NCBI RefSeq assembly: GCF_002931075.1
Contig: NZ_PSTQ01000018.1
Span: 1-45,172 of the forward strand
Length of the DNA stretch: 45,172 nucleotides
Reading direction: 5' to 3'
Source of the DNA: Pseudoclavibacter sp. AY1F1
GTDB lineage: Bacteria > Actinomycetota > Actinomycetes > Actinomycetales > Microbacteriaceae
Shown: positions 1 to 45,172 of the stretch, piece by piece
How positions within the stretch are numbered: the stretch's first letter is position 1
Layout of the letters: the number at the start of each line of letters is the position of its first letter
Notes under the pieces: generated by a model
What the model was told of the DNA's origin: nothing
What the model saw: only the letters and a program-made list of their open reading frames with translations
The model's database searches: none
Translations under genes and position numbers: made by a program

Positions 1-31
1 GGGCTAGAGGCGGGCAGCAGGGGCAGGGGTA

Positions 32-56
32 GGGGCCGGCAACAGCGCCGGGCCCC
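32..56 (-). terminator. Terminator hairpin after ribY
   Basis: GGGGCCGGC (32-40) faces GCCGGGCCCC (47-56) across a six-base loop, with one bulged base. It begins three bases past the ribY stop codon on the minus strand. There is no clear U-run, which is common in high-GC actinobacteria. It suggests the riboflavin-type operon ends here and does not continue into an ATPase gene to the left. Confidence 0.6.
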
Positions 57-58
57 TC

Positions 59-1126
59 CTAGCCTTGCGGCACGTACGCGTTCGTGAAGGCGTCGCCCTC
101 GAGCGGCTTCTCGAGGAGGTCCTGCTCGCTCATGAACGTCGCCATCGTGGCCCACACCTCGGCGTCGTTCGTGAAGAGCGGCTGCCCGTCCTGCGCGGAC
201 AGGAACGGGATGGTCGCCTCGAGCGTCGCGAGCGCGTCGCTCTTCGCCTCGTCCGTGTAGAGGGTCGGGATGTACTCGGCGGCGATGTCGATCGATTCCT
301 CCGGGTTGTCGATCACGTACTGCGTTGCGAGGGCAAGCGCCTCGAGCACGGGCGAGATCGTCGCGTCGTCACCCTCGATGATCGAGTCGGCCACGCCGAG
401 CGACGGGCCGACGAGGGTCGGCGCATCCGCCGGCGCGATCTCGATAGTGCGCACCGGGAAGCCCGCCGTCTCGAACTGGACCGCGTCGTTGTTGATGTAG
501 CCCATGACGCCGTCGACGGCGCCCGTCGTGAGCGCCGCCTGCTGCGTGTAGCCGATGTGCTCGATCTTCACGTCATCGGCCGTCAGCCCGTTGCTCTGCA
601 GCAGCGAGAGGAGCGCGAAGTAGGTCTGCCCGTAGGGGCCGGGCGTTCCGATCGTCTTGCCGCGTGCATCAGCGGCGGTCTTGATGTCGGAGCCTTCCGG
701 CACGATGAGCGTCGCCGGGTAGGTGTTGTAGAGCGTCGCGACCGACGTGACCGGGATGTCTGCGGCGCGGGCCTGCGTGATCTCGTCGCCGCCCGCGTAC
801 ACGAAGTCCTCCGTGCCGTTCGCGAGTGCCCCGAAGAGGTCTTCGCCCTCACCGTGGTGGCGCAGCTCGACGTCGACCCCCTCATCCTCGAAGAAGCCAT
901 TCGCCTCGGCGACGTAGAACGGCACGAACTGGATGTTCGGGGTGTACGTGAGCCCTATCGTGACGGCTCCCGCGGGCTCGGCCGTTGCGTTCGTGGCGTT
1001 GCCGTCGGCGGAGGTTGAGCAGCCGGCGAGCACCGCCACTGCGGCCACAGCGCCAGCGGCGATGACGGTGCGCATGACGCGCGACCGGCGAGAGGATCGG
1101 CCCGCGGTTGTTGGACGAGTGTTCAT
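59..1126 (-). CDS. ribY: Riboflavin-type ABC transporter substrate-binding lipoprotein (NMT1/THI5-like, RibY)
   Basis: This is a 355-residue extracytoplasmic binding protein. A basic N-terminus and hydrophobic stretch lead to a lipobox (VLAGC, Cys36), so it should be a membrane-anchored lipoprotein. Residues about 55-280 follow the NMT1/THI5/SsuA fold: TPNIQFVPFYVAEANGFF near the start, then GxxDFVYAGGDE and the RGKTIGTPGPYG region. The family binds thiamine precursors, sulfonates or riboflavin. Riboflavin is inferred here because the operon leader is an FMN riboswitch. The ATG is preceded by CAGGAG at good spacing. It lies 36 bp downstream of the permease gene and is followed by a terminator hairpin. 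The family fold is near certain; the ligand is inferred from the riboswitch. Confidence 0.85.
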   Translation of the reverse strand: MNTRPTTAGRSSRRSRVMRTVIAAGAVAAVAVLAGCSTSADGNATNATAEPAGAVTIGLTYTPNIQFVPFYVAEANGFFEDEGVDVELRHHGEGEDLFGALANGTEDFVYAGGDEITQARAADIPVTSVATLYNTYPATLIVPEGSDIKTAADARGKTIGTPGPYGQTYFALLSLLQSNGLTADDVKIEHIGYTQQAALTTGAVDGVMGYINNDAVQFETAGFPVRTIEIAPADAPTLVGPSLGVADSIIEGDDATISPVLEALALATQYVIDNPEESIDIAAEYIPTLYTDEAKSDALATLEATIPFLSAQDGQPLFTNDAEVWATMATFMSEQDLLEKPLEGDAFTNAYVPQG

Positions 1127-1162
1127 GAGCGTCTCCTGGTCGAGAGATGAGGGGGGTTTGGG

Positions 1163-1972
1163 TCAGGTGGGGAGCGGTTCGTCCGCGAGCACGCGGGCGC
1201 GACGCTTCGTCTTGGGCTCGTCGTCGTTCCAGGTGACTGCGTTCTGGAAGAGGCGCATGAGGACGTACAGCGCGACGGCGAGGAGGACGAGCATGAGGAG
1301 GGTCGAGAAGATCCCGGGGATGTCGTTGGCGTCGCGGTTGAGGGTGAGGAGCATCCCGAGTCCCCTGCCGCCCATCGTGAACTCGCCGACGACGGCGCCC
1401 GTGATGGACAGGGTCACTCCGGCTCGAATGCCCGCGAGCACGCTCGGCAGGGCCAGCGGCCCCTCGACCCACCACAGCAGCTGGTACCAGTTGGCGCCGT
1501 CGATGCGGCCGGCCTCGATGACATCCTGGGGCAACTGCCGCACGCCGAGAACGGTGGTCACGAGCATCGGGAAGAACGACATGATCGCGCACAGCACGAC
1601 GGTCGGGGCGAGGCCGTAGCCGATCCACAGCACAAGCAGCGGGGCGAGCGCGATGGCTGGCACGGCCTGGGATGCGGCGACGTACGGGGTGACGGCGACG
1701 TCGACCCAGGGAAGCCTGGCGATGAGGTAGCCGAGCGGCACGGCGACGACGATCGCGAGGAGGCTGCCGAGGAGCGCTGCAGACAGCGTCACCCAGGCGT
1801 GGGCCAGCATGGGCCCTTTCGTCACGTCGAGCCAGAAGCGCTCGGCGAGGTGGCCCGGGGCGGGCAGGAACTGCGGCGAGATGAGGCCCGCCGCCGTGAC
1901 GAGCCACCACACAGCGAGCACCGCTACGGCCACCGAGATCGGTGCGAGGATGCGTGCTGACGTCGTGTTCAT
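1163..1972 (-). CDS. ribX: Riboflavin-type ABC transporter permease (RibX)
   Basis: This 269-residue membrane protein belongs to the BPD_transp_1 family (SsuC/ThiX/RibX type), with about six hydrophobic segments. The EAA loop that contacts the ATPase is visible as EAGRIDGANWYQLLWWVEG followed by PLALPSVLAGIRAG. It is the first gene after the FMN riboswitch and is cotranscribed with the binding protein. The tail is basic (KTKRRARV). The ATG at 1972 has no obvious Shine-Dalgarno, which fits translation controlled by the leader structure or re-initiation. No ATP-binding subunit is encoded between the riboswitch and the terminator, so the ATPase must be supplied from elsewhere. Permease family is certain; riboflavin as substrate is inferred from regulation. 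Confidence 0.85.
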   Translation of the reverse strand: MNTTSARILAPISVAVAVLAVWWLVTAAGLISPQFLPAPGHLAERFWLDVTKGPMLAHAWVTLSAALLGSLLAIVVAVPLGYLIARLPWVDVAVTPYVAASQAVPAIALAPLLVLWIGYGLAPTVVLCAIMSFFPMLVTTVLGVRQLPQDVIEAGRIDGANWYQLLWWVEGPLALPSVLAGIRAGVTLSITGAVVGEFTMGGRGLGMLLTLNRDANDIPGIFSTLLMLVLLAVALYVLMRLFQNAVTWNDDEPKTKRRARVLADEPLPT

Positions 1973-2050
1973 CTACCCGGCTTTCGTGGAAAGCTCCGGG
2001 GATGACGAGGCGCGTGGGCTCGCCGAACTGGTCGACGGGTTCCACGAGCT

Positions 2051-2074
2051 GACGGTACGCCGAGGCGTGCCGTC
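2051..2074 (-). promoter_or_regulatory. Hairpin next to the FMN aptamer (possible expression platform)
   Basis: GACGGTACGC / GCGTGCCGTC form a 10-bp stem with one mismatch and a four-base loop. In the transcript it follows immediately after the 3' strand of riboswitch helix P1 and touches it at base 2074. Without a U-run it may act as a Rho-linked or translational switch rather than a classical intrinsic terminator. About 80 nt separate it from the ribX start. Confidence 0.45.
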
Positions 2075-2200
2075 ACGTGCGCCTCCCTTCCGGACTTTCA
2101 CCGTCGGTTCCGGAATTTCACCAGATCAGCCGCTCCCTTGCGGGAGCAGGTCGCGGACTATAACCGCCGGCTCGGAATTACACCGACCCCGGAGCACGTG
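2074..2200 (-). promoter_or_regulatory. FMN riboswitch (RFN element)
   Basis: On the minus strand the hallmark RFN segments appear in order: GGGGTCGGTGTAATTCCGAG, then CCGGCGGTTATAGTCCGCG, a variable hairpin (CTGCTCCCGCAAGGGAGC), GGTGAAATTCCGGAACC, and GACGGTGAAAGTCCGG. Helix P1 closes with CACGTGC (2194-2200) against GCACGTG (2074-2080), seven perfect pairs. Such elements normally switch off riboflavin synthesis or uptake genes when FMN is high. It lies directly upstream of the RibX/RibY genes and fixes their likely substrate. The rest of the 2201-2391 stretch shows no gene and no convincing promoter hexamers. Confidence 0.96.
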
Positions 2201-2391
2201 GACTCTGCCGTCAGGTTACGCCAGGTCCCCGGGAAGCGCGACATCGTGACGCTCCGCGACAAGCGAACAGTGCAGCGACCAGCGCAGCGGAAGAGCTCGC
2301 CGCCGTCGCGATCAACTCGGGATGGGTTACACACACGCGGATGGCTTGCAACGCATCCCGAAGTGCGAAGGCCATCCCGAAACGTGGCTGA

Positions 2392-2817
2392 CTAGCTGGC
2401 GGCCTGCGCCTCAGCTTTCTTCTTCGCGTTGCGGAGCTCGTTGGCGATGGCAGCCGCCGCGATTGGCTTCGCGAGGCCAAGGCGCTCGGCGATGCCGCCC
2501 GCGTCGAATTCCGCGTCAACCGTCACGCGGGTGCTCGCTGGCGTGATCGCCTGAGTGCGGACCTCGGCGGCGAACGATGCGCGGCCCTCGACCGACTCCC
2601 AGCGCAGGCGCTCGCCCGGCTCGTTGACGACGACCCTCGCGTCGATGGACCGGCGCTGGCCGACGAGCTCCACATCCCAGCGGATGAGGTCGGGGCCGAG
2701 CACTTCGACGTGCTTCACGATGCTGAGCACGCTGGGGAGCGACTCCGGCTCCGCGTACAGGCTGAAGAGCACGTCGACGGGCACATCGATGTCGATGGAT
2801 TCACTCACGAAGGTCAT
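2392..2817 (-). CDS. SRPBCC-family protein (polyketide cyclase/START-like fold)
   Basis: A 141-residue protein with the usual SRPBCC opening: a beta strand (FVSESIDIDVPVDVLFSLYAEPESLP) then a short helix and alternating strands, including WDVELVGQRRSIDARVV and GERLRWESVEG. It ends in a long Ala/Lys-rich helix (NELRNAKKKAEAQAAS) that would close the hydrophobic cavity. The family binds lipids or other hydrophobic ligands, or has no known ligand, so no substrate is proposed. It is a soluble cytoplasmic protein without a signal peptide. The ATG at 2817 has no strong Shine-Dalgarno. It follows the septum-type gene by 39 bp on the same strand and could be cotranscribed. Confidence 0.8.
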   Translation of the reverse strand: MTFVSESIDIDVPVDVLFSLYAEPESLPSVLSIVKHVEVLGPDLIRWDVELVGQRRSIDARVVVNEPGERLRWESVEGRASFAAEVRTQAITPASTRVTVDAEFDAGGIAERLGLAKPIAAAAIANELRNAKKKAEAQAAS

Positions 2818-2856
2818 GCGACGAGCGTAGCCGCCGCCACCGAAGTCTGCCCCCGG

Positions 2857-3453
2857 CTAGGAGCTCGCGGCGAGTGAACCCGTCGTGGATGCACCAGGGG
2901 TGGATGCGAAGCAGCGATAGCCGCGGAGCCCCGAATCCCAGTCGGCCTGGTTCAGCGGGTAGCTGGCCTCGATAACAAGGCCGGGAACGGCGGATGCCGC
3001 TGCCGTGTCAAGGACATCGCCCGCCTGGCAGGTGATCTGGGCTCGGTCGCGCAGCGCTTCCTCGCCCGGGTACTCGTCGCTGCCAGAGAGGGTGGTCGCC
3101 TCGACCTCGGCGAGCAGCTGGCCCGAGTGCTCGAGGGCGCAGTCGACCACCTCGAAGCGCGGCTCCCACGCCGACACGAAGTCCTGGATGCACTGCCCGG
3201 GTTCGAGCAGCGCCTCATCCACCCCGGAGAGCGGCACAGTCGTGATCGGCGAGCCTGCTGTCTCCTCCGGGGGCACGGTCCCGTCACCGAACGGCTGGAG
3301 CCAGACGCCGAGCGCGACCCCGCCGAGGACGAGCACGCCGATCAGCGCCGCCAGCACGCCACGGTTGCGGCGCCCAGCAGCTCCGCGGGTGGCGCTGGCG
3401 TCGTTGCCGACGCCAGCATCTGCGTTCGAGTCGTCTTTGTCGCTCACGAGCAC
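2857..3453 (-). CDS. Septum formation-type membrane-anchored protein
   Basis: 198 residues: a polar N-terminus, one transmembrane helix (GVLAALIGVLVLGGVALGVWL, about 33-53), then an extracellular domain. The outer domain carries the spaced cysteines and pattern of the actinobacterial septum-formation-related family (PF13845-like): GQCIQDF, FEVVDCALEHSGQLLAEV, AQITCQAG, and GYRCFAS. Four cysteines suggest two disulfides. Two in-frame GTG codons (3453 and 3447) could start it; the second has GGAC nearby. The role in division is only by family name and poorly established. The 118 bp upstream of it hold an 80-bp inverted-repeat element. Confidence 0.75.
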   Translation of the reverse strand: MLVSDKDDSNADAGVGNDASATRGAAGRRNRGVLAALIGVLVLGGVALGVWLQPFGDGTVPPEETAGSPITTVPLSGVDEALLEPGQCIQDFVSAWEPRFEVVDCALEHSGQLLAEVEATTLSGSDEYPGEEALRDRAQITCQAGDVLDTAAASAVPGLVIEASYPLNQADWDSGLRGYRCFASTPGASTTGSLAASS

Positions 3454-3480
3454 GTCCGACTTTCAGCGTCTCTGAGACCG

Positions 3481-3560
3481 CTGTCCATCTTCAGTGCAAT
3501 ATCCGCCGGAACACGGACCGCTGGACGAGATCCGAGGCTTTCTGCACTGATGTTGGTCAC
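3481..3560. mobile_element. 80-bp inverted-repeat element, intergenic copy
   Basis: Begins CTGTCCATCTTCAGTGCAAT and ends TGCACTGATGTTGGTCAC, so the two ends are imperfect inverted repeats of about 18 bp. A second element of exactly the same length (80 bp) with matching ends (17 of 20 bases identical at each end) lies at 28270-28349. The interiors differ. It sits between pyrE and the septum-type gene and could also act as a hairpin at the pyrE 3' end. MITE- or REP-like behaviour is inferred; no transposase is present in the window. Confidence 0.7.
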
Positions 3561-3571
3561 GCCGCGAGTGC

Positions 3572-4120
3572 CTAGGCGAGGCCCAGGTCTCCGAGGCCGA
3601 TGGCGGCGCGGTACGGGTACCCGGCGGCCTCGATGATGCCCTGCGCCTCGGTTGCGCGGTCGACGATGACGGCGACGCCGACGACGTTCGCGCCGACCTT
3701 CTCGAGGGCTTCGATTGCCTTGAGTGGTGAGCCGCCGGTCGTCGACGTGTCCTCGAGGACAACGACCCGCTTGCCTTCGAGGTCTGGCCCCTCGACCTGC
3801 CGACCGCGGCCGTGGTCCTTCGGTTCCTTGCGCACGACAAACGCGTCGACGATCTTGCCCTGCGCGAGTCCCTGGTGCATGACGGCGCTCGCGAGCGGGT
3901 CGGCGCCCATCGTGAGGCCGCCCACTGCGTCCACTGGCCCGAACTCCTCGATGAGGTCGAGCAGCACGCGACCCATGAGCGGGGAGGCGCGGTGGTCGAG
4001 GCTCAGCTTGCGGAGGTCGATGTAGTAGGTGGCCTTCTTCCCGCTCGTGAGGGTGAAGTCACCGTGGAACACGGCTTCGTCGCGGATGAGTTCGATGAGG
4101 GCGTCGCGGTCTGTCGTCAC
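3572..4120 (-). CDS. pyrE: Orotate phosphoribosyltransferase
   Basis: Converts orotate and PRPP to OMP in pyrimidine synthesis; cytoplasmic dimer. 182 residues, normal length. The PRPP loop is clear at residues 118-131 (RVVVLEDTSTTGGS). Other family landmarks are HGDFTLTSGKKATYYIDLRKLSL near the N-terminus and GGLTMGADPLASAV before the flexible loop (VRKEPKDHGRGRQVEG). ATG at 4120 is the natural start. It stands apart from other pyr genes. Upstream is a strong 15-bp hairpin (4156-4194); downstream is the 80-bp inverted-repeat element. Confidence 0.96.
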   Translation of the reverse strand: MTTDRDALIELIRDEAVFHGDFTLTSGKKATYYIDLRKLSLDHRASPLMGRVLLDLIEEFGPVDAVGGLTMGADPLASAVMHQGLAQGKIVDAFVVRKEPKDHGRGRQVEGPDLEGKRVVVLEDTSTTGGSPLKAIEALEKVGANVVGVAVIVDRATEAQGIIEAAGYPYRAAIGLGDLGLA

Positions 4121-4155
4121 GGGTCAAGCCTACGACGCGAGCGACAAGGGTCGCG

Positions 4156-4194
4156 CCTGCCCCGCCCCTCTATTGGAGCGAGGGGCGGGGCAGG
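4156..4194 (-). terminator. 15-bp GC-rich hairpin between small membrane gene and pyrE
   Basis: CCTGCCCCGCCCCTC (4156-4170) pairs perfectly with GAGGGGCGGGGCAGG (4180-4194) across a nine-base loop. It lies after the stop of the two-TM protein and before the pyrE start, so termination of the upstream gene is most likely; an attenuator for pyrE is possible. No U-run follows. Confidence 0.65.
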
Positions 4195-4222
4195 ACAGGG
4201 CGGGGCGGGGCGGGATGTGCGC

Positions 4223-4552
4223 TCAGCCGCGGAGGCGGTGCGCGCCGACGGCGTCTGCGATCGTGGCCCCGGGGTGCTCGCTGCGCCACTCTCGCAGCTC
4301 AGCGCCGCTCGGGAGCGCTGCTGCGGAGCCCGTCGCCCGGTTGGGGGTCTCCCCCGAACCGGTTCGGGTATCGGTGCCGGACGTGAAACGCCCGAGGATG
4401 GGTGGCCCTGCAAAGACGACGAGCAGTGCCGCGACCGCGAGGCCCGCGGAGAGCAGCCATTGCCCCGTGATCAGACCGGTGGCGACGGCGGCTGCGAGGA
4501 GCGCCAGGGAACCTACTGTGGTGAGCGTTGCACGTGTGGACTCTTTCGACAT
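4223..4552 (-). CDS. Small membrane protein with two transmembrane helices, unknown function
   Basis: 109 residues. Two adjacent hydrophobic segments (VGSLALLAAAVATGLITG, about 12-29, and WLLSAGLAVAALLVVFAGP, about 32-50) form a helical hairpin. A polar C-terminal tail follows, with a TGSGETPNRATGS linker and EWRSEHPGATIADAVGAHRLRG. The ATG has a strong AAGGAG Shine-Dalgarno seven bases upstream. No family was recognised. It follows the secreted protein gene on the same strand, separated by about 100 bp containing a hairpin, and is closed by its own hairpin. One untested idea is that it protects the cell from the secreted product. Confidence 0.65.
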   Translation of the reverse strand: MSKESTRATLTTVGSLALLAAAVATGLITGQWLLSAGLAVAALLVVFAGPPILGRFTSGTDTRTGSGETPNRATGSAAALPSGAELREWRSEHPGATIADAVGAHRLRG

Positions 4553-4568
4553 CTCAACTCCTTGGTTT

Positions 4569-4586
4569 CCGGGGCCGGAGCCCCGG
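4569..4586 (-). terminator. Hairpin after the secreted-protein gene
   Basis: CCGGGGC (4569-4575), loop CGGA, GCCCCGG (4580-4586): a perfect seven-pair GC stem between the 4659-5210 gene and the 4223-4552 gene. It is close to the start and Shine-Dalgarno of the downstream gene, so it could also shape translation there. Confidence 0.5.
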
Positions 4587-4630
4587 TCTTGTCAGGGTCG
4601 CGTATGGGGCTTGTCAGTGTCGCGCTCGGG

Positions 4631-4673
4631 CGCGCCCACTCGAAGCACTGCGCCGCGCTTACTCGAAGCACTG
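4631..4673. repeat. 23-bp direct duplication of a gene 3' end
   Basis: CGCGCTTACTCGAAGCACTG (4654-4673) covers the last codons and TAA stop of the secreted-protein gene. CGCGCCCACTCGAAGCACTG (4631-4650) repeats it just beyond the stop, 18 of 20 bases identical, 23 bp apart. Confidence 0.7.
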
Positions 4674-5210
4674 TTCCTTGATGGACGCGATGCCGATGAG
4701 CTCGGCGCCGAGCGATGCCAATGCGCCACCGGCAGCCTGCACCTTCTCGTAGTTGAAGCTCGCGCCCCAGAGCAGGTCGACCGCCTTCGCGACGCCACCG
4801 AGCTCATCGGCGAGCTTCTTGATCTTGAGGATCTTCGCCGCGGGGAATGCGACGCCGGCGATGGCGACCGCGATCGAGCCGATGCAGCCGGGGATGCTCG
4901 CGTCGCGAGTCGTCGATCCGCCCGTGTCCACGTCGGTGTTGGCCTCGATCCACGCGATCGTGGCCTCGTCGCCCTGCGCGAGCACAGAGTCGGGAACGGC
5001 TGTGATGTCTTCCAGGAACGCGGTGAGGTCGGCGGCCTTCTGCTCGTCGGTGAGGGTCGCGCTTGTGGAGGAGGCGAACGGGGAGGCGGCTGCCTCGCTC
5101 GCCGTCGCGGCCGCCTGGGCGGGGGCAGCGCTCGCGGCGGACGCACCGCCGATCGCGAGGGCGATGGCGGTGATGGAGCTGAGGCCGATCGTGCAGATCT
5201 TCTTGTTCAT
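4659..5210 (-). CDS. Secreted protein of unknown function with hydrophobic C-terminal domain
   Basis: 183 residues. A classical Sec signal peptide is present (MNKKICTIGLSSITAIALAI then GGASAASAAPAQAAA, cleavage near residue 30). A Ser/Ala linker and an acidic helical part follow (LTDEQKAADLTAFLEDITAV, about 53-72). The C-terminal half is Gly/Ala-rich and hydrophobic: GCIGSIAVAIAGVAFPAAKI, then a basic KIKK, then helices to the final CFE. Two cysteines, one at each end of this half, could form a disulfide. The ATG has AAAGGC upstream. No family was recognised. The hydrophobic small domain with two cysteines resembles some exported peptides or bacteriocin-like proteins, but this is speculative. 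Confidence 0.7.
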   Translation of the reverse strand: MNKKICTIGLSSITAIALAIGGASAASAAPAQAAATASEAAASPFASSTSATLTDEQKAADLTAFLEDITAVPDSVLAQGDEATIAWIEANTDVDTGGSTTRDASIPGCIGSIAVAIAGVAFPAAKILKIKKLADELGGVAKAVDLLWGASFNYEKVQAAGGALASLGAELIGIASIKEQCFE

Positions 5211-5393
5211 CGAGTTTGCCTTTCTCGTGATGCCGCCCAGGAGGCGGCCGGATCAATGCGTGCGATTGCCCTCTCATTCGAGCAAGCGGCGCGTTCGAGG
5301 TCAAACTCGTGGGCCGACACGCCCGGCAACAGCCGCAGGAATCCGCGCATTCAGGCAACTCACCGTTCGGCACGAGCGCAGCGAGGACGGCGG

Positions 5394-5451
5394 CGCCAGG
5401 GGCCGGCGAGGGGCGAACCTGAAAGTTCGCGCCTTTCTCGCCGGCCCCGGC
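5394..5451 (-). terminator. Long hairpin after the alpha/beta hydrolase gene
   Basis: GGGGCCGGCGAG (5399-5410) pairs with CTCGCCGGCCCC (5437-5448), twelve perfect pairs. Inside it GGCGAAC and GTTCGCGCC form a second stem around CTGAAA. Three more pairs extend the base. It lies in the 290-bp gap 5211-5500, downstream of the hydrolase. Nothing else was recognised in that gap. Confidence 0.75.
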
Positions 5452-5500
5452 GTCGCTACACCGGTCGCTACTCACCAGTCGCTGCTCACCGGCGCTGCGG

Positions 5501-6337
5501 TCAGCGGCTCAGGAACTCCAGCACAACTCGGTTCCACTCGTCGACGTGGCTGACGTTGACGCCGTGGGGCGCATCGGCGACGACGTACAGCTCGGATCCA
5601 TCGATGGTCTCCTGCGTGCGTGCGCCCGACCCCTCAAACGGCACGGTCGCGTCGCTGTCGCCGTGGATAACCAGTGTCGGCACCTTCACTGCCTGCAGGT
5701 CGTCGCGGAAGTCGGTGCTCGCGAATGCCGCCATCGCCTGCAGCGCGGCGGGTTTGAAAGCCTGCTTCGTGAGCTCGATTGCCGCGAGACGTTCGTCCTC
5801 GGAGACGGCGAGCTTGTCGTCGACCGAGTAGAACGTGGTGATGAAGTCGTCGTAGAACGACTCCTGGTTGGCGGTGAGCGCCGCCGTCATCTTGGCGGCC
5901 TCGCCAGCCTCGAGCGGGCCGTCGGGGTTGGTGGCATTCTTGAGCAGGTATGGCGGCACGGCGGATGCGAAGACAACGCTGTGCACTCGCTCGTCGCCGA
6001 ACTTCGCGAGGTAGCGGGCGACCTCGCCGCCGCCCATGGAGAAGCCGACGAGCGTGGCATCCCGCAGATCGAGCGCCTCGAGGACCGCCTGCAGGTCGTC
6101 GGCGAAATTGTCGTAGCTGTACCCGGTGAGGGGTTTGTCGCTGCGACCGAACCCGCGGCGGTCGTAGGTCACGACGCGGTAGCCGGCCGCCGCGAACGCG
6201 GGCACCTGGTGGTTCCATGCCTCCCCCGAGAGGGGCCAGCCGTGGATGAGCACAACCGGGCGTCCGGTTCCGCCCGTGTCGTCGACGTGGAGCTTCGTGT
6301 CGCGGAGCAGGCCGTGGTGTGCGGTGATCTCAGTCAT
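5501..6337 (-). CDS. Alpha/beta hydrolase (non-heme chloroperoxidase/esterase type)
   Basis: 278 residues, cytoplasmic. Landmarks of the haloperoxidase-type esterase group are present: oxyanion motif HGWPLSGEAW (about 32-41), YDRRGFGRSDKP, and the nucleophile elbow GFSMGG with Ser100. Near the C-terminus are HGDSDATVPFEG, with the acidic residue, and DAPHGVN, with the catalytic His. This group contains cofactor-free perhydrolases and carboxylesterases, so the true substrate cannot be told. ATG at 6337 has GGGAAGG upstream. It is a single-gene unit, with terminator 5394-5451 downstream and the Gly-rich exported protein 119 bp upstream. Confidence 0.9.
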   Translation of the reverse strand: MTEITAHHGLLRDTKLHVDDTGGTGRPVVLIHGWPLSGEAWNHQVPAFAAAGYRVVTYDRRGFGRSDKPLTGYSYDNFADDLQAVLEALDLRDATLVGFSMGGGEVARYLAKFGDERVHSVVFASAVPPYLLKNATNPDGPLEAGEAAKMTAALTANQESFYDDFITTFYSVDDKLAVSEDERLAAIELTKQAFKPAALQAMAAFASTDFRDDLQAVKVPTLVIHGDSDATVPFEGSGARTQETIDGSELYVVADAPHGVNVSHVDEWNRVVLEFLSR

Positions 6338-6456
6338 TGCGTCGCCTTCCCGCGCCGCGATCTGCGACGCATCGACAATCGTTCGGAACGAACCTCCGCA
6401 TCGGATCGGCGGCTCCCGGGCAACGCCCAGGAGCCGCCGAGGTCACGCGCGGGATG

Positions 6457-7662
6457 TCAGCGGCAGTATCGAATCTCGACCTGTCCTGCGTGCCCGCGGA
6501 GGTTCGGGACGTCGGGGTTGAGCGTCGACGTCGTGTACACGTTGGTGTTGACGCGCGCCGAGACTGTCCCCGAGGTAACCGCGGTCGTCGCGACGAAGGA
6601 TGAACCCGCCGCTCCGGTCGAGACGGCCGCTGAGGTGCTGGTCTGGGCTCCGAAGCGTCCGCGGGCGATGCCGCCACCACCACCGCCGGCGTAGCCGCCA
6701 CCACCGCCACCCGCGGAGGCGCTCAGGTTGCGGGTGCCGCTGATGGCGCCCAGCACTGCAGCGCCGTTTCCGCCGTTTCCGCCGATCGTCGTGCCGAAGC
6801 TTCCGCCGATGCTGCCCGAAACGGACGACACCTGCGACCATCCGGTCGTGGGGTTGGCCGTCGGACTCGGGAGGGTTGAGTAGGTCTGCGCGCCGCCGGC
6901 GATACCGCCGACGCCGGCAAGCGCGCCCGTTGGCGCGAGTCCGGGAGAGACGGAGAAGGTCGTCACGGTCTCGTTGATGCCGGCCATGCCGGAGCCGCGG
7001 CCGTTCGGGGAGGCGATAGCGCTTGCGGTGCCGTACTGGAGGCCCTGGAACGGCGCCGACAGCACCGCCTGCTGCTTCGTGCTGTTGGTGATGAACTCGG
7101 AGATGCCTCCACCACCGCCGCCGCCCGCGACGACCAGCGGCACACCGCTCGCGAGGGTGATCGCGCTCGCGCCGCCCCCACCTCCCGTGTAGATGGTGGC
7201 CTGGTTGCTCTGCGCGGGACGCGTCGGCGTGGAGCTGCCGCCCGCGCCGTAACCGGTGCCGCCGAGGGCGACCGTTCCGGTCACGTTCGAACCCAGCTGG
7301 CCGCCCTGGCCGACGTAGACCCGCAAGGAGAGCGGGGCCGTGAGCGCGGAGCCGAAGACAACCCGCCCCGTCGCGATGCCGCCCTGGCTGCCGGGAATCG
7401 TCGAGCTTCCCGAGCTCGAACCGCGCCCGCCGCCCGCGCCGCGCACGACGTAAGTGAACGCGCGGGTTCCGGTCGGCACTTCGACCGCTGTGAATGAACC
7501 TGGTGTGGTGAAAGGGACAACGGCGCCGGTGCAGACAGCCGAGGCGGCGAATGCCGGAGTCGCGGCAGCCAACGCGATGACCGGCACGCTCCACGCGGCA
7601 CCCTGCAGCAGAGCCCGGCGGTTCGGGGATGGAATAGGGGAAGAGGAGGGGGTTTCGGACAC
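6457..7662 (-). CDS. Gly/Ser-rich exported protein with Tat-like signal
   Basis: 401 residues, starting at GTG with AAGGAA upstream. The N-terminus has twin arginines before a hydrophobic stretch and cleavage site (NRRALLQGAAWSVPVIALA, then ATPAFA about residue 39). This type of Tat-like signal is common in actinobacterial wall-associated proteins. The mature part is dominated by Gly, Ser and Thr, with runs such as GGGGGASAI, GGGGGGGISEF and SAGGGGGGYAGGGGGG, similar to glycine-rich surface proteins. It ends in VEIRYCR, with a second cysteine near the mature N-terminus (VCTG) that could pair with it. Function is unknown; a surface or adhesin-like role is inferred from composition only. The 184 bp upstream hold no gene. 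Confidence 0.75.
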   Translation of the reverse strand: MSETPSSSPIPSPNRRALLQGAAWSVPVIALAAATPAFAASAVCTGAVVPFTTPGSFTAVEVPTGTRAFTYVVRGAGGGRGSSSGSSTIPGSQGGIATGRVVFGSALTAPLSLRVYVGQGGQLGSNVTGTVALGGTGYGAGGSSTPTRPAQSNQATIYTGGGGGASAITLASGVPLVVAGGGGGGGISEFITNSTKQQAVLSAPFQGLQYGTASAIASPNGRGSGMAGINETVTTFSVSPGLAPTGALAGVGGIAGGAQTYSTLPSPTANPTTGWSQVSSVSGSIGGSFGTTIGGNGGNGAAVLGAISGTRNLSASAGGGGGGYAGGGGGGIARGRFGAQTSTSAAVSTGAAGSSFVATTAVTSGTVSARVNTNVYTTSTLNPDVPNLRGHAGQVEIRYCR

Positions 7663-7846
7663 GCTATTCCTTGGGTTCGGACCGGCACAGCTTCTCTGTG
7701 AGTTGCACCGGGATCAGAGAGGCGCGGTCGCAGAGGAGGGAGGGCACGGGGGATGCTCTCCGCAGTTCATTCGGAACCGCGCGAATCATGGATTGCAGGG
7801 TTCTGGCAGGAACTTGACACTGAGTTTACTGAAGATCGTCGCCTGC

Positions 7847-8929
7847 TCAGACGTCGATCGTGAAGGCGAGCAGCTGGAACGGCGCGCGCCCGTCCCCCGG
7901 GTCGACGGTGCGCACGCGCGACTCGAGGTTCGAGAAGCCGAGCCGCTCGTAGAGCCGGTGCGCCCGCACCATCTGCGGTCCGCTGTTCATGACCACCCGC
8001 CGTAGGCCGCGAAGGCGCGCGAGCTCGACCACGAGCCTCGTGAGGAGCGCACCGACCCCGCGACCGCGAGCGCCGGGGTCGACGGCAAGTAGCCGGAAGT
8101 CGAGCTCGTCGCCGCTTTCTGGCAGCGAGGTGAGATGCTCCCCCGGCTTCGGCGTCGTGACGGATCCGAGCAGCTCGCCGCTCTGCGCATCCACCGCAAC
8201 CCAGACCTGGTGTGTCTCGGCGCGTTGCCCGACGGACACGATGTCGTCGCGATAAGCGCTGGAGATCTTGTACTCGAGCTCATAGGCCCGAAGGGACAGC
8301 TTGGCGACGGCCTCGATCTCGTTCGGGTGTACGAGCCTCACGACCGCACCGTGCTCGAGCTGCAGCGGCAGGCGGTAGTCGACGTGCGGGATGCGCCCCT
8401 CGGTTTCATCGGACTGGCTAGGCTCGCTGGTGCGTTGGTAGCCGAGGCCCTCGTAGAGCGTTTGGGCTGCGAAGTTCTTCCCGCCTGTGTCGAGCACAAG
8501 CGCGGATGCGCCCCAGCCGAGGGCAGTCTCGCTGGCCGCGAGCATGAGGCGCCGCGCGACGCCGAGCCGCTGCGCCGTCGGCGACACGGCGAGGAGGCGC
8601 ACCTCCGCCTCATCAGCGACCGCGAGCCGCGACGGACCAGTACCCGCGCGGGCGATGCTGAGCGTGCCGACGATCTCGCCGCGGCTGGAGCCATGACCCG
8701 CACGCTCGGCGACCAGCACAGTGCCTGCGGCGGCGCGGCCCTCGACGTCACGCACGAAGCGCTGCCGTTCCTCTCGCACGGGAAGGTGTCCGTATGGCCC
8801 GGCCGCGAAAGCCGCCTCGCTGACGCGAACAACGTCTGGCCAGTCCGCGGGCTGCGCCTCGCGGACACGCACGGCTGCGGGCCTGGTCGCGTGCGCATCC
8901 TGGACTGCCACAGGTGCCGTCTGCGTCAT
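7847..8929 (-). CDS. Tandem GNAT N-acetyltransferase
   Basis: 360 residues with two GNAT domains in series. The first (about 20-175) has the acetyl-CoA loop in LLAVSPTAQRLGVARRLM; the second (about 185-355) has LLAVDPGARGRGVGALLTRL and ends with AHRLYERLGFSNLESRVRT. A longer open frame runs upstream, but ATG 8929 is chosen because it overlaps the stop of the LLM gene as ATGA (8926-8929), the usual coupling arrangement. The acceptor substrate is unknown; double GNAT proteins acetylate small amines or protein N-termini. It is the last gene of an operon with the LLM oxidoreductase and DUF1684 protein. Confidence 0.88.
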   Translation of the reverse strand: MTQTAPVAVQDAHATRPAAVRVREAQPADWPDVVRVSEAAFAAGPYGHLPVREERQRFVRDVEGRAAAGTVLVAERAGHGSSRGEIVGTLSIARAGTGPSRLAVADEAEVRLLAVSPTAQRLGVARRLMLAASETALGWGASALVLDTGGKNFAAQTLYEGLGYQRTSEPSQSDETEGRIPHVDYRLPLQLEHGAVVRLVHPNEIEAVAKLSLRAYELEYKISSAYRDDIVSVGQRAETHQVWVAVDAQSGELLGSVTTPKPGEHLTSLPESGDELDFRLLAVDPGARGRGVGALLTRLVVELARLRGLRRVVMNSGPQMVRAHRLYERLGFSNLESRVRTVDPGDGRAPFQLLAFTIDV

Positions 8930-9993
8930 GCGGCGGGCGCCCCAACAAGCTGCTCGCTCCACAGTGTCGTCGGGAACTCCTCGCGGAGCGCGGGGATGAC
9001 GGCGGTCGCGAAGTACTCGAGCTGCTCCAGCTGCTGATCGTGCGGGAGGGTCGTTGGCAGGCTGATCGACTGCAGGTCGTGGTCGAACGCCCCGTGGAAG
9101 CGGCCGATCTTGTCGATCACCTGCTGCGGGCTGCCGACGAGCGCGGGGCCGTCGGCGATGGCGTGGTCGATGTCGCGGAAGACGGAGTTGTTGCCTGGCA
9201 CGTTCGTGGCGGCGACGAGTGCCTCGTAGACGGGGCCGTACTGCTCTTTGGCTTCCTGCGAGGTTTCGGCGATGAAGAGCGACCCGGCACCGGCGCCGAC
9301 GTACGCCGTGCTCGGGTCGTGGCCGTGGCGCTCGAACTCGTCGCGGTAGTGGCGCACGAGCACCTCGTAGTTGCGGAGCGGCTGGATGGCATTCGCCGAG
9401 AAGAGCGGGTCGCCCCACTTCGCGGCGAGGGCCGCAGAGGCGAGGGTCGTCGCCGAGCCGTGCCACACGCGGGGCGGGCCGGCGTAGGGCCTGGGCAGGG
9501 TCGTGACCTTCGTGAGCGGGCGCGTGAACTCGGTGCCTGGCCAGTCGAGGTCAGTCTCGCGCCACAGCTGCCGCAGGAGCGCGTACTTCTCAGCGAGGAG
9601 CTCCCACTGGTCGTCGATTTCGAGGCCGAAGAGCGGAAACTGGGCGACCTCGTTGCCCTTGCCGATCGTGATCTCGAGGCGGCCGCGGGAGAGCTGGTCG
9701 ATGGTGGCGAAGTCCTCGGCAACCCGCACGGGGTCGAGGATGGAGAGCACCGTCACGCCCGTCTGGAGACGGATCGTGGACGTCTGCGCGGCGATGGCCC
9801 CGAGGAGCACGCTCGGCGACGACGAGAGGAAGCGGCCCGCGTGGCGCTCGCCCACGGAGAAGGCGTCGAAGCCGAGCTCCTCGGCGCGCAGCGCGAATTC
9901 GAGGGTCTCGTGGAGGCGCTCCGATGGGGTCAGCTGCTCCCCTGTGACGGGGTTGGCGACATACGGGACGATGTCGAGGACCTGGAACTTCAC
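8926..9993 (-). CDS. LLM-class flavin-dependent oxidoreductase
   Basis: 355 residues, bacterial luciferase-like monooxygenase fold. Recognisable parts are the opening strand MKFQVLDIVPYVANPVTGEQ, the FSVGERHAGRFLSSSPSVLL segment, then IRLQTGVTVLSILDPVRVAEDFATIDQLSRGRLEI and GKGNE. The C-terminal region has ALVGSPQQVIDKI. The group uses FMNH2 or F420H2, and the cofactor cannot be decided from sequence alone. GTG 9993 is chosen because it forms a GTGA overlap (9990-9993) with the DUF1684 stop. It is the middle gene of a translationally coupled three-gene operon. Confidence 0.92.
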   Translation of the reverse strand: MKFQVLDIVPYVANPVTGEQLTPSERLHETLEFALRAEELGFDAFSVGERHAGRFLSSSPSVLLGAIAAQTSTIRLQTGVTVLSILDPVRVAEDFATIDQLSRGRLEITIGKGNEVAQFPLFGLEIDDQWELLAEKYALLRQLWRETDLDWPGTEFTRPLTKVTTLPRPYAGPPRVWHGSATTLASAALAAKWGDPLFSANAIQPLRNYEVLVRHYRDEFERHGHDPSTAYVGAGAGSLFIAETSQEAKEQYGPVYEALVAATNVPGNNSVFRDIDHAIADGPALVGSPQQVIDKIGRFHGAFDHDLQSISLPTTLPHDQQLEQLEYFATAVIPALREEFPTTLWSEQLVGAPAA

Positions 9994-10856
9994 GCCGACG
10001 CGCTTTCTGCGTGCTCGCCGGCCTTCGCGAGCGGCGTCTTCTCGCCGGCCTCGACGCCGACCGGGAGGCGGTTCTCGGCGGGCGGCAGGGGGCACGTCGC
10101 GAAGACCGTGTACGCGCACGGCAGGTTCACGGCGCGGTTGAAGTCGACCGTGACGCGCCCATCCGCATCCGGTGCCGAAACCGAGAGGGCGCGGTTGGCG
10201 GCGTACGTCGTGAGCCCGCTCGTGGCATCAGTGAACAGCACCAGCAGCGAACCCGCCTCGTGGCCGTTGAAGGCCGTGAGCGAGAACTGCTCTCCGCGCA
10301 GCTCGAAGTTGACCTTGCCTGGCGAGGAGTACACGTGCTCAAGCCCCTCGACGGCGGCGCCGACGGTGACGTCGCGCGGCTCGTCGAATGCCTCGAAAGT
10401 GCCCTCGGCGCGCCACCGCAGGTTGGGCAAGTACGTGGGGGTTCCCGAGTAGGCGGCCAGGTAGTTGTAGTCCGGGTCGCGGGGGCGCACGATCGTGAAG
10501 CCGCCACGCTTAGCGATCTCGATCAGCACCTTGCCGGCACGCGCATTGACGCCGTCGCGCTCGGCGATGCATGGGAAGCGGTGGAGACGCGGGCCCTGCA
10601 GGAGCAGGCCGTCAGCCTCGAGCGTCTCACCGTCGGCGAGGTCAACGATCGCCCGCCCATCCTCGAGCGACCAGGTGCCGGGGATGCCCTCGATGGCCTG
10701 CGGCTCCTCGGAGAGGAAGTTGAGGCTCGTCACCGCGAGGAAGCCGTGGCCGTCTGTGCGCCGCTTCTCGTGCTCGACATGCCACGCCTCCCAGTCCTGG
10801 TTGAACTGGGCGCGGTCGACGGATGCGTCTTGGACGAGAGAAACCGAGGTGCTCAT
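9990..10856 (-). CDS. DUF1684 domain-containing protein
   Basis: 288 residues, cytoplasmic. The DUF1684 family pattern is clear: FNQDWEAWHVEHEKRRTDGHGFLAVTSL, then GTWSLEDGRAIVDLADGETL, GFTIVRPRDPDYNYL, and near the end the conserved TVDFNRAVNLPCAYTVFATCPLPPAENRLPVGVEAGEK. The conserved NLPCAYT...CPLPPAEN block is the family signature. The biochemical role is not established. The start is taken as ATG 10856 (MSTSVSLV) rather than an upstream ATG at 10886; neither has a good Shine-Dalgarno. First gene of the overlapping operon with the LLM oxidoreductase and GNAT genes. Confidence 0.87.
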   Translation of the reverse strand: MSTSVSLVQDASVDRAQFNQDWEAWHVEHEKRRTDGHGFLAVTSLNFLSEEPQAIEGIPGTWSLEDGRAIVDLADGETLEADGLLLQGPRLHRFPCIAERDGVNARAGKVLIEIAKRGGFTIVRPRDPDYNYLAAYSGTPTYLPNLRWRAEGTFEAFDEPRDVTVGAAVEGLEHVYSSPGKVNFELRGEQFSLTAFNGHEAGSLLVLFTDATSGLTTYAANRALSVSAPDADGRVTVDFNRAVNLPCAYTVFATCPLPPAENRLPVGVEAGEKTPLAKAGEHAESASA

Positions 10857-10967
10857 GCGGGGATGGTAGGCAGACGCCGCGTGCATCCGTAAGACGGGGA
10901 CTACGCCGGGCTACTCAGGGCGTCACATTGCGCAAGGCGGGCGGTGAGTTTCGCGCGATGCCGTGGA

Positions 10968-11011
10968 AACACGACCGCAACACACTTCGTTCGTTCGCGT
11001 AACACGACCGC
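10968..11011 (+). promoter_or_regulatory. Direct repeats upstream of amtB (candidate operator)
   Basis: AACACGACCGC occurs at 10968-10978 and again at 11001-11011, 33 bp (about three helical turns) apart. Each is next to a GAAAC or GTAAC half-site (GAAAC 10966-10970, GTAAC near 10999, GAAAC 11021-11025) that resembles actinobacterial GlnR half-sites. Position upstream of an ammonium transporter makes nitrogen control plausible. The spacing does not match the textbook GlnR box exactly. Confidence 0.35.
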
Positions 11012-11091
11012 CGCGCAGGCGAAACAGGCTGAGCGCAAGCTGAATGCACCCCGACGCCCCACGTGCGTCCCTTGCAGAGAGGTCTACAACG

Positions 11092-12360
11092 ATGGATCAA
11101 GGAAATACCGCATTCATCCTCTTCGCGGCGGCGCTCGTGCTGCTGATGACACCAGGACTCGCCTTCTTCTACGGCGGCCTCGTGAAAGCGAAGAGCGTCA
11201 TCAGCATGATGATGATGAGCTTCGGCGCGATCGGCCTGATCGGCGTCCTGTGGGTGCTCTTCGGCTACTCGATCGCATTCCCGGCGGCTGAGGGCCTGAG
11301 CCCGCTCTTCGCGATCGACCCTTCCGCGATGGGGCTCTCCAGCCTCCTCGAGGTTCCGGAAGACGCCGCCTACCCGCCGCTCGCGTTCGCCGCCTTCCAG
11401 GCGACCTTCGCGATCATCACCGTCGCTCTCGTGTCCGGTGCGATCGCGGACCGCGCGAAGTTCGGCTCGTGGATGATCTTCGCCGGCATCTGGGCGACCG
11501 TCGTCTACTTCCCCGTCGCCAGCTGGGTCTTCAACTTCGGTCTCGCCGAAGACGGCTCCTTCGCGTACGGCGGATGGACCACCTACGGCTTGCAGGAGAC
11601 GTTCGGCCTCGGCGTCATCGACTTCGCCGGTGGCACCGCAGTGCACATCACGGCTGGTGCGGCAGCCCTCGCCCTCGCGCTTGTCCTCGGCCGCCGCGTC
11701 GGCTTCGGCAAGGGAGCGCATGTCCCCCACAACCCGCCGTTTGTGCTCCTCGGCGCGGGCCTCCTCTGGTTCGGCTGGTTCGGCTTCAACGCCGGCTCGG
11801 AACTCGCAGCTGATGGCGTCGCAGCTCTCGCCGTCGTGAACACGATCGCAGCACCCGCGGCGGCGCTCCTCGCGTGGCTCGTCGTCGAGAAGGTCCGCGA
11901 TGGCAAGCCCACCTCGGTTGGTGCCGCATCCGGTGCGGTCGCGGGCCTCGTCGCCATCACCCCGGCCTGCGCTTCGCTCGACCCGGTGTGGGCGATCCTC
12001 CTCGGCGTCATCGCCGGCGCGGTCTGCGCACTCGCGATCGACCTCAAGTTCAAGCTGGGCCTCGATGACTCGCTCGATGTCGTAGGCATTCACCTCGTCG
12101 GCGGCCTCATCGGAACCCTCTACCTGGGCTTCTTCGCCAACGGAACCGGCCTGTTCCTCGGTGGCGACGGCACGCAGCTCCTCGTGCAGGCCATCGCGGC
12201 CTTCGCCATCATGGCGTACTCCTTCGTCGGCGCCCTCGTGATCGGGTTCATCATCCACAAGACGATCGGGTTCCGCGTCAAGGACGAGGACGAGATCGCA
12301 GGCCTCGACACCGTCTCGCACGGTGAGGCCGGCTACGTGCTCGAGGATGCCCGCGTCTAG
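11092..12360 (+). CDS. amtB: Ammonium transporter
   Basis: 422 residues, eleven-TM Amt/MEP/Rh family channel in the plasma membrane, importing ammonium. The family signature is visible as VIDFAGGTAVHITAGAAALA, whose His is the first of the pore twin-histidines; the second is in GIHLVGGLIGTLYLG. The N-terminus MDQGNTAFILFAAALVLLM and the FFYGGLVKAKSVISMMMMSF segment are typical. ATG 11092 is chosen over an in-frame ATG at 11044 because GAGAGG lies upstream at good spacing and the family starts here. The C-terminal tail is short and acidic. No glnK or glnD gene follows; a strong terminator closes the unit at 12399-12437. Confidence 0.97.
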   Translation: MDQGNTAFILFAAALVLLMTPGLAFFYGGLVKAKSVISMMMMSFGAIGLIGVLWVLFGYSIAFPAAEGLSPLFAIDPSAMGLSSLLEVPEDAAYPPLAFAAFQATFAIITVALVSGAIADRAKFGSWMIFAGIWATVVYFPVASWVFNFGLAEDGSFAYGGWTTYGLQETFGLGVIDFAGGTAVHITAGAAALALALVLGRRVGFGKGAHVPHNPPFVLLGAGLLWFGWFGFNAGSELAADGVAALAVVNTIAAPAAALLAWLVVEKVRDGKPTSVGAASGAVAGLVAITPACASLDPVWAILLGVIAGAVCALAIDLKFKLGLDDSLDVVGIHLVGGLIGTLYLGFFANGTGLFLGGDGTQLLVQAIAAFAIMAYSFVGALVIGFIIHKTIGFRVKDEDEIAGLDTVSHGEAGYVLEDARV

Positions 12361-12398
12361 CATCCGCCCCGCACGACGAGCATCCGCTCACTGACTAT

Positions 12399-12437
12399 GA
12401 AGGTGGCGGCACAGTTTCCCGACTGGCCGCCACCTTC
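12399..12437 (+). terminator. Intrinsic terminator of amtB
   Basis: GAAGGTGGCGG (12399-12409) pairs perfectly with CCGCCACCTTC (12427-12437), with a further CAGT/ACTG inner stem. It is followed by a pyrimidine-rich stretch (TGGCCATTTCTCCC), an unusually good terminator for this genome. Confidence 0.8.
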
Positions 12438-12503
12438 TGGCCATTTCTCCCCCGGTCGGCTGACCCCCACCAACCGAGCTTCACGCAGATTGGACGCCGT
12501 TCG

Positions 12504-13079
12504 ATGAAGATCGTCACGCCGCAGTCGCTGCCACGGGAACGACTGGGCACGGACCTCCGCTCCGGGAGCGTGCACGAGATCTGGCGGGACCCCGACGACG
12601 AGGTCGACCCGAGGTGGAGCCTGTCCCTCGTCGATGTGAAGCGCAACGTGAAGTCGCTGCACAGGCCGGAAGGCACGGTCGACCATTGGCTCGGCATCAG
12701 CGGGCCGCAGCTGCGGCTCGTGGATGGCACCCGGCAGGAGAAGGTGCGGGCCGACCACCAGATCGTCGTCGAGTCGACGACGCCGCTCCTCCTGCTGCGC
12801 AGCTCCATCGGCCGCGCGAAGAGCACCAGGCTGCTGCGGGTGACACGCAAGTCGGAGATGCAGCCCATCATCCTCGGGCGGGTGTTCGTGAGCGACCCCA
12901 TCGAATTCGACCCCGACGTTCGGGCCATCTACCTCATCAGCGGCCGCCTTCGTCTCGCCGACACCGAGCTCGCCGAGGGCGAGGCAGCCATCTTCGACGA
13001 GACCGTCCCGCCGGTCATGCACTCCGACGGCGCCTTCGTGGCGACCATGGCGATCCCCTGCGTGGAGCTCGGCGCCTGA
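12504..13079 (+). CDS. HutD-like/cupin-like protein, uncertain
   Basis: 191 residues, soluble. The first half resembles the HutD/Ves family in its opening (IVTPQSLPRERLGTDLRSGS, a basic/Gly region before HEIWRDP) and in RWSLSLVDVKRNVKSLHRPEGTVDHWLGISGPQLRL. The second half looks like a second beta-barrel lobe (IEFDPDVRAIYLISGRLRLA, then ELAEGEAAIFDETVPP). HutD proteins are bicupins linked to histidine use and bind small molecules. No hut genes are nearby, so this remains a fold-level guess. It starts after the amtB terminator and therefore probably has its own promoter. Confidence 0.55.
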   Translation: MKIVTPQSLPRERLGTDLRSGSVHEIWRDPDDEVDPRWSLSLVDVKRNVKSLHRPEGTVDHWLGISGPQLRLVDGTRQEKVRADHQIVVESTTPLLLLRSSIGRAKSTRLLRVTRKSEMQPIILGRVFVSDPIEFDPDVRAIYLISGRLRLADTELAEGEAAIFDETVPPVMHSDGAFVATMAIPCVELGA

Positions 13080-13153
13080 CTAGCCCAAAGTCCATGCAAA
13101 GTCAAGAGATTCAGGTCTAACTGCCCGGTTCATTAGCGTCGTCCGCCGACACC

Positions 13154-13459
13154 ATGGGCACCTTCATCTACGACAACACACCGGCCGAGTTCGACGACCG
13201 GGTGCTCGCGCACCTCGAAGTCGTCGTCTCGACGAAACTCAGGCGCGGCGAATCGTTCCTGCTGAGCTGGCGCAACGACCCCCTCGCCGGCGGCGGCCGC
13301 GACGCCGTGTGGATGAGCGCCAACGTTCCCGTGCTGTTCAACTACCAGGGCGAACGACCGGCTGACCTGGACACCCGCGCCGTGGAGCGACTCCTGCGAA
13401 TGGCACACAGTCCCGGAGGGGTCGTCGCGCCGAGCCCTGAAGACCTCAGACCGCTCTAG
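13154..13459 (+). CDS. DUF7882-type small protein
   Basis: 101 residues. It matches a small-protein family abundant in Microbacteriaceae: MGTFIYDNTPAEFDDRVLAH, LEVVVSTKLRRGESFLLSW, a WMSANVPVLFNYQGERP segment and a C-terminal helix (RAVERLLRMAHSPGGVV) ending in PSPEDLRPL. Members are sometimes mislabelled as ATP-dependent DNA ligase fragments. No catalytic residues are apparent and the function is unknown. It faces the DUF3500 gene tail to tail with only 17 bp between the stops. Confidence 0.85.
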   Translation: MGTFIYDNTPAEFDDRVLAHLEVVVSTKLRRGESFLLSWRNDPLAGGGRDAVWMSANVPVLFNYQGERPADLDTRAVERLLRMAHSPGGVVAPSPEDLRPL

Positions 13460-13476
13460 CGTTCCGTCCGGGTTGC

Positions 13477-14739
13477 CTAGCCGTTTGGCGGGGTGGCGCC
13501 ATCGCTCGGTGCTCCCCCGCCGCCCATCCCGGTAGCCGCCCCCTGCGCAACACTGTTGGCGTAGTCGTTGGTCGGGTCGCGGTAGATGGTGTGCACGTGG
13601 CCCCACCCGCTCGTGTTGACGCCGCTCACATCAGCCCCTGCCGAGCCCTGCTGGCCCGCGAACTCGACGTACGCCTTCGGGCCAGAGATCTGGAAGTAGA
13701 TGCCATCGCCCTGCGTCATGTCGTAGACGGTCTCACCGGACCAGTTGATGTACGTGTCGTCGAGGGTCGCCTCGATCTCCGCGAGCGCGTTCGCCGTGGT
13801 CTCCTCATCGGCGAGCCCGACCCAGTTGGCGATGACGTCGAGGAGGAGCTGCTTCTGCTCGTCGGTCAGCTCAGACCCCGCCAGCCCGGTGCCGGTCGGG
13901 TAGTCGCAGGTCGAGCCCGGCGCGCAAACCATGCTGGCGATCTGTTCCCCCTGGTAGAGCTTCGCCTGCTGCTCGGCCGTGAGGCTGTCGTAGAACGCGA
14001 ACGCGCTCTCGTAGATTGCAGCAAACGGCTGCACCTCGTTGCCGTCCTCGTCGGTGTAGACGGCTGGCTGCACGCCGAGGTGGGTTGGTGCGAACGTGAT
14101 GGCATCCGATGCGCCGTCGAGCGTCGCGTTGATGCCGAGGTGGTGCCCACCGAACTGCACTTCCCACGCGCTCGAGTCGGAGGCGTCGCCGAGGAAGGCG
14201 ATGTAGTACTGGCCGAGCGAGTCCTCGGTGCTGCTGCTGTTGTCGAGGAGGTACTGGTCGCCGTTCATGATGCCCGTGACGGTCGTGTAGCCCTCGTCGC
14301 TGAGCAGCGCCTCGAGCACCTTGAGGGCGGCGGCCCGCTGCACCTCGGTCAGGTCGGTGAGGTTCAGGCCGGCGCGCTCGACGAACGTGACGGGGAAGTT
14401 CGACCACGACGTCGACTTCGTCTCGTCGTCGTACGCGTAGGTGAGCTGCTCGACCTGCTCAGCCGCGAGGGTCGCCATGAACGCCTCGGCCGCGGACGTC
14501 GTGTCGGCGATCGTCTGCGCCGTCGTTCCGGCTGACACGTCGGCAACGGCACCGGTGCTCTCCGGCGTCGCGACGGCAGAGCTGGTCGCCGTGGCAGTGA
14601 CGGCGCTCGCCGCGCTGTCCACGGCGGCGCATCCCGACAGGACGAGGCTGCCTGCGAGCAGGACCGAGGCGATCCAGGCCGTCCTCTTGCGGCCCGAGCG
14701 CCGCTTCGCGTTCACGTCTACAAGCTTGATGTTCTCCAT
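13477..14739 (-). CDS. DUF3500 domain lipoprotein
   Basis: 420 residues. A basic N-region (KRRSGRKRTAW) and hydrophobic segment end in the lipobox LSGCA (Cys about 37), so it is an exported lipoprotein. After a Ala/Thr/Ser-rich linker, the DUF3500 body is recognised by TYAYDDETKSTSWSNFPV, RAGLNLTDLTEVQRAAALKV, the YYIAFLGDASDSSAWEVQFGGHHL block, and the C-terminal AGQQGS and GWGHVHTIYRDPTNDYA. His residues in GGHHLG and HVHTIYRDP are conserved in the family and could bind a metal. Biological role is unknown. ATG 14739 has only a weak Shine-Dalgarno. Confidence 0.87.
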   Translation of the reverse strand: MENIKLVDVNAKRRSGRKRTAWIASVLLAGSLVLSGCAAVDSAASAVTATATSSAVATPESTGAVADVSAGTTAQTIADTTSAAEAFMATLAAEQVEQLTYAYDDETKSTSWSNFPVTFVERAGLNLTDLTEVQRAAALKVLEALLSDEGYTTVTGIMNGDQYLLDNSSSTEDSLGQYYIAFLGDASDSSAWEVQFGGHHLGINATLDGASDAITFAPTHLGVQPAVYTDEDGNEVQPFAAIYESAFAFYDSLTAEQQAKLYQGEQIASMVCAPGSTCDYPTGTGLAGSELTDEQKQLLLDVIANWVGLADEETTANALAEIEATLDDTYINWSGETVYDMTQGDGIYFQISGPKAYVEFAGQQGSAGADVSGVNTSGWGHVHTIYRDPTNDYANSVAQGAATGMGGGGAPSDGATPPNG

Positions 14740-14795
14740 GGCCCCGAAGGTACGAAGCGGGACTATCGCTTCCCTACGCGGATCCTATGGAGTTC

Positions 14796-14855
14796 CTACG
14801 ACACAGGCCCTACGACACGTAGGAGCTACGACACGGGCCCTACGACACGTAGAGC
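14796..14855. repeat. 30-bp tandem duplication at a gene 3' end
   Basis: Two 30-bp units (14796-14825 and 14826-14855), each beginning CTACGACAC and containing GGCCCTACGACACGTAG. The right-hand unit includes the last codons and TAG stop of the transglycosylase; the left-hand unit lies beyond it. Within each unit CTACGACAC also repeats. Confidence 0.8.
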
Positions 14856-15661
14856 TCGGCGTAGCCGGCGACCTCACGCGCGTACTCGGCGGGCAGGTTG
14901 TAGGCCGAGATGGCGGAGTTCCAGCCGTCGTCGGTCGTGAGGTCGCCGCCCCGCTCACACAGGTAGGCGGCCGCCGTCTGCACGGCGTCGTCGATGTGAT
15001 GCGGGTCGGCGACGCCGTCAAAGTTCGCGTCCTGCCCATGCTTCGCCCAAGTTTCGGGGATGAACTGCATGGGGCCGACTGCGCGGTCCCACTCGGTGTC
15101 GCCGTCGAGGGCGCCGCTGTCGGTGTCCGGGATCGCGAGGAAGCCTGCGCTGCCGTCGAGAGGCACTCCGATGATGGGCGGTTCGACCTGGCCGGAGTCG
15201 AGCACCTGAGACCCGCCGTACGTGCCGTGCTTCGACTCGACCGCGCCGATGCCGGCGAGCGTGTTCCAGCCGATGCCACACTCCGGGCGCGTTTCCGCAA
15301 CGCGGATGGCGGCTCCCGCGTATGCCGAGAGGGCCCGCACCGGGATGCCAGTCGCCTCGGACGTCGCCTGCACCCAGGTGGGCGACGGCAGCTCGGCGAC
15401 GGGCACATCCCAGATCCCGTACTCGCCCGACTCGGGAAGCAGTTGCGCGGGGGCAGCCGGGTAGCCCTCCGCCGCGGGGTCGAGGTAGGGCTCCGTCTGC
15501 ACCTGCTGCTCCTGCATTCCACTGCCGACCTCATCCTCGCCGTAGGCAGGCGAGAAGAAGGACCCGGCGCATCCCGTCAGCAGCGAGGCCGAGGCGACGC
15601 CGACGCCGGCCACCAGGAGGAGACGGGTGCGAGCGGGGGAGCTTGCAGACGAGATGATAAT
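14840..15661 (-). CDS. Lytic murein transglycosylase lipoprotein
   Basis: Cleaves peptidoglycan glycan strands at the cell surface. Taken from a rare ATT start at 15661 the protein is 273 residues. It begins with a lipoprotein signal (IISSASSPARTRLLLVAGVG, then LLTGC, Cys about 31). The catalytic domain has the Glu in GAVESKHGTYGG, followed by VGPMQFIPETWAKHGQDANF, DGVADPHHIDDAVQTAAAYL, and GDLTTDDGWNSAISAYN. ATT is chosen because AGGAAGG lies five bases upstream and no ATG/GTG/TTG falls before the signal peptide, except a distant GTG (15751) whose extension crosses a 13-bp repeat array. The family is certain, the start less so. Confidence 0.88.
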   Translation of the reverse strand: MIISSASSPARTRLLLVAGVGVASASLLTGCAGSFFSPAYGEDEVGSGMQEQQVQTEPYLDPAAEGYPAAPAQLLPESGEYGIWDVPVAELPSPTWVQATSEATGIPVRALSAYAGAAIRVAETRPECGIGWNTLAGIGAVESKHGTYGGSQVLDSGQVEPPIIGVPLDGSAGFLAIPDTDSGALDGDTEWDRAVGPMQFIPETWAKHGQDANFDGVADPHHIDDAVQTAAAYLCERGGDLTTDDGWNSAISAYNLPAEYAREVAGYAELYVS

Positions 15662-15679
15662 TCTGACCTTCCTGGGGTC

Positions 15680-15731
15680 GGCAGTTGGGAACAACAGGCG
15701 GGAACAGCAGTTGGGAACGGCAGGCGGGAAC
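15680..15731. repeat. Four 13-bp tandem repeats upstream of the transglycosylase
   Basis: Units 15680-15692, 15693-15705, 15706-15718 and 15719-15731 alternate between GCAGTTGGGAAC and CAGGCGGGAAC types (A-B-A-B). The array sits immediately upstream of the probable Shine-Dalgarno of the transglycosylase, in its leader or promoter. Confidence 0.8.
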
Positions 15732-15839
15732 GCTTGAGCCCCGAAGAGCACAGCGTACGTGCGACGGCGGACACTCGACTGGATGCGCGCCGAGGGCCGT
15801 CACGATCCCAGCTCGCAGAATCCGGTCGCCGGCGCAGGT

Positions 15840-16211
15840 TTAGTGCACCGGAGGTTGCGCGGCCTCAGCGGTACCAGGAATCGCCTCGGTTTTCTTGTCT
15901 GGCACGAGCTTCAGACCGATGACGGCGAGGATGATGCCGGAGATGAAGACGGCCTTCCACGGCGAGAACGCTTCGTCGCCGGTCGCCATCGCGTAGATGA
16001 CGGTGAGCGCCGCCCCGATGCCAACCCACACGGCGTAGGCGGTGCCGATCGGGATGCGCGCGGCTGCCCAGCCGAGGCCGAGCATGCTGAGCACGACGCC
16101 GACGAAGAAGACGATCGTTGGGACCGGCTGCGTGAACCCGTCCGACTGGCCGAGGGCCGTGGCCCAGACGGCTTCGAGGATGCCGCTGACGATGAGCGCG
16201 ATCCAAGCCAT
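15840..16211 (-). CDS. SMR-family exporter subunit, second of a guanidinium-exporter-type pair
   Basis: 123 residues with four transmembrane helices. The SMR landmarks are present: MAWIALIVSGILEAVWA with the membrane Glu13, the PVPTIVFFVGVVLSMLGLGW helix, and IPIGTAYAVWVGIGA, which is the Gdx/SugE-type signature rather than the EmrE one. A C-terminal tail of about 17 residues (KKTEAIPGTAEAAQ) is longer than usual. ATG 16211 follows the partner gene stop (16214-16216) by two bases, so the pair is translationally coupled and probably forms a heterodimer. Control by the class III guanidine riboswitch upstream points to guanidinium export. Confidence 0.92.
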   Translation of the reverse strand: MAWIALIVSGILEAVWATALGQSDGFTQPVPTIVFFVGVVLSMLGLGWAAARIPIGTAYAVWVGIGAALTVIYAMATGDEAFSPWKAVFISGIILAVIGLKLVPDKKTEAIPGTAEAAQPPVH

Positions 16212-16213
16212 GG

Positions 16214-16528
16214 TCAGCTCACCACCTTGAGGCCGACGACGGAGCCGACGAGGAGCAGGAGCAGCATCACTCGGGCGACGGAGACGCGTTCCTGCTTGGT
16301 GACCATCGCCCAGATGACGGTGAGGGTCGCACCGATGCCCACCCACACGGCGTAGGCGGTGCCGGTCGGCAGTTGCGTCATAGCCCACGCGAGGCCAGCC
16401 ATGCTGACCGTGAGCGACGCGAGGAAGACGACAACGGGGACGGGTTTCTTGAACCCGTTCGACGCGGAGAGCGCTGAGGCCCAAACGGCCTCGAGCATTC
16501 CAGACAGAATCAATACGATCCAAGCCAC
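16214..16528 (-). CDS. SMR-family exporter subunit, first of a guanidinium-exporter-type pair
   Basis: 104 residues, four transmembrane helices, the standard SMR length. It starts (M/V)AWIVLILSGMLEAVWASAL with the essential Glu13, and carries LPTGTAYAVWVGIGATLTVI, typical of Gdx/SugE proteins that export guanidinium in exchange for protons. The start is GTG 16528, with AGAAGGA upstream; a longer open frame upstream is ignored because it crosses the riboswitch and a minisatellite. It is the first gene after the riboswitch. The two partners are clearly diverged, as in heterodimeric SMR pairs. Confidence 0.93.
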   Translation of the reverse strand: MAWIVLILSGMLEAVWASALSASNGFKKPVPVVVFLASLTVSMAGLAWAMTQLPTGTAYAVWVGIGATLTVIWAMVTKQERVSVARVMLLLLLVGSVVGLKVVS

Positions 16529-16541
16529 GACAAGTCCTTCT

Positions 16542-16583
16542 GAGTCAGTCTTGTCGTGGTGCGGGTACTGCTCCCTCGTCCGC
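16542..16583 (-). promoter_or_regulatory. Class III guanidine riboswitch
   Basis: Minus-strand sequence GCGGACGAGG (16583-16574), then GAGCAGT, ACCCGC, ACCACGACAAG and ACTGACTC (ending 16542). This follows the compact H-type pseudoknot of guanidine-III riboswitches: GCGG pairs with CCGC, and GAGCAGT pairs with ACTGACTC with one bulged A. The invariant ACGAGG and GACAAGA segments are present. The aptamer ends one base before the AGAAGGA Shine-Dalgarno of the first SMR gene, as expected for translational control. Confidence 0.88.
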
Positions 16584-16727
16584 AAGCCCGATTCCGGGGC
16601 TTCAACGTCCAACGTTAGCAACAGCCCGCGCCCTTGGCCAGGGCAGATGAGCCTCAACGTGCACGTGCTGTGCGGATGCACAGGCAAGTCGAACGCACGC
16701 TCGCTCTTCGAAGCCTGCCCTTCGATG

Positions 16728-16866
16728 CACACGGTCGGATGCACAGGGTCGGATACACACGGGCAGTTGCACACGGGCTGTGACACACGGACTGTTGCAC
16801 TCAGGCTGTTGCACACGGTCGGATGCACACAGGGCCGTTGCGCACAGGCCGTTGCACACAGTGGCG
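16728..16866. repeat. 14-bp minisatellite between the guanidine riboswitch and the APC permease
   Basis: About ten degenerate 14-bp units of the form CACACGGTCGGATG / CACACGGGCTGTTG (one of 15 bp) run head to tail. The first and seventh units are identical. The 333-bp gap 16584-16916 otherwise shows no gene. It lies in the divergent regulatory region of the SMR pair and the permease. Confidence 0.85.
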
Positions 16867-16916
16867 CGCCTGACAAGGGCGAACCTCACGCTCGGGCCGC
16901 GCCGCAGACTTGGAGC

Positions 16917-18332
16917 ATGACCTCCTCCGCGTCTGCACCTTCGCCGAGCCCTACCCTCAAGCGCGATGTCACGGGCCTGCTGCTCTTCGTCTTCATCCTG
17001 GGCGATGTGCTCGGGGCCGGGATCTACGCCCTCGTCGGCACCATCTCGGGTGAGGTCGGCGGCGTCACGTGGCTGCCGCTGCTGGTCGCGCTCGGCATGG
17101 CGCTGCTCACGGCGGCGTCCTATGCCGAGCTCGTCACGAAGTACCCGAAGGCGGGCGGGTCGGCGGTGTTCGCGCAACGCGCCTACCGTTCGGAGTTCGT
17201 GTCGTTCATGGTGGGCTTCTGCATGCTCGCGGCGGGTGTCGTGAGCGCCGCGAGCCTCGCTCTCGCCTTCAGCGGCGACTACCTGGCGACCTTCATCGAC
17301 TTGCCACCAGTCGTCGGCGCGACCCTCTTGCTTGTGCTCATCGCCCTCGTCAACCTGCGCGGCATCAAGGAGTCGCTGCGCTCGAACATCGTCATGACCT
17401 GCATCGAGCTGACCGGTCTCGTGCTTGTCGTGGTCCTCGTCGGGGTACTCGTCGCGGGTGGCGGCGGGGACATCGGCAGGGCCGTCTCGTTCGGCGACGA
17501 CATCGACCCGTTCCCCGCGGTGCTCGGTGCTGCTCTGCTCGCCTACTACTCGTATGTGGGGTTCGAGACCTCGGCGAACCTCATCGAAGAGGTGCGCGAA
17601 CCGTCGAAGGTGTACCCGAAGGCGCTGTTCTTCTCGCTCCTGACGGCCGGAGCCATGTACATGCTCGTCGGTACGGCCGCCTCCATCGCCGTCCCATCGA
17701 ACGAGCTCGCCGAGTCGACCGGGCCCCTGCTGAACGTCATCGCAGCAACCGGGGTGCCCGTGCCTGCTTGGCTGTTCAGCGCGATCGCCCTCATCGCGGT
17801 TGCCAACGGAGCCCTGCTGACCATGATCATGGCGAGCCGCCTCACTTACGGCATGGCAGGGCAGGGGCTGCTGCCGCGGATGCTCGCGCGCGTGCTCCCC
17901 GGGCGTCGCACCCCGTGGGTCGCGATCATCGTCACGACGGCCTGCGCAATAGCACTCACCGCCACGGGCGGGGTCGCCGTGCTCGCCGAGACCGTCGTCA
18001 TCCTGCTGCTGATCGTGTTCATCAGCACCAACCTCGCGGTGCTCGTGCTGCGGCGCGACAAGGTCGACCACCCCCACTTCAAGGCCTGGACCGTGCTGCC
18101 CGTGCTTGCGATCATCACCTGCATCGTGCTGCTCACCCAGCAGAGCGGCGAGGTGTGGCTGCGCGGCGGCATCATCGTGGCCGTCGGCGTCGCCACGTAC
18201 CTTGTGCTGCGGTTCGCGCGACGGCGGGACAGCGAGGGAAACGCGGGCCGAGACAGCTCAAGCCCGAACAACTCGAGCGGGACCAACTCGAGCGGGGACA
18301 CCTCGACCGGGACCAACTCGAGCGTGACCTAG
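16917..18332 (+). CDS. APC-superfamily amino acid permease
   Basis: 471 residues, about twelve transmembrane helices; proton-coupled or exchange transport of an amino acid or amine across the plasma membrane. The family start LLLFVFILGDVLGAGIYALV with the unwound GAGIY motif of TM1 is clear, followed by SYAELVTKYPKAGGSAVFAQ and YYSYVGFETSANLIEEVREP. ATG 16917 has TTGGAG just upstream. The C-terminal tail is a low-complexity Ser/Asn/Thr repeat (SSGTNSSG, STGTNSS) encoded by near-repeats of AACTCGAGCGGGACC. The substrate cannot be told. It is divergent from the guanidine-regulated SMR pair, but no shared element proves a link. Confidence 0.92.
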   Translation: MTSSASAPSPSPTLKRDVTGLLLFVFILGDVLGAGIYALVGTISGEVGGVTWLPLLVALGMALLTAASYAELVTKYPKAGGSAVFAQRAYRSEFVSFMVGFCMLAAGVVSAASLALAFSGDYLATFIDLPPVVGATLLLVLIALVNLRGIKESLRSNIVMTCIELTGLVLVVVLVGVLVAGGGGDIGRAVSFGDDIDPFPAVLGAALLAYYSYVGFETSANLIEEVREPSKVYPKALFFSLLTAGAMYMLVGTAASIAVPSNELAESTGPLLNVIAATGVPVPAWLFSAIALIAVANGALLTMIMASRLTYGMAGQGLLPRMLARVLPGRRTPWVAIIVTTACAIALTATGGVAVLAETVVILLLIVFISTNLAVLVLRRDKVDHPHFKAWTVLPVLAIITCIVLLTQQSGEVWLRGGIIVAVGVATYLVLRFARRRDSEGNAGRDSSSPNNSSGTNSSGDTSTGTNSSVT

Positions 18333-18446
18333 CCTCTACACCCTCGCCTCCGTTCGCGATACCCCTTGGTCAATCACAGTGCCGTTTGGTCTGGTGGAGC
18401 CAACGGCGCCCCACGGCGTCGTACTCAACGACGAGGAGATTCCCCT

Positions 18447-19400
18447 ATGTACTTCCACGCGCAGACCTGGATCAACGACATCGCGGACGGCGAACCGGAC
18501 CCGACGGCGGCGAACGCCCTGCAGGAGGGGCTCGGTGGGCAGTTCGGTGAGATGCGCACCATGATGCAGTACCTCTTCCAGGCTATGAACTTCCGCGGCC
18601 CGACGGCGAAGCCGTACCGTGACCTCATCCAGGGCATCGGCACCGAGGAGATCAGCCACGTCGAGCTCATCGGAACCACCATCTCGCGGCTGCTCGACGG
18701 GTCGCCCGAGTACACGGGCAAGCTCACCGACCCCGTCGACAAGCCGGGCGCCGGCGGTGCCACGCCCTTGAAGATCGCCCTCGACACCAGCAACATCCAC
18801 CACTATCTGGTCGGCGCCCAGGGCGCCCTGCCGGTGGATGCGGCCGGCAATCCGTGGAGCGGCAGCTACGTGTACAACTCCGGCAACCTTCCCCTCGACC
18901 TGCTGTACAACCTCATGCTCGAGTCGACGGGGCGCCTGCAGAAGTGCCGCATCTACGAGATGACGGACAACCCGACGGCGCGGGGCACGATCGCCTACCT
19001 CATCGTTCGCGACCAAGCGCACGAGAACGCGTACGCCAAGGCCCTCGAGACGCTCGGCGTGAGCTGGAAGTCTCTGCTCCCCATCCCCAAGACGAACGCC
19101 GAGTCGTTCCCGGAGGTGAAAGAGCTGCTCGACCTGGGACTGCAGAGCAAGCAGTACTCGTTCGACCTCGACGGGAAGTCGGAGGCGGGCAAGATCTTCC
19201 AGGGGGCGTCCCCGTCGAATGACGGAACAACATTGGATGCCTCGGAGCAGGCCCCGGCCGGCGCCCCTTCGTTCATCGCCGACGAGCGCCTCGAAGAGTT
19301 CGCGCCTGGCCTCGACGCCGACCTGCTGACGCTCATCCAAGCGACCGCCGAGCTCGAGCTCTCCGAAGTCAACGGGTTCTACGGCCCGACGACGGCGTAA
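18447..19400 (+). CDS. Manganese (non-heme) catalase
   Basis: Breaks down hydrogen peroxide with a di-manganese centre in a ferritin-like bundle; cytoplasmic hexamer in known members. 317 residues. Metal ligands fit the family: Glu35 (GQFGEMRTMMQYLFQ), Glu68 and His71 (GTEEISHVEL), Glu159 (LMLESTGRLQ) and His192 (VRDQAHENAYAKAL). The C-terminal portion (SEVNGFYGPTTA) is typical. ATG 18447 has GAGGAG upstream; an in-frame extension to 18366 lacks family similarity. A weak inverted repeat (GCCGTTTGG / CCAACGGC, about 18381-18408) lies in the leader. Confidence 0.95.
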   Translation: MYFHAQTWINDIADGEPDPTAANALQEGLGGQFGEMRTMMQYLFQAMNFRGPTAKPYRDLIQGIGTEEISHVELIGTTISRLLDGSPEYTGKLTDPVDKPGAGGATPLKIALDTSNIHHYLVGAQGALPVDAAGNPWSGSYVYNSGNLPLDLLYNLMLESTGRLQKCRIYEMTDNPTARGTIAYLIVRDQAHENAYAKALETLGVSWKSLLPIPKTNAESFPEVKELLDLGLQSKQYSFDLDGKSEAGKIFQGASPSNDGTTLDASEQAPAGAPSFIADERLEEFAPGLDADLLTLIQATAELELSEVNGFYGPTTA

Positions 19401-19852
19401 GAGCAGAGCAGAGCAGGCCAGCGCAGGCCAGAGCAGTCAGGCAGAGCAGAGCAGAACAGGCCAGAGGAGAACAGAGGAGAACAGGCCAGAGCAGCGCAGG
19501 CCAGCGCAGGCCAGCGCAGTCAGGCAGGCCAGAGCAGAGCAGAGCTACCCCTCGCGGCAGCTCCTCGTGACCGCACCGTGCGGCGGCGAGGAGCTACGCG
19601 GGCGAGCTGGGCTGAGACGTCGGCGCGTTGAAGGTCGCACGCATGGACCGAGGGCCCGCATTGACCACAAGGACCGCATGGACCGCACGGACCGAGGGAC
19701 CACAAGGACCGCAAGGCGATCGGCGGCCAGCCGGAGCCGGGCACGGACGTTGGTACGGACACGCACACGCACACGCACACGTACACGGACACGGACACGG
19801 ACACGGACGCTCGGACACGGACAACGCCGTCACCTCCTCGACCCTGCACCGA
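19401..19852. repeat. 452-bp intergenic region of stacked simple repeats
   Basis: No gene was found. About 19401-19550 is a purine-rich run of AGAGCAGAGCAGGCCAG-type 5- to 10-bp repeats. About 19640-19720 is built from GACCGCA/GGACC units (CATGGACCGCACGGACCG). About 19755-19820 is a hexamer array changing from (ACACGC)n to (ACACGG)n. The three blocks lie end to end between the manganese catalase and the HNH gene tail. Confidence 0.8.
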
Positions 19853-21322
19853 TCAGAACGGTGGAGGGTCGAGGCCTGCCTCTGGGCCAAGCGCTGGGCC
19901 AAGCGCTGGGCCGGGAACCCCGCCGGGCGCCGGGCCAGGTTCGGCCCCCTGCGGCTGCACCCGGTAGGCCACGCCCCCGATCTCCACGCCCGGTTCGCCG
20001 GGCGGCGAGGGCCCGAACGTGACGCCTCTCGGTTCAGGAACATCGTTCAGCACGATGCCCGTCGGCGACGTCCACTCCATGACACCGCCGGGCAACTGGC
20101 TGACCTCCCAGCCGGTGCTGCCCTTCACCGTGTGGTTCCACCGGCAGAGGTCGGCGAGGTTGACGAGGCTCGTCGGCCCGCCCTCTGATGCCGGGATCGT
20201 GTGGTCGAGGTCGCAATTCTCTGCGGGGAGCCGGCAGCCCGGGAACCTGCAGTGCACATCCCGTGCCCGGAGCCACGCCCGCATCGCCTCGGTCGGCCGG
20301 TAGCGGTCGACCTCGACGACCGTTCCCGTGATCGGGTGAGTGAGGATGCGCTCGAAGGCCGGAACGTTGGCGGCGAGGGCTTTGGCCACGCTCATCGGGA
20401 TCGGCGTGACGCCGTCCAGGAGCGCGGGCGTCGTGTCGAACGCGCCGCCGTCGCCATTCTGAGCGTCGAGCATCGTGAGCACCGGCATCGTGAACGACGC
20501 CTTCGCGGTGATGCCTGCCACCTCTGGGCAGGTCGTCAGTTCGCCCGTGAGCAGCAGCTCAGCGAACACGTCGGCCCGCACCTGGTGGAACGTTCGCGGG
20601 TCGTCGGAATCGGCGCCCCGAGCCGCGATGATCGCCTTCGCCATCTCAGACAGACGCCCGTCGATCGCCGTCAGCACGGGCAGCGAGTGCCGCCCGCCGA
20701 GCGAGCCCATGCCGTCCCCCTCGCTCGTGACAAGCACAGCCCGCGACGCCATCGCGTGCTCATAGCGCTCCTCAAGCGATGACGCCGTCAGCCGCTCTGC
20801 CTGCTTGATGGCGAAGTCCTTCAACCTGCCAGGCGACGTCGAGCGGGCCTTCTCGAGCACCACTTGCACGAACAGCTGGCGACGCGCAGCCTGCTCAGCC
20901 GGGTCGTCGTGCACGATGATCGTGCCCGCCTCACACACGATGCGGGCGTGCACCATCGACACCTCGCCCGCCGCGAGCGCCCCGTGAACCAGCGGGAAGT
21001 CCTCCGTGAGGACCGCCGAGCGACCCATGATTCCCGCCACGGCCTGCCTCGACGTGTTCGTGACCGCGGCGATCTCCGCCTTCCACGAGCGCAGTGCCCA
21101 CTCCTGCTCGAGGGTGCCCTCTCGTTCGTCTTCGGCAACCGCCGTTCGTGCCGCCAACGCATAGGCGCGCGCCTGCTCGGCCTGCGCGCGGGCGAGGTCG
21201 GCTTCTGCGTCGGCGACGAGCCGGACCACGAGGAAGCGCTCGAGCATACGTACGCACTCGACAACGCGAACGGGTGGCTTCCACCCCTCCGGGATTCTCG
21301 TCGCGAGCGCTTCATCGATCAT
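19853..21322 (-). CDS. DUF222/HNH endonuclease-type protein (13E12 repeat family)
   Basis: 489 residues. A helical DUF222 region (about 1-330) is followed by an HNH domain (about 350-400). The domain has zinc-type CRFPGC, then LDHTIPASEGGPTSLVNLAD, then CRWNHTVKG, giving the DH, N and H of the motif. The C-terminal tail is Pro/Gly-rich (GPAPGGVPGPALGPALGPEA). ATG 21322 with GGAGG upstream is preferred; an in-frame TTG at 21370 is possible. The family is multicopy in Microbacteriaceae and Mycobacteriales; nuclease activity is assumed and biological role unknown. Confidence 0.9.
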   Translation of the reverse strand: MIDEALATRIPEGWKPPVRVVECVRMLERFLVVRLVADAEADLARAQAEQARAYALAARTAVAEDEREGTLEQEWALRSWKAEIAAVTNTSRQAVAGIMGRSAVLTEDFPLVHGALAAGEVSMVHARIVCEAGTIIVHDDPAEQAARRQLFVQVVLEKARSTSPGRLKDFAIKQAERLTASSLEERYEHAMASRAVLVTSEGDGMGSLGGRHSLPVLTAIDGRLSEMAKAIIAARGADSDDPRTFHQVRADVFAELLLTGELTTCPEVAGITAKASFTMPVLTMLDAQNGDGGAFDTTPALLDGVTPIPMSVAKALAANVPAFERILTHPITGTVVEVDRYRPTEAMRAWLRARDVHCRFPGCRLPAENCDLDHTIPASEGGPTSLVNLADLCRWNHTVKGSTGWEVSQLPGGVMEWTSPTGIVLNDVPEPRGVTFGPSPPGEPGVEIGGVAYRVQPQGAEPGPAPGGVPGPALGPALGPEAGLDPPPF

Positions 21323-21434
21323 GCGACCAGCCTCCACCCGACCACCGACATTCTTGGTCCGGTCCGACAATCTCTTCGAGAACCTGCCAGAGCATTCCCC
21401 GAATCTGCAGATCCCCGCACGGTAGAACGGGCTG

Positions 21435-21884
21435 GTGCAGACCTTCCTCCCCTATGCGGACTTCGCCGAATCAGCGAGAGTGCTCGACCGGCAACGCCTC
21501 GGCAAACAGCGCGTCGAGACCCTGCAAGTCATGAAAGCGCTGACCGTGCCCGGGTACGGGTGGCAGCAGCATCCGGTCGTGAAGATGTGGGTCGGGTACG
21601 AGAGGACCCTCCTCGCCTACCAGGACGCGTTCTGCGCCGAGTGGGTGGGGCGCGGATATGCGGACACCTGCGCCGAGAAGACGCTCGCCGCCTTCGAGGA
21701 AGCGGCGGCAAGCAGAGGGCCGGACTTCAAGGAGTCCGGCCCTCCGCCTTGGCTCGGCGACGAGGCCCTGCACGAGTCGCACCGCTCGAAGCTCATTGCC
21801 AAGGACGAGGAGTTCTACGGCGCCCTCTTCTCCGACGCCGAACGCGGCCTCGAGTATGTTTGGCCGGGCGTCACCTCGAAGTGA
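21435..21884 (+). CDS. MSMEG_6728-family protein (pyrimidine dimer DNA glycosylase-like)
   Basis: 149 residues from a GTG start. The family opening MQTFLPYADFAESARVLDRQ, then RLGKQRVETLQVMKALT and HPVVKMWVGYERTLLAYQDA, matches proteins annotated as related to T4-type pyrimidine dimer glycosylase. Conserved Arg, Lys and His/Asp positions are present (RQRLGKQR, HPVVKMW). The C-terminus has HESHRSKLIAKDEEFYGALF. Repair activity is by family only. Its last 14 bases overlap the convergent PepSY gene end (21871-21884). Confidence 0.85.
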   Translation: MQTFLPYADFAESARVLDRQRLGKQRVETLQVMKALTVPGYGWQQHPVVKMWVGYERTLLAYQDAFCAEWVGRGYADTCAEKTLAAFEEAAASRGPDFKESGPPPWLGDEALHESHRSKLIAKDEEFYGALFSDAERGLEYVWPGVTSK

Positions 21885-23394
21885 CGCCGTGTCTCGCGCC
21901 TTCCCGTGCGGGTGTAGCCGTCTCCGCCGAACTCCTCGCTCGAGACTTGCGCCTCTCGACGAGCCCGAGGCCAAGATCGAGCACCACAAACCCGGCAAGC
22001 GCCACGCCTATGAGCGGCAGGAACAGCCCGATCACGGCGGCACCTGTCAGCACGAGCGCGACGCCCCACCAGGGAGCACGCCTGAGCGCTCCCCGCGGCG
22101 GCACATCACCCACGAGCCGCGACGGGTCGCGCCTCGGACGCCGCTGCCACCACATCACGTAGCCCCACACGACCATCCCCGCGATACCAACCGCGACCGC
22201 GAAGAGCACAAGCTGGTTGGCGAGGCCGAACAGCGAACCCATGTGCAGGTCGATGCCCCAGCGGCTGAGCTTCGCCATCAGCCCGAACTCGGCGAAGTCG
22301 ACGCGGTCGGTGACCTGCATCGTCGCCCCGTCAATGGCGACCGCGTCCACCTCGGTCGGGAAGCTCCGCTGGATCTCCTGCACAACCCACGCAGCACCGG
22401 GCTCCGTCGGTGGCCTGATCTCGACGAGCCCCGTATTGACGTTCACCTCGTGGGCGACGGACAGCACCGAGTCGTAGGCGCCCGGGCTGAGCTCGCCGCG
22501 CTCAGCACTCGGCGCCGGTGCCCCCGCCCCATGCCCGCCGTGCCCCGCGTGCTCGCCCGCGCCGCCCGCGCCCGCCTCGGCATCACCATCGAGGCTCGTG
22601 CTGAGCGACGGCGTCGTCCATCCCACTGCGGCGCGCAGCTCGGTGAAGTTCGCCCCGCCGTACTGCGACCAGGTGATGCCGGTCGCCGAGAGGAAGAGCG
22701 CGCCCGCGAGCACCCAGATGCCGGTGGATGCGTGCAGGCTGCGGGTGCGCGCGAACCCGTTCGCCCTGAAGTTCGGCCGCAGAAGGTCGCGCTCACGCGA
22801 GGAACGTCTGGCCCGGCGCGCCCGCCGATAGCGGGTCACCCAGAGGCCGAGCCCCGCGAGGGCAACAACACCGAGCCACGACGCGGCGAGCTCGCTGTAG
22901 AGCCGGCCCGCGTCGCCGAGGTGGAGGCTGCGGTGCAGGTCGGAGATCCAGGTGCGCAGAGGCAGGGACCCCGACGTGCCGTAGACGGGCAGCTCGCCGC
23001 GGATCTCGGCCGTCGCCGGGTCGACGAAGACCGCTCGGGTCTTGCTCTCCCCGAGGGTCGCATCCGCGTACATAACTCGCGTCGTGTCGCCCGGGTTCGG
23101 AGCAGGACGGACGGCGACGATCGTCGCCCCCTGCCCGATGTAGGCGTCAGTCGCCTCGATCTGCTCGGCGAGCGGAAGGGAAGCGCGCGCGAGCGGCGCG
23201 TGCAGCTCGTGGTTGTAGACGAGCTGCTCAAGCTGCGGAGTCAGCGCATAGAGGGCACCGCTTGTTGCCGCGACGAGAATGAACGGGCCGACACACACGC
23301 CGGCGTAGAAGTGCAGGCGCAGGAGCAGCTGCCCGAACCATCCTGCGCGAGCACGCGGGCGGGTGGCTGGTCTCGTCGGGCTCGTCGGCCTCAT
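21871..23394 (-). CDS. PepSY-associated TM protein (COG3182 type)
   Basis: 507 residues. An N-terminal membrane segment (LHFYAGVCVGPFILVAATSGALYAL) is followed by an outer PepSY region, TM helices near 200, 250, 400 and 450, and a basic C-terminus. The family histidines appear in LLRLHFYAG, DLHRSLHLGDAGR, RSLHASTGIW and GIDLHMGSLFGL. A His/Gly stretch (HAGHGGHGAG, around 300) suggests metal binding. Such proteins are often iron- or heme-related reductases or uptake partners. ATG 23394 overlaps the DyP stop as ATGA, so the two are translationally coupled. It is the last gene of the copper-type operon. Confidence 0.87.
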   Translation of the reverse strand: MRPTSPTRPATRPRARAGWFGQLLLRLHFYAGVCVGPFILVAATSGALYALTPQLEQLVYNHELHAPLARASLPLAEQIEATDAYIGQGATIVAVRPAPNPGDTTRVMYADATLGESKTRAVFVDPATAEIRGELPVYGTSGSLPLRTWISDLHRSLHLGDAGRLYSELAASWLGVVALAGLGLWVTRYRRARRARRSSRERDLLRPNFRANGFARTRSLHASTGIWVLAGALFLSATGITWSQYGGANFTELRAAVGWTTPSLSTSLDGDAEAGAGGAGEHAGHGGHGAGAPAPSAERGELSPGAYDSVLSVAHEVNVNTGLVEIRPPTEPGAAWVVQEIQRSFPTEVDAVAIDGATMQVTDRVDFAEFGLMAKLSRWGIDLHMGSLFGLANQLVLFAVAVGIAGMVVWGYVMWWQRRPRRDPSRLVGDVPPRGALRRAPWWGVALVLTGAAVIGLFLPLIGVALAGFVVLDLGLGLVERRKSRARSSAETATPAREGARHGVTSR

Positions 23395-24686
23395 CGGAGG
23401 ATCCCTTCGCCGATGTAGCCGCCGTCCGCGCACCCTGGCGGTACGACGAAAACTGCCGAGCCGATGGGCGTCGTCCATTCGTTGAGCAGGTCGAGCTCGT
23501 CGAGGCGCTTCTGGACGGGCACGAACTGCGCGTCCACATCGGCCTGGAAGGCGATGAAGAGCAGCCCGGAGTTGGATATCTCCTCACCCGTCGGGGCGTC
23601 GTCGTAGTTGTAGGCGCGGCGGAAGAACCGCTCGGCCGTGTTCTCCGACCGTGCCCGGCGCAGGTGCGAGAACTCGGCGATCACCGGGAAGCCCGCTGCG
23701 TTCTTCGCCGCGAAGTCGGGTTCGTCGTGCTCCTCGACGCCCGTGAGCGGTGCACCGTTCGCGAGCGTGCGCCCCACCGACTGCTCGCGTCCGCTGCGGT
23801 CGAGCCTGTCCCATTTGTCGAGATCCATGCGGATGCGCCGCACCACCATGCCAGTCCCGCCCGCAAACGCGCCCTCGCGTATCCACACGAGCTGCTCGAA
23901 GTCGAGCGTCGGCGGGGCCGGGTTGACCGTGCCGTCGACTTGCCCGAACAGGTTCCGCATCGTTGTGCCCGTGGCCTCCGAGCCGCGCGCCCGCCGGAAC
24001 CCGGGCTGGGTCCAGCGCACGGTTGCGAAGCTGCGGGTGTCCTTCAGCAGCATGCGCAGGGCGTGGGCCACGGTGAAGGGGTCGTCCGACGCGATCTGCA
24101 GCAGCAGGTCGCCGTCGCTCCACCCGGGCTCCAGGCGGTCGATCCCGAACGCCGGAAGCGGGCACAACCATGCGGGTGCCTCGTTCGAGGTCATGGCTGC
24201 CGTGGGTGCTGTGGATGCGCGGCGCACGAACTCGGGCCCGAACCCGAACGTCACGGTGAGGTTCGCGGGCACGAGGGCGAGCTCGGGCTCGGAGTCAGCG
24301 AGCGCCGGCTCGCCTTGCGTGAGCCGCGCCGCGTCGTCGGTGAGGAGCTGCATGAGCCGACGCAGCGCGTCGCGGTCGATGCCGTCGCGCAGGTCGAGCG
24401 CAACCAGGGTCGCGTGGGCCTGCGGCGTCGTCGCGATGCCGGACTGGTGCGTCCCGTAAAAAGGGACGACGTCAGTCCCCGACGGGGCGTCGGCGTTGTG
24501 GGCGTCGGTGTTGTGGGTGTCGGTGTTGTGGGCGTCGGCCCTGCCCTGCTCTGCGACCGGGGTCGCGAGCCGGAGCGCCTGGTCTGCGCCGATGGCCGCG
24601 GCCGCGCCGAACCCGGCGACAGCTCCCCCGAAGAGAAGCTGCCGCCGTGTCGGACGCGTGCGACCAGTCGCCTGGTCGCCCGGCAC
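23391..24686 (-). CDS. Tat-exported DyP-type heme peroxidase (EfeB/YfeX-like)
   Basis: 431 residues. A twin-arginine signal (RPTRRQLLFGGAVAGFGAAA) marks Tat export. The DyP signature GxxDG is present (NLFGQVDGTVNP), with the distal Asp, and a likely proximal His in AEFSHLRRAR. The fold otherwise follows EfeB-type enzymes (LLFIAFQADVDAQFVPVQKR near the C-terminus). Residues 52-66 are three near-identical HNTD pentapeptides encoded by 15-bp repeats, placing extra His/Asp just after the signal. The GTG start shares a base with the TAG of the PCu(A)C gene. It has no EfeO/EfeU neighbours; instead it lies among copper genes. Confidence 0.93.
   Translation of the reverse strand: MPGDQATGRTRPTRRQLLFGGAVAGFGAAAAIGADQALRLATPVAEQGRADAHNTDTHNTDAHNADAPSGTDVVPFYGTHQSGIATTPQAHATLVALDLRDGIDRDALRRLMQLLTDDAARLTQGEPALADSEPELALVPANLTVTFGFGPEFVRRASTAPTAAMTSNEAPAWLCPLPAFGIDRLEPGWSDGDLLLQIASDDPFTVAHALRMLLKDTRSFATVRWTQPGFRRARGSEATGTTMRNLFGQVDGTVNPAPPTLDFEQLVWIREGAFAGGTGMVVRRIRMDLDKWDRLDRSGREQSVGRTLANGAPLTGVEEHDEPDFAAKNAAGFPVIAEFSHLRRARSENTAERFFRRAYNYDDAPTGEEISNSGLLFIAFQADVDAQFVPVQKRLDELDLLNEWTTPIGSAVFVVPPGCADGGYIGEGILR
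24489..24533. repeat. 15-bp in-frame repeats encoding (A/T)HNTD in the DyP gene
   Basis: Three tandem 15-bp units on the minus strand encode AHNTD, THNTD and AHNAD just after the Tat signal. The unit length keeps the reading frame. Confidence 0.8.
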
Positions 24687-25390
24687 TAGCTGTTGTCCGT
24701 GTGCTCGGAGTGGTCCGCCTCAGAGTGGTCCATCTCCATGTCGCCACCCATGTCACTCATGTCGTCGTCCTCGTAGTTCTCGTTGGCGCCGGCGTAGTCC
24801 TTCGCGGGGGCCGTGAACTCAAGCGTGGATTTGTCCGAGAAGGTGAGCGTGAAGCTCAGCTCGTCGCCAGCGACGACGGGCTCTGGCAGGTCCATGAGCA
24901 TGATGTGGTTGCCGCCTGGTTCGAGCGTCAACGTCTCCCCTGCCGCGATCGTGAAGCCTCCGCCCTTCTCGCGCATTGTCATCTCGCCCGTCTCGTTCTC
25001 CACGGTCTCGTGGAGTTCGAGGGCGGTGGATGCTGGGCTCGCGACCGACACGATCGTCACGTCGCCCTCACCCGTGTTGTTGATCTCGCCGAACGCGGCC
25101 GACATGCCGGAGTCGGCCGCTTTGACCCAGGCGTTCTCGACGCTGACGGCATCGGCCTGCGGTGTCTCCGAGGCCGAGGCCGAGCCTTGGGCTGGCGCGC
25201 TCGCGGCCGTGCACCCGGTGAGAGCAAGCGCCGCCGACGCGAGGAAGGCTACCGCCGCGAACGGGCGGTTGAGCTTCAAGGCCCCAGACGTGCCTGTGGA
25301 GCTGGACCTGCCTGCGGCGCTGGACGTGCCTGTGGAGCTGGACGTGCCTGTGGAGCTGGACGTGCTTGTGGTGCTAGACGTGCTGGTCAT
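24686..25390 (-). CDS. PCu(A)C-type copper chaperone lipoprotein
   Basis: 234 residues. The C-terminal domain carries the copper site HxnMx21-23HxM: ELHETVENETGEMTMREKG and then GGNHIMLMDL. It delivers Cu(I) to cytochrome oxidase in known members. A lipobox (LALTGC, Cys60) follows a hydrophobic segment, but between ATG 25390 and that segment lie about 37 Ser/Thr/Gly residues encoded by 18-bp repeats. AAAGGA supports this ATG; a TTG at residue 39 would give a conventional lipoprotein signal (MKLNRPFAAVAF). The tail is Met/His/Asp-rich (DMSDMGGDMEMDHSEADHSE), probably metal-binding. Cotranscribed with CopC upstream and DyP downstream. Confidence 0.92.
   Translation of the reverse strand: MTSTSSTTSTSSSTGTSSSTGTSSAAGRSSSTGTSGALKLNRPFAAVAFLASAALALTGCTAASAPAQGSASASETPQADAVSVENAWVKAADSGMSAAFGEINNTGEGDVTIVSVASPASTALELHETVENETGEMTMREKGGGFTIAAGETLTLEPGGNHIMLMDLPEPVVAGDELSFTLTFSDKSTLEFTAPAKDYAGANENYEDDDMSDMGGDMEMDHSEADHSEHTDNS
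25280..25387. repeat. Six 18-bp in-frame repeats at the 5' end of the PCu(A)C gene
   Basis: Units resemble GTGCCTGTGGAGCTGGAC on the plus strand; the encoded hexapeptides are TSTSST, TSTSSS, TGTSSS, TGTSSA, AGRSSS and TGTSGA (residues 2-37). They lie between the start codon and the signal-peptide core. Confidence 0.85.
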
Positions 25391-25436
25391 GAGTGGTGTT
25401 CCTTTGCGAGAAGAAGATGAGGTGAGAGGCGCGGAT

Positions 25437-26261
25437 TCAGCGCGCATCGGTGTCGCCGTTCACCGGCTCGGATTCGGCCTGGCCGCCCTTGCGGGACCTG
25501 ACGACCACCCAGGCGACCCCGAGCGCGACAACCGCGCCGAGTCCGCCGATGAGGAGCATCCGCGGCACGTTGAGCGGCGACCGCGAGGTGATCTCGGCCG
25601 TCGGTTCGGTGGTCGCGCCGGACGCCGAGTCGGGAGCTGCGGTCGCCGCATCGGGAGCTGCCTCGGTGCTTGCCTCGGTGCTTGCCTCAGTGCTTGCCTC
25701 GGCGGGTGCGTCGGCGGCAGGAGCATCCGCCAATGCGGTCGGGTCGCCCACCGTGAACGGAATCGTGCCCGTGATCGGGTGTCCGTCGGAGGAAACGACC
25801 CGCCAGTTGATGGCGTACGTGCCCGCGGGAAGCGCGTCGTCGACCGTGCTCGACACGGTGGTGCCGTCGATGACGGGCTCTCCGGTCGCCCAGGTTCCGC
25901 CCGCCGCGCCCTGGAGGACGATCATCGGCCCGATCTCCATGATGTTGGCGGAGTAACTGAGCGTGATGTCCGTCGGCGACGCGTCGAGCGTCGCCTCCGG
26001 GGCAGGTGAGCTCTGGACGAGTTGGTCGTGCGCCTGCGCGGGAGTCGCCCCGGCGAACCCCAGAAGGCAGGCCAGGAGCAGCGCGATCAGGGCTGAGGCT
26101 GCGGGGAGAGCGAGCCTCGGCGTCGCGGATGTGGGTGGTGTCGTGGATGTGAGTGGTGTCGCGGATGTGAGTGCTGTCGCGGATGTGGGTGGTGTCGCGG
26201 ATATGGGTGGTGTCGCGGATGTGGGTGCTGTCGTGGATTTGGGTGCTGAGTCGAAAGACAT
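25437..26261 (-). CDS. CopC-domain copper resistance protein with C-terminal membrane anchor
   Basis: 274 residues. A signal core (about 50-77) ends in AQA before His78, the N-terminal copper ligand of mature CopC. The domain follows with HDQLVQSSPAPEATLDASP, DITLSYSANI and YAINWRVVSSDGHPITG (Asp/His ligands). After an Ala/Glu/Ser-rich linker (EASTEASTEASTEAAPDAAT) a C-terminal helix (MLLIGGLGAVVALGVAWVVV) anchors it, with a basic tail. ATG 26261 has GAGGAA upstream. Residues 11-46 are six Thr/Pro/Ser hexapeptides from 18-bp repeats, giving an unusually long n-region. Second gene of the copper-type operon. Confidence 0.92.
   Translation of the reverse strand: MSFDSAPKSTTAPTSATPPISATPPTSATALTSATPLTSTTPPTSATPRLALPAASALIALLLACLLGFAGATPAQAHDQLVQSSPAPEATLDASPTDITLSYSANIMEIGPMIVLQGAAGGTWATGEPVIDGTTVSSTVDDALPAGTYAINWRVVSSDGHPITGTIPFTVGDPTALADAPAADAPAEASTEASTEASTEAAPDAATAAPDSASGATTEPTAEITSRSPLNVPRMLLIGGLGAVVALGVAWVVVRSRKGGQAESEPVNGDTDAR
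26124..26231. repeat. Six 18-bp in-frame repeats at the 5' end of the copC gene
   Basis: Units resemble GTCGCGGATGTGGGTGGT on the plus strand and encode TAPTSA, TPPISA, TPPTSA, TALTSA, TPLTST and TPPTSA (residues 11-46), directly before the signal-peptide core. The sequence is unrelated to the PCu(A)C repeat, but unit length and copy number are the same. Confidence 0.88.
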
Positions 26262-26317
26262 CTCGAGTGTTCCTCGGGTCTGTCCGCCCGCGCACGAAGC
26301 GGCGCGCGCACTGCCGG

Positions 26318-26377
26318 CGCGCACGGTGCCTGCACGCACGATGCCTGCACGCACGATGCCGGCCGGCACGATGCCGG
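26318..26377. repeat. Four 15-bp tandem repeats upstream of copC
   Basis: Units 26318-26332, 26333-26347, 26348-26362 and 26363-26377 have the core GCACGATGCC(T/G)G. They lie about 57 bp upstream of the copC start in the 215-bp gap 26262-26476, which contains no gene. Confidence 0.8.
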
Positions 26378-26476
26378 CGAGCGAAGACGCGCGTTCCTGC
26401 CGCGGACGGAGAATTTTCGACGCCGAACGGCACCGGACAGCGCCTCACGAGCGAAGCGGAGGCGAGGAGGGTGGTG

Positions 26477-27289
26477 CTAGTTCGAGGTCGCGAATGCTGG
26501 GGGCATCGCGATTGTCGGCGGGCCGCGTCGCCGCGTCGCGCGCTCGGCGCGCACCGTGAGCGCCGGAACCCAGGGCAGCTCGAGCGGCGCGGAATCGACG
26601 GCGACATTCGGGCGCAGGACGCGCGCGAGGAGCACGAAGACCACGCGGCCAAGCGGCAGCAGCAATTCGACCGCCGCTTCCTTCGCTTTCGCGAGGCTCG
26701 CGAGCAGCGCTTCGCCGAAATACAGCGCGAGTGCCGTCAGCACCGCGGCGACGGCGTGCATCGCCCACATGAGCGGGCCGTCGTGCCCGAGGTGGATCGC
26801 TGCGCTGGAGGAGCCGGCACCGGCGCTCGAGGCGAAGTCAGCCATGGCCGACGACGCGGCGAGCTGCCCGTGGGCCGCGTGGCCGGCGTGCGCATCCGCC
26901 ATTGTGCCGGAACCTCCCGCGGCTGGCGGCGTGCCGAGCACAAACAGGGTGTGGAACAGGAACTGGCTCGCCCCGACGGAGAGTGCGAGGCGCAGCGAGT
27001 CAGTGCGGATGCGCGCGAGCAGCAGGCAGGCGAGCACGGCCAGCCCGAACGGAAACGCGATGCCGAGCATGCCCGGCAGTCCGCCGCCCGCGAAGACGTG
27101 CGACGCGAGGGCGATGAACGTGGAGACCGATGCCGCGACGAACGCGAGGCGAACGCGGCGGACCCGTGCGGCGTCATGCGGGCGCGAGTCCACCGGCGGG
27201 GCCAGGCCGGCATCCTGATCGAAGTGAAGACCAGCGTCCTTCAGGTCCACTTCGCCCAAGGCGGGGGTCAGCAGGCCGGGGGAGGTCAC
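26477..27289 (-). CDS. Integral membrane protein, His/Met-rich, in copper-type operon
   Basis: 270 residues. After a cytoplasmic N-terminus of about 45 residues come roughly four to six hydrophobic helices: LAFVAASVSTFIALASHVFA, MLGIAFPFGLAVLACLLLA, LRLALSVGASQFLFHTLFVL, then MHAVAAVLTALALYFGEALLA. Between them is a His/Ala/Ser-rich outer loop (DAHAGHAAHGQLAASS and HLGHDGPLMWAMH), suitable for metal handling. The C-terminus is basic (RAERATRRRGPP). No named family was recognised; similar proteins accompany CopC genes in actinobacteria. GTG 27289 is used but its Shine-Dalgarno is weak. Probably the first gene of the operon running down to 21871. Confidence 0.72.
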   Translation of the reverse strand: MTSPGLLTPALGEVDLKDAGLHFDQDAGLAPPVDSRPHDAARVRRVRLAFVAASVSTFIALASHVFAGGGLPGMLGIAFPFGLAVLACLLLARIRTDSLRLALSVGASQFLFHTLFVLGTPPAAGGSGTMADAHAGHAAHGQLAASSAMADFASSAGAGSSSAAIHLGHDGPLMWAMHAVAAVLTALALYFGEALLASLAKAKEAAVELLLPLGRVVFVLLARVLRPNVAVDSAPLELPWVPALTVRAERATRRRGPPTIAMPPAFATSN

Positions 27290-27303
27290 CCCAGAAGTCT
27301 ATG

Positions 27304-27329
27304 CGCGTCTTCTACTGCTCGTAGACGCG
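27304..27329 (-). terminator. Small hairpin after the glycosyltransferase
   Basis: CGCGTCT (27304-27310) pairs with AGACGCG (27323-27329). It lies in the 63-bp gap between the glycosyltransferase stop and the start of the copper-type operon. It has no U-run. Confidence 0.4.
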
Positions 27330-27352
27330 GCCGGTTCGCGGAGCCCGGTGGG

Positions 27353-28987
27353 CTACGCCTCGTAGGCGCGGCCCTTCCACGCGACGCGGCGGCGCCCCGC
27401 GAGCGCGTACACGGGCAGCACCAGCAGCGGACTGACCGGGCCCAGCAGCCCCTCGGCGAGGTCGAGCGGCCGGTGACGGCCAGTGACGGCGTTCACGATC
27501 ATGCGGTCGAGCAGCCCAGCGATGCGCGCAATGCGCAGGATGCGCGCGGTCGGAGAGTGCTGATCCGCTGAGCCGAGTCCGAGGCGCAGCACCCACGGCG
27601 CCGTGTACACGCACAGGGTGAGGAGGCTTGTCGCCACCATGAGCGCGCGCGACCCGTGGTGCAGCCCGAGGAGCGACTTCGCGAACCCCCGCACCGAGCT
27701 GCGGTAGCCGTCGTACATTCGCACGCCGATCGCGTTTCCGCCGCGCGCGACGACGACCCGGCCACCAGCAGCGCGCATCCGCTCGGCGAGGCGCATGTCC
27801 TCGACGAGCTCGCCGCTCACCGCCGCGTGACCGCCGATGCTGTTGTAGGCGGCGCGCGTGAACGCCATGACCTGGCCGTTCGCGACGACCGGCGCCCGTC
27901 GCCCCTGCAGGGCCATCGGCACCGAGCCCAGCACGACCGCGTCGTTGAGGGGCGTGATGAGCCGTTCGCCGAGCGTCCGGGTCTCCTGCCGCGGGAACAC
28001 GGTGAGCAGGTCGGCGCGGGATGCCCGCATCGTAGCCAGGAGCGCGTCGAGCGCGCCCGGGTTCCAGCGCACGTCCGCGTCGGTGAAGATCAGCACGTCG
28101 TCGGCGCTGTCAGCCTCGCTGGACGCGCTGGCCTCGCTGGTTTTGCCGGTCTTGCCGGTCTCGCTGGCCTTGCCGGTCTTGCCGGCGTCGCTGGTCTCGC
28201 CGGTCTCGCTGGTCTCGCCGGCCTTGCTGGCGTTGCCGGTCTTGCTGGCGTTGCCGGTCTCGGGCGCGCCTGTCCAACTTCGGTGCGATTGCGGGCGTTC
28301 TGGCCCCGAAACGGCTGAAAACGGCTCTATGTGCACTGAAGTTGGACACAGCCCCGCCTGAAAAGCACCGTCGGCAGGATCGGCACGGCCGGCACGGCCG
28401 GCAAGATCGGCAAGATCGGCACGGCCGGCAGAGCCGGCAGAGCCGGCAGAGCCGGCAGGATCGGCAGGGCCGGCAGGATCGACCTCGACCTCGACCTCGA
28501 CGGCAGCCGCGACCGCCGCGAGCTGCGCGCAGGCCCAGTTCTTGCCGGTCCAGCCGTCGGGCCGCGGCGTGCCAGCGAGCACTCGCGCCCCCGCCGTCTC
28601 CGCGACGGCCCGGGTCGCATCGGCCGACTCGTCGTCGAGCACCAGAACCTCGTCGGCGCCCTGACTGAGCAGGCCAGGCAGCGTCTCGCGGAGCGTCGCT
28701 TCCTCGTCGCGGGCGGGAATCAAGAGGGAGACCCGCGCTGTCGAGGCGTCGGATGCGCCACCAGCCCCGGCCTCGTCAGCAGACCCGTCAGCAGTCCCTG
28801 CCTCACCAGCAATCCCTGCCTCGTCAGCAGTCCCGGCCTTCCTCCCCGCCCCGGCTCCACCACCAGCCCCAGTCCCAGCCCGAAGGCTCGGCTGCGTCAA
28901 CGCGTTCGCCAGCAGAACGGCGGCCCTCGCCCCGAGGTACGCGAGGGAGACGCCGGCGACGATTCGGCTCAGGAGCGACCGGCTCAC
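27353..28987 (-). CDS. Family 2 glycosyltransferase with low-complexity insert
   Basis: 544 residues; relatives are about 370-400. A membrane helix ([20 protein letters not shown], 11-30) and an Ala/Gly/Asp repeat lead to the GT2 core: [20 protein letters not shown] (86-105), [31 protein letters not shown] (143-156), FTDADVRW with the DxD-type motif (301-308), and [18 protein letters not shown]-terminal helices follow. Residues about 163-296 are a disordered insert of Ala/Gly/Asp and Thr/Gly/Lys/Ser/Glu repeats containing a copy of the 80-bp element. The core resembles carotenoid or hopanoid-type glycosyltransferases. GTG 28987 forms a GTGA overlap with the acyltransferase stop, so glycosylation plus acylation of one lipid is plausible. 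Confidence 0.85.
28085..28260. repeat. In-frame tandem repeats in the glycosyltransferase insert
   Basis: Degenerate 9- to 18-bp units (CTCGCTGGTCTCGCCGG, CTTGCCGGTCTTGCTGG) encode [12 protein letters not shown] and TGKTSE motifs. A second block at about 28385-28500 encodes AGSAGSAGS and DLADLAG. Both flank the 80-bp element. Confidence 0.8.
28270..28349. mobile_element. 80-bp inverted-repeat element, copy inside the glycosyltransferase gene
   Basis: Starts CTGTCCAACTTCGGTGCGAT and ends TGTGCACTGAAGTTGGACAC; the ends are inverted repeats. It matches the 3481-3560 copy at both ends and in length. It is read through without a stop as residues about 213-240 of the glycosyltransferase ([14 protein letters not shown] and on). 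Confidence 0.75.
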
Positions 28988-29685
28988 TCGGGGCCCCTCC
29001 GACGAGCAAGGTCGCCGCGTCTCCCGAACCCCTCCGGCCTCGTCAGGTAAGCGAGCATCCGCCCAGCGAAGCCGACGCGATCGCGGCGGAAGCGCCGCGC
29101 GTCGAACACGACCCGGTAGCCGGGCAGCGGGATCGCGGGGTCGGCGGCGTCGAGGGCCCGGTCGAGTTCCTCGAGCATCGAGCCGAGCGCGACCGCGAGC
29201 TGCTCTGGCCGCACGGGCGCACCGAAGCGGATGAACGCCTCAGGTTTCGCGGCCCCCCGCAGGACGACCCGGATCGCGACGGGCGTCAGCGCGACACCGG
29301 CCCGTTCGGCGACCCACTCGGCGCCCGGATGCAGGTCTCCGAGACCGCGTCCAGCGCGGAGCTCACCTTCGGGGAAGATCAGCGCCCAGTCCCCCGAGCG
29401 GGCCCGATCTGCGAGGGTGCGAAGCGCCCGCGGAGGCACGGCCCCGACGAGCCTGAGGAACGGGAAGCGCTGCAGCTGCTCGTCGCCCATCATGACGGCG
29501 ACATCGACGCCGATGTTTCTGGCGTAGAGGCCGATGAGGTACGCGTCCCACCAGGAGGCGTGGTTGGCGGCGAGCACCGCGCCGCCACCTGGCGGCCTGC
29601 CGGTGACGGCGATCGACAGCAGGCCCGTTCGCACGTCGCGCACGGCGCTGCGGACGAGGAGCGCGCGAGCCAGGCGAAGCATCAT
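28984..29685 (-). CDS. PlsC-like 1-acyl-glycerol-3-phosphate-type acyltransferase
   Basis: 233 residues. The acyltransferase boxes are clear: NHASWWDA (NHxxxxD, catalytic His and Asp) and FPEGELRAG (block III). A hydrophobic N-terminus (MMLRLARALLVRSA) suggests peripheral membrane association. It lacks a full N-terminal TM domain. Start is ATG 29685; ATG 29682 is adjacent; no good Shine-Dalgarno. The stop overlaps the glycosyltransferase start (GTGA), so the two act together, probably acylating a glycosylated lipid or making its lipid part. An assignment to phosphatidic acid synthesis alone is less likely given the context. Confidence 0.87.
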   Translation of the reverse strand: MMLRLARALLVRSAVRDVRTGLLSIAVTGRPPGGGAVLAANHASWWDAYLIGLYARNIGVDVAVMMGDEQLQRFPFLRLVGAVPPRALRTLADRARSGDWALIFPEGELRAGRGLGDLHPGAEWVAERAGVALTPVAIRVVLRGAAKPEAFIRFGAPVRPEQLAVALGSMLEELDRALDAADPAIPLPGYRVVFDARRFRRDRVGFAGRMLAYLTRPEGFGRRGDLARRRGPE

Positions 29686-29756
29686 TGTGTCACCGACGCT
29701 ATCGCAGCGACGCGCGCGACGAGCCGAGGAGGCAGGGAGCCAAGGAGGCCCGCGCA

Positions 29757-30296
29757 TCACCAGCCGCGCAGGGCGGCCGCGACAACCCCGCCGACGACAA
29801 GCACGAAGACAAGAAGGTCGGTCCAGGTCGCCACGAGTTCGTTGGTGCTTTTGCCGCGCTTCACGAGGTGCCGGATGCCCGCGAGCCCCAGGTAGATGGC
29901 GCCAGGCAGCGCGCCGACAAGACCCCAGCCGGGTACGAGTGAAGAGACGAGCGCCACGGCTCCGAGGCTGAGGTTGGCGAGCCCAAGCTCCTGCACAACC
30001 TGCACGGTCGCGGTATCGACCTCTGTGAGGACCACAGCGCCGGTCGGCGTGGTCGCGGCTCCGCCGGGACCACGCTCGTCCGATTCGTCTTGCGCCGCCC
30101 CGAGGATCGTCTGCGAGGTGCGCCGCGGGTTCATGAGCTGGCTGATGCCGGCGACGATGAGGCGCGACCCGACACCCCAGAACGCGAACCAGATGCCGAA
30201 CACAAGGGCCGGGTTGCCGCCCGCTACACCCAGGTGCACTCCACCGAAGACAAGCGGGAGCACCACTGTCTGGAGGATCACGAGGAGGGCGTACAT
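29757..30296 (-). CDS. Small membrane protein, unknown function
   Basis: 179 residues with four hydrophobic segments: MYALLVILQTVVLPLVFGGV, ALVFGIWFAFWGVGSRLIV, LGAVALVSSLVPGWGLVGAL and a C-terminal LLVFVLVVGGVVAAALRGW. A cytoplasmic or outer loop between the second and third holds QTILGAAQDESDERGPGG. No family was recognised. The start at ATG 30296 has no Shine-Dalgarno; a longer open frame upstream is Cys/Ser/Arg-rich and looks non-coding. It ends 71 bp before the acyltransferase start and may be cotranscribed with that pair. Confidence 0.65.
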   Translation of the reverse strand: MYALLVILQTVVLPLVFGGVHLGVAGGNPALVFGIWFAFWGVGSRLIVAGISQLMNPRRTSQTILGAAQDESDERGPGGAATTPTGAVVLTEVDTATVQVVQELGLANLSLGAVALVSSLVPGWGLVGALPGAIYLGLAGIRHLVKRGKSTNELVATWTDLLVFVLVVGGVVAAALRGW

Positions 30297-30460
30297 GCAG
30301 GAACCGATCGCATCGGGATGCCCAGAACAACAGCACCGATCGGAGCGGTCGGCGCTGCAGGGTGACATCGAGGGGGGTGATCTGAAACCTATTCCATGCC
30401 GACTCCCGCAGACAACACGGCGACGTGCGTTTGCATGGAACCAGGTACTGCAAGAATGCG

Positions 30461-31528
30461 ATGGTGAGCATCCCCCCAAGTGTCACGCCGAGACCAGCCA
30501 AGAACGCGGCGAAGCCCTGGTACCGCCGCAAGAGCAGGACGGTGCCGCTTGGCGTGCTGTCCGCCGGTCTTGTCGGGGCGATCATCTGGGTGTCGACGCC
30601 CTGGCCGGCGGCCATGGTGATCCGTTCCCTCTTCGAGTTGGACGCGAAGCGCACGGTCACCGAGATGGAAACGTTCGCGCCGACGGCCGACAGCCTGCAG
30701 TCGCAGCTCGACGTGTCCTACGGCGACGACGGCGCCGACACGACCTTCGACCTGTACTCCCCCGCCGGGACGACGGAGGGGCTGCCGACCGTGGTGTGGA
30801 TCCACGGGGGCGCGTGGATCTCGGGCGGCAAGCAGAACGTCGACCCGTACGTGCAGATCCTCGCGGCTGAAGGGTTCACGACGGTCGCCGTCAACTACAC
30901 GGTCGCGCCGGAGGCCACCTACCCAACGGCCCTCACGCAGCTCAACGACGCCCTCACGCACCTGACGGCGAACGCGGCCGAGTACAACATCGACCCGAAC
31001 CAGATCATCCTCGCGGGCGATTCGGCTGGCGCGCAGCTCGCGAGCCAACTCGCGGCCCTCGCCACGAACCCCGAGTACGCGAAGCTCATCGGCCTCACCC
31101 CGGCGCTCGCCGCCGATCAGCTCGCTGGAATGGTACTGAACTGCGGCATCTACGACGTGAGCGGCATCCCGAACGCGCCTGGCCTCGGCGGCTACGGCTT
31201 CCGGGTCGCCCTCTGGGCCTACCAGGGCGACAAGGACTGGGCAGACACCCCCGCAGGCCAGGAGATGTCGACCCTCGATTCCGTGACCGCCGACTTCCCG
31301 CAGACCTGGATCTCGGGCGGCAACGCCGACCCGCTGACGGCCAGCCAGTCGCAGCCGTTCGCGACGAAGCTGCAGGGCCTCGGCGTGCCCGTCACCACGG
31401 TCTTCTACCCGGAGGACCACCAGCCGGAGCTGCAGCACGAGTACCAGTTCAAGCTCGAGGGGGCGGATGCGCAGAACGCGCTCGCCTCGACCATCGACTT
31501 CCTGAAATCGGTCACGACTCCTGAGTGA
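30461..31528 (+). CDS. Alpha/beta hydrolase fold-3 esterase (HSL/carboxylesterase type), membrane-anchored
   Basis: 355 residues from ATG 30461. A basic N-terminus (WYRRKSRTVPLG) and hydrophobic segment (VLSAGLVGAIIWVSTPW, 32-48) form a signal anchor. The catalytic domain has the oxyanion motif WIHGGAWISGG (HGGAW 115-119) and the nucleophile elbow LAGDSAGAQLA with Ser188. Then come GNADPLTASQSQP with the Asp and PEDHQPELQHEY with the His. It hydrolyses short-chain esters in known relatives; the true substrate is unknown. An in-frame start upstream at 30425 and a GTG at 30464 are alternatives. Its last 17 bases overlap the convergent MFS gene. Confidence 0.88.
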   Translation: MVSIPPSVTPRPAKNAAKPWYRRKSRTVPLGVLSAGLVGAIIWVSTPWPAAMVIRSLFELDAKRTVTEMETFAPTADSLQSQLDVSYGDDGADTTFDLYSPAGTTEGLPTVVWIHGGAWISGGKQNVDPYVQILAAEGFTTVAVNYTVAPEATYPTALTQLNDALTHLTANAAEYNIDPNQIILAGDSAGAQLASQLAALATNPEYAKLIGLTPALAADQLAGMVLNCGIYDVSGIPNAPGLGGYGFRVALWAYQGDKDWADTPAGQEMSTLDSVTADFPQTWISGGNADPLTASQSQPFATKLQGLGVPVTTVFYPEDHQPELQHEYQFKLEGADAQNALASTIDFLKSVTTPE

Positions 31529-33038
31529 CCTCAGCTGACTCCGCGGCCGATTCCGCGGCTGATTCTGCGGCCGGCCTGTGGCGCCGATTGCCGTCGGCTG
31601 CGGAGATGAGCATCGCCCCGAGCGACGCGGCGATCGTGATGGACGCGGCGGCACCGAAGGCGAAGCTCGCCGGCATGGTCGCCGACACCGCCAGGTAGAT
31701 GCCCGCGTAGATCGACAGTGCGAGAGCTGCTGAGAGCCGCTGACTGAGCTGGTAGAAGCCAGCCGCCACGCCGTTCACCCCAACCGGGGCCTCGTTCAGG
31801 GTCAGCGATTGGTTCGAGGGCGTGAAGAGTCCCGCGAAGAACCCTTGCAGTGCGCCCGCCCCGACGACGCCGAGCATGATGAGCGGTTCGGAGCCGCCCG
31901 TCACGAGCGCCACCTCAGCGGTCACGGCAAGCAGCGCGAGGCCGAGCGCCCACGTGATTCCGCCGCGGCCGAAGCGTCGCACGAGGCGCCAGCTCAGCAT
32001 CGACCCGGCCACCATGCCGAGCGCACGCGGCGTCAGCAGCAGCGCCGCCACGAACGGCGAGTAGCCGAGCCCGTCGATGAGGAACAGCGTCGTGAGCAGT
32101 CCGAGGCCGAGCGCGGAACCGAACGTGAGCGTCGCCACGGCCGTACCGAGCAGGTAGCCTCGGCTCCGCGCGAGTTCCGGATGCAGCACGGCCGGCCCGC
32201 CGCCCGCGTGGGCGCGCCGTTCCCACAGCGCGAACGCGACGAAGAATGCCATCCCCGCGAGCGCGAGCGCGAGCGCGGCAAGGAGCCAGCCGCAGCTCGC
32301 GGCGGAGACCAGGAACGCGAGGGTTCCGGCCCCGAGCAGCACGACGCCCACCGCATCCACCTGCCTGAACGCCACGCGCAGCCCACCAGGCACGGCCACG
32401 GGTCTCGGCAGCACGAACACGGCCGCGACGACAAGCACCACAGCGAGGGGAACCGCGAAGAGGAAGACAAGCCGCCACCCTGTGTCGTCCGTCAGGACAG
32501 TCAGCAGGATGCCCCCGCCGAGCGGCCCGATGAGACCGGCCGCCGAGCCCGCGGTTGTGTAGCCCGACAGGGCGCGCGAGCGCATGATGCCGCGGAAGGT
32601 GTCCTGGAACAGTCCAAGCACCTGCGGGTTGACGATGCCAGCCCCGAAGCCCTGCACGAGGCGAGCCACGATGACCGTCGTCGCGTCGTCAGCGAGCGCC
32701 GCCGCGAACCCCGCCACGGCGAAGAGGACGAGCCCCAGCATGTACAGGGACCGCCGACCGAGCAGGTCGCCGAGCCTGCCAGCCCCCACAAGCGCGAGCC
32801 CGAACGCGAGCGAGTAGGACGACGTCAGCCACTGCACCTGCGCGGCATCCGCATCGAGGGAGCGTTGGATACTCGGCACGGCGAAGCTGAACACGGCCTG
32901 GTCGAGGAGCGTCGTGAAGGCCGTCGCGACGCCGAGTGCCAGCACGAGCCCGTTGGCTCGGCTCGTCGACGAGGTCACGGCTGGCGCGGCGAAACCCGCC
33001 GCGCCCTCAGCCTTCGAGGACGCGGCGGGTTCCGTCAC
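31512..33038 (-). CDS. MFS transporter, DHA2-like drug/metabolite exporter
   Basis: 508 residues, about 14 transmembrane helices. Family motifs are seen: LDQAVFSFAVPSIQRSL (motif D1-like), WLTSSYSLAFGLALVGAGRLGDLLGRR (motif A), VARLVQGFGAGIVNPQVLGL and SGYTTAGSAAGLIGPLGGGI (motif C, antiporter). The C-terminal tail is a hydrophilic repeat (AAESAAESAAESAEV) from 12-bp units. GTG 33038 starts 17 bp after the amino-acid binding-protein stop, so it may be read from the ABC operon. The exported substrate is unknown. Confidence 0.92.
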   Translation of the reverse strand: MTEPAASSKAEGAAGFAAPAVTSSTSRANGLVLALGVATAFTTLLDQAVFSFAVPSIQRSLDADAAQVQWLTSSYSLAFGLALVGAGRLGDLLGRRSLYMLGLVLFAVAGFAAALADDATTVIVARLVQGFGAGIVNPQVLGLFQDTFRGIMRSRALSGYTTAGSAAGLIGPLGGGILLTVLTDDTGWRLVFLFAVPLAVVLVVAAVFVLPRPVAVPGGLRVAFRQVDAVGVVLLGAGTLAFLVSAASCGWLLAALALALAGMAFFVAFALWERRAHAGGGPAVLHPELARSRGYLLGTAVATLTFGSALGLGLLTTLFLIDGLGYSPFVAALLLTPRALGMVAGSMLSWRLVRRFGRGGITWALGLALLAVTAEVALVTGGSEPLIMLGVVGAGALQGFFAGLFTPSNQSLTLNEAPVGVNGVAAGFYQLSQRLSAALALSIYAGIYLAVSATMPASFAFGAAASITIAASLGAMLISAADGNRRHRPAAESAAESAAESAEVTQES

Positions 33039-33055
33039 CGATGGATGCGAGATGA

Positions 33056-34078
33056 CTACTCCTCGCGCGGGAGACCCGCAGGGTTCACCTCGGAGACGTC
33101 GATGCGCTCATCCTGCAGGCCCCAGCGGTCGAGGATGGCGTCGTACTGGCCGTTCTCGATGGCGTGGTTGAGGACGATCTCGACGGCCTCGATCAGCCCG
33201 TTGCCCTTGGCCGTGCCGGCGGCGATCGCAGCGTTGGCCGGGTAGCCGCCGTTGACGGTGCCGACGAGCTTCGTCTCCCCGTCGGTGGCCGCCTTGAACG
33301 CTGCCGTCGCGTTGGGACCGAAGTTCGCGTCCACTCGACCCGATTGGAGGGCAAGCGTTCCGGCAGCGTCGTCCTCGTAGTACTGGAAGTCGACCGGCTC
33401 GAGTCCAGCAGCCTTGTTCTCCTCATCCCAACCGAGGAGGATCTTCTCCTGGTTGGTTCCCGCACCGACGATGATCGACAGGCCGGCGACGTCCTTCGCC
33501 TCCGCGATCGACGTGATGTCGCTGTCGGCCTTCACGTAAAAGCCGAGCACGTCCTGACGGTACGTGGCGAAGTCGAAGAGGTCCTTGCGCTCCTCGGTCA
33601 CCGTCACGTTCGACGTGATGAGGTCATACTTGCCCGACTGGATGCCGAGGGGCCAGTCGGCCCACGCCGCGACCTCGCCCTTGAGCTCGAGGCCGAGCCC
33701 ATCGGCGATGAGCTGCGCGAAGTCTGCTTCGCTGCCGAGACGGGTCACGTTGTCGTCCTCGGCGAGGAAGCTGAGCGGCGGGATGTACGCGCTGCCGACG
33801 ACGGTGAGCTTGCCAGCCTCAGCCGGCTGCCAGCCGGACGCCTCGAGCGCCGCGATGGCCTCGGGAACCGGGTCGATCTGCGGGCGGCCGTCGACGTTAG
33901 CGCTGGTCAGGTCGAACTGGATGAGGTCGCTCGCCGGCGCCGCACCTTCGGGCTCCGCCGCCGTGACGGGGGCCGACTGGCCGTTCACGATGAGCGTCGT
34001 CGCGACAACTCCGATGACAGCGAGAGCCGCCACGCCGCCGGCGATGACGCCGACCTTCTTCTTGTTGAGCTTTGCCAT
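33056..34078 (-). CDS. Polar amino acid ABC transporter substrate-binding protein
   Basis: 340 residues. An N-terminal helix (VGVIAGGVAALAVIGVVATTLIV, 9-31) acts as signal or anchor; there is no lipobox Cys. The type II periplasmic-binding fold follows: LTVVGSAYIPPLSFLAEDDN, FAQLIADGLGLEL, the YDLITSNVTVTEERKDLFDF hinge block and the C-terminal WGLQDERIDVSEVNPAG. It binds a polar amino acid or related compound; the ligand is unknown. ATG 34078 (MAKLNKKK) has GAAAGG upstream. It follows the ATPase gene by 123 bp. Confidence 0.92.
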   Translation of the reverse strand: MAKLNKKKVGVIAGGVAALAVIGVVATTLIVNGQSAPVTAAEPEGAAPASDLIQFDLTSANVDGRPQIDPVPEAIAALEASGWQPAEAGKLTVVGSAYIPPLSFLAEDDNVTRLGSEADFAQLIADGLGLELKGEVAAWADWPLGIQSGKYDLITSNVTVTEERKDLFDFATYRQDVLGFYVKADSDITSIAEAKDVAGLSIIVGAGTNQEKILLGWDEENKAAGLEPVDFQYYEDDAAGTLALQSGRVDANFGPNATAAFKAATDGETKLVGTVNGGYPANAAIAAGTAKGNGLIEAVEIVLNHAIENGQYDAILDRWGLQDERIDVSEVNPAGLPREE

Positions 34079-34201
34079 GAGAGGCACCTTTCGAGGTGAA
34101 TGCGTTGCTGAAAGTTCAGGGGATCGGGGTCGAAAAAGAGTGGGTCCGGATGCACCGGGCCCGCGCGGGCGGGGCTGCCGGCCGCGGAAAGAGGCGAGGC
34201 C

Positions 34202-35020
34202 CTAGAGCACCTTGCGGATGAAGTCCTGCGTGCGCGGATGCTGCGGGTTCGTGAGCACCTGCTCCGGCGTGCCCTGCTCGATGACGCGCCCCGCGTCGAG
34301 GAAGACAATGCGGTCCGCGACCTCGCGGGCGAAGCCGATCTCGTGCGTCACGATGACCAGCGTCGTACCACCGTGGGCGAGCTCGCGGATCACGTCGAGC
34401 ACCTCGCCGACCAGCTCCGGGTCGAGCGCGCTTGTCGGCTCGTCGAAGAGGAGCACGTCCGGCTTGAGGGCAAGCGCCCTCGCGATCGCGACGCGCTGCT
34501 GCTGACCGCCGGAGAGCTGCCGCGGGTAGTGGTGCTCCTTGCCCTCGAGGCCAACCCGCTTGAGGAGCGCCCGGGCCTGCGCCTCAGCATCCGCCTTCGA
34601 TGCACGCTGCAGCGCGACCGGGGCGGCCGTGATGTTCTGCAGCGCCGTGAGGTGCGGGAACAGGTTGAAGTTCTGGAAGACCATGCCAACCCTCGTACGG
34701 CGGCGAAGCGTTTCAGCTTCGCGCAGCTCGAAGAGGCGGTCTCCCTTCCTGACGTAGCCGATGTACTCGCCATCGATGAGGATCGATCCGCCGTCGACGG
34801 ACTCGAGGTGGTTGATGGTGCGCAGCAGCGTCGACTTGCCGGAACCGGACGGGCCGAGCAGGGCGACGACCTCGCCAGGCTCGATCTCGAGGTCGATGTC
34901 GTGCAGCACCTCATGGGTGCCGTACGACTTGCTCACGCCGCACACGCTGACCTGCCCGGATGCTGCACTGCTGCGTTCGAGTTCGGCTTCGACGTTCCTG
35001 TTGATGGTTGCCTGGCTCAT
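34202..35020 (-). CDS. Polar amino acid ABC transporter ATP-binding protein
   Basis: 272 residues. Walker A GPSGSGKST (56-64), Q-loop FQNFNLFPHLT, signature LSGGQQQRVAIARAL, Walker B VLLFDEPTSALDPEL and the switch His in VIVTHEIGFA are all intact. It belongs to the GlnQ/HisP type. A poorly conserved N-terminal extension of about 22 residues precedes the domain. The ATG (35020) overlaps the permease stop as ATGA, so translation is coupled. It works with the permease and binding protein on either side. Confidence 0.97.
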   Translation of the reverse strand: MSQATINRNVEAELERSSAASGQVSVCGVSKSYGTHEVLHDIDLEIEPGEVVALLGPSGSGKSTLLRTINHLESVDGGSILIDGEYIGYVRKGDRLFELREAETLRRRTRVGMVFQNFNLFPHLTALQNITAAPVALQRASKADAEAQARALLKRVGLEGKEHHYPRQLSGGQQQRVAIARALALKPDVLLFDEPTSALDPELVGEVLDVIRELAHGGTTLVIVTHEIGFAREVADRIVFLDAGRVIEQGTPEQVLTNPQHPRTQDFIRKVL

Positions 35021-36165
35021 GCTTCGCTCACGTCCTTCCGTGTTGACGGGGCTCCTGCTGGTACTGGTGCTCCTGCTGGGACGCCGTTCTTTTTCCGGTC
35101 GAGCGCCTTCTTGCCCTCGGCAGCCTTTCCGTCCGGTTTCTCGGGGTCCTCATCGCTTTTGTCGTCGTCGAGCAGGGCCCACTTCTCGGAGATCCAGGCC
35201 CTCGCCTTCTGGATGGGCGTCGGCGGCAGCTCGCGGTGGGCGCCCTTCGAGAAGTGGCGCTCGATGTAGTACTGGGCGATCGAGAGGAGCGTCGTGATGA
35301 TGGCGTACCAGACGACCGCGACGAGGAGCAGCGGGATGATGCGCTGGTTGCGGTTGTAGATGACCTGCACCGTGTAGAACAGCTCGGGCAGCGCGACGAC
35401 GAACACCACAGAGGTGCCCTTCACGAGGCCGATGATCTCGTTGAAGGCGTTCGGCGTGATGGCGCGGGCCGCCTGCGGCAGGATGATGCGGAAGAAACGG
35501 TACCGACGCGGGAGCCCGAGCGCGGCGGATGCTTCCAGCTGGCCCTGGTCGACCGAGAGGATGCCGGCGCGGATGATCTCCGCCGAGTAGGCCGCCTGGT
35601 GCAGGGAGAGGCCCAGCGTCGCGGCCGCGAACGAGGAGATCAGCTGCACCGTCGGGAACTCGACGAGCCAGAAGTCGGTCGTGAAGGGCGTCCCGAGGCC
35701 GAGCGTCGGATACAGGTAGCCGAGGTTGTACCAGACCACGAGCTGCACGACGAGCGGCACCGAGCGGAAGAACCAGATGAAGCTCCACGAGAAGGAGTTC
35801 AGCAGCGGCGACTTCGAGAGGCGGGCGAGCGCGAGCAGTGCACCGAGCACGAAGCCGATGACCCCGGAGATGACCGTGAGCTGCAGGGTCAGGATGAGCG
35901 AGTTGAGGACGATCTCGCTGAAGAAGTACTCGCCGAACACGTTCCACTCGTAGCGCTGGTTCGTGACGAGCGACCACACGAACTGGGCGACCGCGAACAC
36001 TGCGACGGCCGAGAGTATCCACAGCACCCAGTGCTTGGGGTGCACAACTTTGAGGTGCTCGCCCGGCCCGAGCGTCTGCATCCGGCGGCTCGCCAATGGC
36101 GTGGCGTCGTCCGGCGGCGTCGACGGCGGGCTGTCGGTGGTCGGTGCGGTGTCGAGTTGTGACAT
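35017..36165 (-). CDS. Polar amino acid ABC transporter permease
   Basis: 382 residues, longer than the usual 220-300. A cytoplasmic N-terminus is followed by a first helix (VLWILSAVAVFAVAQFVWSL) and the HisM-type core with NSLILTLQLTVISGVIGFVL. The EAA loop is EASAALGLPRRYRFFRIILPQ, then AARAITPNAFNEIIGLVKGTS. A charged C-terminal tail (KSDEDPEKPDGKAAEGKKAL and on, ending in AP-rich repeats) is unusual. ATG 36165 has an excellent GAGGAG Shine-Dalgarno. Two hairpins lie just upstream in the leader. First gene of the operon permease-ATPase-binding protein, possibly including the MFS gene. Confidence 0.95.
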   Translation of the reverse strand: MSQLDTAPTTDSPPSTPPDDATPLASRRMQTLGPGEHLKVVHPKHWVLWILSAVAVFAVAQFVWSLVTNQRYEWNVFGEYFFSEIVLNSLILTLQLTVISGVIGFVLGALLALARLSKSPLLNSFSWSFIWFFRSVPLVVQLVVWYNLGYLYPTLGLGTPFTTDFWLVEFPTVQLISSFAAATLGLSLHQAAYSAEIIRAGILSVDQGQLEASAALGLPRRYRFFRIILPQAARAITPNAFNEIIGLVKGTSVVFVVALPELFYTVQVIYNRNQRIIPLLLVAVVWYAIITTLLSIAQYYIERHFSKGAHRELPPTPIQKARAWISEKWALLDDDKSDEDPEKPDGKAAEGKKALDRKKNGVPAGAPVPAGAPSTRKDVSEA

Positions 36166-36184
36166 CGCGTTCTCCTCTCGGCGG

Positions 36185-36223
36185 GCCCCCGGATTCTGGG
36201 GGCTGGCCCTCAGTTCTGAGGGC
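36185..36223 (-). promoter_or_regulatory. Two adjacent hairpins in the leader of the amino-acid ABC operon
   Basis: In transcript order: GCCCTCAGAACTGAGGGC (36223-36206), then two bases, then GCCCCCAGAATCCGGGGGC (36203-36185), followed at once by the GAGGAG Shine-Dalgarno. Both hairpins begin GCCC and share CAGAA at the loop. No known riboswitch class was recognised. A ligand-sensing or protein-binding leader is possible. Confidence 0.5.
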
Positions 36224-36390
36224 ATGTCGAGAAGGTATGGGCAGGCGGATGAGCGTCAGTAGCGGTCGGTACTCGAAAGTTCCGAGAGGGACGCCCGGCG
36301 CAGTGTTGCGTCACATGCGGTCACGCCGTCGCCAGGTGAAGGGTCAGAGAAGGGGCGTAGCCGTCGCAGTTCACGAGTCGAGACCTCGAC

Positions 36391-36728
36391 AGAATTGTGG
36401 CCAGACGCCCCTCCAACCCCGACCACCCGCACCAAGCCACAACTCTCGCGACCCGACGCAGGAAACCACACCTCCGCATCCAGAATCGTGGCCAGACGCA
36501 CCTCCAACCTCGACCACCCGCACCAAACCACAACTCTCGCGACCCGACGCAGAAAGCCACACCTCCGCATCCAGAATCGTGGCCAGACGCACCTCCAACC
36601 TCGACCACCCGCACCAAACCACAACTCTCGCGACCCGACGCAGGAAACCACACCTCCGCATCCAGAATCGTGGCCAGACGCGCCTCCAGCCCCGGCCAGC
36701 CGCACCAAGCCACAACTCTCGCGACCCG
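36391..36728. repeat. 91-bp tandem array of decayed 52-bp elements
   Basis: Unit starts (AGAAT[T/C]GTGGCCAGACGC) fall at 36391, 36482, 36573 and 36664, exactly 91 bp apart; the last unit is partial. Each unit holds a 52-bp segment bounded by AATTGTGGC/AATCGTGGC and GCCACAACT/ACCACAACT (36393-36444 in the first unit). These ends resemble those of the 52-bp palindromes at 44575-45118. It lies in the 665-bp gap 36166-36830, which contains no credible gene. Confidence 0.9.
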
Positions 36729-36740
36729 GATGCGAATTCT

Positions 36741-36794
36741 CCGCAACCCGCACAGCGCGCGCAACCCCCGCAACCCGAACAGCGCGCGCAACCC
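36741..36794. repeat. 27-bp tandem repeat
   Basis: Units 36741-36767 and 36768-36794 differ by one base (CCGCAACCCGCACAGCGCG versus CCGCAACCCGAACAGCGCG), followed by a fragment of a third. It adjoins the 91-bp array and the 3' end of the 36831-38414 gene. Confidence 0.85.
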
Positions 36795-36830
36795 GCGCAA
36801 CGCGAGGCGTCGCGGGACGAAGTTCGCGGA

Positions 36831-38414
36831 CTAGACCGTGACCTGGATGTTCCAGGGCAGCGGGGTGCCGTCGATCTTCTTCGCCTCGGAGACCTCGACG
36901 ACGGAGGGACCGGCAGGCCAGGAAGTCGTCACGACCTCGGGGATCTCTGCCGTGATGTAGTCGAACTGCGAGCCGTGCACTGAGATCGCGAGGCGCCCGT
37001 AGTCACCCGACGTGACAGCAACCTCACCGCCAGCACCCGTGTACAAGTAGAGACCTGGGCCGACTCCGTCGAGCGCCGCGTCGAAGGGCGGGAGCACGGA
37101 GACCGGCAGAATCTCTGCCGTCCACTCCCCCTCGCTCATGACCATAATGCTGTCGACGACCAGCGGCGCGGGATCGTCGCCGATCGACTGCGCGAAGGCC
37201 GCCTCCGTGTTGATGAGCCATTGCGCCGTCCCACCGGTCGCGCGCTCCACGTACTCGAAGCCGATGACCTGATCGCCGCTGTACATCGACGCGGTGAGCC
37301 CGCCGACCTTGTCGTCGACCTGCAGCACGGCCAGCTGGCCGGTGCCCTCCGGCAGCACGACATTGAGGTTGGCCTCACCGAATCCTCCAACGGGGCTTCC
37401 GGCCTGCAAGCTGAACTCGGGGAGGGCACCGGTCTCGATAGCGTCGCCCTCGAGACCGACCGGCGTCGACTCGCTGTTCGACTCGCTACTCGACTCACTA
37501 CTCGACTCGCTACTGACTTCATCGTCGCCACTCGAGGTGCCGGGGAGAATCTGCAGGACCTGGATACCGGCGGCGGCGGCGAGCAGGAGGATCGCAAGGA
37601 TGGCGGTCGCTATACCCTTGGCGCCGGATGCGAAGCCCCGCTTGATCGGCCCGGCCGAGAACAAGATCGCGATGACCACCGGGATCCAGTAGCCCAGGAA
37701 CGCCGAGACGATAGCCGCGAGCCCCGCGAAGACCGCGAACCCTGGCCCGAAGCCCGGCTGCCCCAGGTGGGCGGCGTTCTTCGCTGCCGGCCCCTTGGCC
37801 GCGCGGCTCTTGGGCACGGCGGGAGTCGGATGCACGCCGGGAGTGGCCGCCTGCGAAACGGGAGGGAGCGGCGGGGCGGGGTTGGATGCGAGGGCCGGCT
37901 GGGAGCTGGCTGCAGCGCTCGGCGCCTGGGCCGGCGCCTGGGCCGGCATCTGCGCCCGCCGACGCTGCAGTGCGTCGTTCGCGGAGCCGTGCGAGTAGGC
38001 GAGACCGCGCTGGGCACCCTCGCCGCTGCGGTCGAGGTCGTAGGTGGCGCGTGCTGCGGTGCTCGTCGCGGCCCGCCCTGCGTCGCGGGCGAGCTGCTCG
38101 GCCGCTCGCTGCGCATCCCGTGCAGCCTGCCCTGCGGCGCGCTGCGCGTCCTGCGAGCTCTGCTCGAGCGTGCGCTGCCCATCTTGCGCCCGCTGCTCGG
38201 CGTCGCGCTGCCCGTCTCTCGCGCGCTGCTCGCGCTCCTGCTCGATACGGTCGGCGCCACGGCTTGCGGAGTCGGCCCACTGCCGCACGAAGTCGGGTGC
38301 CCGGTAGTCCGCCGGCGGCGTGTACCCGTTCCTGCCATCAACCACGGTCGCACCCCCTCCGTTTTTGTCCCTGTAGCTATCTCGGCTGCTGCCTCGGCTG
38401 CTGTCTCCGCTCAT
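36831..38414 (-). CDS. Membrane protein with coiled-coil N-terminus and exported C-terminal domain, unknown function
   Basis: 527 residues in distinct blocks. Residues 55-115 are a charged helix of repeats (RDGQRDAEQ, QDGQRTLEQ, QDAQRAAGQ) likely to form a coiled coil. Residues 155-215 are Ala/Pro-rich. Hydrophobic helices lie at about 225-255 and 268-290. A Ser/Glu linker (SSESSSESSSESNSES, 301-316) leads to a C-terminal domain with strands such as NLNVVLPEGTGQLAVLQVDD, VIGFEYVERATGGTAQWLIN and LYLYTGAGGEVAVTSG. That domain should be outside the cell. ATG 38414 has GGAGG upstream. No family was recognised. Confidence 0.75.
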   Translation of the reverse strand: MSGDSSRGSSRDSYRDKNGGGATVVDGRNGYTPPADYRAPDFVRQWADSASRGADRIEQEREQRARDGQRDAEQRAQDGQRTLEQSSQDAQRAAGQAARDAQRAAEQLARDAGRAATSTAARATYDLDRSGEGAQRGLAYSHGSANDALQRRRAQMPAQAPAQAPSAAASSQPALASNPAPPLPPVSQAATPGVHPTPAVPKSRAAKGPAAKNAAHLGQPGFGPGFAVFAGLAAIVSAFLGYWIPVVIAILFSAGPIKRGFASGAKGIATAILAILLLAAAAGIQVLQILPGTSSGDDEVSSESSSESSSESNSESTPVGLEGDAIETGALPEFSLQAGSPVGGFGEANLNVVLPEGTGQLAVLQVDDKVGGLTASMYSGDQVIGFEYVERATGGTAQWLINTEAAFAQSIGDDPAPLVVDSIMVMSEGEWTAEILPVSVLPPFDAALDGVGPGLYLYTGAGGEVAVTSGDYGRLAISVHGSQFDYITAEIPEVVTTSWPAGPSVVEVSEAKKIDGTPLPWNIQVTV

Positions 38415-38519
38415 TCAACACCACACCTCCGACAGTCGAGTCGTTGTTGCCCGGGCACCACTGACGTAGCATTGTCCTGTCATTAGCATCAATCTCTTCA
38501 GCGCAGAATCGAGAGCCCC

Positions 38520-39566
38520 ATGAGCGCATCCACACCGTCCCGCATCGGCGTCGTCGGCTACGGGGCTGGCGGCCACCGCTTTCACGTGCCCTACATCCAG
38601 GCCGTCGAGGGCTGGGAGCTGGCCGGCGTCGTGACCCGCTCACCGGAACGCCGCGCCGTACTGGGGGCCGAAGCCCCAGGCGTGCCCCCGTTCGACTCGC
38701 TGGATGCACTCATCGACTCCGGCGTCGATGCCGTCGTGATCACGACCCCGCCAGACTCACGTCGCGAACTTGTCCTGCGAGCTCTCGAGCGGGGCGTGCA
38801 CGTGGTCGCCGACAAGCCCTTCGCCCCCACGGCGGAGGGGGCCCGCGAGCTGCAGGCCGCCGCCGAGCGCAACGGACGCATCCTCACCGCCTACCAGAAC
38901 CGACGCTGGGACACCGACCTCGTCACCCTCAAGCAGGTCATCGACGACGGCAGGCTCGGTGAGATCTGGCGAGTCTCATCGCGCATGGACCAGGACGACT
39001 CCGGCACCCTCGAGACCGGGCCGGCGCACGGGCTGCTGCGCGACCTCGGCAGCCACCTCGTCGACCAGATGGCGTTTCTCTTTGGCCCCGTCGAGCGCGT
39101 GAGCGCCCACCTCGACATCACTACGGTCGATGGCGTCGAGGTCGACTGCGGCTTCGACGTCGCCCTGTACCACGCGGGAGGCGCGTTCTCCCGCGTCGCC
39201 TCGAGCAAGATCAACCACCTTGAGGGCCGCGAGCTCATCGCGTACGGCGACCTCGGCTCCTACGAGTCGCGGATGGACGACGTGCAGACGATGCAGATCG
39301 ACGCGGGCCTTCGCCCCGCATCCGCCGTCGATGCCGCAGGCTGGGGCATCGAGGCCGAGGAGCGTTGGGGGGTCCTGCACACCGCCGAAGGCAGCGTTCC
39401 CGTACCATCCGCGCGCGGCGACTACTCGGAGTACTACCGAACGCTGCTCGCCGCCGTCCGAGGCGAATCCGCTCCCCCCGTGCTGCTCGAGGAGGCCCTG
39501 CACACGGTCGAGATCCTGGATGCTGCCCGCGAGAGCGCGCGCACGGGACACACTGTCACCATCTGA
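38520..39566 (+). CDS. Gfo/Idh/MocA-family oxidoreductase
   Basis: 348 residues, cytoplasmic NAD(P)-dependent dehydrogenase of the sugar/inositol type. The Rossmann fold opens with IGVVGYGAGGHRFHVPYIQA. The cofactor/catalytic Lys is in VVADKPFAPTAEGARELQAA, and the C-terminal domain starts with YQNRRWDTDLVTLKQVIDDG. Later the DLGSHLVDQMAFLFGPVERV segment carries the conserved Asp/His. The substrate is unknown. ATG 38520 has GAGAG upstream. It is divergent from the coiled-coil membrane protein, with 105 bp between the starts. Confidence 0.93.
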   Translation: MSASTPSRIGVVGYGAGGHRFHVPYIQAVEGWELAGVVTRSPERRAVLGAEAPGVPPFDSLDALIDSGVDAVVITTPPDSRRELVLRALERGVHVVADKPFAPTAEGARELQAAAERNGRILTAYQNRRWDTDLVTLKQVIDDGRLGEIWRVSSRMDQDDSGTLETGPAHGLLRDLGSHLVDQMAFLFGPVERVSAHLDITTVDGVEVDCGFDVALYHAGGAFSRVASSKINHLEGRELIAYGDLGSYESRMDDVQTMQIDAGLRPASAVDAAGWGIEAEERWGVLHTAEGSVPVPSARGDYSEYYRTLLAAVRGESAPPVLLEEALHTVEILDAARESARTGHTVTI

Positions 39567-39617
39567 GCGGCGACCCGCCCCCTCCACCCCGGCTACCATC
39601 AAGGCACGGGGTGCGAT

Positions 39618-39639
39618 GGCGGGCCAATGGAGGCCCGCC
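39618..39639 (+). promoter_or_regulatory. Hairpin in the leader of the NAD-GDH gene
   Basis: GGCGGGCC (39618-39625) pairs with GGCCCGCC (39632-39639) across AATGGA, eight perfect pairs. It ends about 16 bases before the NAD-GDH ATG and just upstream of its GGGG/AGGG Shine-Dalgarno. It could terminate the upstream oxidoreductase transcript or limit NAD-GDH translation. Confidence 0.5.
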
Positions 39640-39655
39640 CATAAAGGGGTAGGGA

Positions 39656-42600
39656 ATGATCCACGGAACTGAATTCACCGGCCTGCGCGAGGCGCTCGAC
39701 GACGTCGAGCCGAGCCTCAGGGCAGGGCTCGAGCGTCTGATCGAAGACGTCGACGCTGACGACATCGCGACACGGGAACCGCGCGACATCGTGGGGGCGG
39801 CCGCCACGATGCGGAGGCTCGCGTCCCGGAGGCAAGACAACGAGACCCTCATCGCCGTGTTCACTCCGACGCTCAAGGAAGACGGCTGGAGCTCGCGGCG
39901 CACGATCGTCGACATCTGCACCTCCGACGCCCCATTCCTCGTCGACTCGGTGACAGCGGCCATCGCCAGGCAGGGCATCGCCGTCCACCTCCTCGCGCAT
40001 CCCGTCGTCTCCGTGCGCCGCGACGAGGACGGCGAACTGCTCGAGATGCACACGCACGGCGGCACGCTCGAGTCGTGGATACACCTCGAAGTCGACAGGA
40101 TCGCCACGGAGGAGGCACGCGAAGAGTTGGCCGACCGGCTGCAGCACGTGCTCGCCGACGTCCACTCCGCGGTCGCCGACTGGCGCCCCATGCGTCGCGC
40201 CTGCCTCGACCTGGTCACCGACCTGCGCACGGAGCCGCCGACCAGCGTCACGCAAGAGGAGATCGCCTCCGCTGTCGAGTTCCTGACCTGGCTCGCAGAA
40301 GACAACTTCACCTTCCTCGGCTACCGCGAGTACTCGCTGGAGACGGACGAGGATGGCGAGGAAGTGCTGCGCCCGCTGCCGCACACGGGTCTCGGCATCC
40401 TTCGCAGGCCATCGACCGCCAGCACCCGCCTCACGCCGGAAGCGCAGCGCACGGCACGCGAACCGCGCCTCCTCACCATCACGAAAGCCAACTCTCGCGC
40501 CACCGTCCACCGCGACGTGTACCTCGACTACATCGGCATCCGCAGCTTCGACGAGGACGGCAACGTCACGGGCGAGCTCCGCTTCCTCGGCATGTTCACG
40601 TCGGTCGCCTACGCGGCATCCGTCCTGACCCTGCCGATCGTCGGCGCCAAGGTCCGGGCCGTGCTCGGCGCGTCCGGGCACGCCCCGAACTCGCACTCCG
40701 GCAAGGATCTCCTGCAGACCCTCGAGCAGTACCCACGTGACGAGCTGTTCCAGGACAGCGTCGAGCACCTCCACGCCGTGGCCTCCGAGGTCAGCAGGCT
40801 CCGCGAACGGCGGCGCTACCGCATCTTCCTGCGCCGCGACGAGTTCGGCCGCTTCGCCTCCGCGCTCATCTACCTGCCGCGCGACCGCTACAACACCACG
40901 GTTCGCCTGCGCATCGAGGAACTGCTGCGCACGACGTTCGAGTCCAGCCAGGTCGACCACGCCACGCGCGTCGGCGAATCCCCCCTCGCCCAACTGCACT
41001 TCGTGGTGCGAGCGCCGAAGGGGACCCCGCTTCCCGACGTCTCCGAACAGGAACTCCAGCCACGCATTGAACGCGCGATCCGCGGCTGGGACGAAGAGCT
41101 GGTCGACGGCCTGCACCGCATCTACGACGAAGAGCGGGCCGCAGAGCTCCTCGGCACGTACTCGTCGGCGTTCCCAGAGGGCTACAAGGAGAACATCCCG
41201 CCGGAAGACGCGGTCCATGACATCGCGCTCCTCGAGCAACTGGATGAGACCACGTCCTTCGCCGTGCACCTGTACGCGCCAGAGCTGGACGAGCCGGGCA
41301 AGCGCTACTTCACGTTCGCCTCCCAGGACGTGTACCCCATCACGAGGGTCCTCCCCGCCCTCACCGACCTCGGCGTGGATGTTGTCGACGAGCACCCGTA
41401 CGTCATCACGCTGCCGGACGGCACGAACCTGCACATCTCCGACTTCGGGCTGACCGCGCCGAGCGCGGCGGTCTGGAACGACGCCGAGTGGGGCGCGGAG
41501 CTGGAGTCCGTGTTCACCGCCGTCTGGTCGGGTGAGTCGGAGACCGACCGGCTGAACTCGCTGGTCCTGCTCGGGGGCCTCCGCTGGCGCCAGATCGTGA
41601 TCCTGCGCGCCATCAGCATGTACCAGCGCCAGATCGGCGCGACGTTCTCGGTCGAGTACATCGAGCAGGCGCTCATCGAGAACCCGGTGATCGCGGCCGA
41701 CATCGTGCGGCTCTTCGAGACGAAGTTCGACCCCGCGCTGAACGGCGACCGCGGGGCTGAGCTCGCGACGCTGACCGAGGGCCTCCTCGCGGCGCTCGAC
41801 GACGTCGCGAGCCTCGACCACGACCGCATCCTGCGCTCCATGATCGGCATCGTCGACGCGACGTGGCGCACGAACTTCTACCAGGTGGATGCGGACGGCA
41901 AGCCCAAGCACTGGGTCTCCATGAAGCTCGACTGCACACGCGTGCCCGGGCTCCCGAAGCCGCATCCGATGGCCGAGATCTGGGTCTACTCGCCTGAGGT
42001 CGAGGGCGTGCACCTGCGCTTCGGCCGTGTCGCCCGCGGCGGGCTTCGCTGGAGCGACCGCCGCGAGGACTTCCGCACCGAGGTGCTCGGGCTCGTGAAG
42101 GCGCAGATGGTGAAGAACGCCGTCATCGTGCCAACCGGGTCCAAGGGCGGGTTCTTCGCGAAGCAGCTGCCCTCCCCGAGCGACCGGGGCGCGTGGTTCG
42201 AGGCCGGCAAGTCCGCCTACCGCACCTTCATCCGCGGGCTCCTCGACATCACCGACAACCGGGTCGGCACCGACATCGTGCCGCCGAGAGACGTGGTGCG
42301 CCACGACGGCGACGACCCGTACCTCGTGGTCGCCGCCGACAAGGGCACGGCTTCGTTCTCGGACATCGCCAATGGCATCTCGGAGAGCTACGACTTCTGG
42401 CTCGCGGATGCGTTCGCGTCCGGCGGTTCGGCCGGCTACGACCACAAGGGCATGGGCATCACTGCGCGCGGCGCGTGGGAGTCGGTCAAGCGCCACTTCC
42501 GCGAGCTGGGCCACGACACGCAGACGCAGGACTTCACGGTCGTCGGCGTCGGCGACATGTCCGGCGACGTGTTCGGCAACGGCATGCTGCGCTCTGAGCA

Positions 42601-44434
42601 CATCCGTCTCGTCGCGGCGTTCGACCACCGCCACGTGTTCGTCGACCCGAACCCGGATGCGGCGGCGACGTTCGCCGAGCGTCAGCGGCTCTTCGACCTG
42701 CCCGGCTCCTCATGGGACGACTTCGACCGCACCGTCATGTCGGAAGGCGGCGGGGTCTTCCCGCTCTCGCAGAAGTCCATCCCCCTCACGCCCCAGATGC
42801 GGGAGGCGCTTGGCCTCGACGCCGACGTGCAGCGCGTCACCCCGCTCGAGCTGAAGAAAGCGGTGCTGCTGGCCCCCGTCGATCTGCTCTGGAACGGCGC
42901 CATCGGCACCTACATCAAGGCCAGCGACGAGACGAACGCGGAGATCGGCGACCGCGGCAACGACGCGATCCGCGTCGACGGTCGCGAGCTTCGGCTCCGC
43001 GTCGTCGGCGAAGGCGGCAACCTCGGCGTGAGCCAGCGCGGCCGCATCGAGGCGGCGCTGTCGGGCGTGAGCCTGAACACCGACGCCATCGACAACTCGG
43101 CGGGCGTCGGCACCTCCGACCGCGAGGTGAACATCAAGATCCTCCTCGGCGCCGTCGAGCGCGACGGGCGCCTCGACCGCGAGGCGCGCAACGAAGTGCT
43201 GCGTGCGATGACGGATGAGGTCGCAGCCCAGGTGCTGCGCGACAACTACGAGCAGAACGTGCTCCTCGGCAACTCGCGCTCGAACGCCGCTCAGATGCTC
43301 CCTTCCCACAAGCGCCTCATCACGTGGCTGGAGGAGCGCGACGAGCTCGACCGGGAGCTCGAGTTCCTGCCGTCGAACGCCGAGATCAAACGCCGCGTCG
43401 AGGACGGACGAGGGCTCACAAGGCCCGAGTTCTCCGTCCTGGTCGCCTACGCCAAGCTGGCGCTCAAGAGCGACCTCGCCGCCACCGAGCTCGCCGACGA
43501 TCCCTGGTTCGCGAACACCCTGGCCGAGTACTTCCCGGCCGAGGTCCGCGAGCAGTACGGGCCCGACCTGCACGCGCATCCGCTGCGACAGGAGATCGTC
43601 GTCAACGCCGTCGTGAACTCCATGGTCAACCGAGGCGGCATCACGTTCGCCTACCGGGCGGCCGACGAGACGGGCGCAACCAGCGAGGAGATCGCGCGCG
43701 CCTATGTCGCAGCCCGCGAGATCTTCGACCTGCGCGGGTTCGTCATCGAGATCGAGGCGACCGACAACGTCGTCTCGACCTCCACGCAGACTGAGCTGTA
43801 CCTCGGCTTCCGTCGACTCCTCGACCGAGCCACGCGCTGGTTCGTGCAGCACCGGCCCGACCGCATCGACATCGGCGAGGAGATCACCCGCTTCACGGGC
43901 CCCGTCGCCCAGTTCGCGTCGCGGATCGGTGAGCTGCAGCAGGGTGTGGAGCGCGAGCGGTTCGCGGAGCGCGTGAGCGAGTTCGAGGCGGCGGGCGTGC
44001 CGCACGCCCTCGCACTGCGCGGCGCCGGCCTGCTTGAGCTCATGCCGCTGCTCGACATCATCGAGCGCGCCGGGAACGAGGGATGGGACCTCGAGGAGTT
44101 CGCGGGCGTCTACTACTCACTGTCGGCCCGCGTCAGCTTCGATGACATGCTCACGCGCGTCACGGCGCTGCCGCAGGACGACCGCTGGGGGTCGATGGCA
44201 CGCGCCGCGATGCGCGACGACCTGTACGCCGTCATGGTCGAGCTCGCCGCATCCGTCATTTCGCAGACCGACGACGCCGAGCCGGACGAGCGCGTGGACG
44301 CCTGGATCGGCAGCCTCGGCCTGACCGCCACCCGAGCCCTCAGCGAAGCAGCGGATGCGGTGCACGCGGGCGACGACACGGGCCTCGCCACACTGTCCGT
44401 CGCGCTGCGCCGCCTGCGCTCGCTCGTGCGCTGA
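39656..44434 (+). CDS. NAD-specific glutamate dehydrogenase, large (180-kDa) type
   Basis: Interconverts glutamate and 2-oxoglutarate plus ammonium with NAD, mainly in the degradative direction. 1592 residues, the normal size of the large GDH class. The N-terminal half holds ACT-like regulatory domains (KEDGWSSRRTIVDICTSDAP). The catalytic core has WVYSPEVEGVHLRFGRVARG, GLRWSDRREDFRTEVLGLV and PTGSKGGFFAK with the substrate Lys near residue 830. Later come VVGVGDMSGDVFGNGMLRS with the dinucleotide fold and VVGEGGNLGVSQRGRIEAAL. ATG 39656 has a GGGGTAGGG leader. The 5' UTR contains a hairpin. No frameshift is seen across the gene. Confidence 0.97.
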   Translation: MIHGTEFTGLREALDDVEPSLRAGLERLIEDVDADDIATREPRDIVGAAATMRRLASRRQDNETLIAVFTPTLKEDGWSSRRTIVDICTSDAPFLVDSVTAAIARQGIAVHLLAHPVVSVRRDEDGELLEMHTHGGTLESWIHLEVDRIATEEAREELADRLQHVLADVHSAVADWRPMRRACLDLVTDLRTEPPTSVTQEEIASAVEFLTWLAEDNFTFLGYREYSLETDEDGEEVLRPLPHTGLGILRRPSTASTRLTPEAQRTAREPRLLTITKANSRATVHRDVYLDYIGIRSFDEDGNVTGELRFLGMFTSVAYAASVLTLPIVGAKVRAVLGASGHAPNSHSGKDLLQTLEQYPRDELFQDSVEHLHAVASEVSRLRERRRYRIFLRRDEFGRFASALIYLPRDRYNTTVRLRIEELLRTTFESSQVDHATRVGESPLAQLHFVVRAPKGTPLPDVSEQELQPRIERAIRGWDEELVDGLHRIYDEERAAELLGTYSSAFPEGYKENIPPEDAVHDIALLEQLDETTSFAVHLYAPELDEPGKRYFTFASQDVYPITRVLPALTDLGVDVVDEHPYVITLPDGTNLHISDFGLTAPSAAVWNDAEWGAELESVFTAVWSGESETDRLNSLVLLGGLRWRQIVILRAISMYQRQIGATFSVEYIEQALIENPVIAADIVRLFETKFDPALNGDRGAELATLTEGLLAALDDVASLDHDRILRSMIGIVDATWRTNFYQVDADGKPKHWVSMKLDCTRVPGLPKPHPMAEIWVYSPEVEGVHLRFGRVARGGLRWSDRREDFRTEVLGLVKAQMVKNAVIVPTGSKGGFFAKQLPSPSDRGAWFEAGKSAYRTFIRGLLDITDNRVGTDIVPPRDVVRHDGDDPYLVVAADKGTASFSDIANGISESYDFWLADAFASGGSAGYDHKGMGITARGAWESVKRHFRELGHDTQTQDFTVVGVGDMSGDVFGNGMLRSEHIRLVAAFDHRHVFVDPNPDAAATFAERQRLFDLPGSSWDDFDRTVMSEGGGVFPLSQKSIPLTPQMREALGLDADVQRVTPLELKKAVLLAPVDLLWNGAIGTYIKASDETNAEIGDRGNDAIRVDGRELRLRVVGEGGNLGVSQRGRIEAALSGVSLNTDAIDNSAGVGTSDREVNIKILLGAVERDGRLDREARNEVLRAMTDEVAAQVLRDNYEQNVLLGNSRSNAAQMLPSHKRLITWLEERDELDRELEFLPSNAEIKRRVEDGRGLTRPEFSVLVAYAKLALKSDLAATELADDPWFANTLAEYFPAEVREQYGPDLHAHPLRQEIVVNAVVNSMVNRGGITFAYRAADETGATSEEIARAYVAAREIFDLRGFVIEIEATDNVVSTSTQTELYLGFRRLLDRATRWFVQHRPDRIDIGEEITRFTGPVAQFASRIGELQQGVERERFAERVSEFEAAGVPHALALRGAGLLELMPLLDIIERAGNEGWDLEEFAGVYYSLSARVSFDDMLTRVTALPQDDRWGSMARAAMRDDLYAVMVELAASVISQTDDAEPDERVDAWIGSLGLTATRALSEAADAVHAGDDTGLATLSVALRRLRSLVR

Positions 44435-44458
44435 GCCCGGGGCGGGGCAGACGGGGCA

Positions 44459-44489
44459 GGCGGGGCAGGCGCATCCGCCCTGCCTCGCC
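44459..44489 (+). terminator. Hairpin after NAD-GDH
   Basis: GGCGGGGCAGG (44459-44469) pairs with CCTGCCTCGCC (44479-44489), eleven pairs including one G-U, loop CGCATCCGC. It is 25 bp past the NAD-GDH stop. Confidence 0.55.
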
Positions 44490-44574
44490 CGCCGCGCGCT
44501 CGCCCGCCGCGCCCGCCGCGCGCCGCGCGCCGCGCGCCCGCGTCCTGCCCGCCTGCCCGCCTGCCCGCCTGGAA

Positions 44575-45118
44575 AGTTGTGGCCTGTTGCTCTTACCGAC
44601 GCTCGCAAGAGCAACAAGCCACAACTCTGCGCGCGAATCCGGCCCCGGCGCATCCACCTTCGGAGCGTCCCCGAAGCCCGCGGTGCGTCCCTGATCCCTC
44701 GGAGCGTCCCCGATCCTGCGGAGCGTCCCCGATCCTGCGGAAGGGGCCGAGAGTTGTGGCCTTTTGCTCTTGCCGACGCTCGCAAGAGCACCAAGCCACA
44801 ACTCTGCGCGCGAATCCGGCCCCGGCGCATCCACCTTCGGACGACCCCGAAGCCCGCGGAGCGTCCCTGCTCCTTCGGAGCGTCCCCGATCCTTCGGAGC
44901 CGGCCCGATACTGCGGAACGGGCCGAGAGTTGTGGCCTTTTGCTCTTGCCGACGCTCGCAAGAGCAACAAGCCACAACTCTGCGCGCGGATGCGGTCCCC
45001 CGCGCATCTGCCTTTGGATCACCTCGCCGCCATCGCAGCGGCTCTCGGCCTGCGAAACGGACTGAGAGTTGTGGCTTGTTGTCCTTCTCGACCATCGCGA
45101 GGACAACTTGCCACAACT
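44575..45118. repeat. Four 52-bp palindromic elements in a larger repeat array
   Basis: Copies at 44575-44626, 44752-44803, 44928-44979 and 45067-45118, each exactly 52 bp, beginning AGTTGTGGC and ending GCCACAACT. Copies 1-3 have TTGCTCTT against AAGAGCAA in the arms, while copy 4 has TTGTCCT against AGGACAA, so the stem is kept by paired changes. Copies 1-3 sit in a 176-177-bp tandem unit that includes GCGCGCGAATCCGGCCCCGG and runs of GGAGCGTCCCCGATCC. The 738-bp stretch 44435-45172 contains no credible gene. Confidence 0.92.
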
Positions 45119-45172
45119 CTGCGTGCCCTAATCCGCGTGCCCTTGCGGAGCGGGGGCGGGGCAGGGCAGGGC

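Follow-up and report, generated by a model that had tools for sequence, protein, structure and literature searches.

The window analysed here, a stretch of 45,172 nucleotides from Pseudoclavibacter sp. AY1F1, closes on an array of four 52-bp palindromes belonging to a dispersed family (family A) that also flanks, elsewhere in the same genome, the gene of a predicted Vsr-like nuclease. The array is probably best explained as tandem copies of a dispersed, non-autonomous palindrome in a REPIN-RAYT-like pairing, where the nuclease would stand in for the transposase and be responsible for cutting and spreading. Matching of a nuclease clade to the palindrome that borders it is seen for several clades and in two bacterial orders. 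The palindromes have a fixed length, are dispersed (at least four families) and covary partially in their stems; one copy lies within a gene, and local duplication and vertical inheritance are both apparent.

The palindromes of the array (Table 1) are exactly 52 bp each, as the sequence-only reading of this DNA had stated: all four match exactly the box pattern AGTTGTGGC-N20..50-GCCACAACT, and none of 100 dinucleotide-shuffled windows contains such a match. The arms described in that reading are correct for copies 1 and 3 (TTGCTCT/AGAGCAA) and for copy 4 (TTGTCCT/AGGACAA), but not for copy 2 (TTGCTCT/AGAGCAC), in which one unpaired change had been overlooked. Folded with 5-6 flanking bases, every hairpin beats 200/200 of its own shuffles (z -6.3 to -7.8). 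Copy starts are spaced 177 and 176 bp apart with spacers that are alike, and the contig ends 54 bases past the last palindrome. A second, degenerate array, also of four copies, spans 36393-36717. At gathering score, Rfam searches of the window and eight loci gave no match to the element and one tRNA in the eight loci. The window also holds two Rfam riboswitches, FMN (2074-2200, minus strand) and guanidine-III (16539-16605, minus strand).

Table 1. Palindromic elements of the window and their gene context (PWM, weight-matrix score)
Feature	Position	Strand	Evidence
Family-A copy 1 (52 bp)	44575..44626		Exact box match; PWM 66.6
Family-A copy 2, one unpaired change in 3' arm	44752..44803		Exact box match; PWM 67.9
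Family-A copy 3	44928..44979		Exact box match; PWM 67.4
Family-A copy 4, paired changes in both arms	45067..45118		Exact box match; PWM 53.6
NAD-glutamate dehydrogenase gene, 3' end precedes array (context, outside the system)	39656..44434	+	PF05088, E 3.2e-255
Second, degenerate family-A array, copy a	36393..36444		91-bp tandem period; PWM 52.4
Second array, copy b	36484..36535		PWM 38.4
Second array, copy c	36575..36626		PWM 38.4
Second array, copy d	36666..36717		PWM 49.2
Family-B palindrome, TCGGGATGG boxes, 66 bp	2316..2381		Pattern scan; family B borders paralogous nuclease L218

The family-A consensus reads CAR AGTTGTGGC nnn RTGCnGTT n12 AACnGCAY nnn GCCACAACT YTG, with a core fixed at 52 bp and a middle of about 12 nt. 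In the genome of the window (G000), all 12 exact box pairs are 52 bp long although 38-68 bp were permitted; 34 sites match a 26-base consensus with at most three mismatches, against 0 for a reversed-pattern control; and, among the genome stretches scored, 23 places hold at least 46 copies between them. Scoring relied on a weight matrix built on 88 copies, from G000 and from four further species, with each identical context counted once; over 800 kb, real copies reach at least 39.5 and shuffled and reversed controls at most -15, and the lowest-scoring copies of the window stand at 38.4. Samples of 400 kb from its own genomes hold 10 and 8 copies. Only two AGTTGTGGC boxes lie outside full elements in 800 kb, compared with four and eight for the reversed control 9-mer, and this box scan revealed no unpaired ends or REP-like singlets beyond chance.

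Five of ten Pseudoclavibacter genomes, G000 included, carry family A (34, 25, 17, 16 and 9 pattern matches). Among 299 genomes sampled across Microbacteriaceae, three match, all of them Pseudoclavibacter (3/6 of the genus in the sample); copies in the genome and in relatives, which the sequence-only reading had proposed to look for, exist within the genus, and 0/293 sampled genomes of other genera match. The 177- and 176-bp spacing and the similar spacers are what a purely local tandem duplication would produce. This explanation has practically no probability left: the second window array and the 23 occupied genome places make family A more than a local duplication, copies occur in four further species, and the suggestion of a dispersed REP/MITE-like family is confirmed. 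A phage or plasmid origin was rejected, since at E<=1 a 72-base element query finds nothing among phages or plasmids, and the exact box pattern is absent from the viral contig collection.

Family A is constrained most strongly in its two boxes and its exact length, and less so in the pairing of its stem. Identity between orthologous copies is 97% in the outer boxes, 72% in the inner part and 65% in the flanks, for a random baseline of 60%; whole elements score 0.81 versus 0.65 for flanks and 0.60 at random. When one copy per gap group is taken (n = 22), 52.5% of the cells in ten variable stem columns are paired versus 36.6% after shuffling, a level that 0/300 shuffles reached in each of 20 draws. 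In a test on all 78 copies, which is inflated by kinship among them, none of 500 shuffles and no slid register attains the observed paired-cell share, both-sides-changed cells or covariation score; the double-change pair count is reached by 61/500 shuffles and the pair-type count by 15/500. Between orthologous copies in 50 species pairs, single changes break a pair or leave it broken in 190 cases and keep it as G-U in 60. Double changes number 84 versus 46.7 expected under independence of both sides, yet pairing is kept in 38 and not kept in 46. The earlier idea of a stem maintained by paired changes is supported statistically, but only in part: pairing exceeds that of shuffles, but many changes break pairs.

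Counted by distinct gap, the 56 family-A sites of five species comprise 33 convergent, 13 tandem, 2 divergent, 4 in-gene and 4 edge sites (14, 6, 1, 1 and 1 in G000 alone), with the five species pooled and classes assigned by an own codon-model gene caller that missed the nuclease gene in L021, for which reason the G000 nuclease gap is entered as convergent. The convergent share of classified intergenic gaps is 33/48, versus 44/230 in a 400-kb background. Six gaps on G000 contig C23 can be compared with the P. helvolus stretch, and five of the six hold palindromes in that species too, in locally varying numbers; for a seventh gap there is no equivalent. A five-species gap comparison agrees with inheritance at orthologous gaps. 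Because orthologous gaps are mostly occupied and copy number varies, recent history consists of inheritance, local duplication and loss; no clear recent insertion was found among the orthologous gaps compared, which counts against the preferred explanation. The four in-gene sites always lie in the same gene, a heparinase II/III-like gene of four species (L020 501-2930, L071, L056, L043), with a PF07940 match in the three species scanned. There the element sits in frame and encodes a TELWPS...NSTSPQLS-like linker, two of these species having it doubled; 13/13 orthologues from other genera lack the insert.

The partner gene lies outside the window (G000:C27:179057-180154), encodes 366 amino acids and occurs once per genome in its clade. 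Two groups of family-A elements flank it in L021; in the layout of L194 (G000), a palindrome at 1409 precedes the gene (1498-2598) and two others follow at 2712 and 2863. Flanks of family A on both sides are likewise present at L195 (terrae), L196 (helvolus) and L205/L210 (RFBB5); the RFBB5 gene is broken, being split over two frames. The hairpin-flanked gene sought in the sequence-only reading exists, but what it encodes is a predicted Vsr-like nuclease and not a Y1 transposase. The four family-A nuclease loci represent one orthologous locus, with outer genes 86-92% and nucleases 69-72% identical, and do not count as independent tests. An orthologue occurs in 4/5 element-bearing versus 0/5 element-free Pseudoclavibacter genomes. 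The exception is AY1H1 (G005), whose 25 family-A copies coexist with no close nuclease (best identity 46%), which counts against the pairing. Searched against the genus, the 366-aa protein has 40 matches in 8/10 genomes.

The product is a predicted Vsr-like PD-(D/E)XK nuclease, kin to PF18741/DUF559, as judged from profiles and a structural model. In a profile search of 19 nuclease members at E<=0.1, PF18741 is found in 17 and DUF559 in 11; the G000 nuclease itself has no Pfam match. Its AlphaFold model (pLDDT 80.8) resembles, by Foldseek, the catalytic domain of I-Bth0305I (probability 0.99, TM 0.73 over the target) and Vsr (probability 0.97, TM 0.58); no PDB match reaches E<=0.001, and by E-value the first seven places go to other proteins, most of them mitoribosomal. 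Comparison with PDB sequences yields two weak unrelated matches only (E 0.82 and 0.84), and there is a weak similarity to AbiEi (E 0.021). The namesake of PF18741, MTES_1575, is described as a Vsr-family REase domain (PMC3710099).

Paralogous nucleases are bordered by other palindromes. Family B is common to both flanks of L217, L218 and L219; in G002, the GGTTGTTGCTACC family (A') borders L199 and the GTTCCGGG family (B') borders L207; further hairpins are shared from flank to flank at L197, L198, L201, L208 and L214. A flank-to-flank score of at least 14 is attained by 15/25 nuclease genes (from 30 loci, less five that are broken, duplicates or located at a contig end) versus 4/79 stand-alone controls (Mann-Whitney p 7e-9) and 11/252 size-matched genes, the control genes coming from G000:C23 and G004:C3 only. 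Ten of the 25 fall below the threshold, two of which (L196 and L200) still have like hairpins on both sides. Several of these hairpins are dispersed in 400-kb samples of their own genomes: that of L199 occupies 10 places, that of L207 eight, and family B six in G004 (L217) and two to three in G000 (L218). The hairpins of L204, L212 and L213, by contrast, occupy only 1, 2 and 1 places in such samples, the query hairpin being included in the counts for L212 and L213; for L202 no hairpin was scored. The G002 hairpins of L199 and L207 are absent from the G000 and G004 samples. Four plasmid records contain a nuclease match; the three examined, all from Arthrobacter, share flank segments with scores of 23, 22 and 30, measured from open-frame ends and having no control of their own.

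Additional palindromes were encountered. Family B (TCGGGATGG boxes, 65-66 bp) is also found at G000:C23 129475, 328215 and 390322; a third family, ATCRCTGCCAG, of 62 bp, at G000:C23 210859 and 217015 and at G004:C3 100945; and 72-bp palindromes CCAACTTCC... of equal span at G004:C3 306497, 314287, 324694 and 325582. G002 carries nine near-identical GCCGGGTTGTTGCTACC hairpins in 400 kb (L175, L179, L182, L183, L187, L189, L191), some with A and T tracts at their two ends in the manner of two-way terminators; the same hairpin borders L199.

Beyond the family, a scan for exact AGTTGTGGC-N34-GCCACAACT in a collection of 84,980 species genomes returned 59 stretches, about four being expected by chance according to an own estimate: 29 in Pseudoclavibacter, 25 in Micromonospora, two in Nocardia and single stretches in Knoellia, Alishewanella and a planctomycete. 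Among Micromonosporaceae, 16/121 genomes contain the exact pattern, with up to 119 copies per genome, and the outer flanks of their AGTTGTGG elements are GATCWTGS, unlike those of Pseudoclavibacter. Such AGTTGTGG palindromes with GATCWTGS flanks were observed at L036-L039 and other Micromonospora loci, and in genomes G749, G780 and G791. The nuclease profile matches in 10/10 Micromonosporaceae genomes tried. Among 30 nuclease loci read, 7/9 members of one nuclease clade (support 100/99) have a full AGTTGTGG element no more than 500 nt away, versus 0/21 other loci, three of which are too partial for the tree (Fisher p 1.8e-5). Four of the seven are bordered by full elements on each side, one by a full and a half element, and two, by the exact pattern, on one side; the remaining clade members, L249 and L252, have variant hairpins common to both flanks, and L110 of G400 is a further nuclease with elements on both sides. 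Overall, flanks are shared at 14/29 nuclease loci (one of the 30 being too short) versus 4/40 control genes from named Micromonospora loci. The shared AGTTGTGG box is no proof of common descent, because the tree does not join the Pseudoclavibacter-A and the Micromonosporaceae AGTTGTGG nucleases as sister clades.

Several other explanations of the palindromes have been considered. The sequence-only reading had raised a RAYT-like transposase, beside a host nuclease, as a possible partner, and the elements are built like REPINs, with conserved inverted ends, a spacer constrained in length and pairing, compensation and tandem clusters, as these are described in PMC3116915; the GTGG of the box also resembles the GT(A/G)G head of REPs reported in PMC2817692. 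Movement by a Y1 RAYT transposase is nevertheless contradicted by the absence of any Y1_Tnp (PF01797) match in 10/10 Pseudoclavibacter genomes, one of which is 83% complete, in a search whose control was positive in 5/14 known genomes, E. coli included. The domain likewise has no match in 11/13 Micromonosporaceae genomes with a related element, including the one with 119 palindrome copies, or in 6/6 others. The two remaining element-bearing genomes (G791 and G306) have four Y1 loci, the G306 pair being cut by contig ends, and neither AGTTGTGG nor CCACAACT occurs at any of the four. With REP singlets missing and boxes outside full elements at chance level, REP/REPIN elements moved by a RAYT are an exceedingly improbable explanation. 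A role as bidirectional 3'-end signals, i.e. terminators or RNA-stabilising hairpins between convergent genes, with the nuclease-side copies merely insulating a stand-alone gene, would fit the convergent excess and the better conservation of elements than flanks given above, the G-U pairs (66) versus A-C mismatches (21) in tandem contexts, and the dispersed hairpin of the element-free G002, some copies of which have A and T tracts at their ends. However, no T tract follows family A, the 3' arm being succeeded by CTG/TTG, and a T-tract scan of 44300-45172 gave two short sites that overlap copy 3 and its flank (0.5 expected), neither being the 52-bp hairpin. The G-U excess comes mostly from two gaps (gap groups: five for, one against, three ties) and is reversed for in-gene copies (2 versus 16); convergent copies give 74 versus 87. 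Terminators require neither a fixed 52-bp length nor shared 9-mers, which weighs against such a role, as do the copies within a coding gene in four species and the different palindromes beside different nuclease clades, which it leaves unaccounted for. It is considered unlikely.

Distinctly unlikely, too, is the possibility that the palindromes are double-stranded sites for the DNA-binding half of the nuclease, serving as operators or for self-recognition in a toxin- or defence-like system and spreading passively. Symmetrical boxes about one helical turn apart, fixed length, hairpins both 5' and 3' of the nuclease gene and the weak AbiEi similarity are in keeping with it, but non-consensus stem positions covary, which a plain dimer site would not need, and a copy within a coding gene and tens of dispersed copies distant from the nuclease are hard to reconcile with this function. 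In the preferred REPIN-RAYT-like pairing, the nuclease would recognise its own palindrome where convergent transcription or replication exposes it, perhaps as an extruded cruciform or as a fold of single-stranded DNA. Cutting there may then be followed by repair, through which the hairpin would reach new places or be duplicated locally, and after loss of the nuclease the palindromes would persist as fossils. A broader proposal, that actinomycetes carry widespread selfish or domesticated pairs in which each Vsr-like clade owns, spreads by cut-and-repair and is flanked by one palindrome family, is put forward tentatively, with somewhat less than even confidence.

The nuclease-palindrome pair addresses an open problem, namely how short dispersed palindromes spread without RAYTs. 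The nuclease clades with their own palindromes in Pseudoclavibacter and Micromonosporaceae constitute testable enzyme-substrate pairs, and the pairing points to a possible function of stand-alone MTES_1575/DUF559 genes. Should the nuclease truly spread the hairpin, it would be a second, chemically unrelated solution to the presumed task of RAYTs, and the widespread class, if real, would be a transposase-free counterpart of REPIN-RAYT systems. No report of such a pairing was found in searches of a library of open-access papers.

Among known systems, REPIN-RAYT is similar in several respects: its palindromes are dispersed, have conserved ends and a partly compensated spacer, and form tandem clusters (PMC2817692 and PMC3116915); an enzyme gene present in single copy lies between palindromes of its own (here L194, L195, L196 and L205); and the box resembles the GT(A/G)G head, as already mentioned. 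The system differs in that family A flanks a Vsr-like nuclease, no Y1 domain being found in ten genomes of the genus, and in that the family-A unit is the whole 52-bp palindrome, without separate singlets. Rickettsia palindromic elements are likewise palindromic repeats able to sit in frame within coding genes, but according to PMC10969869 they are about 150 bp long and common in genes, whereas family A measures 52 bp, was found in one gene and has a putative partner nuclease. On the protein side, Vsr, the EDxHD homing endonucleases (I-Bth0305I) and the MTES_1575 REase family match the partner protein in its predicted fold and family; a dispersed palindrome partner is not among the features described for the MTES_1575 family in the available part of PMC3710099. 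In architecture, the palindromes resemble MITEs, which are also short, non-autonomous, inverted-repeat elements.
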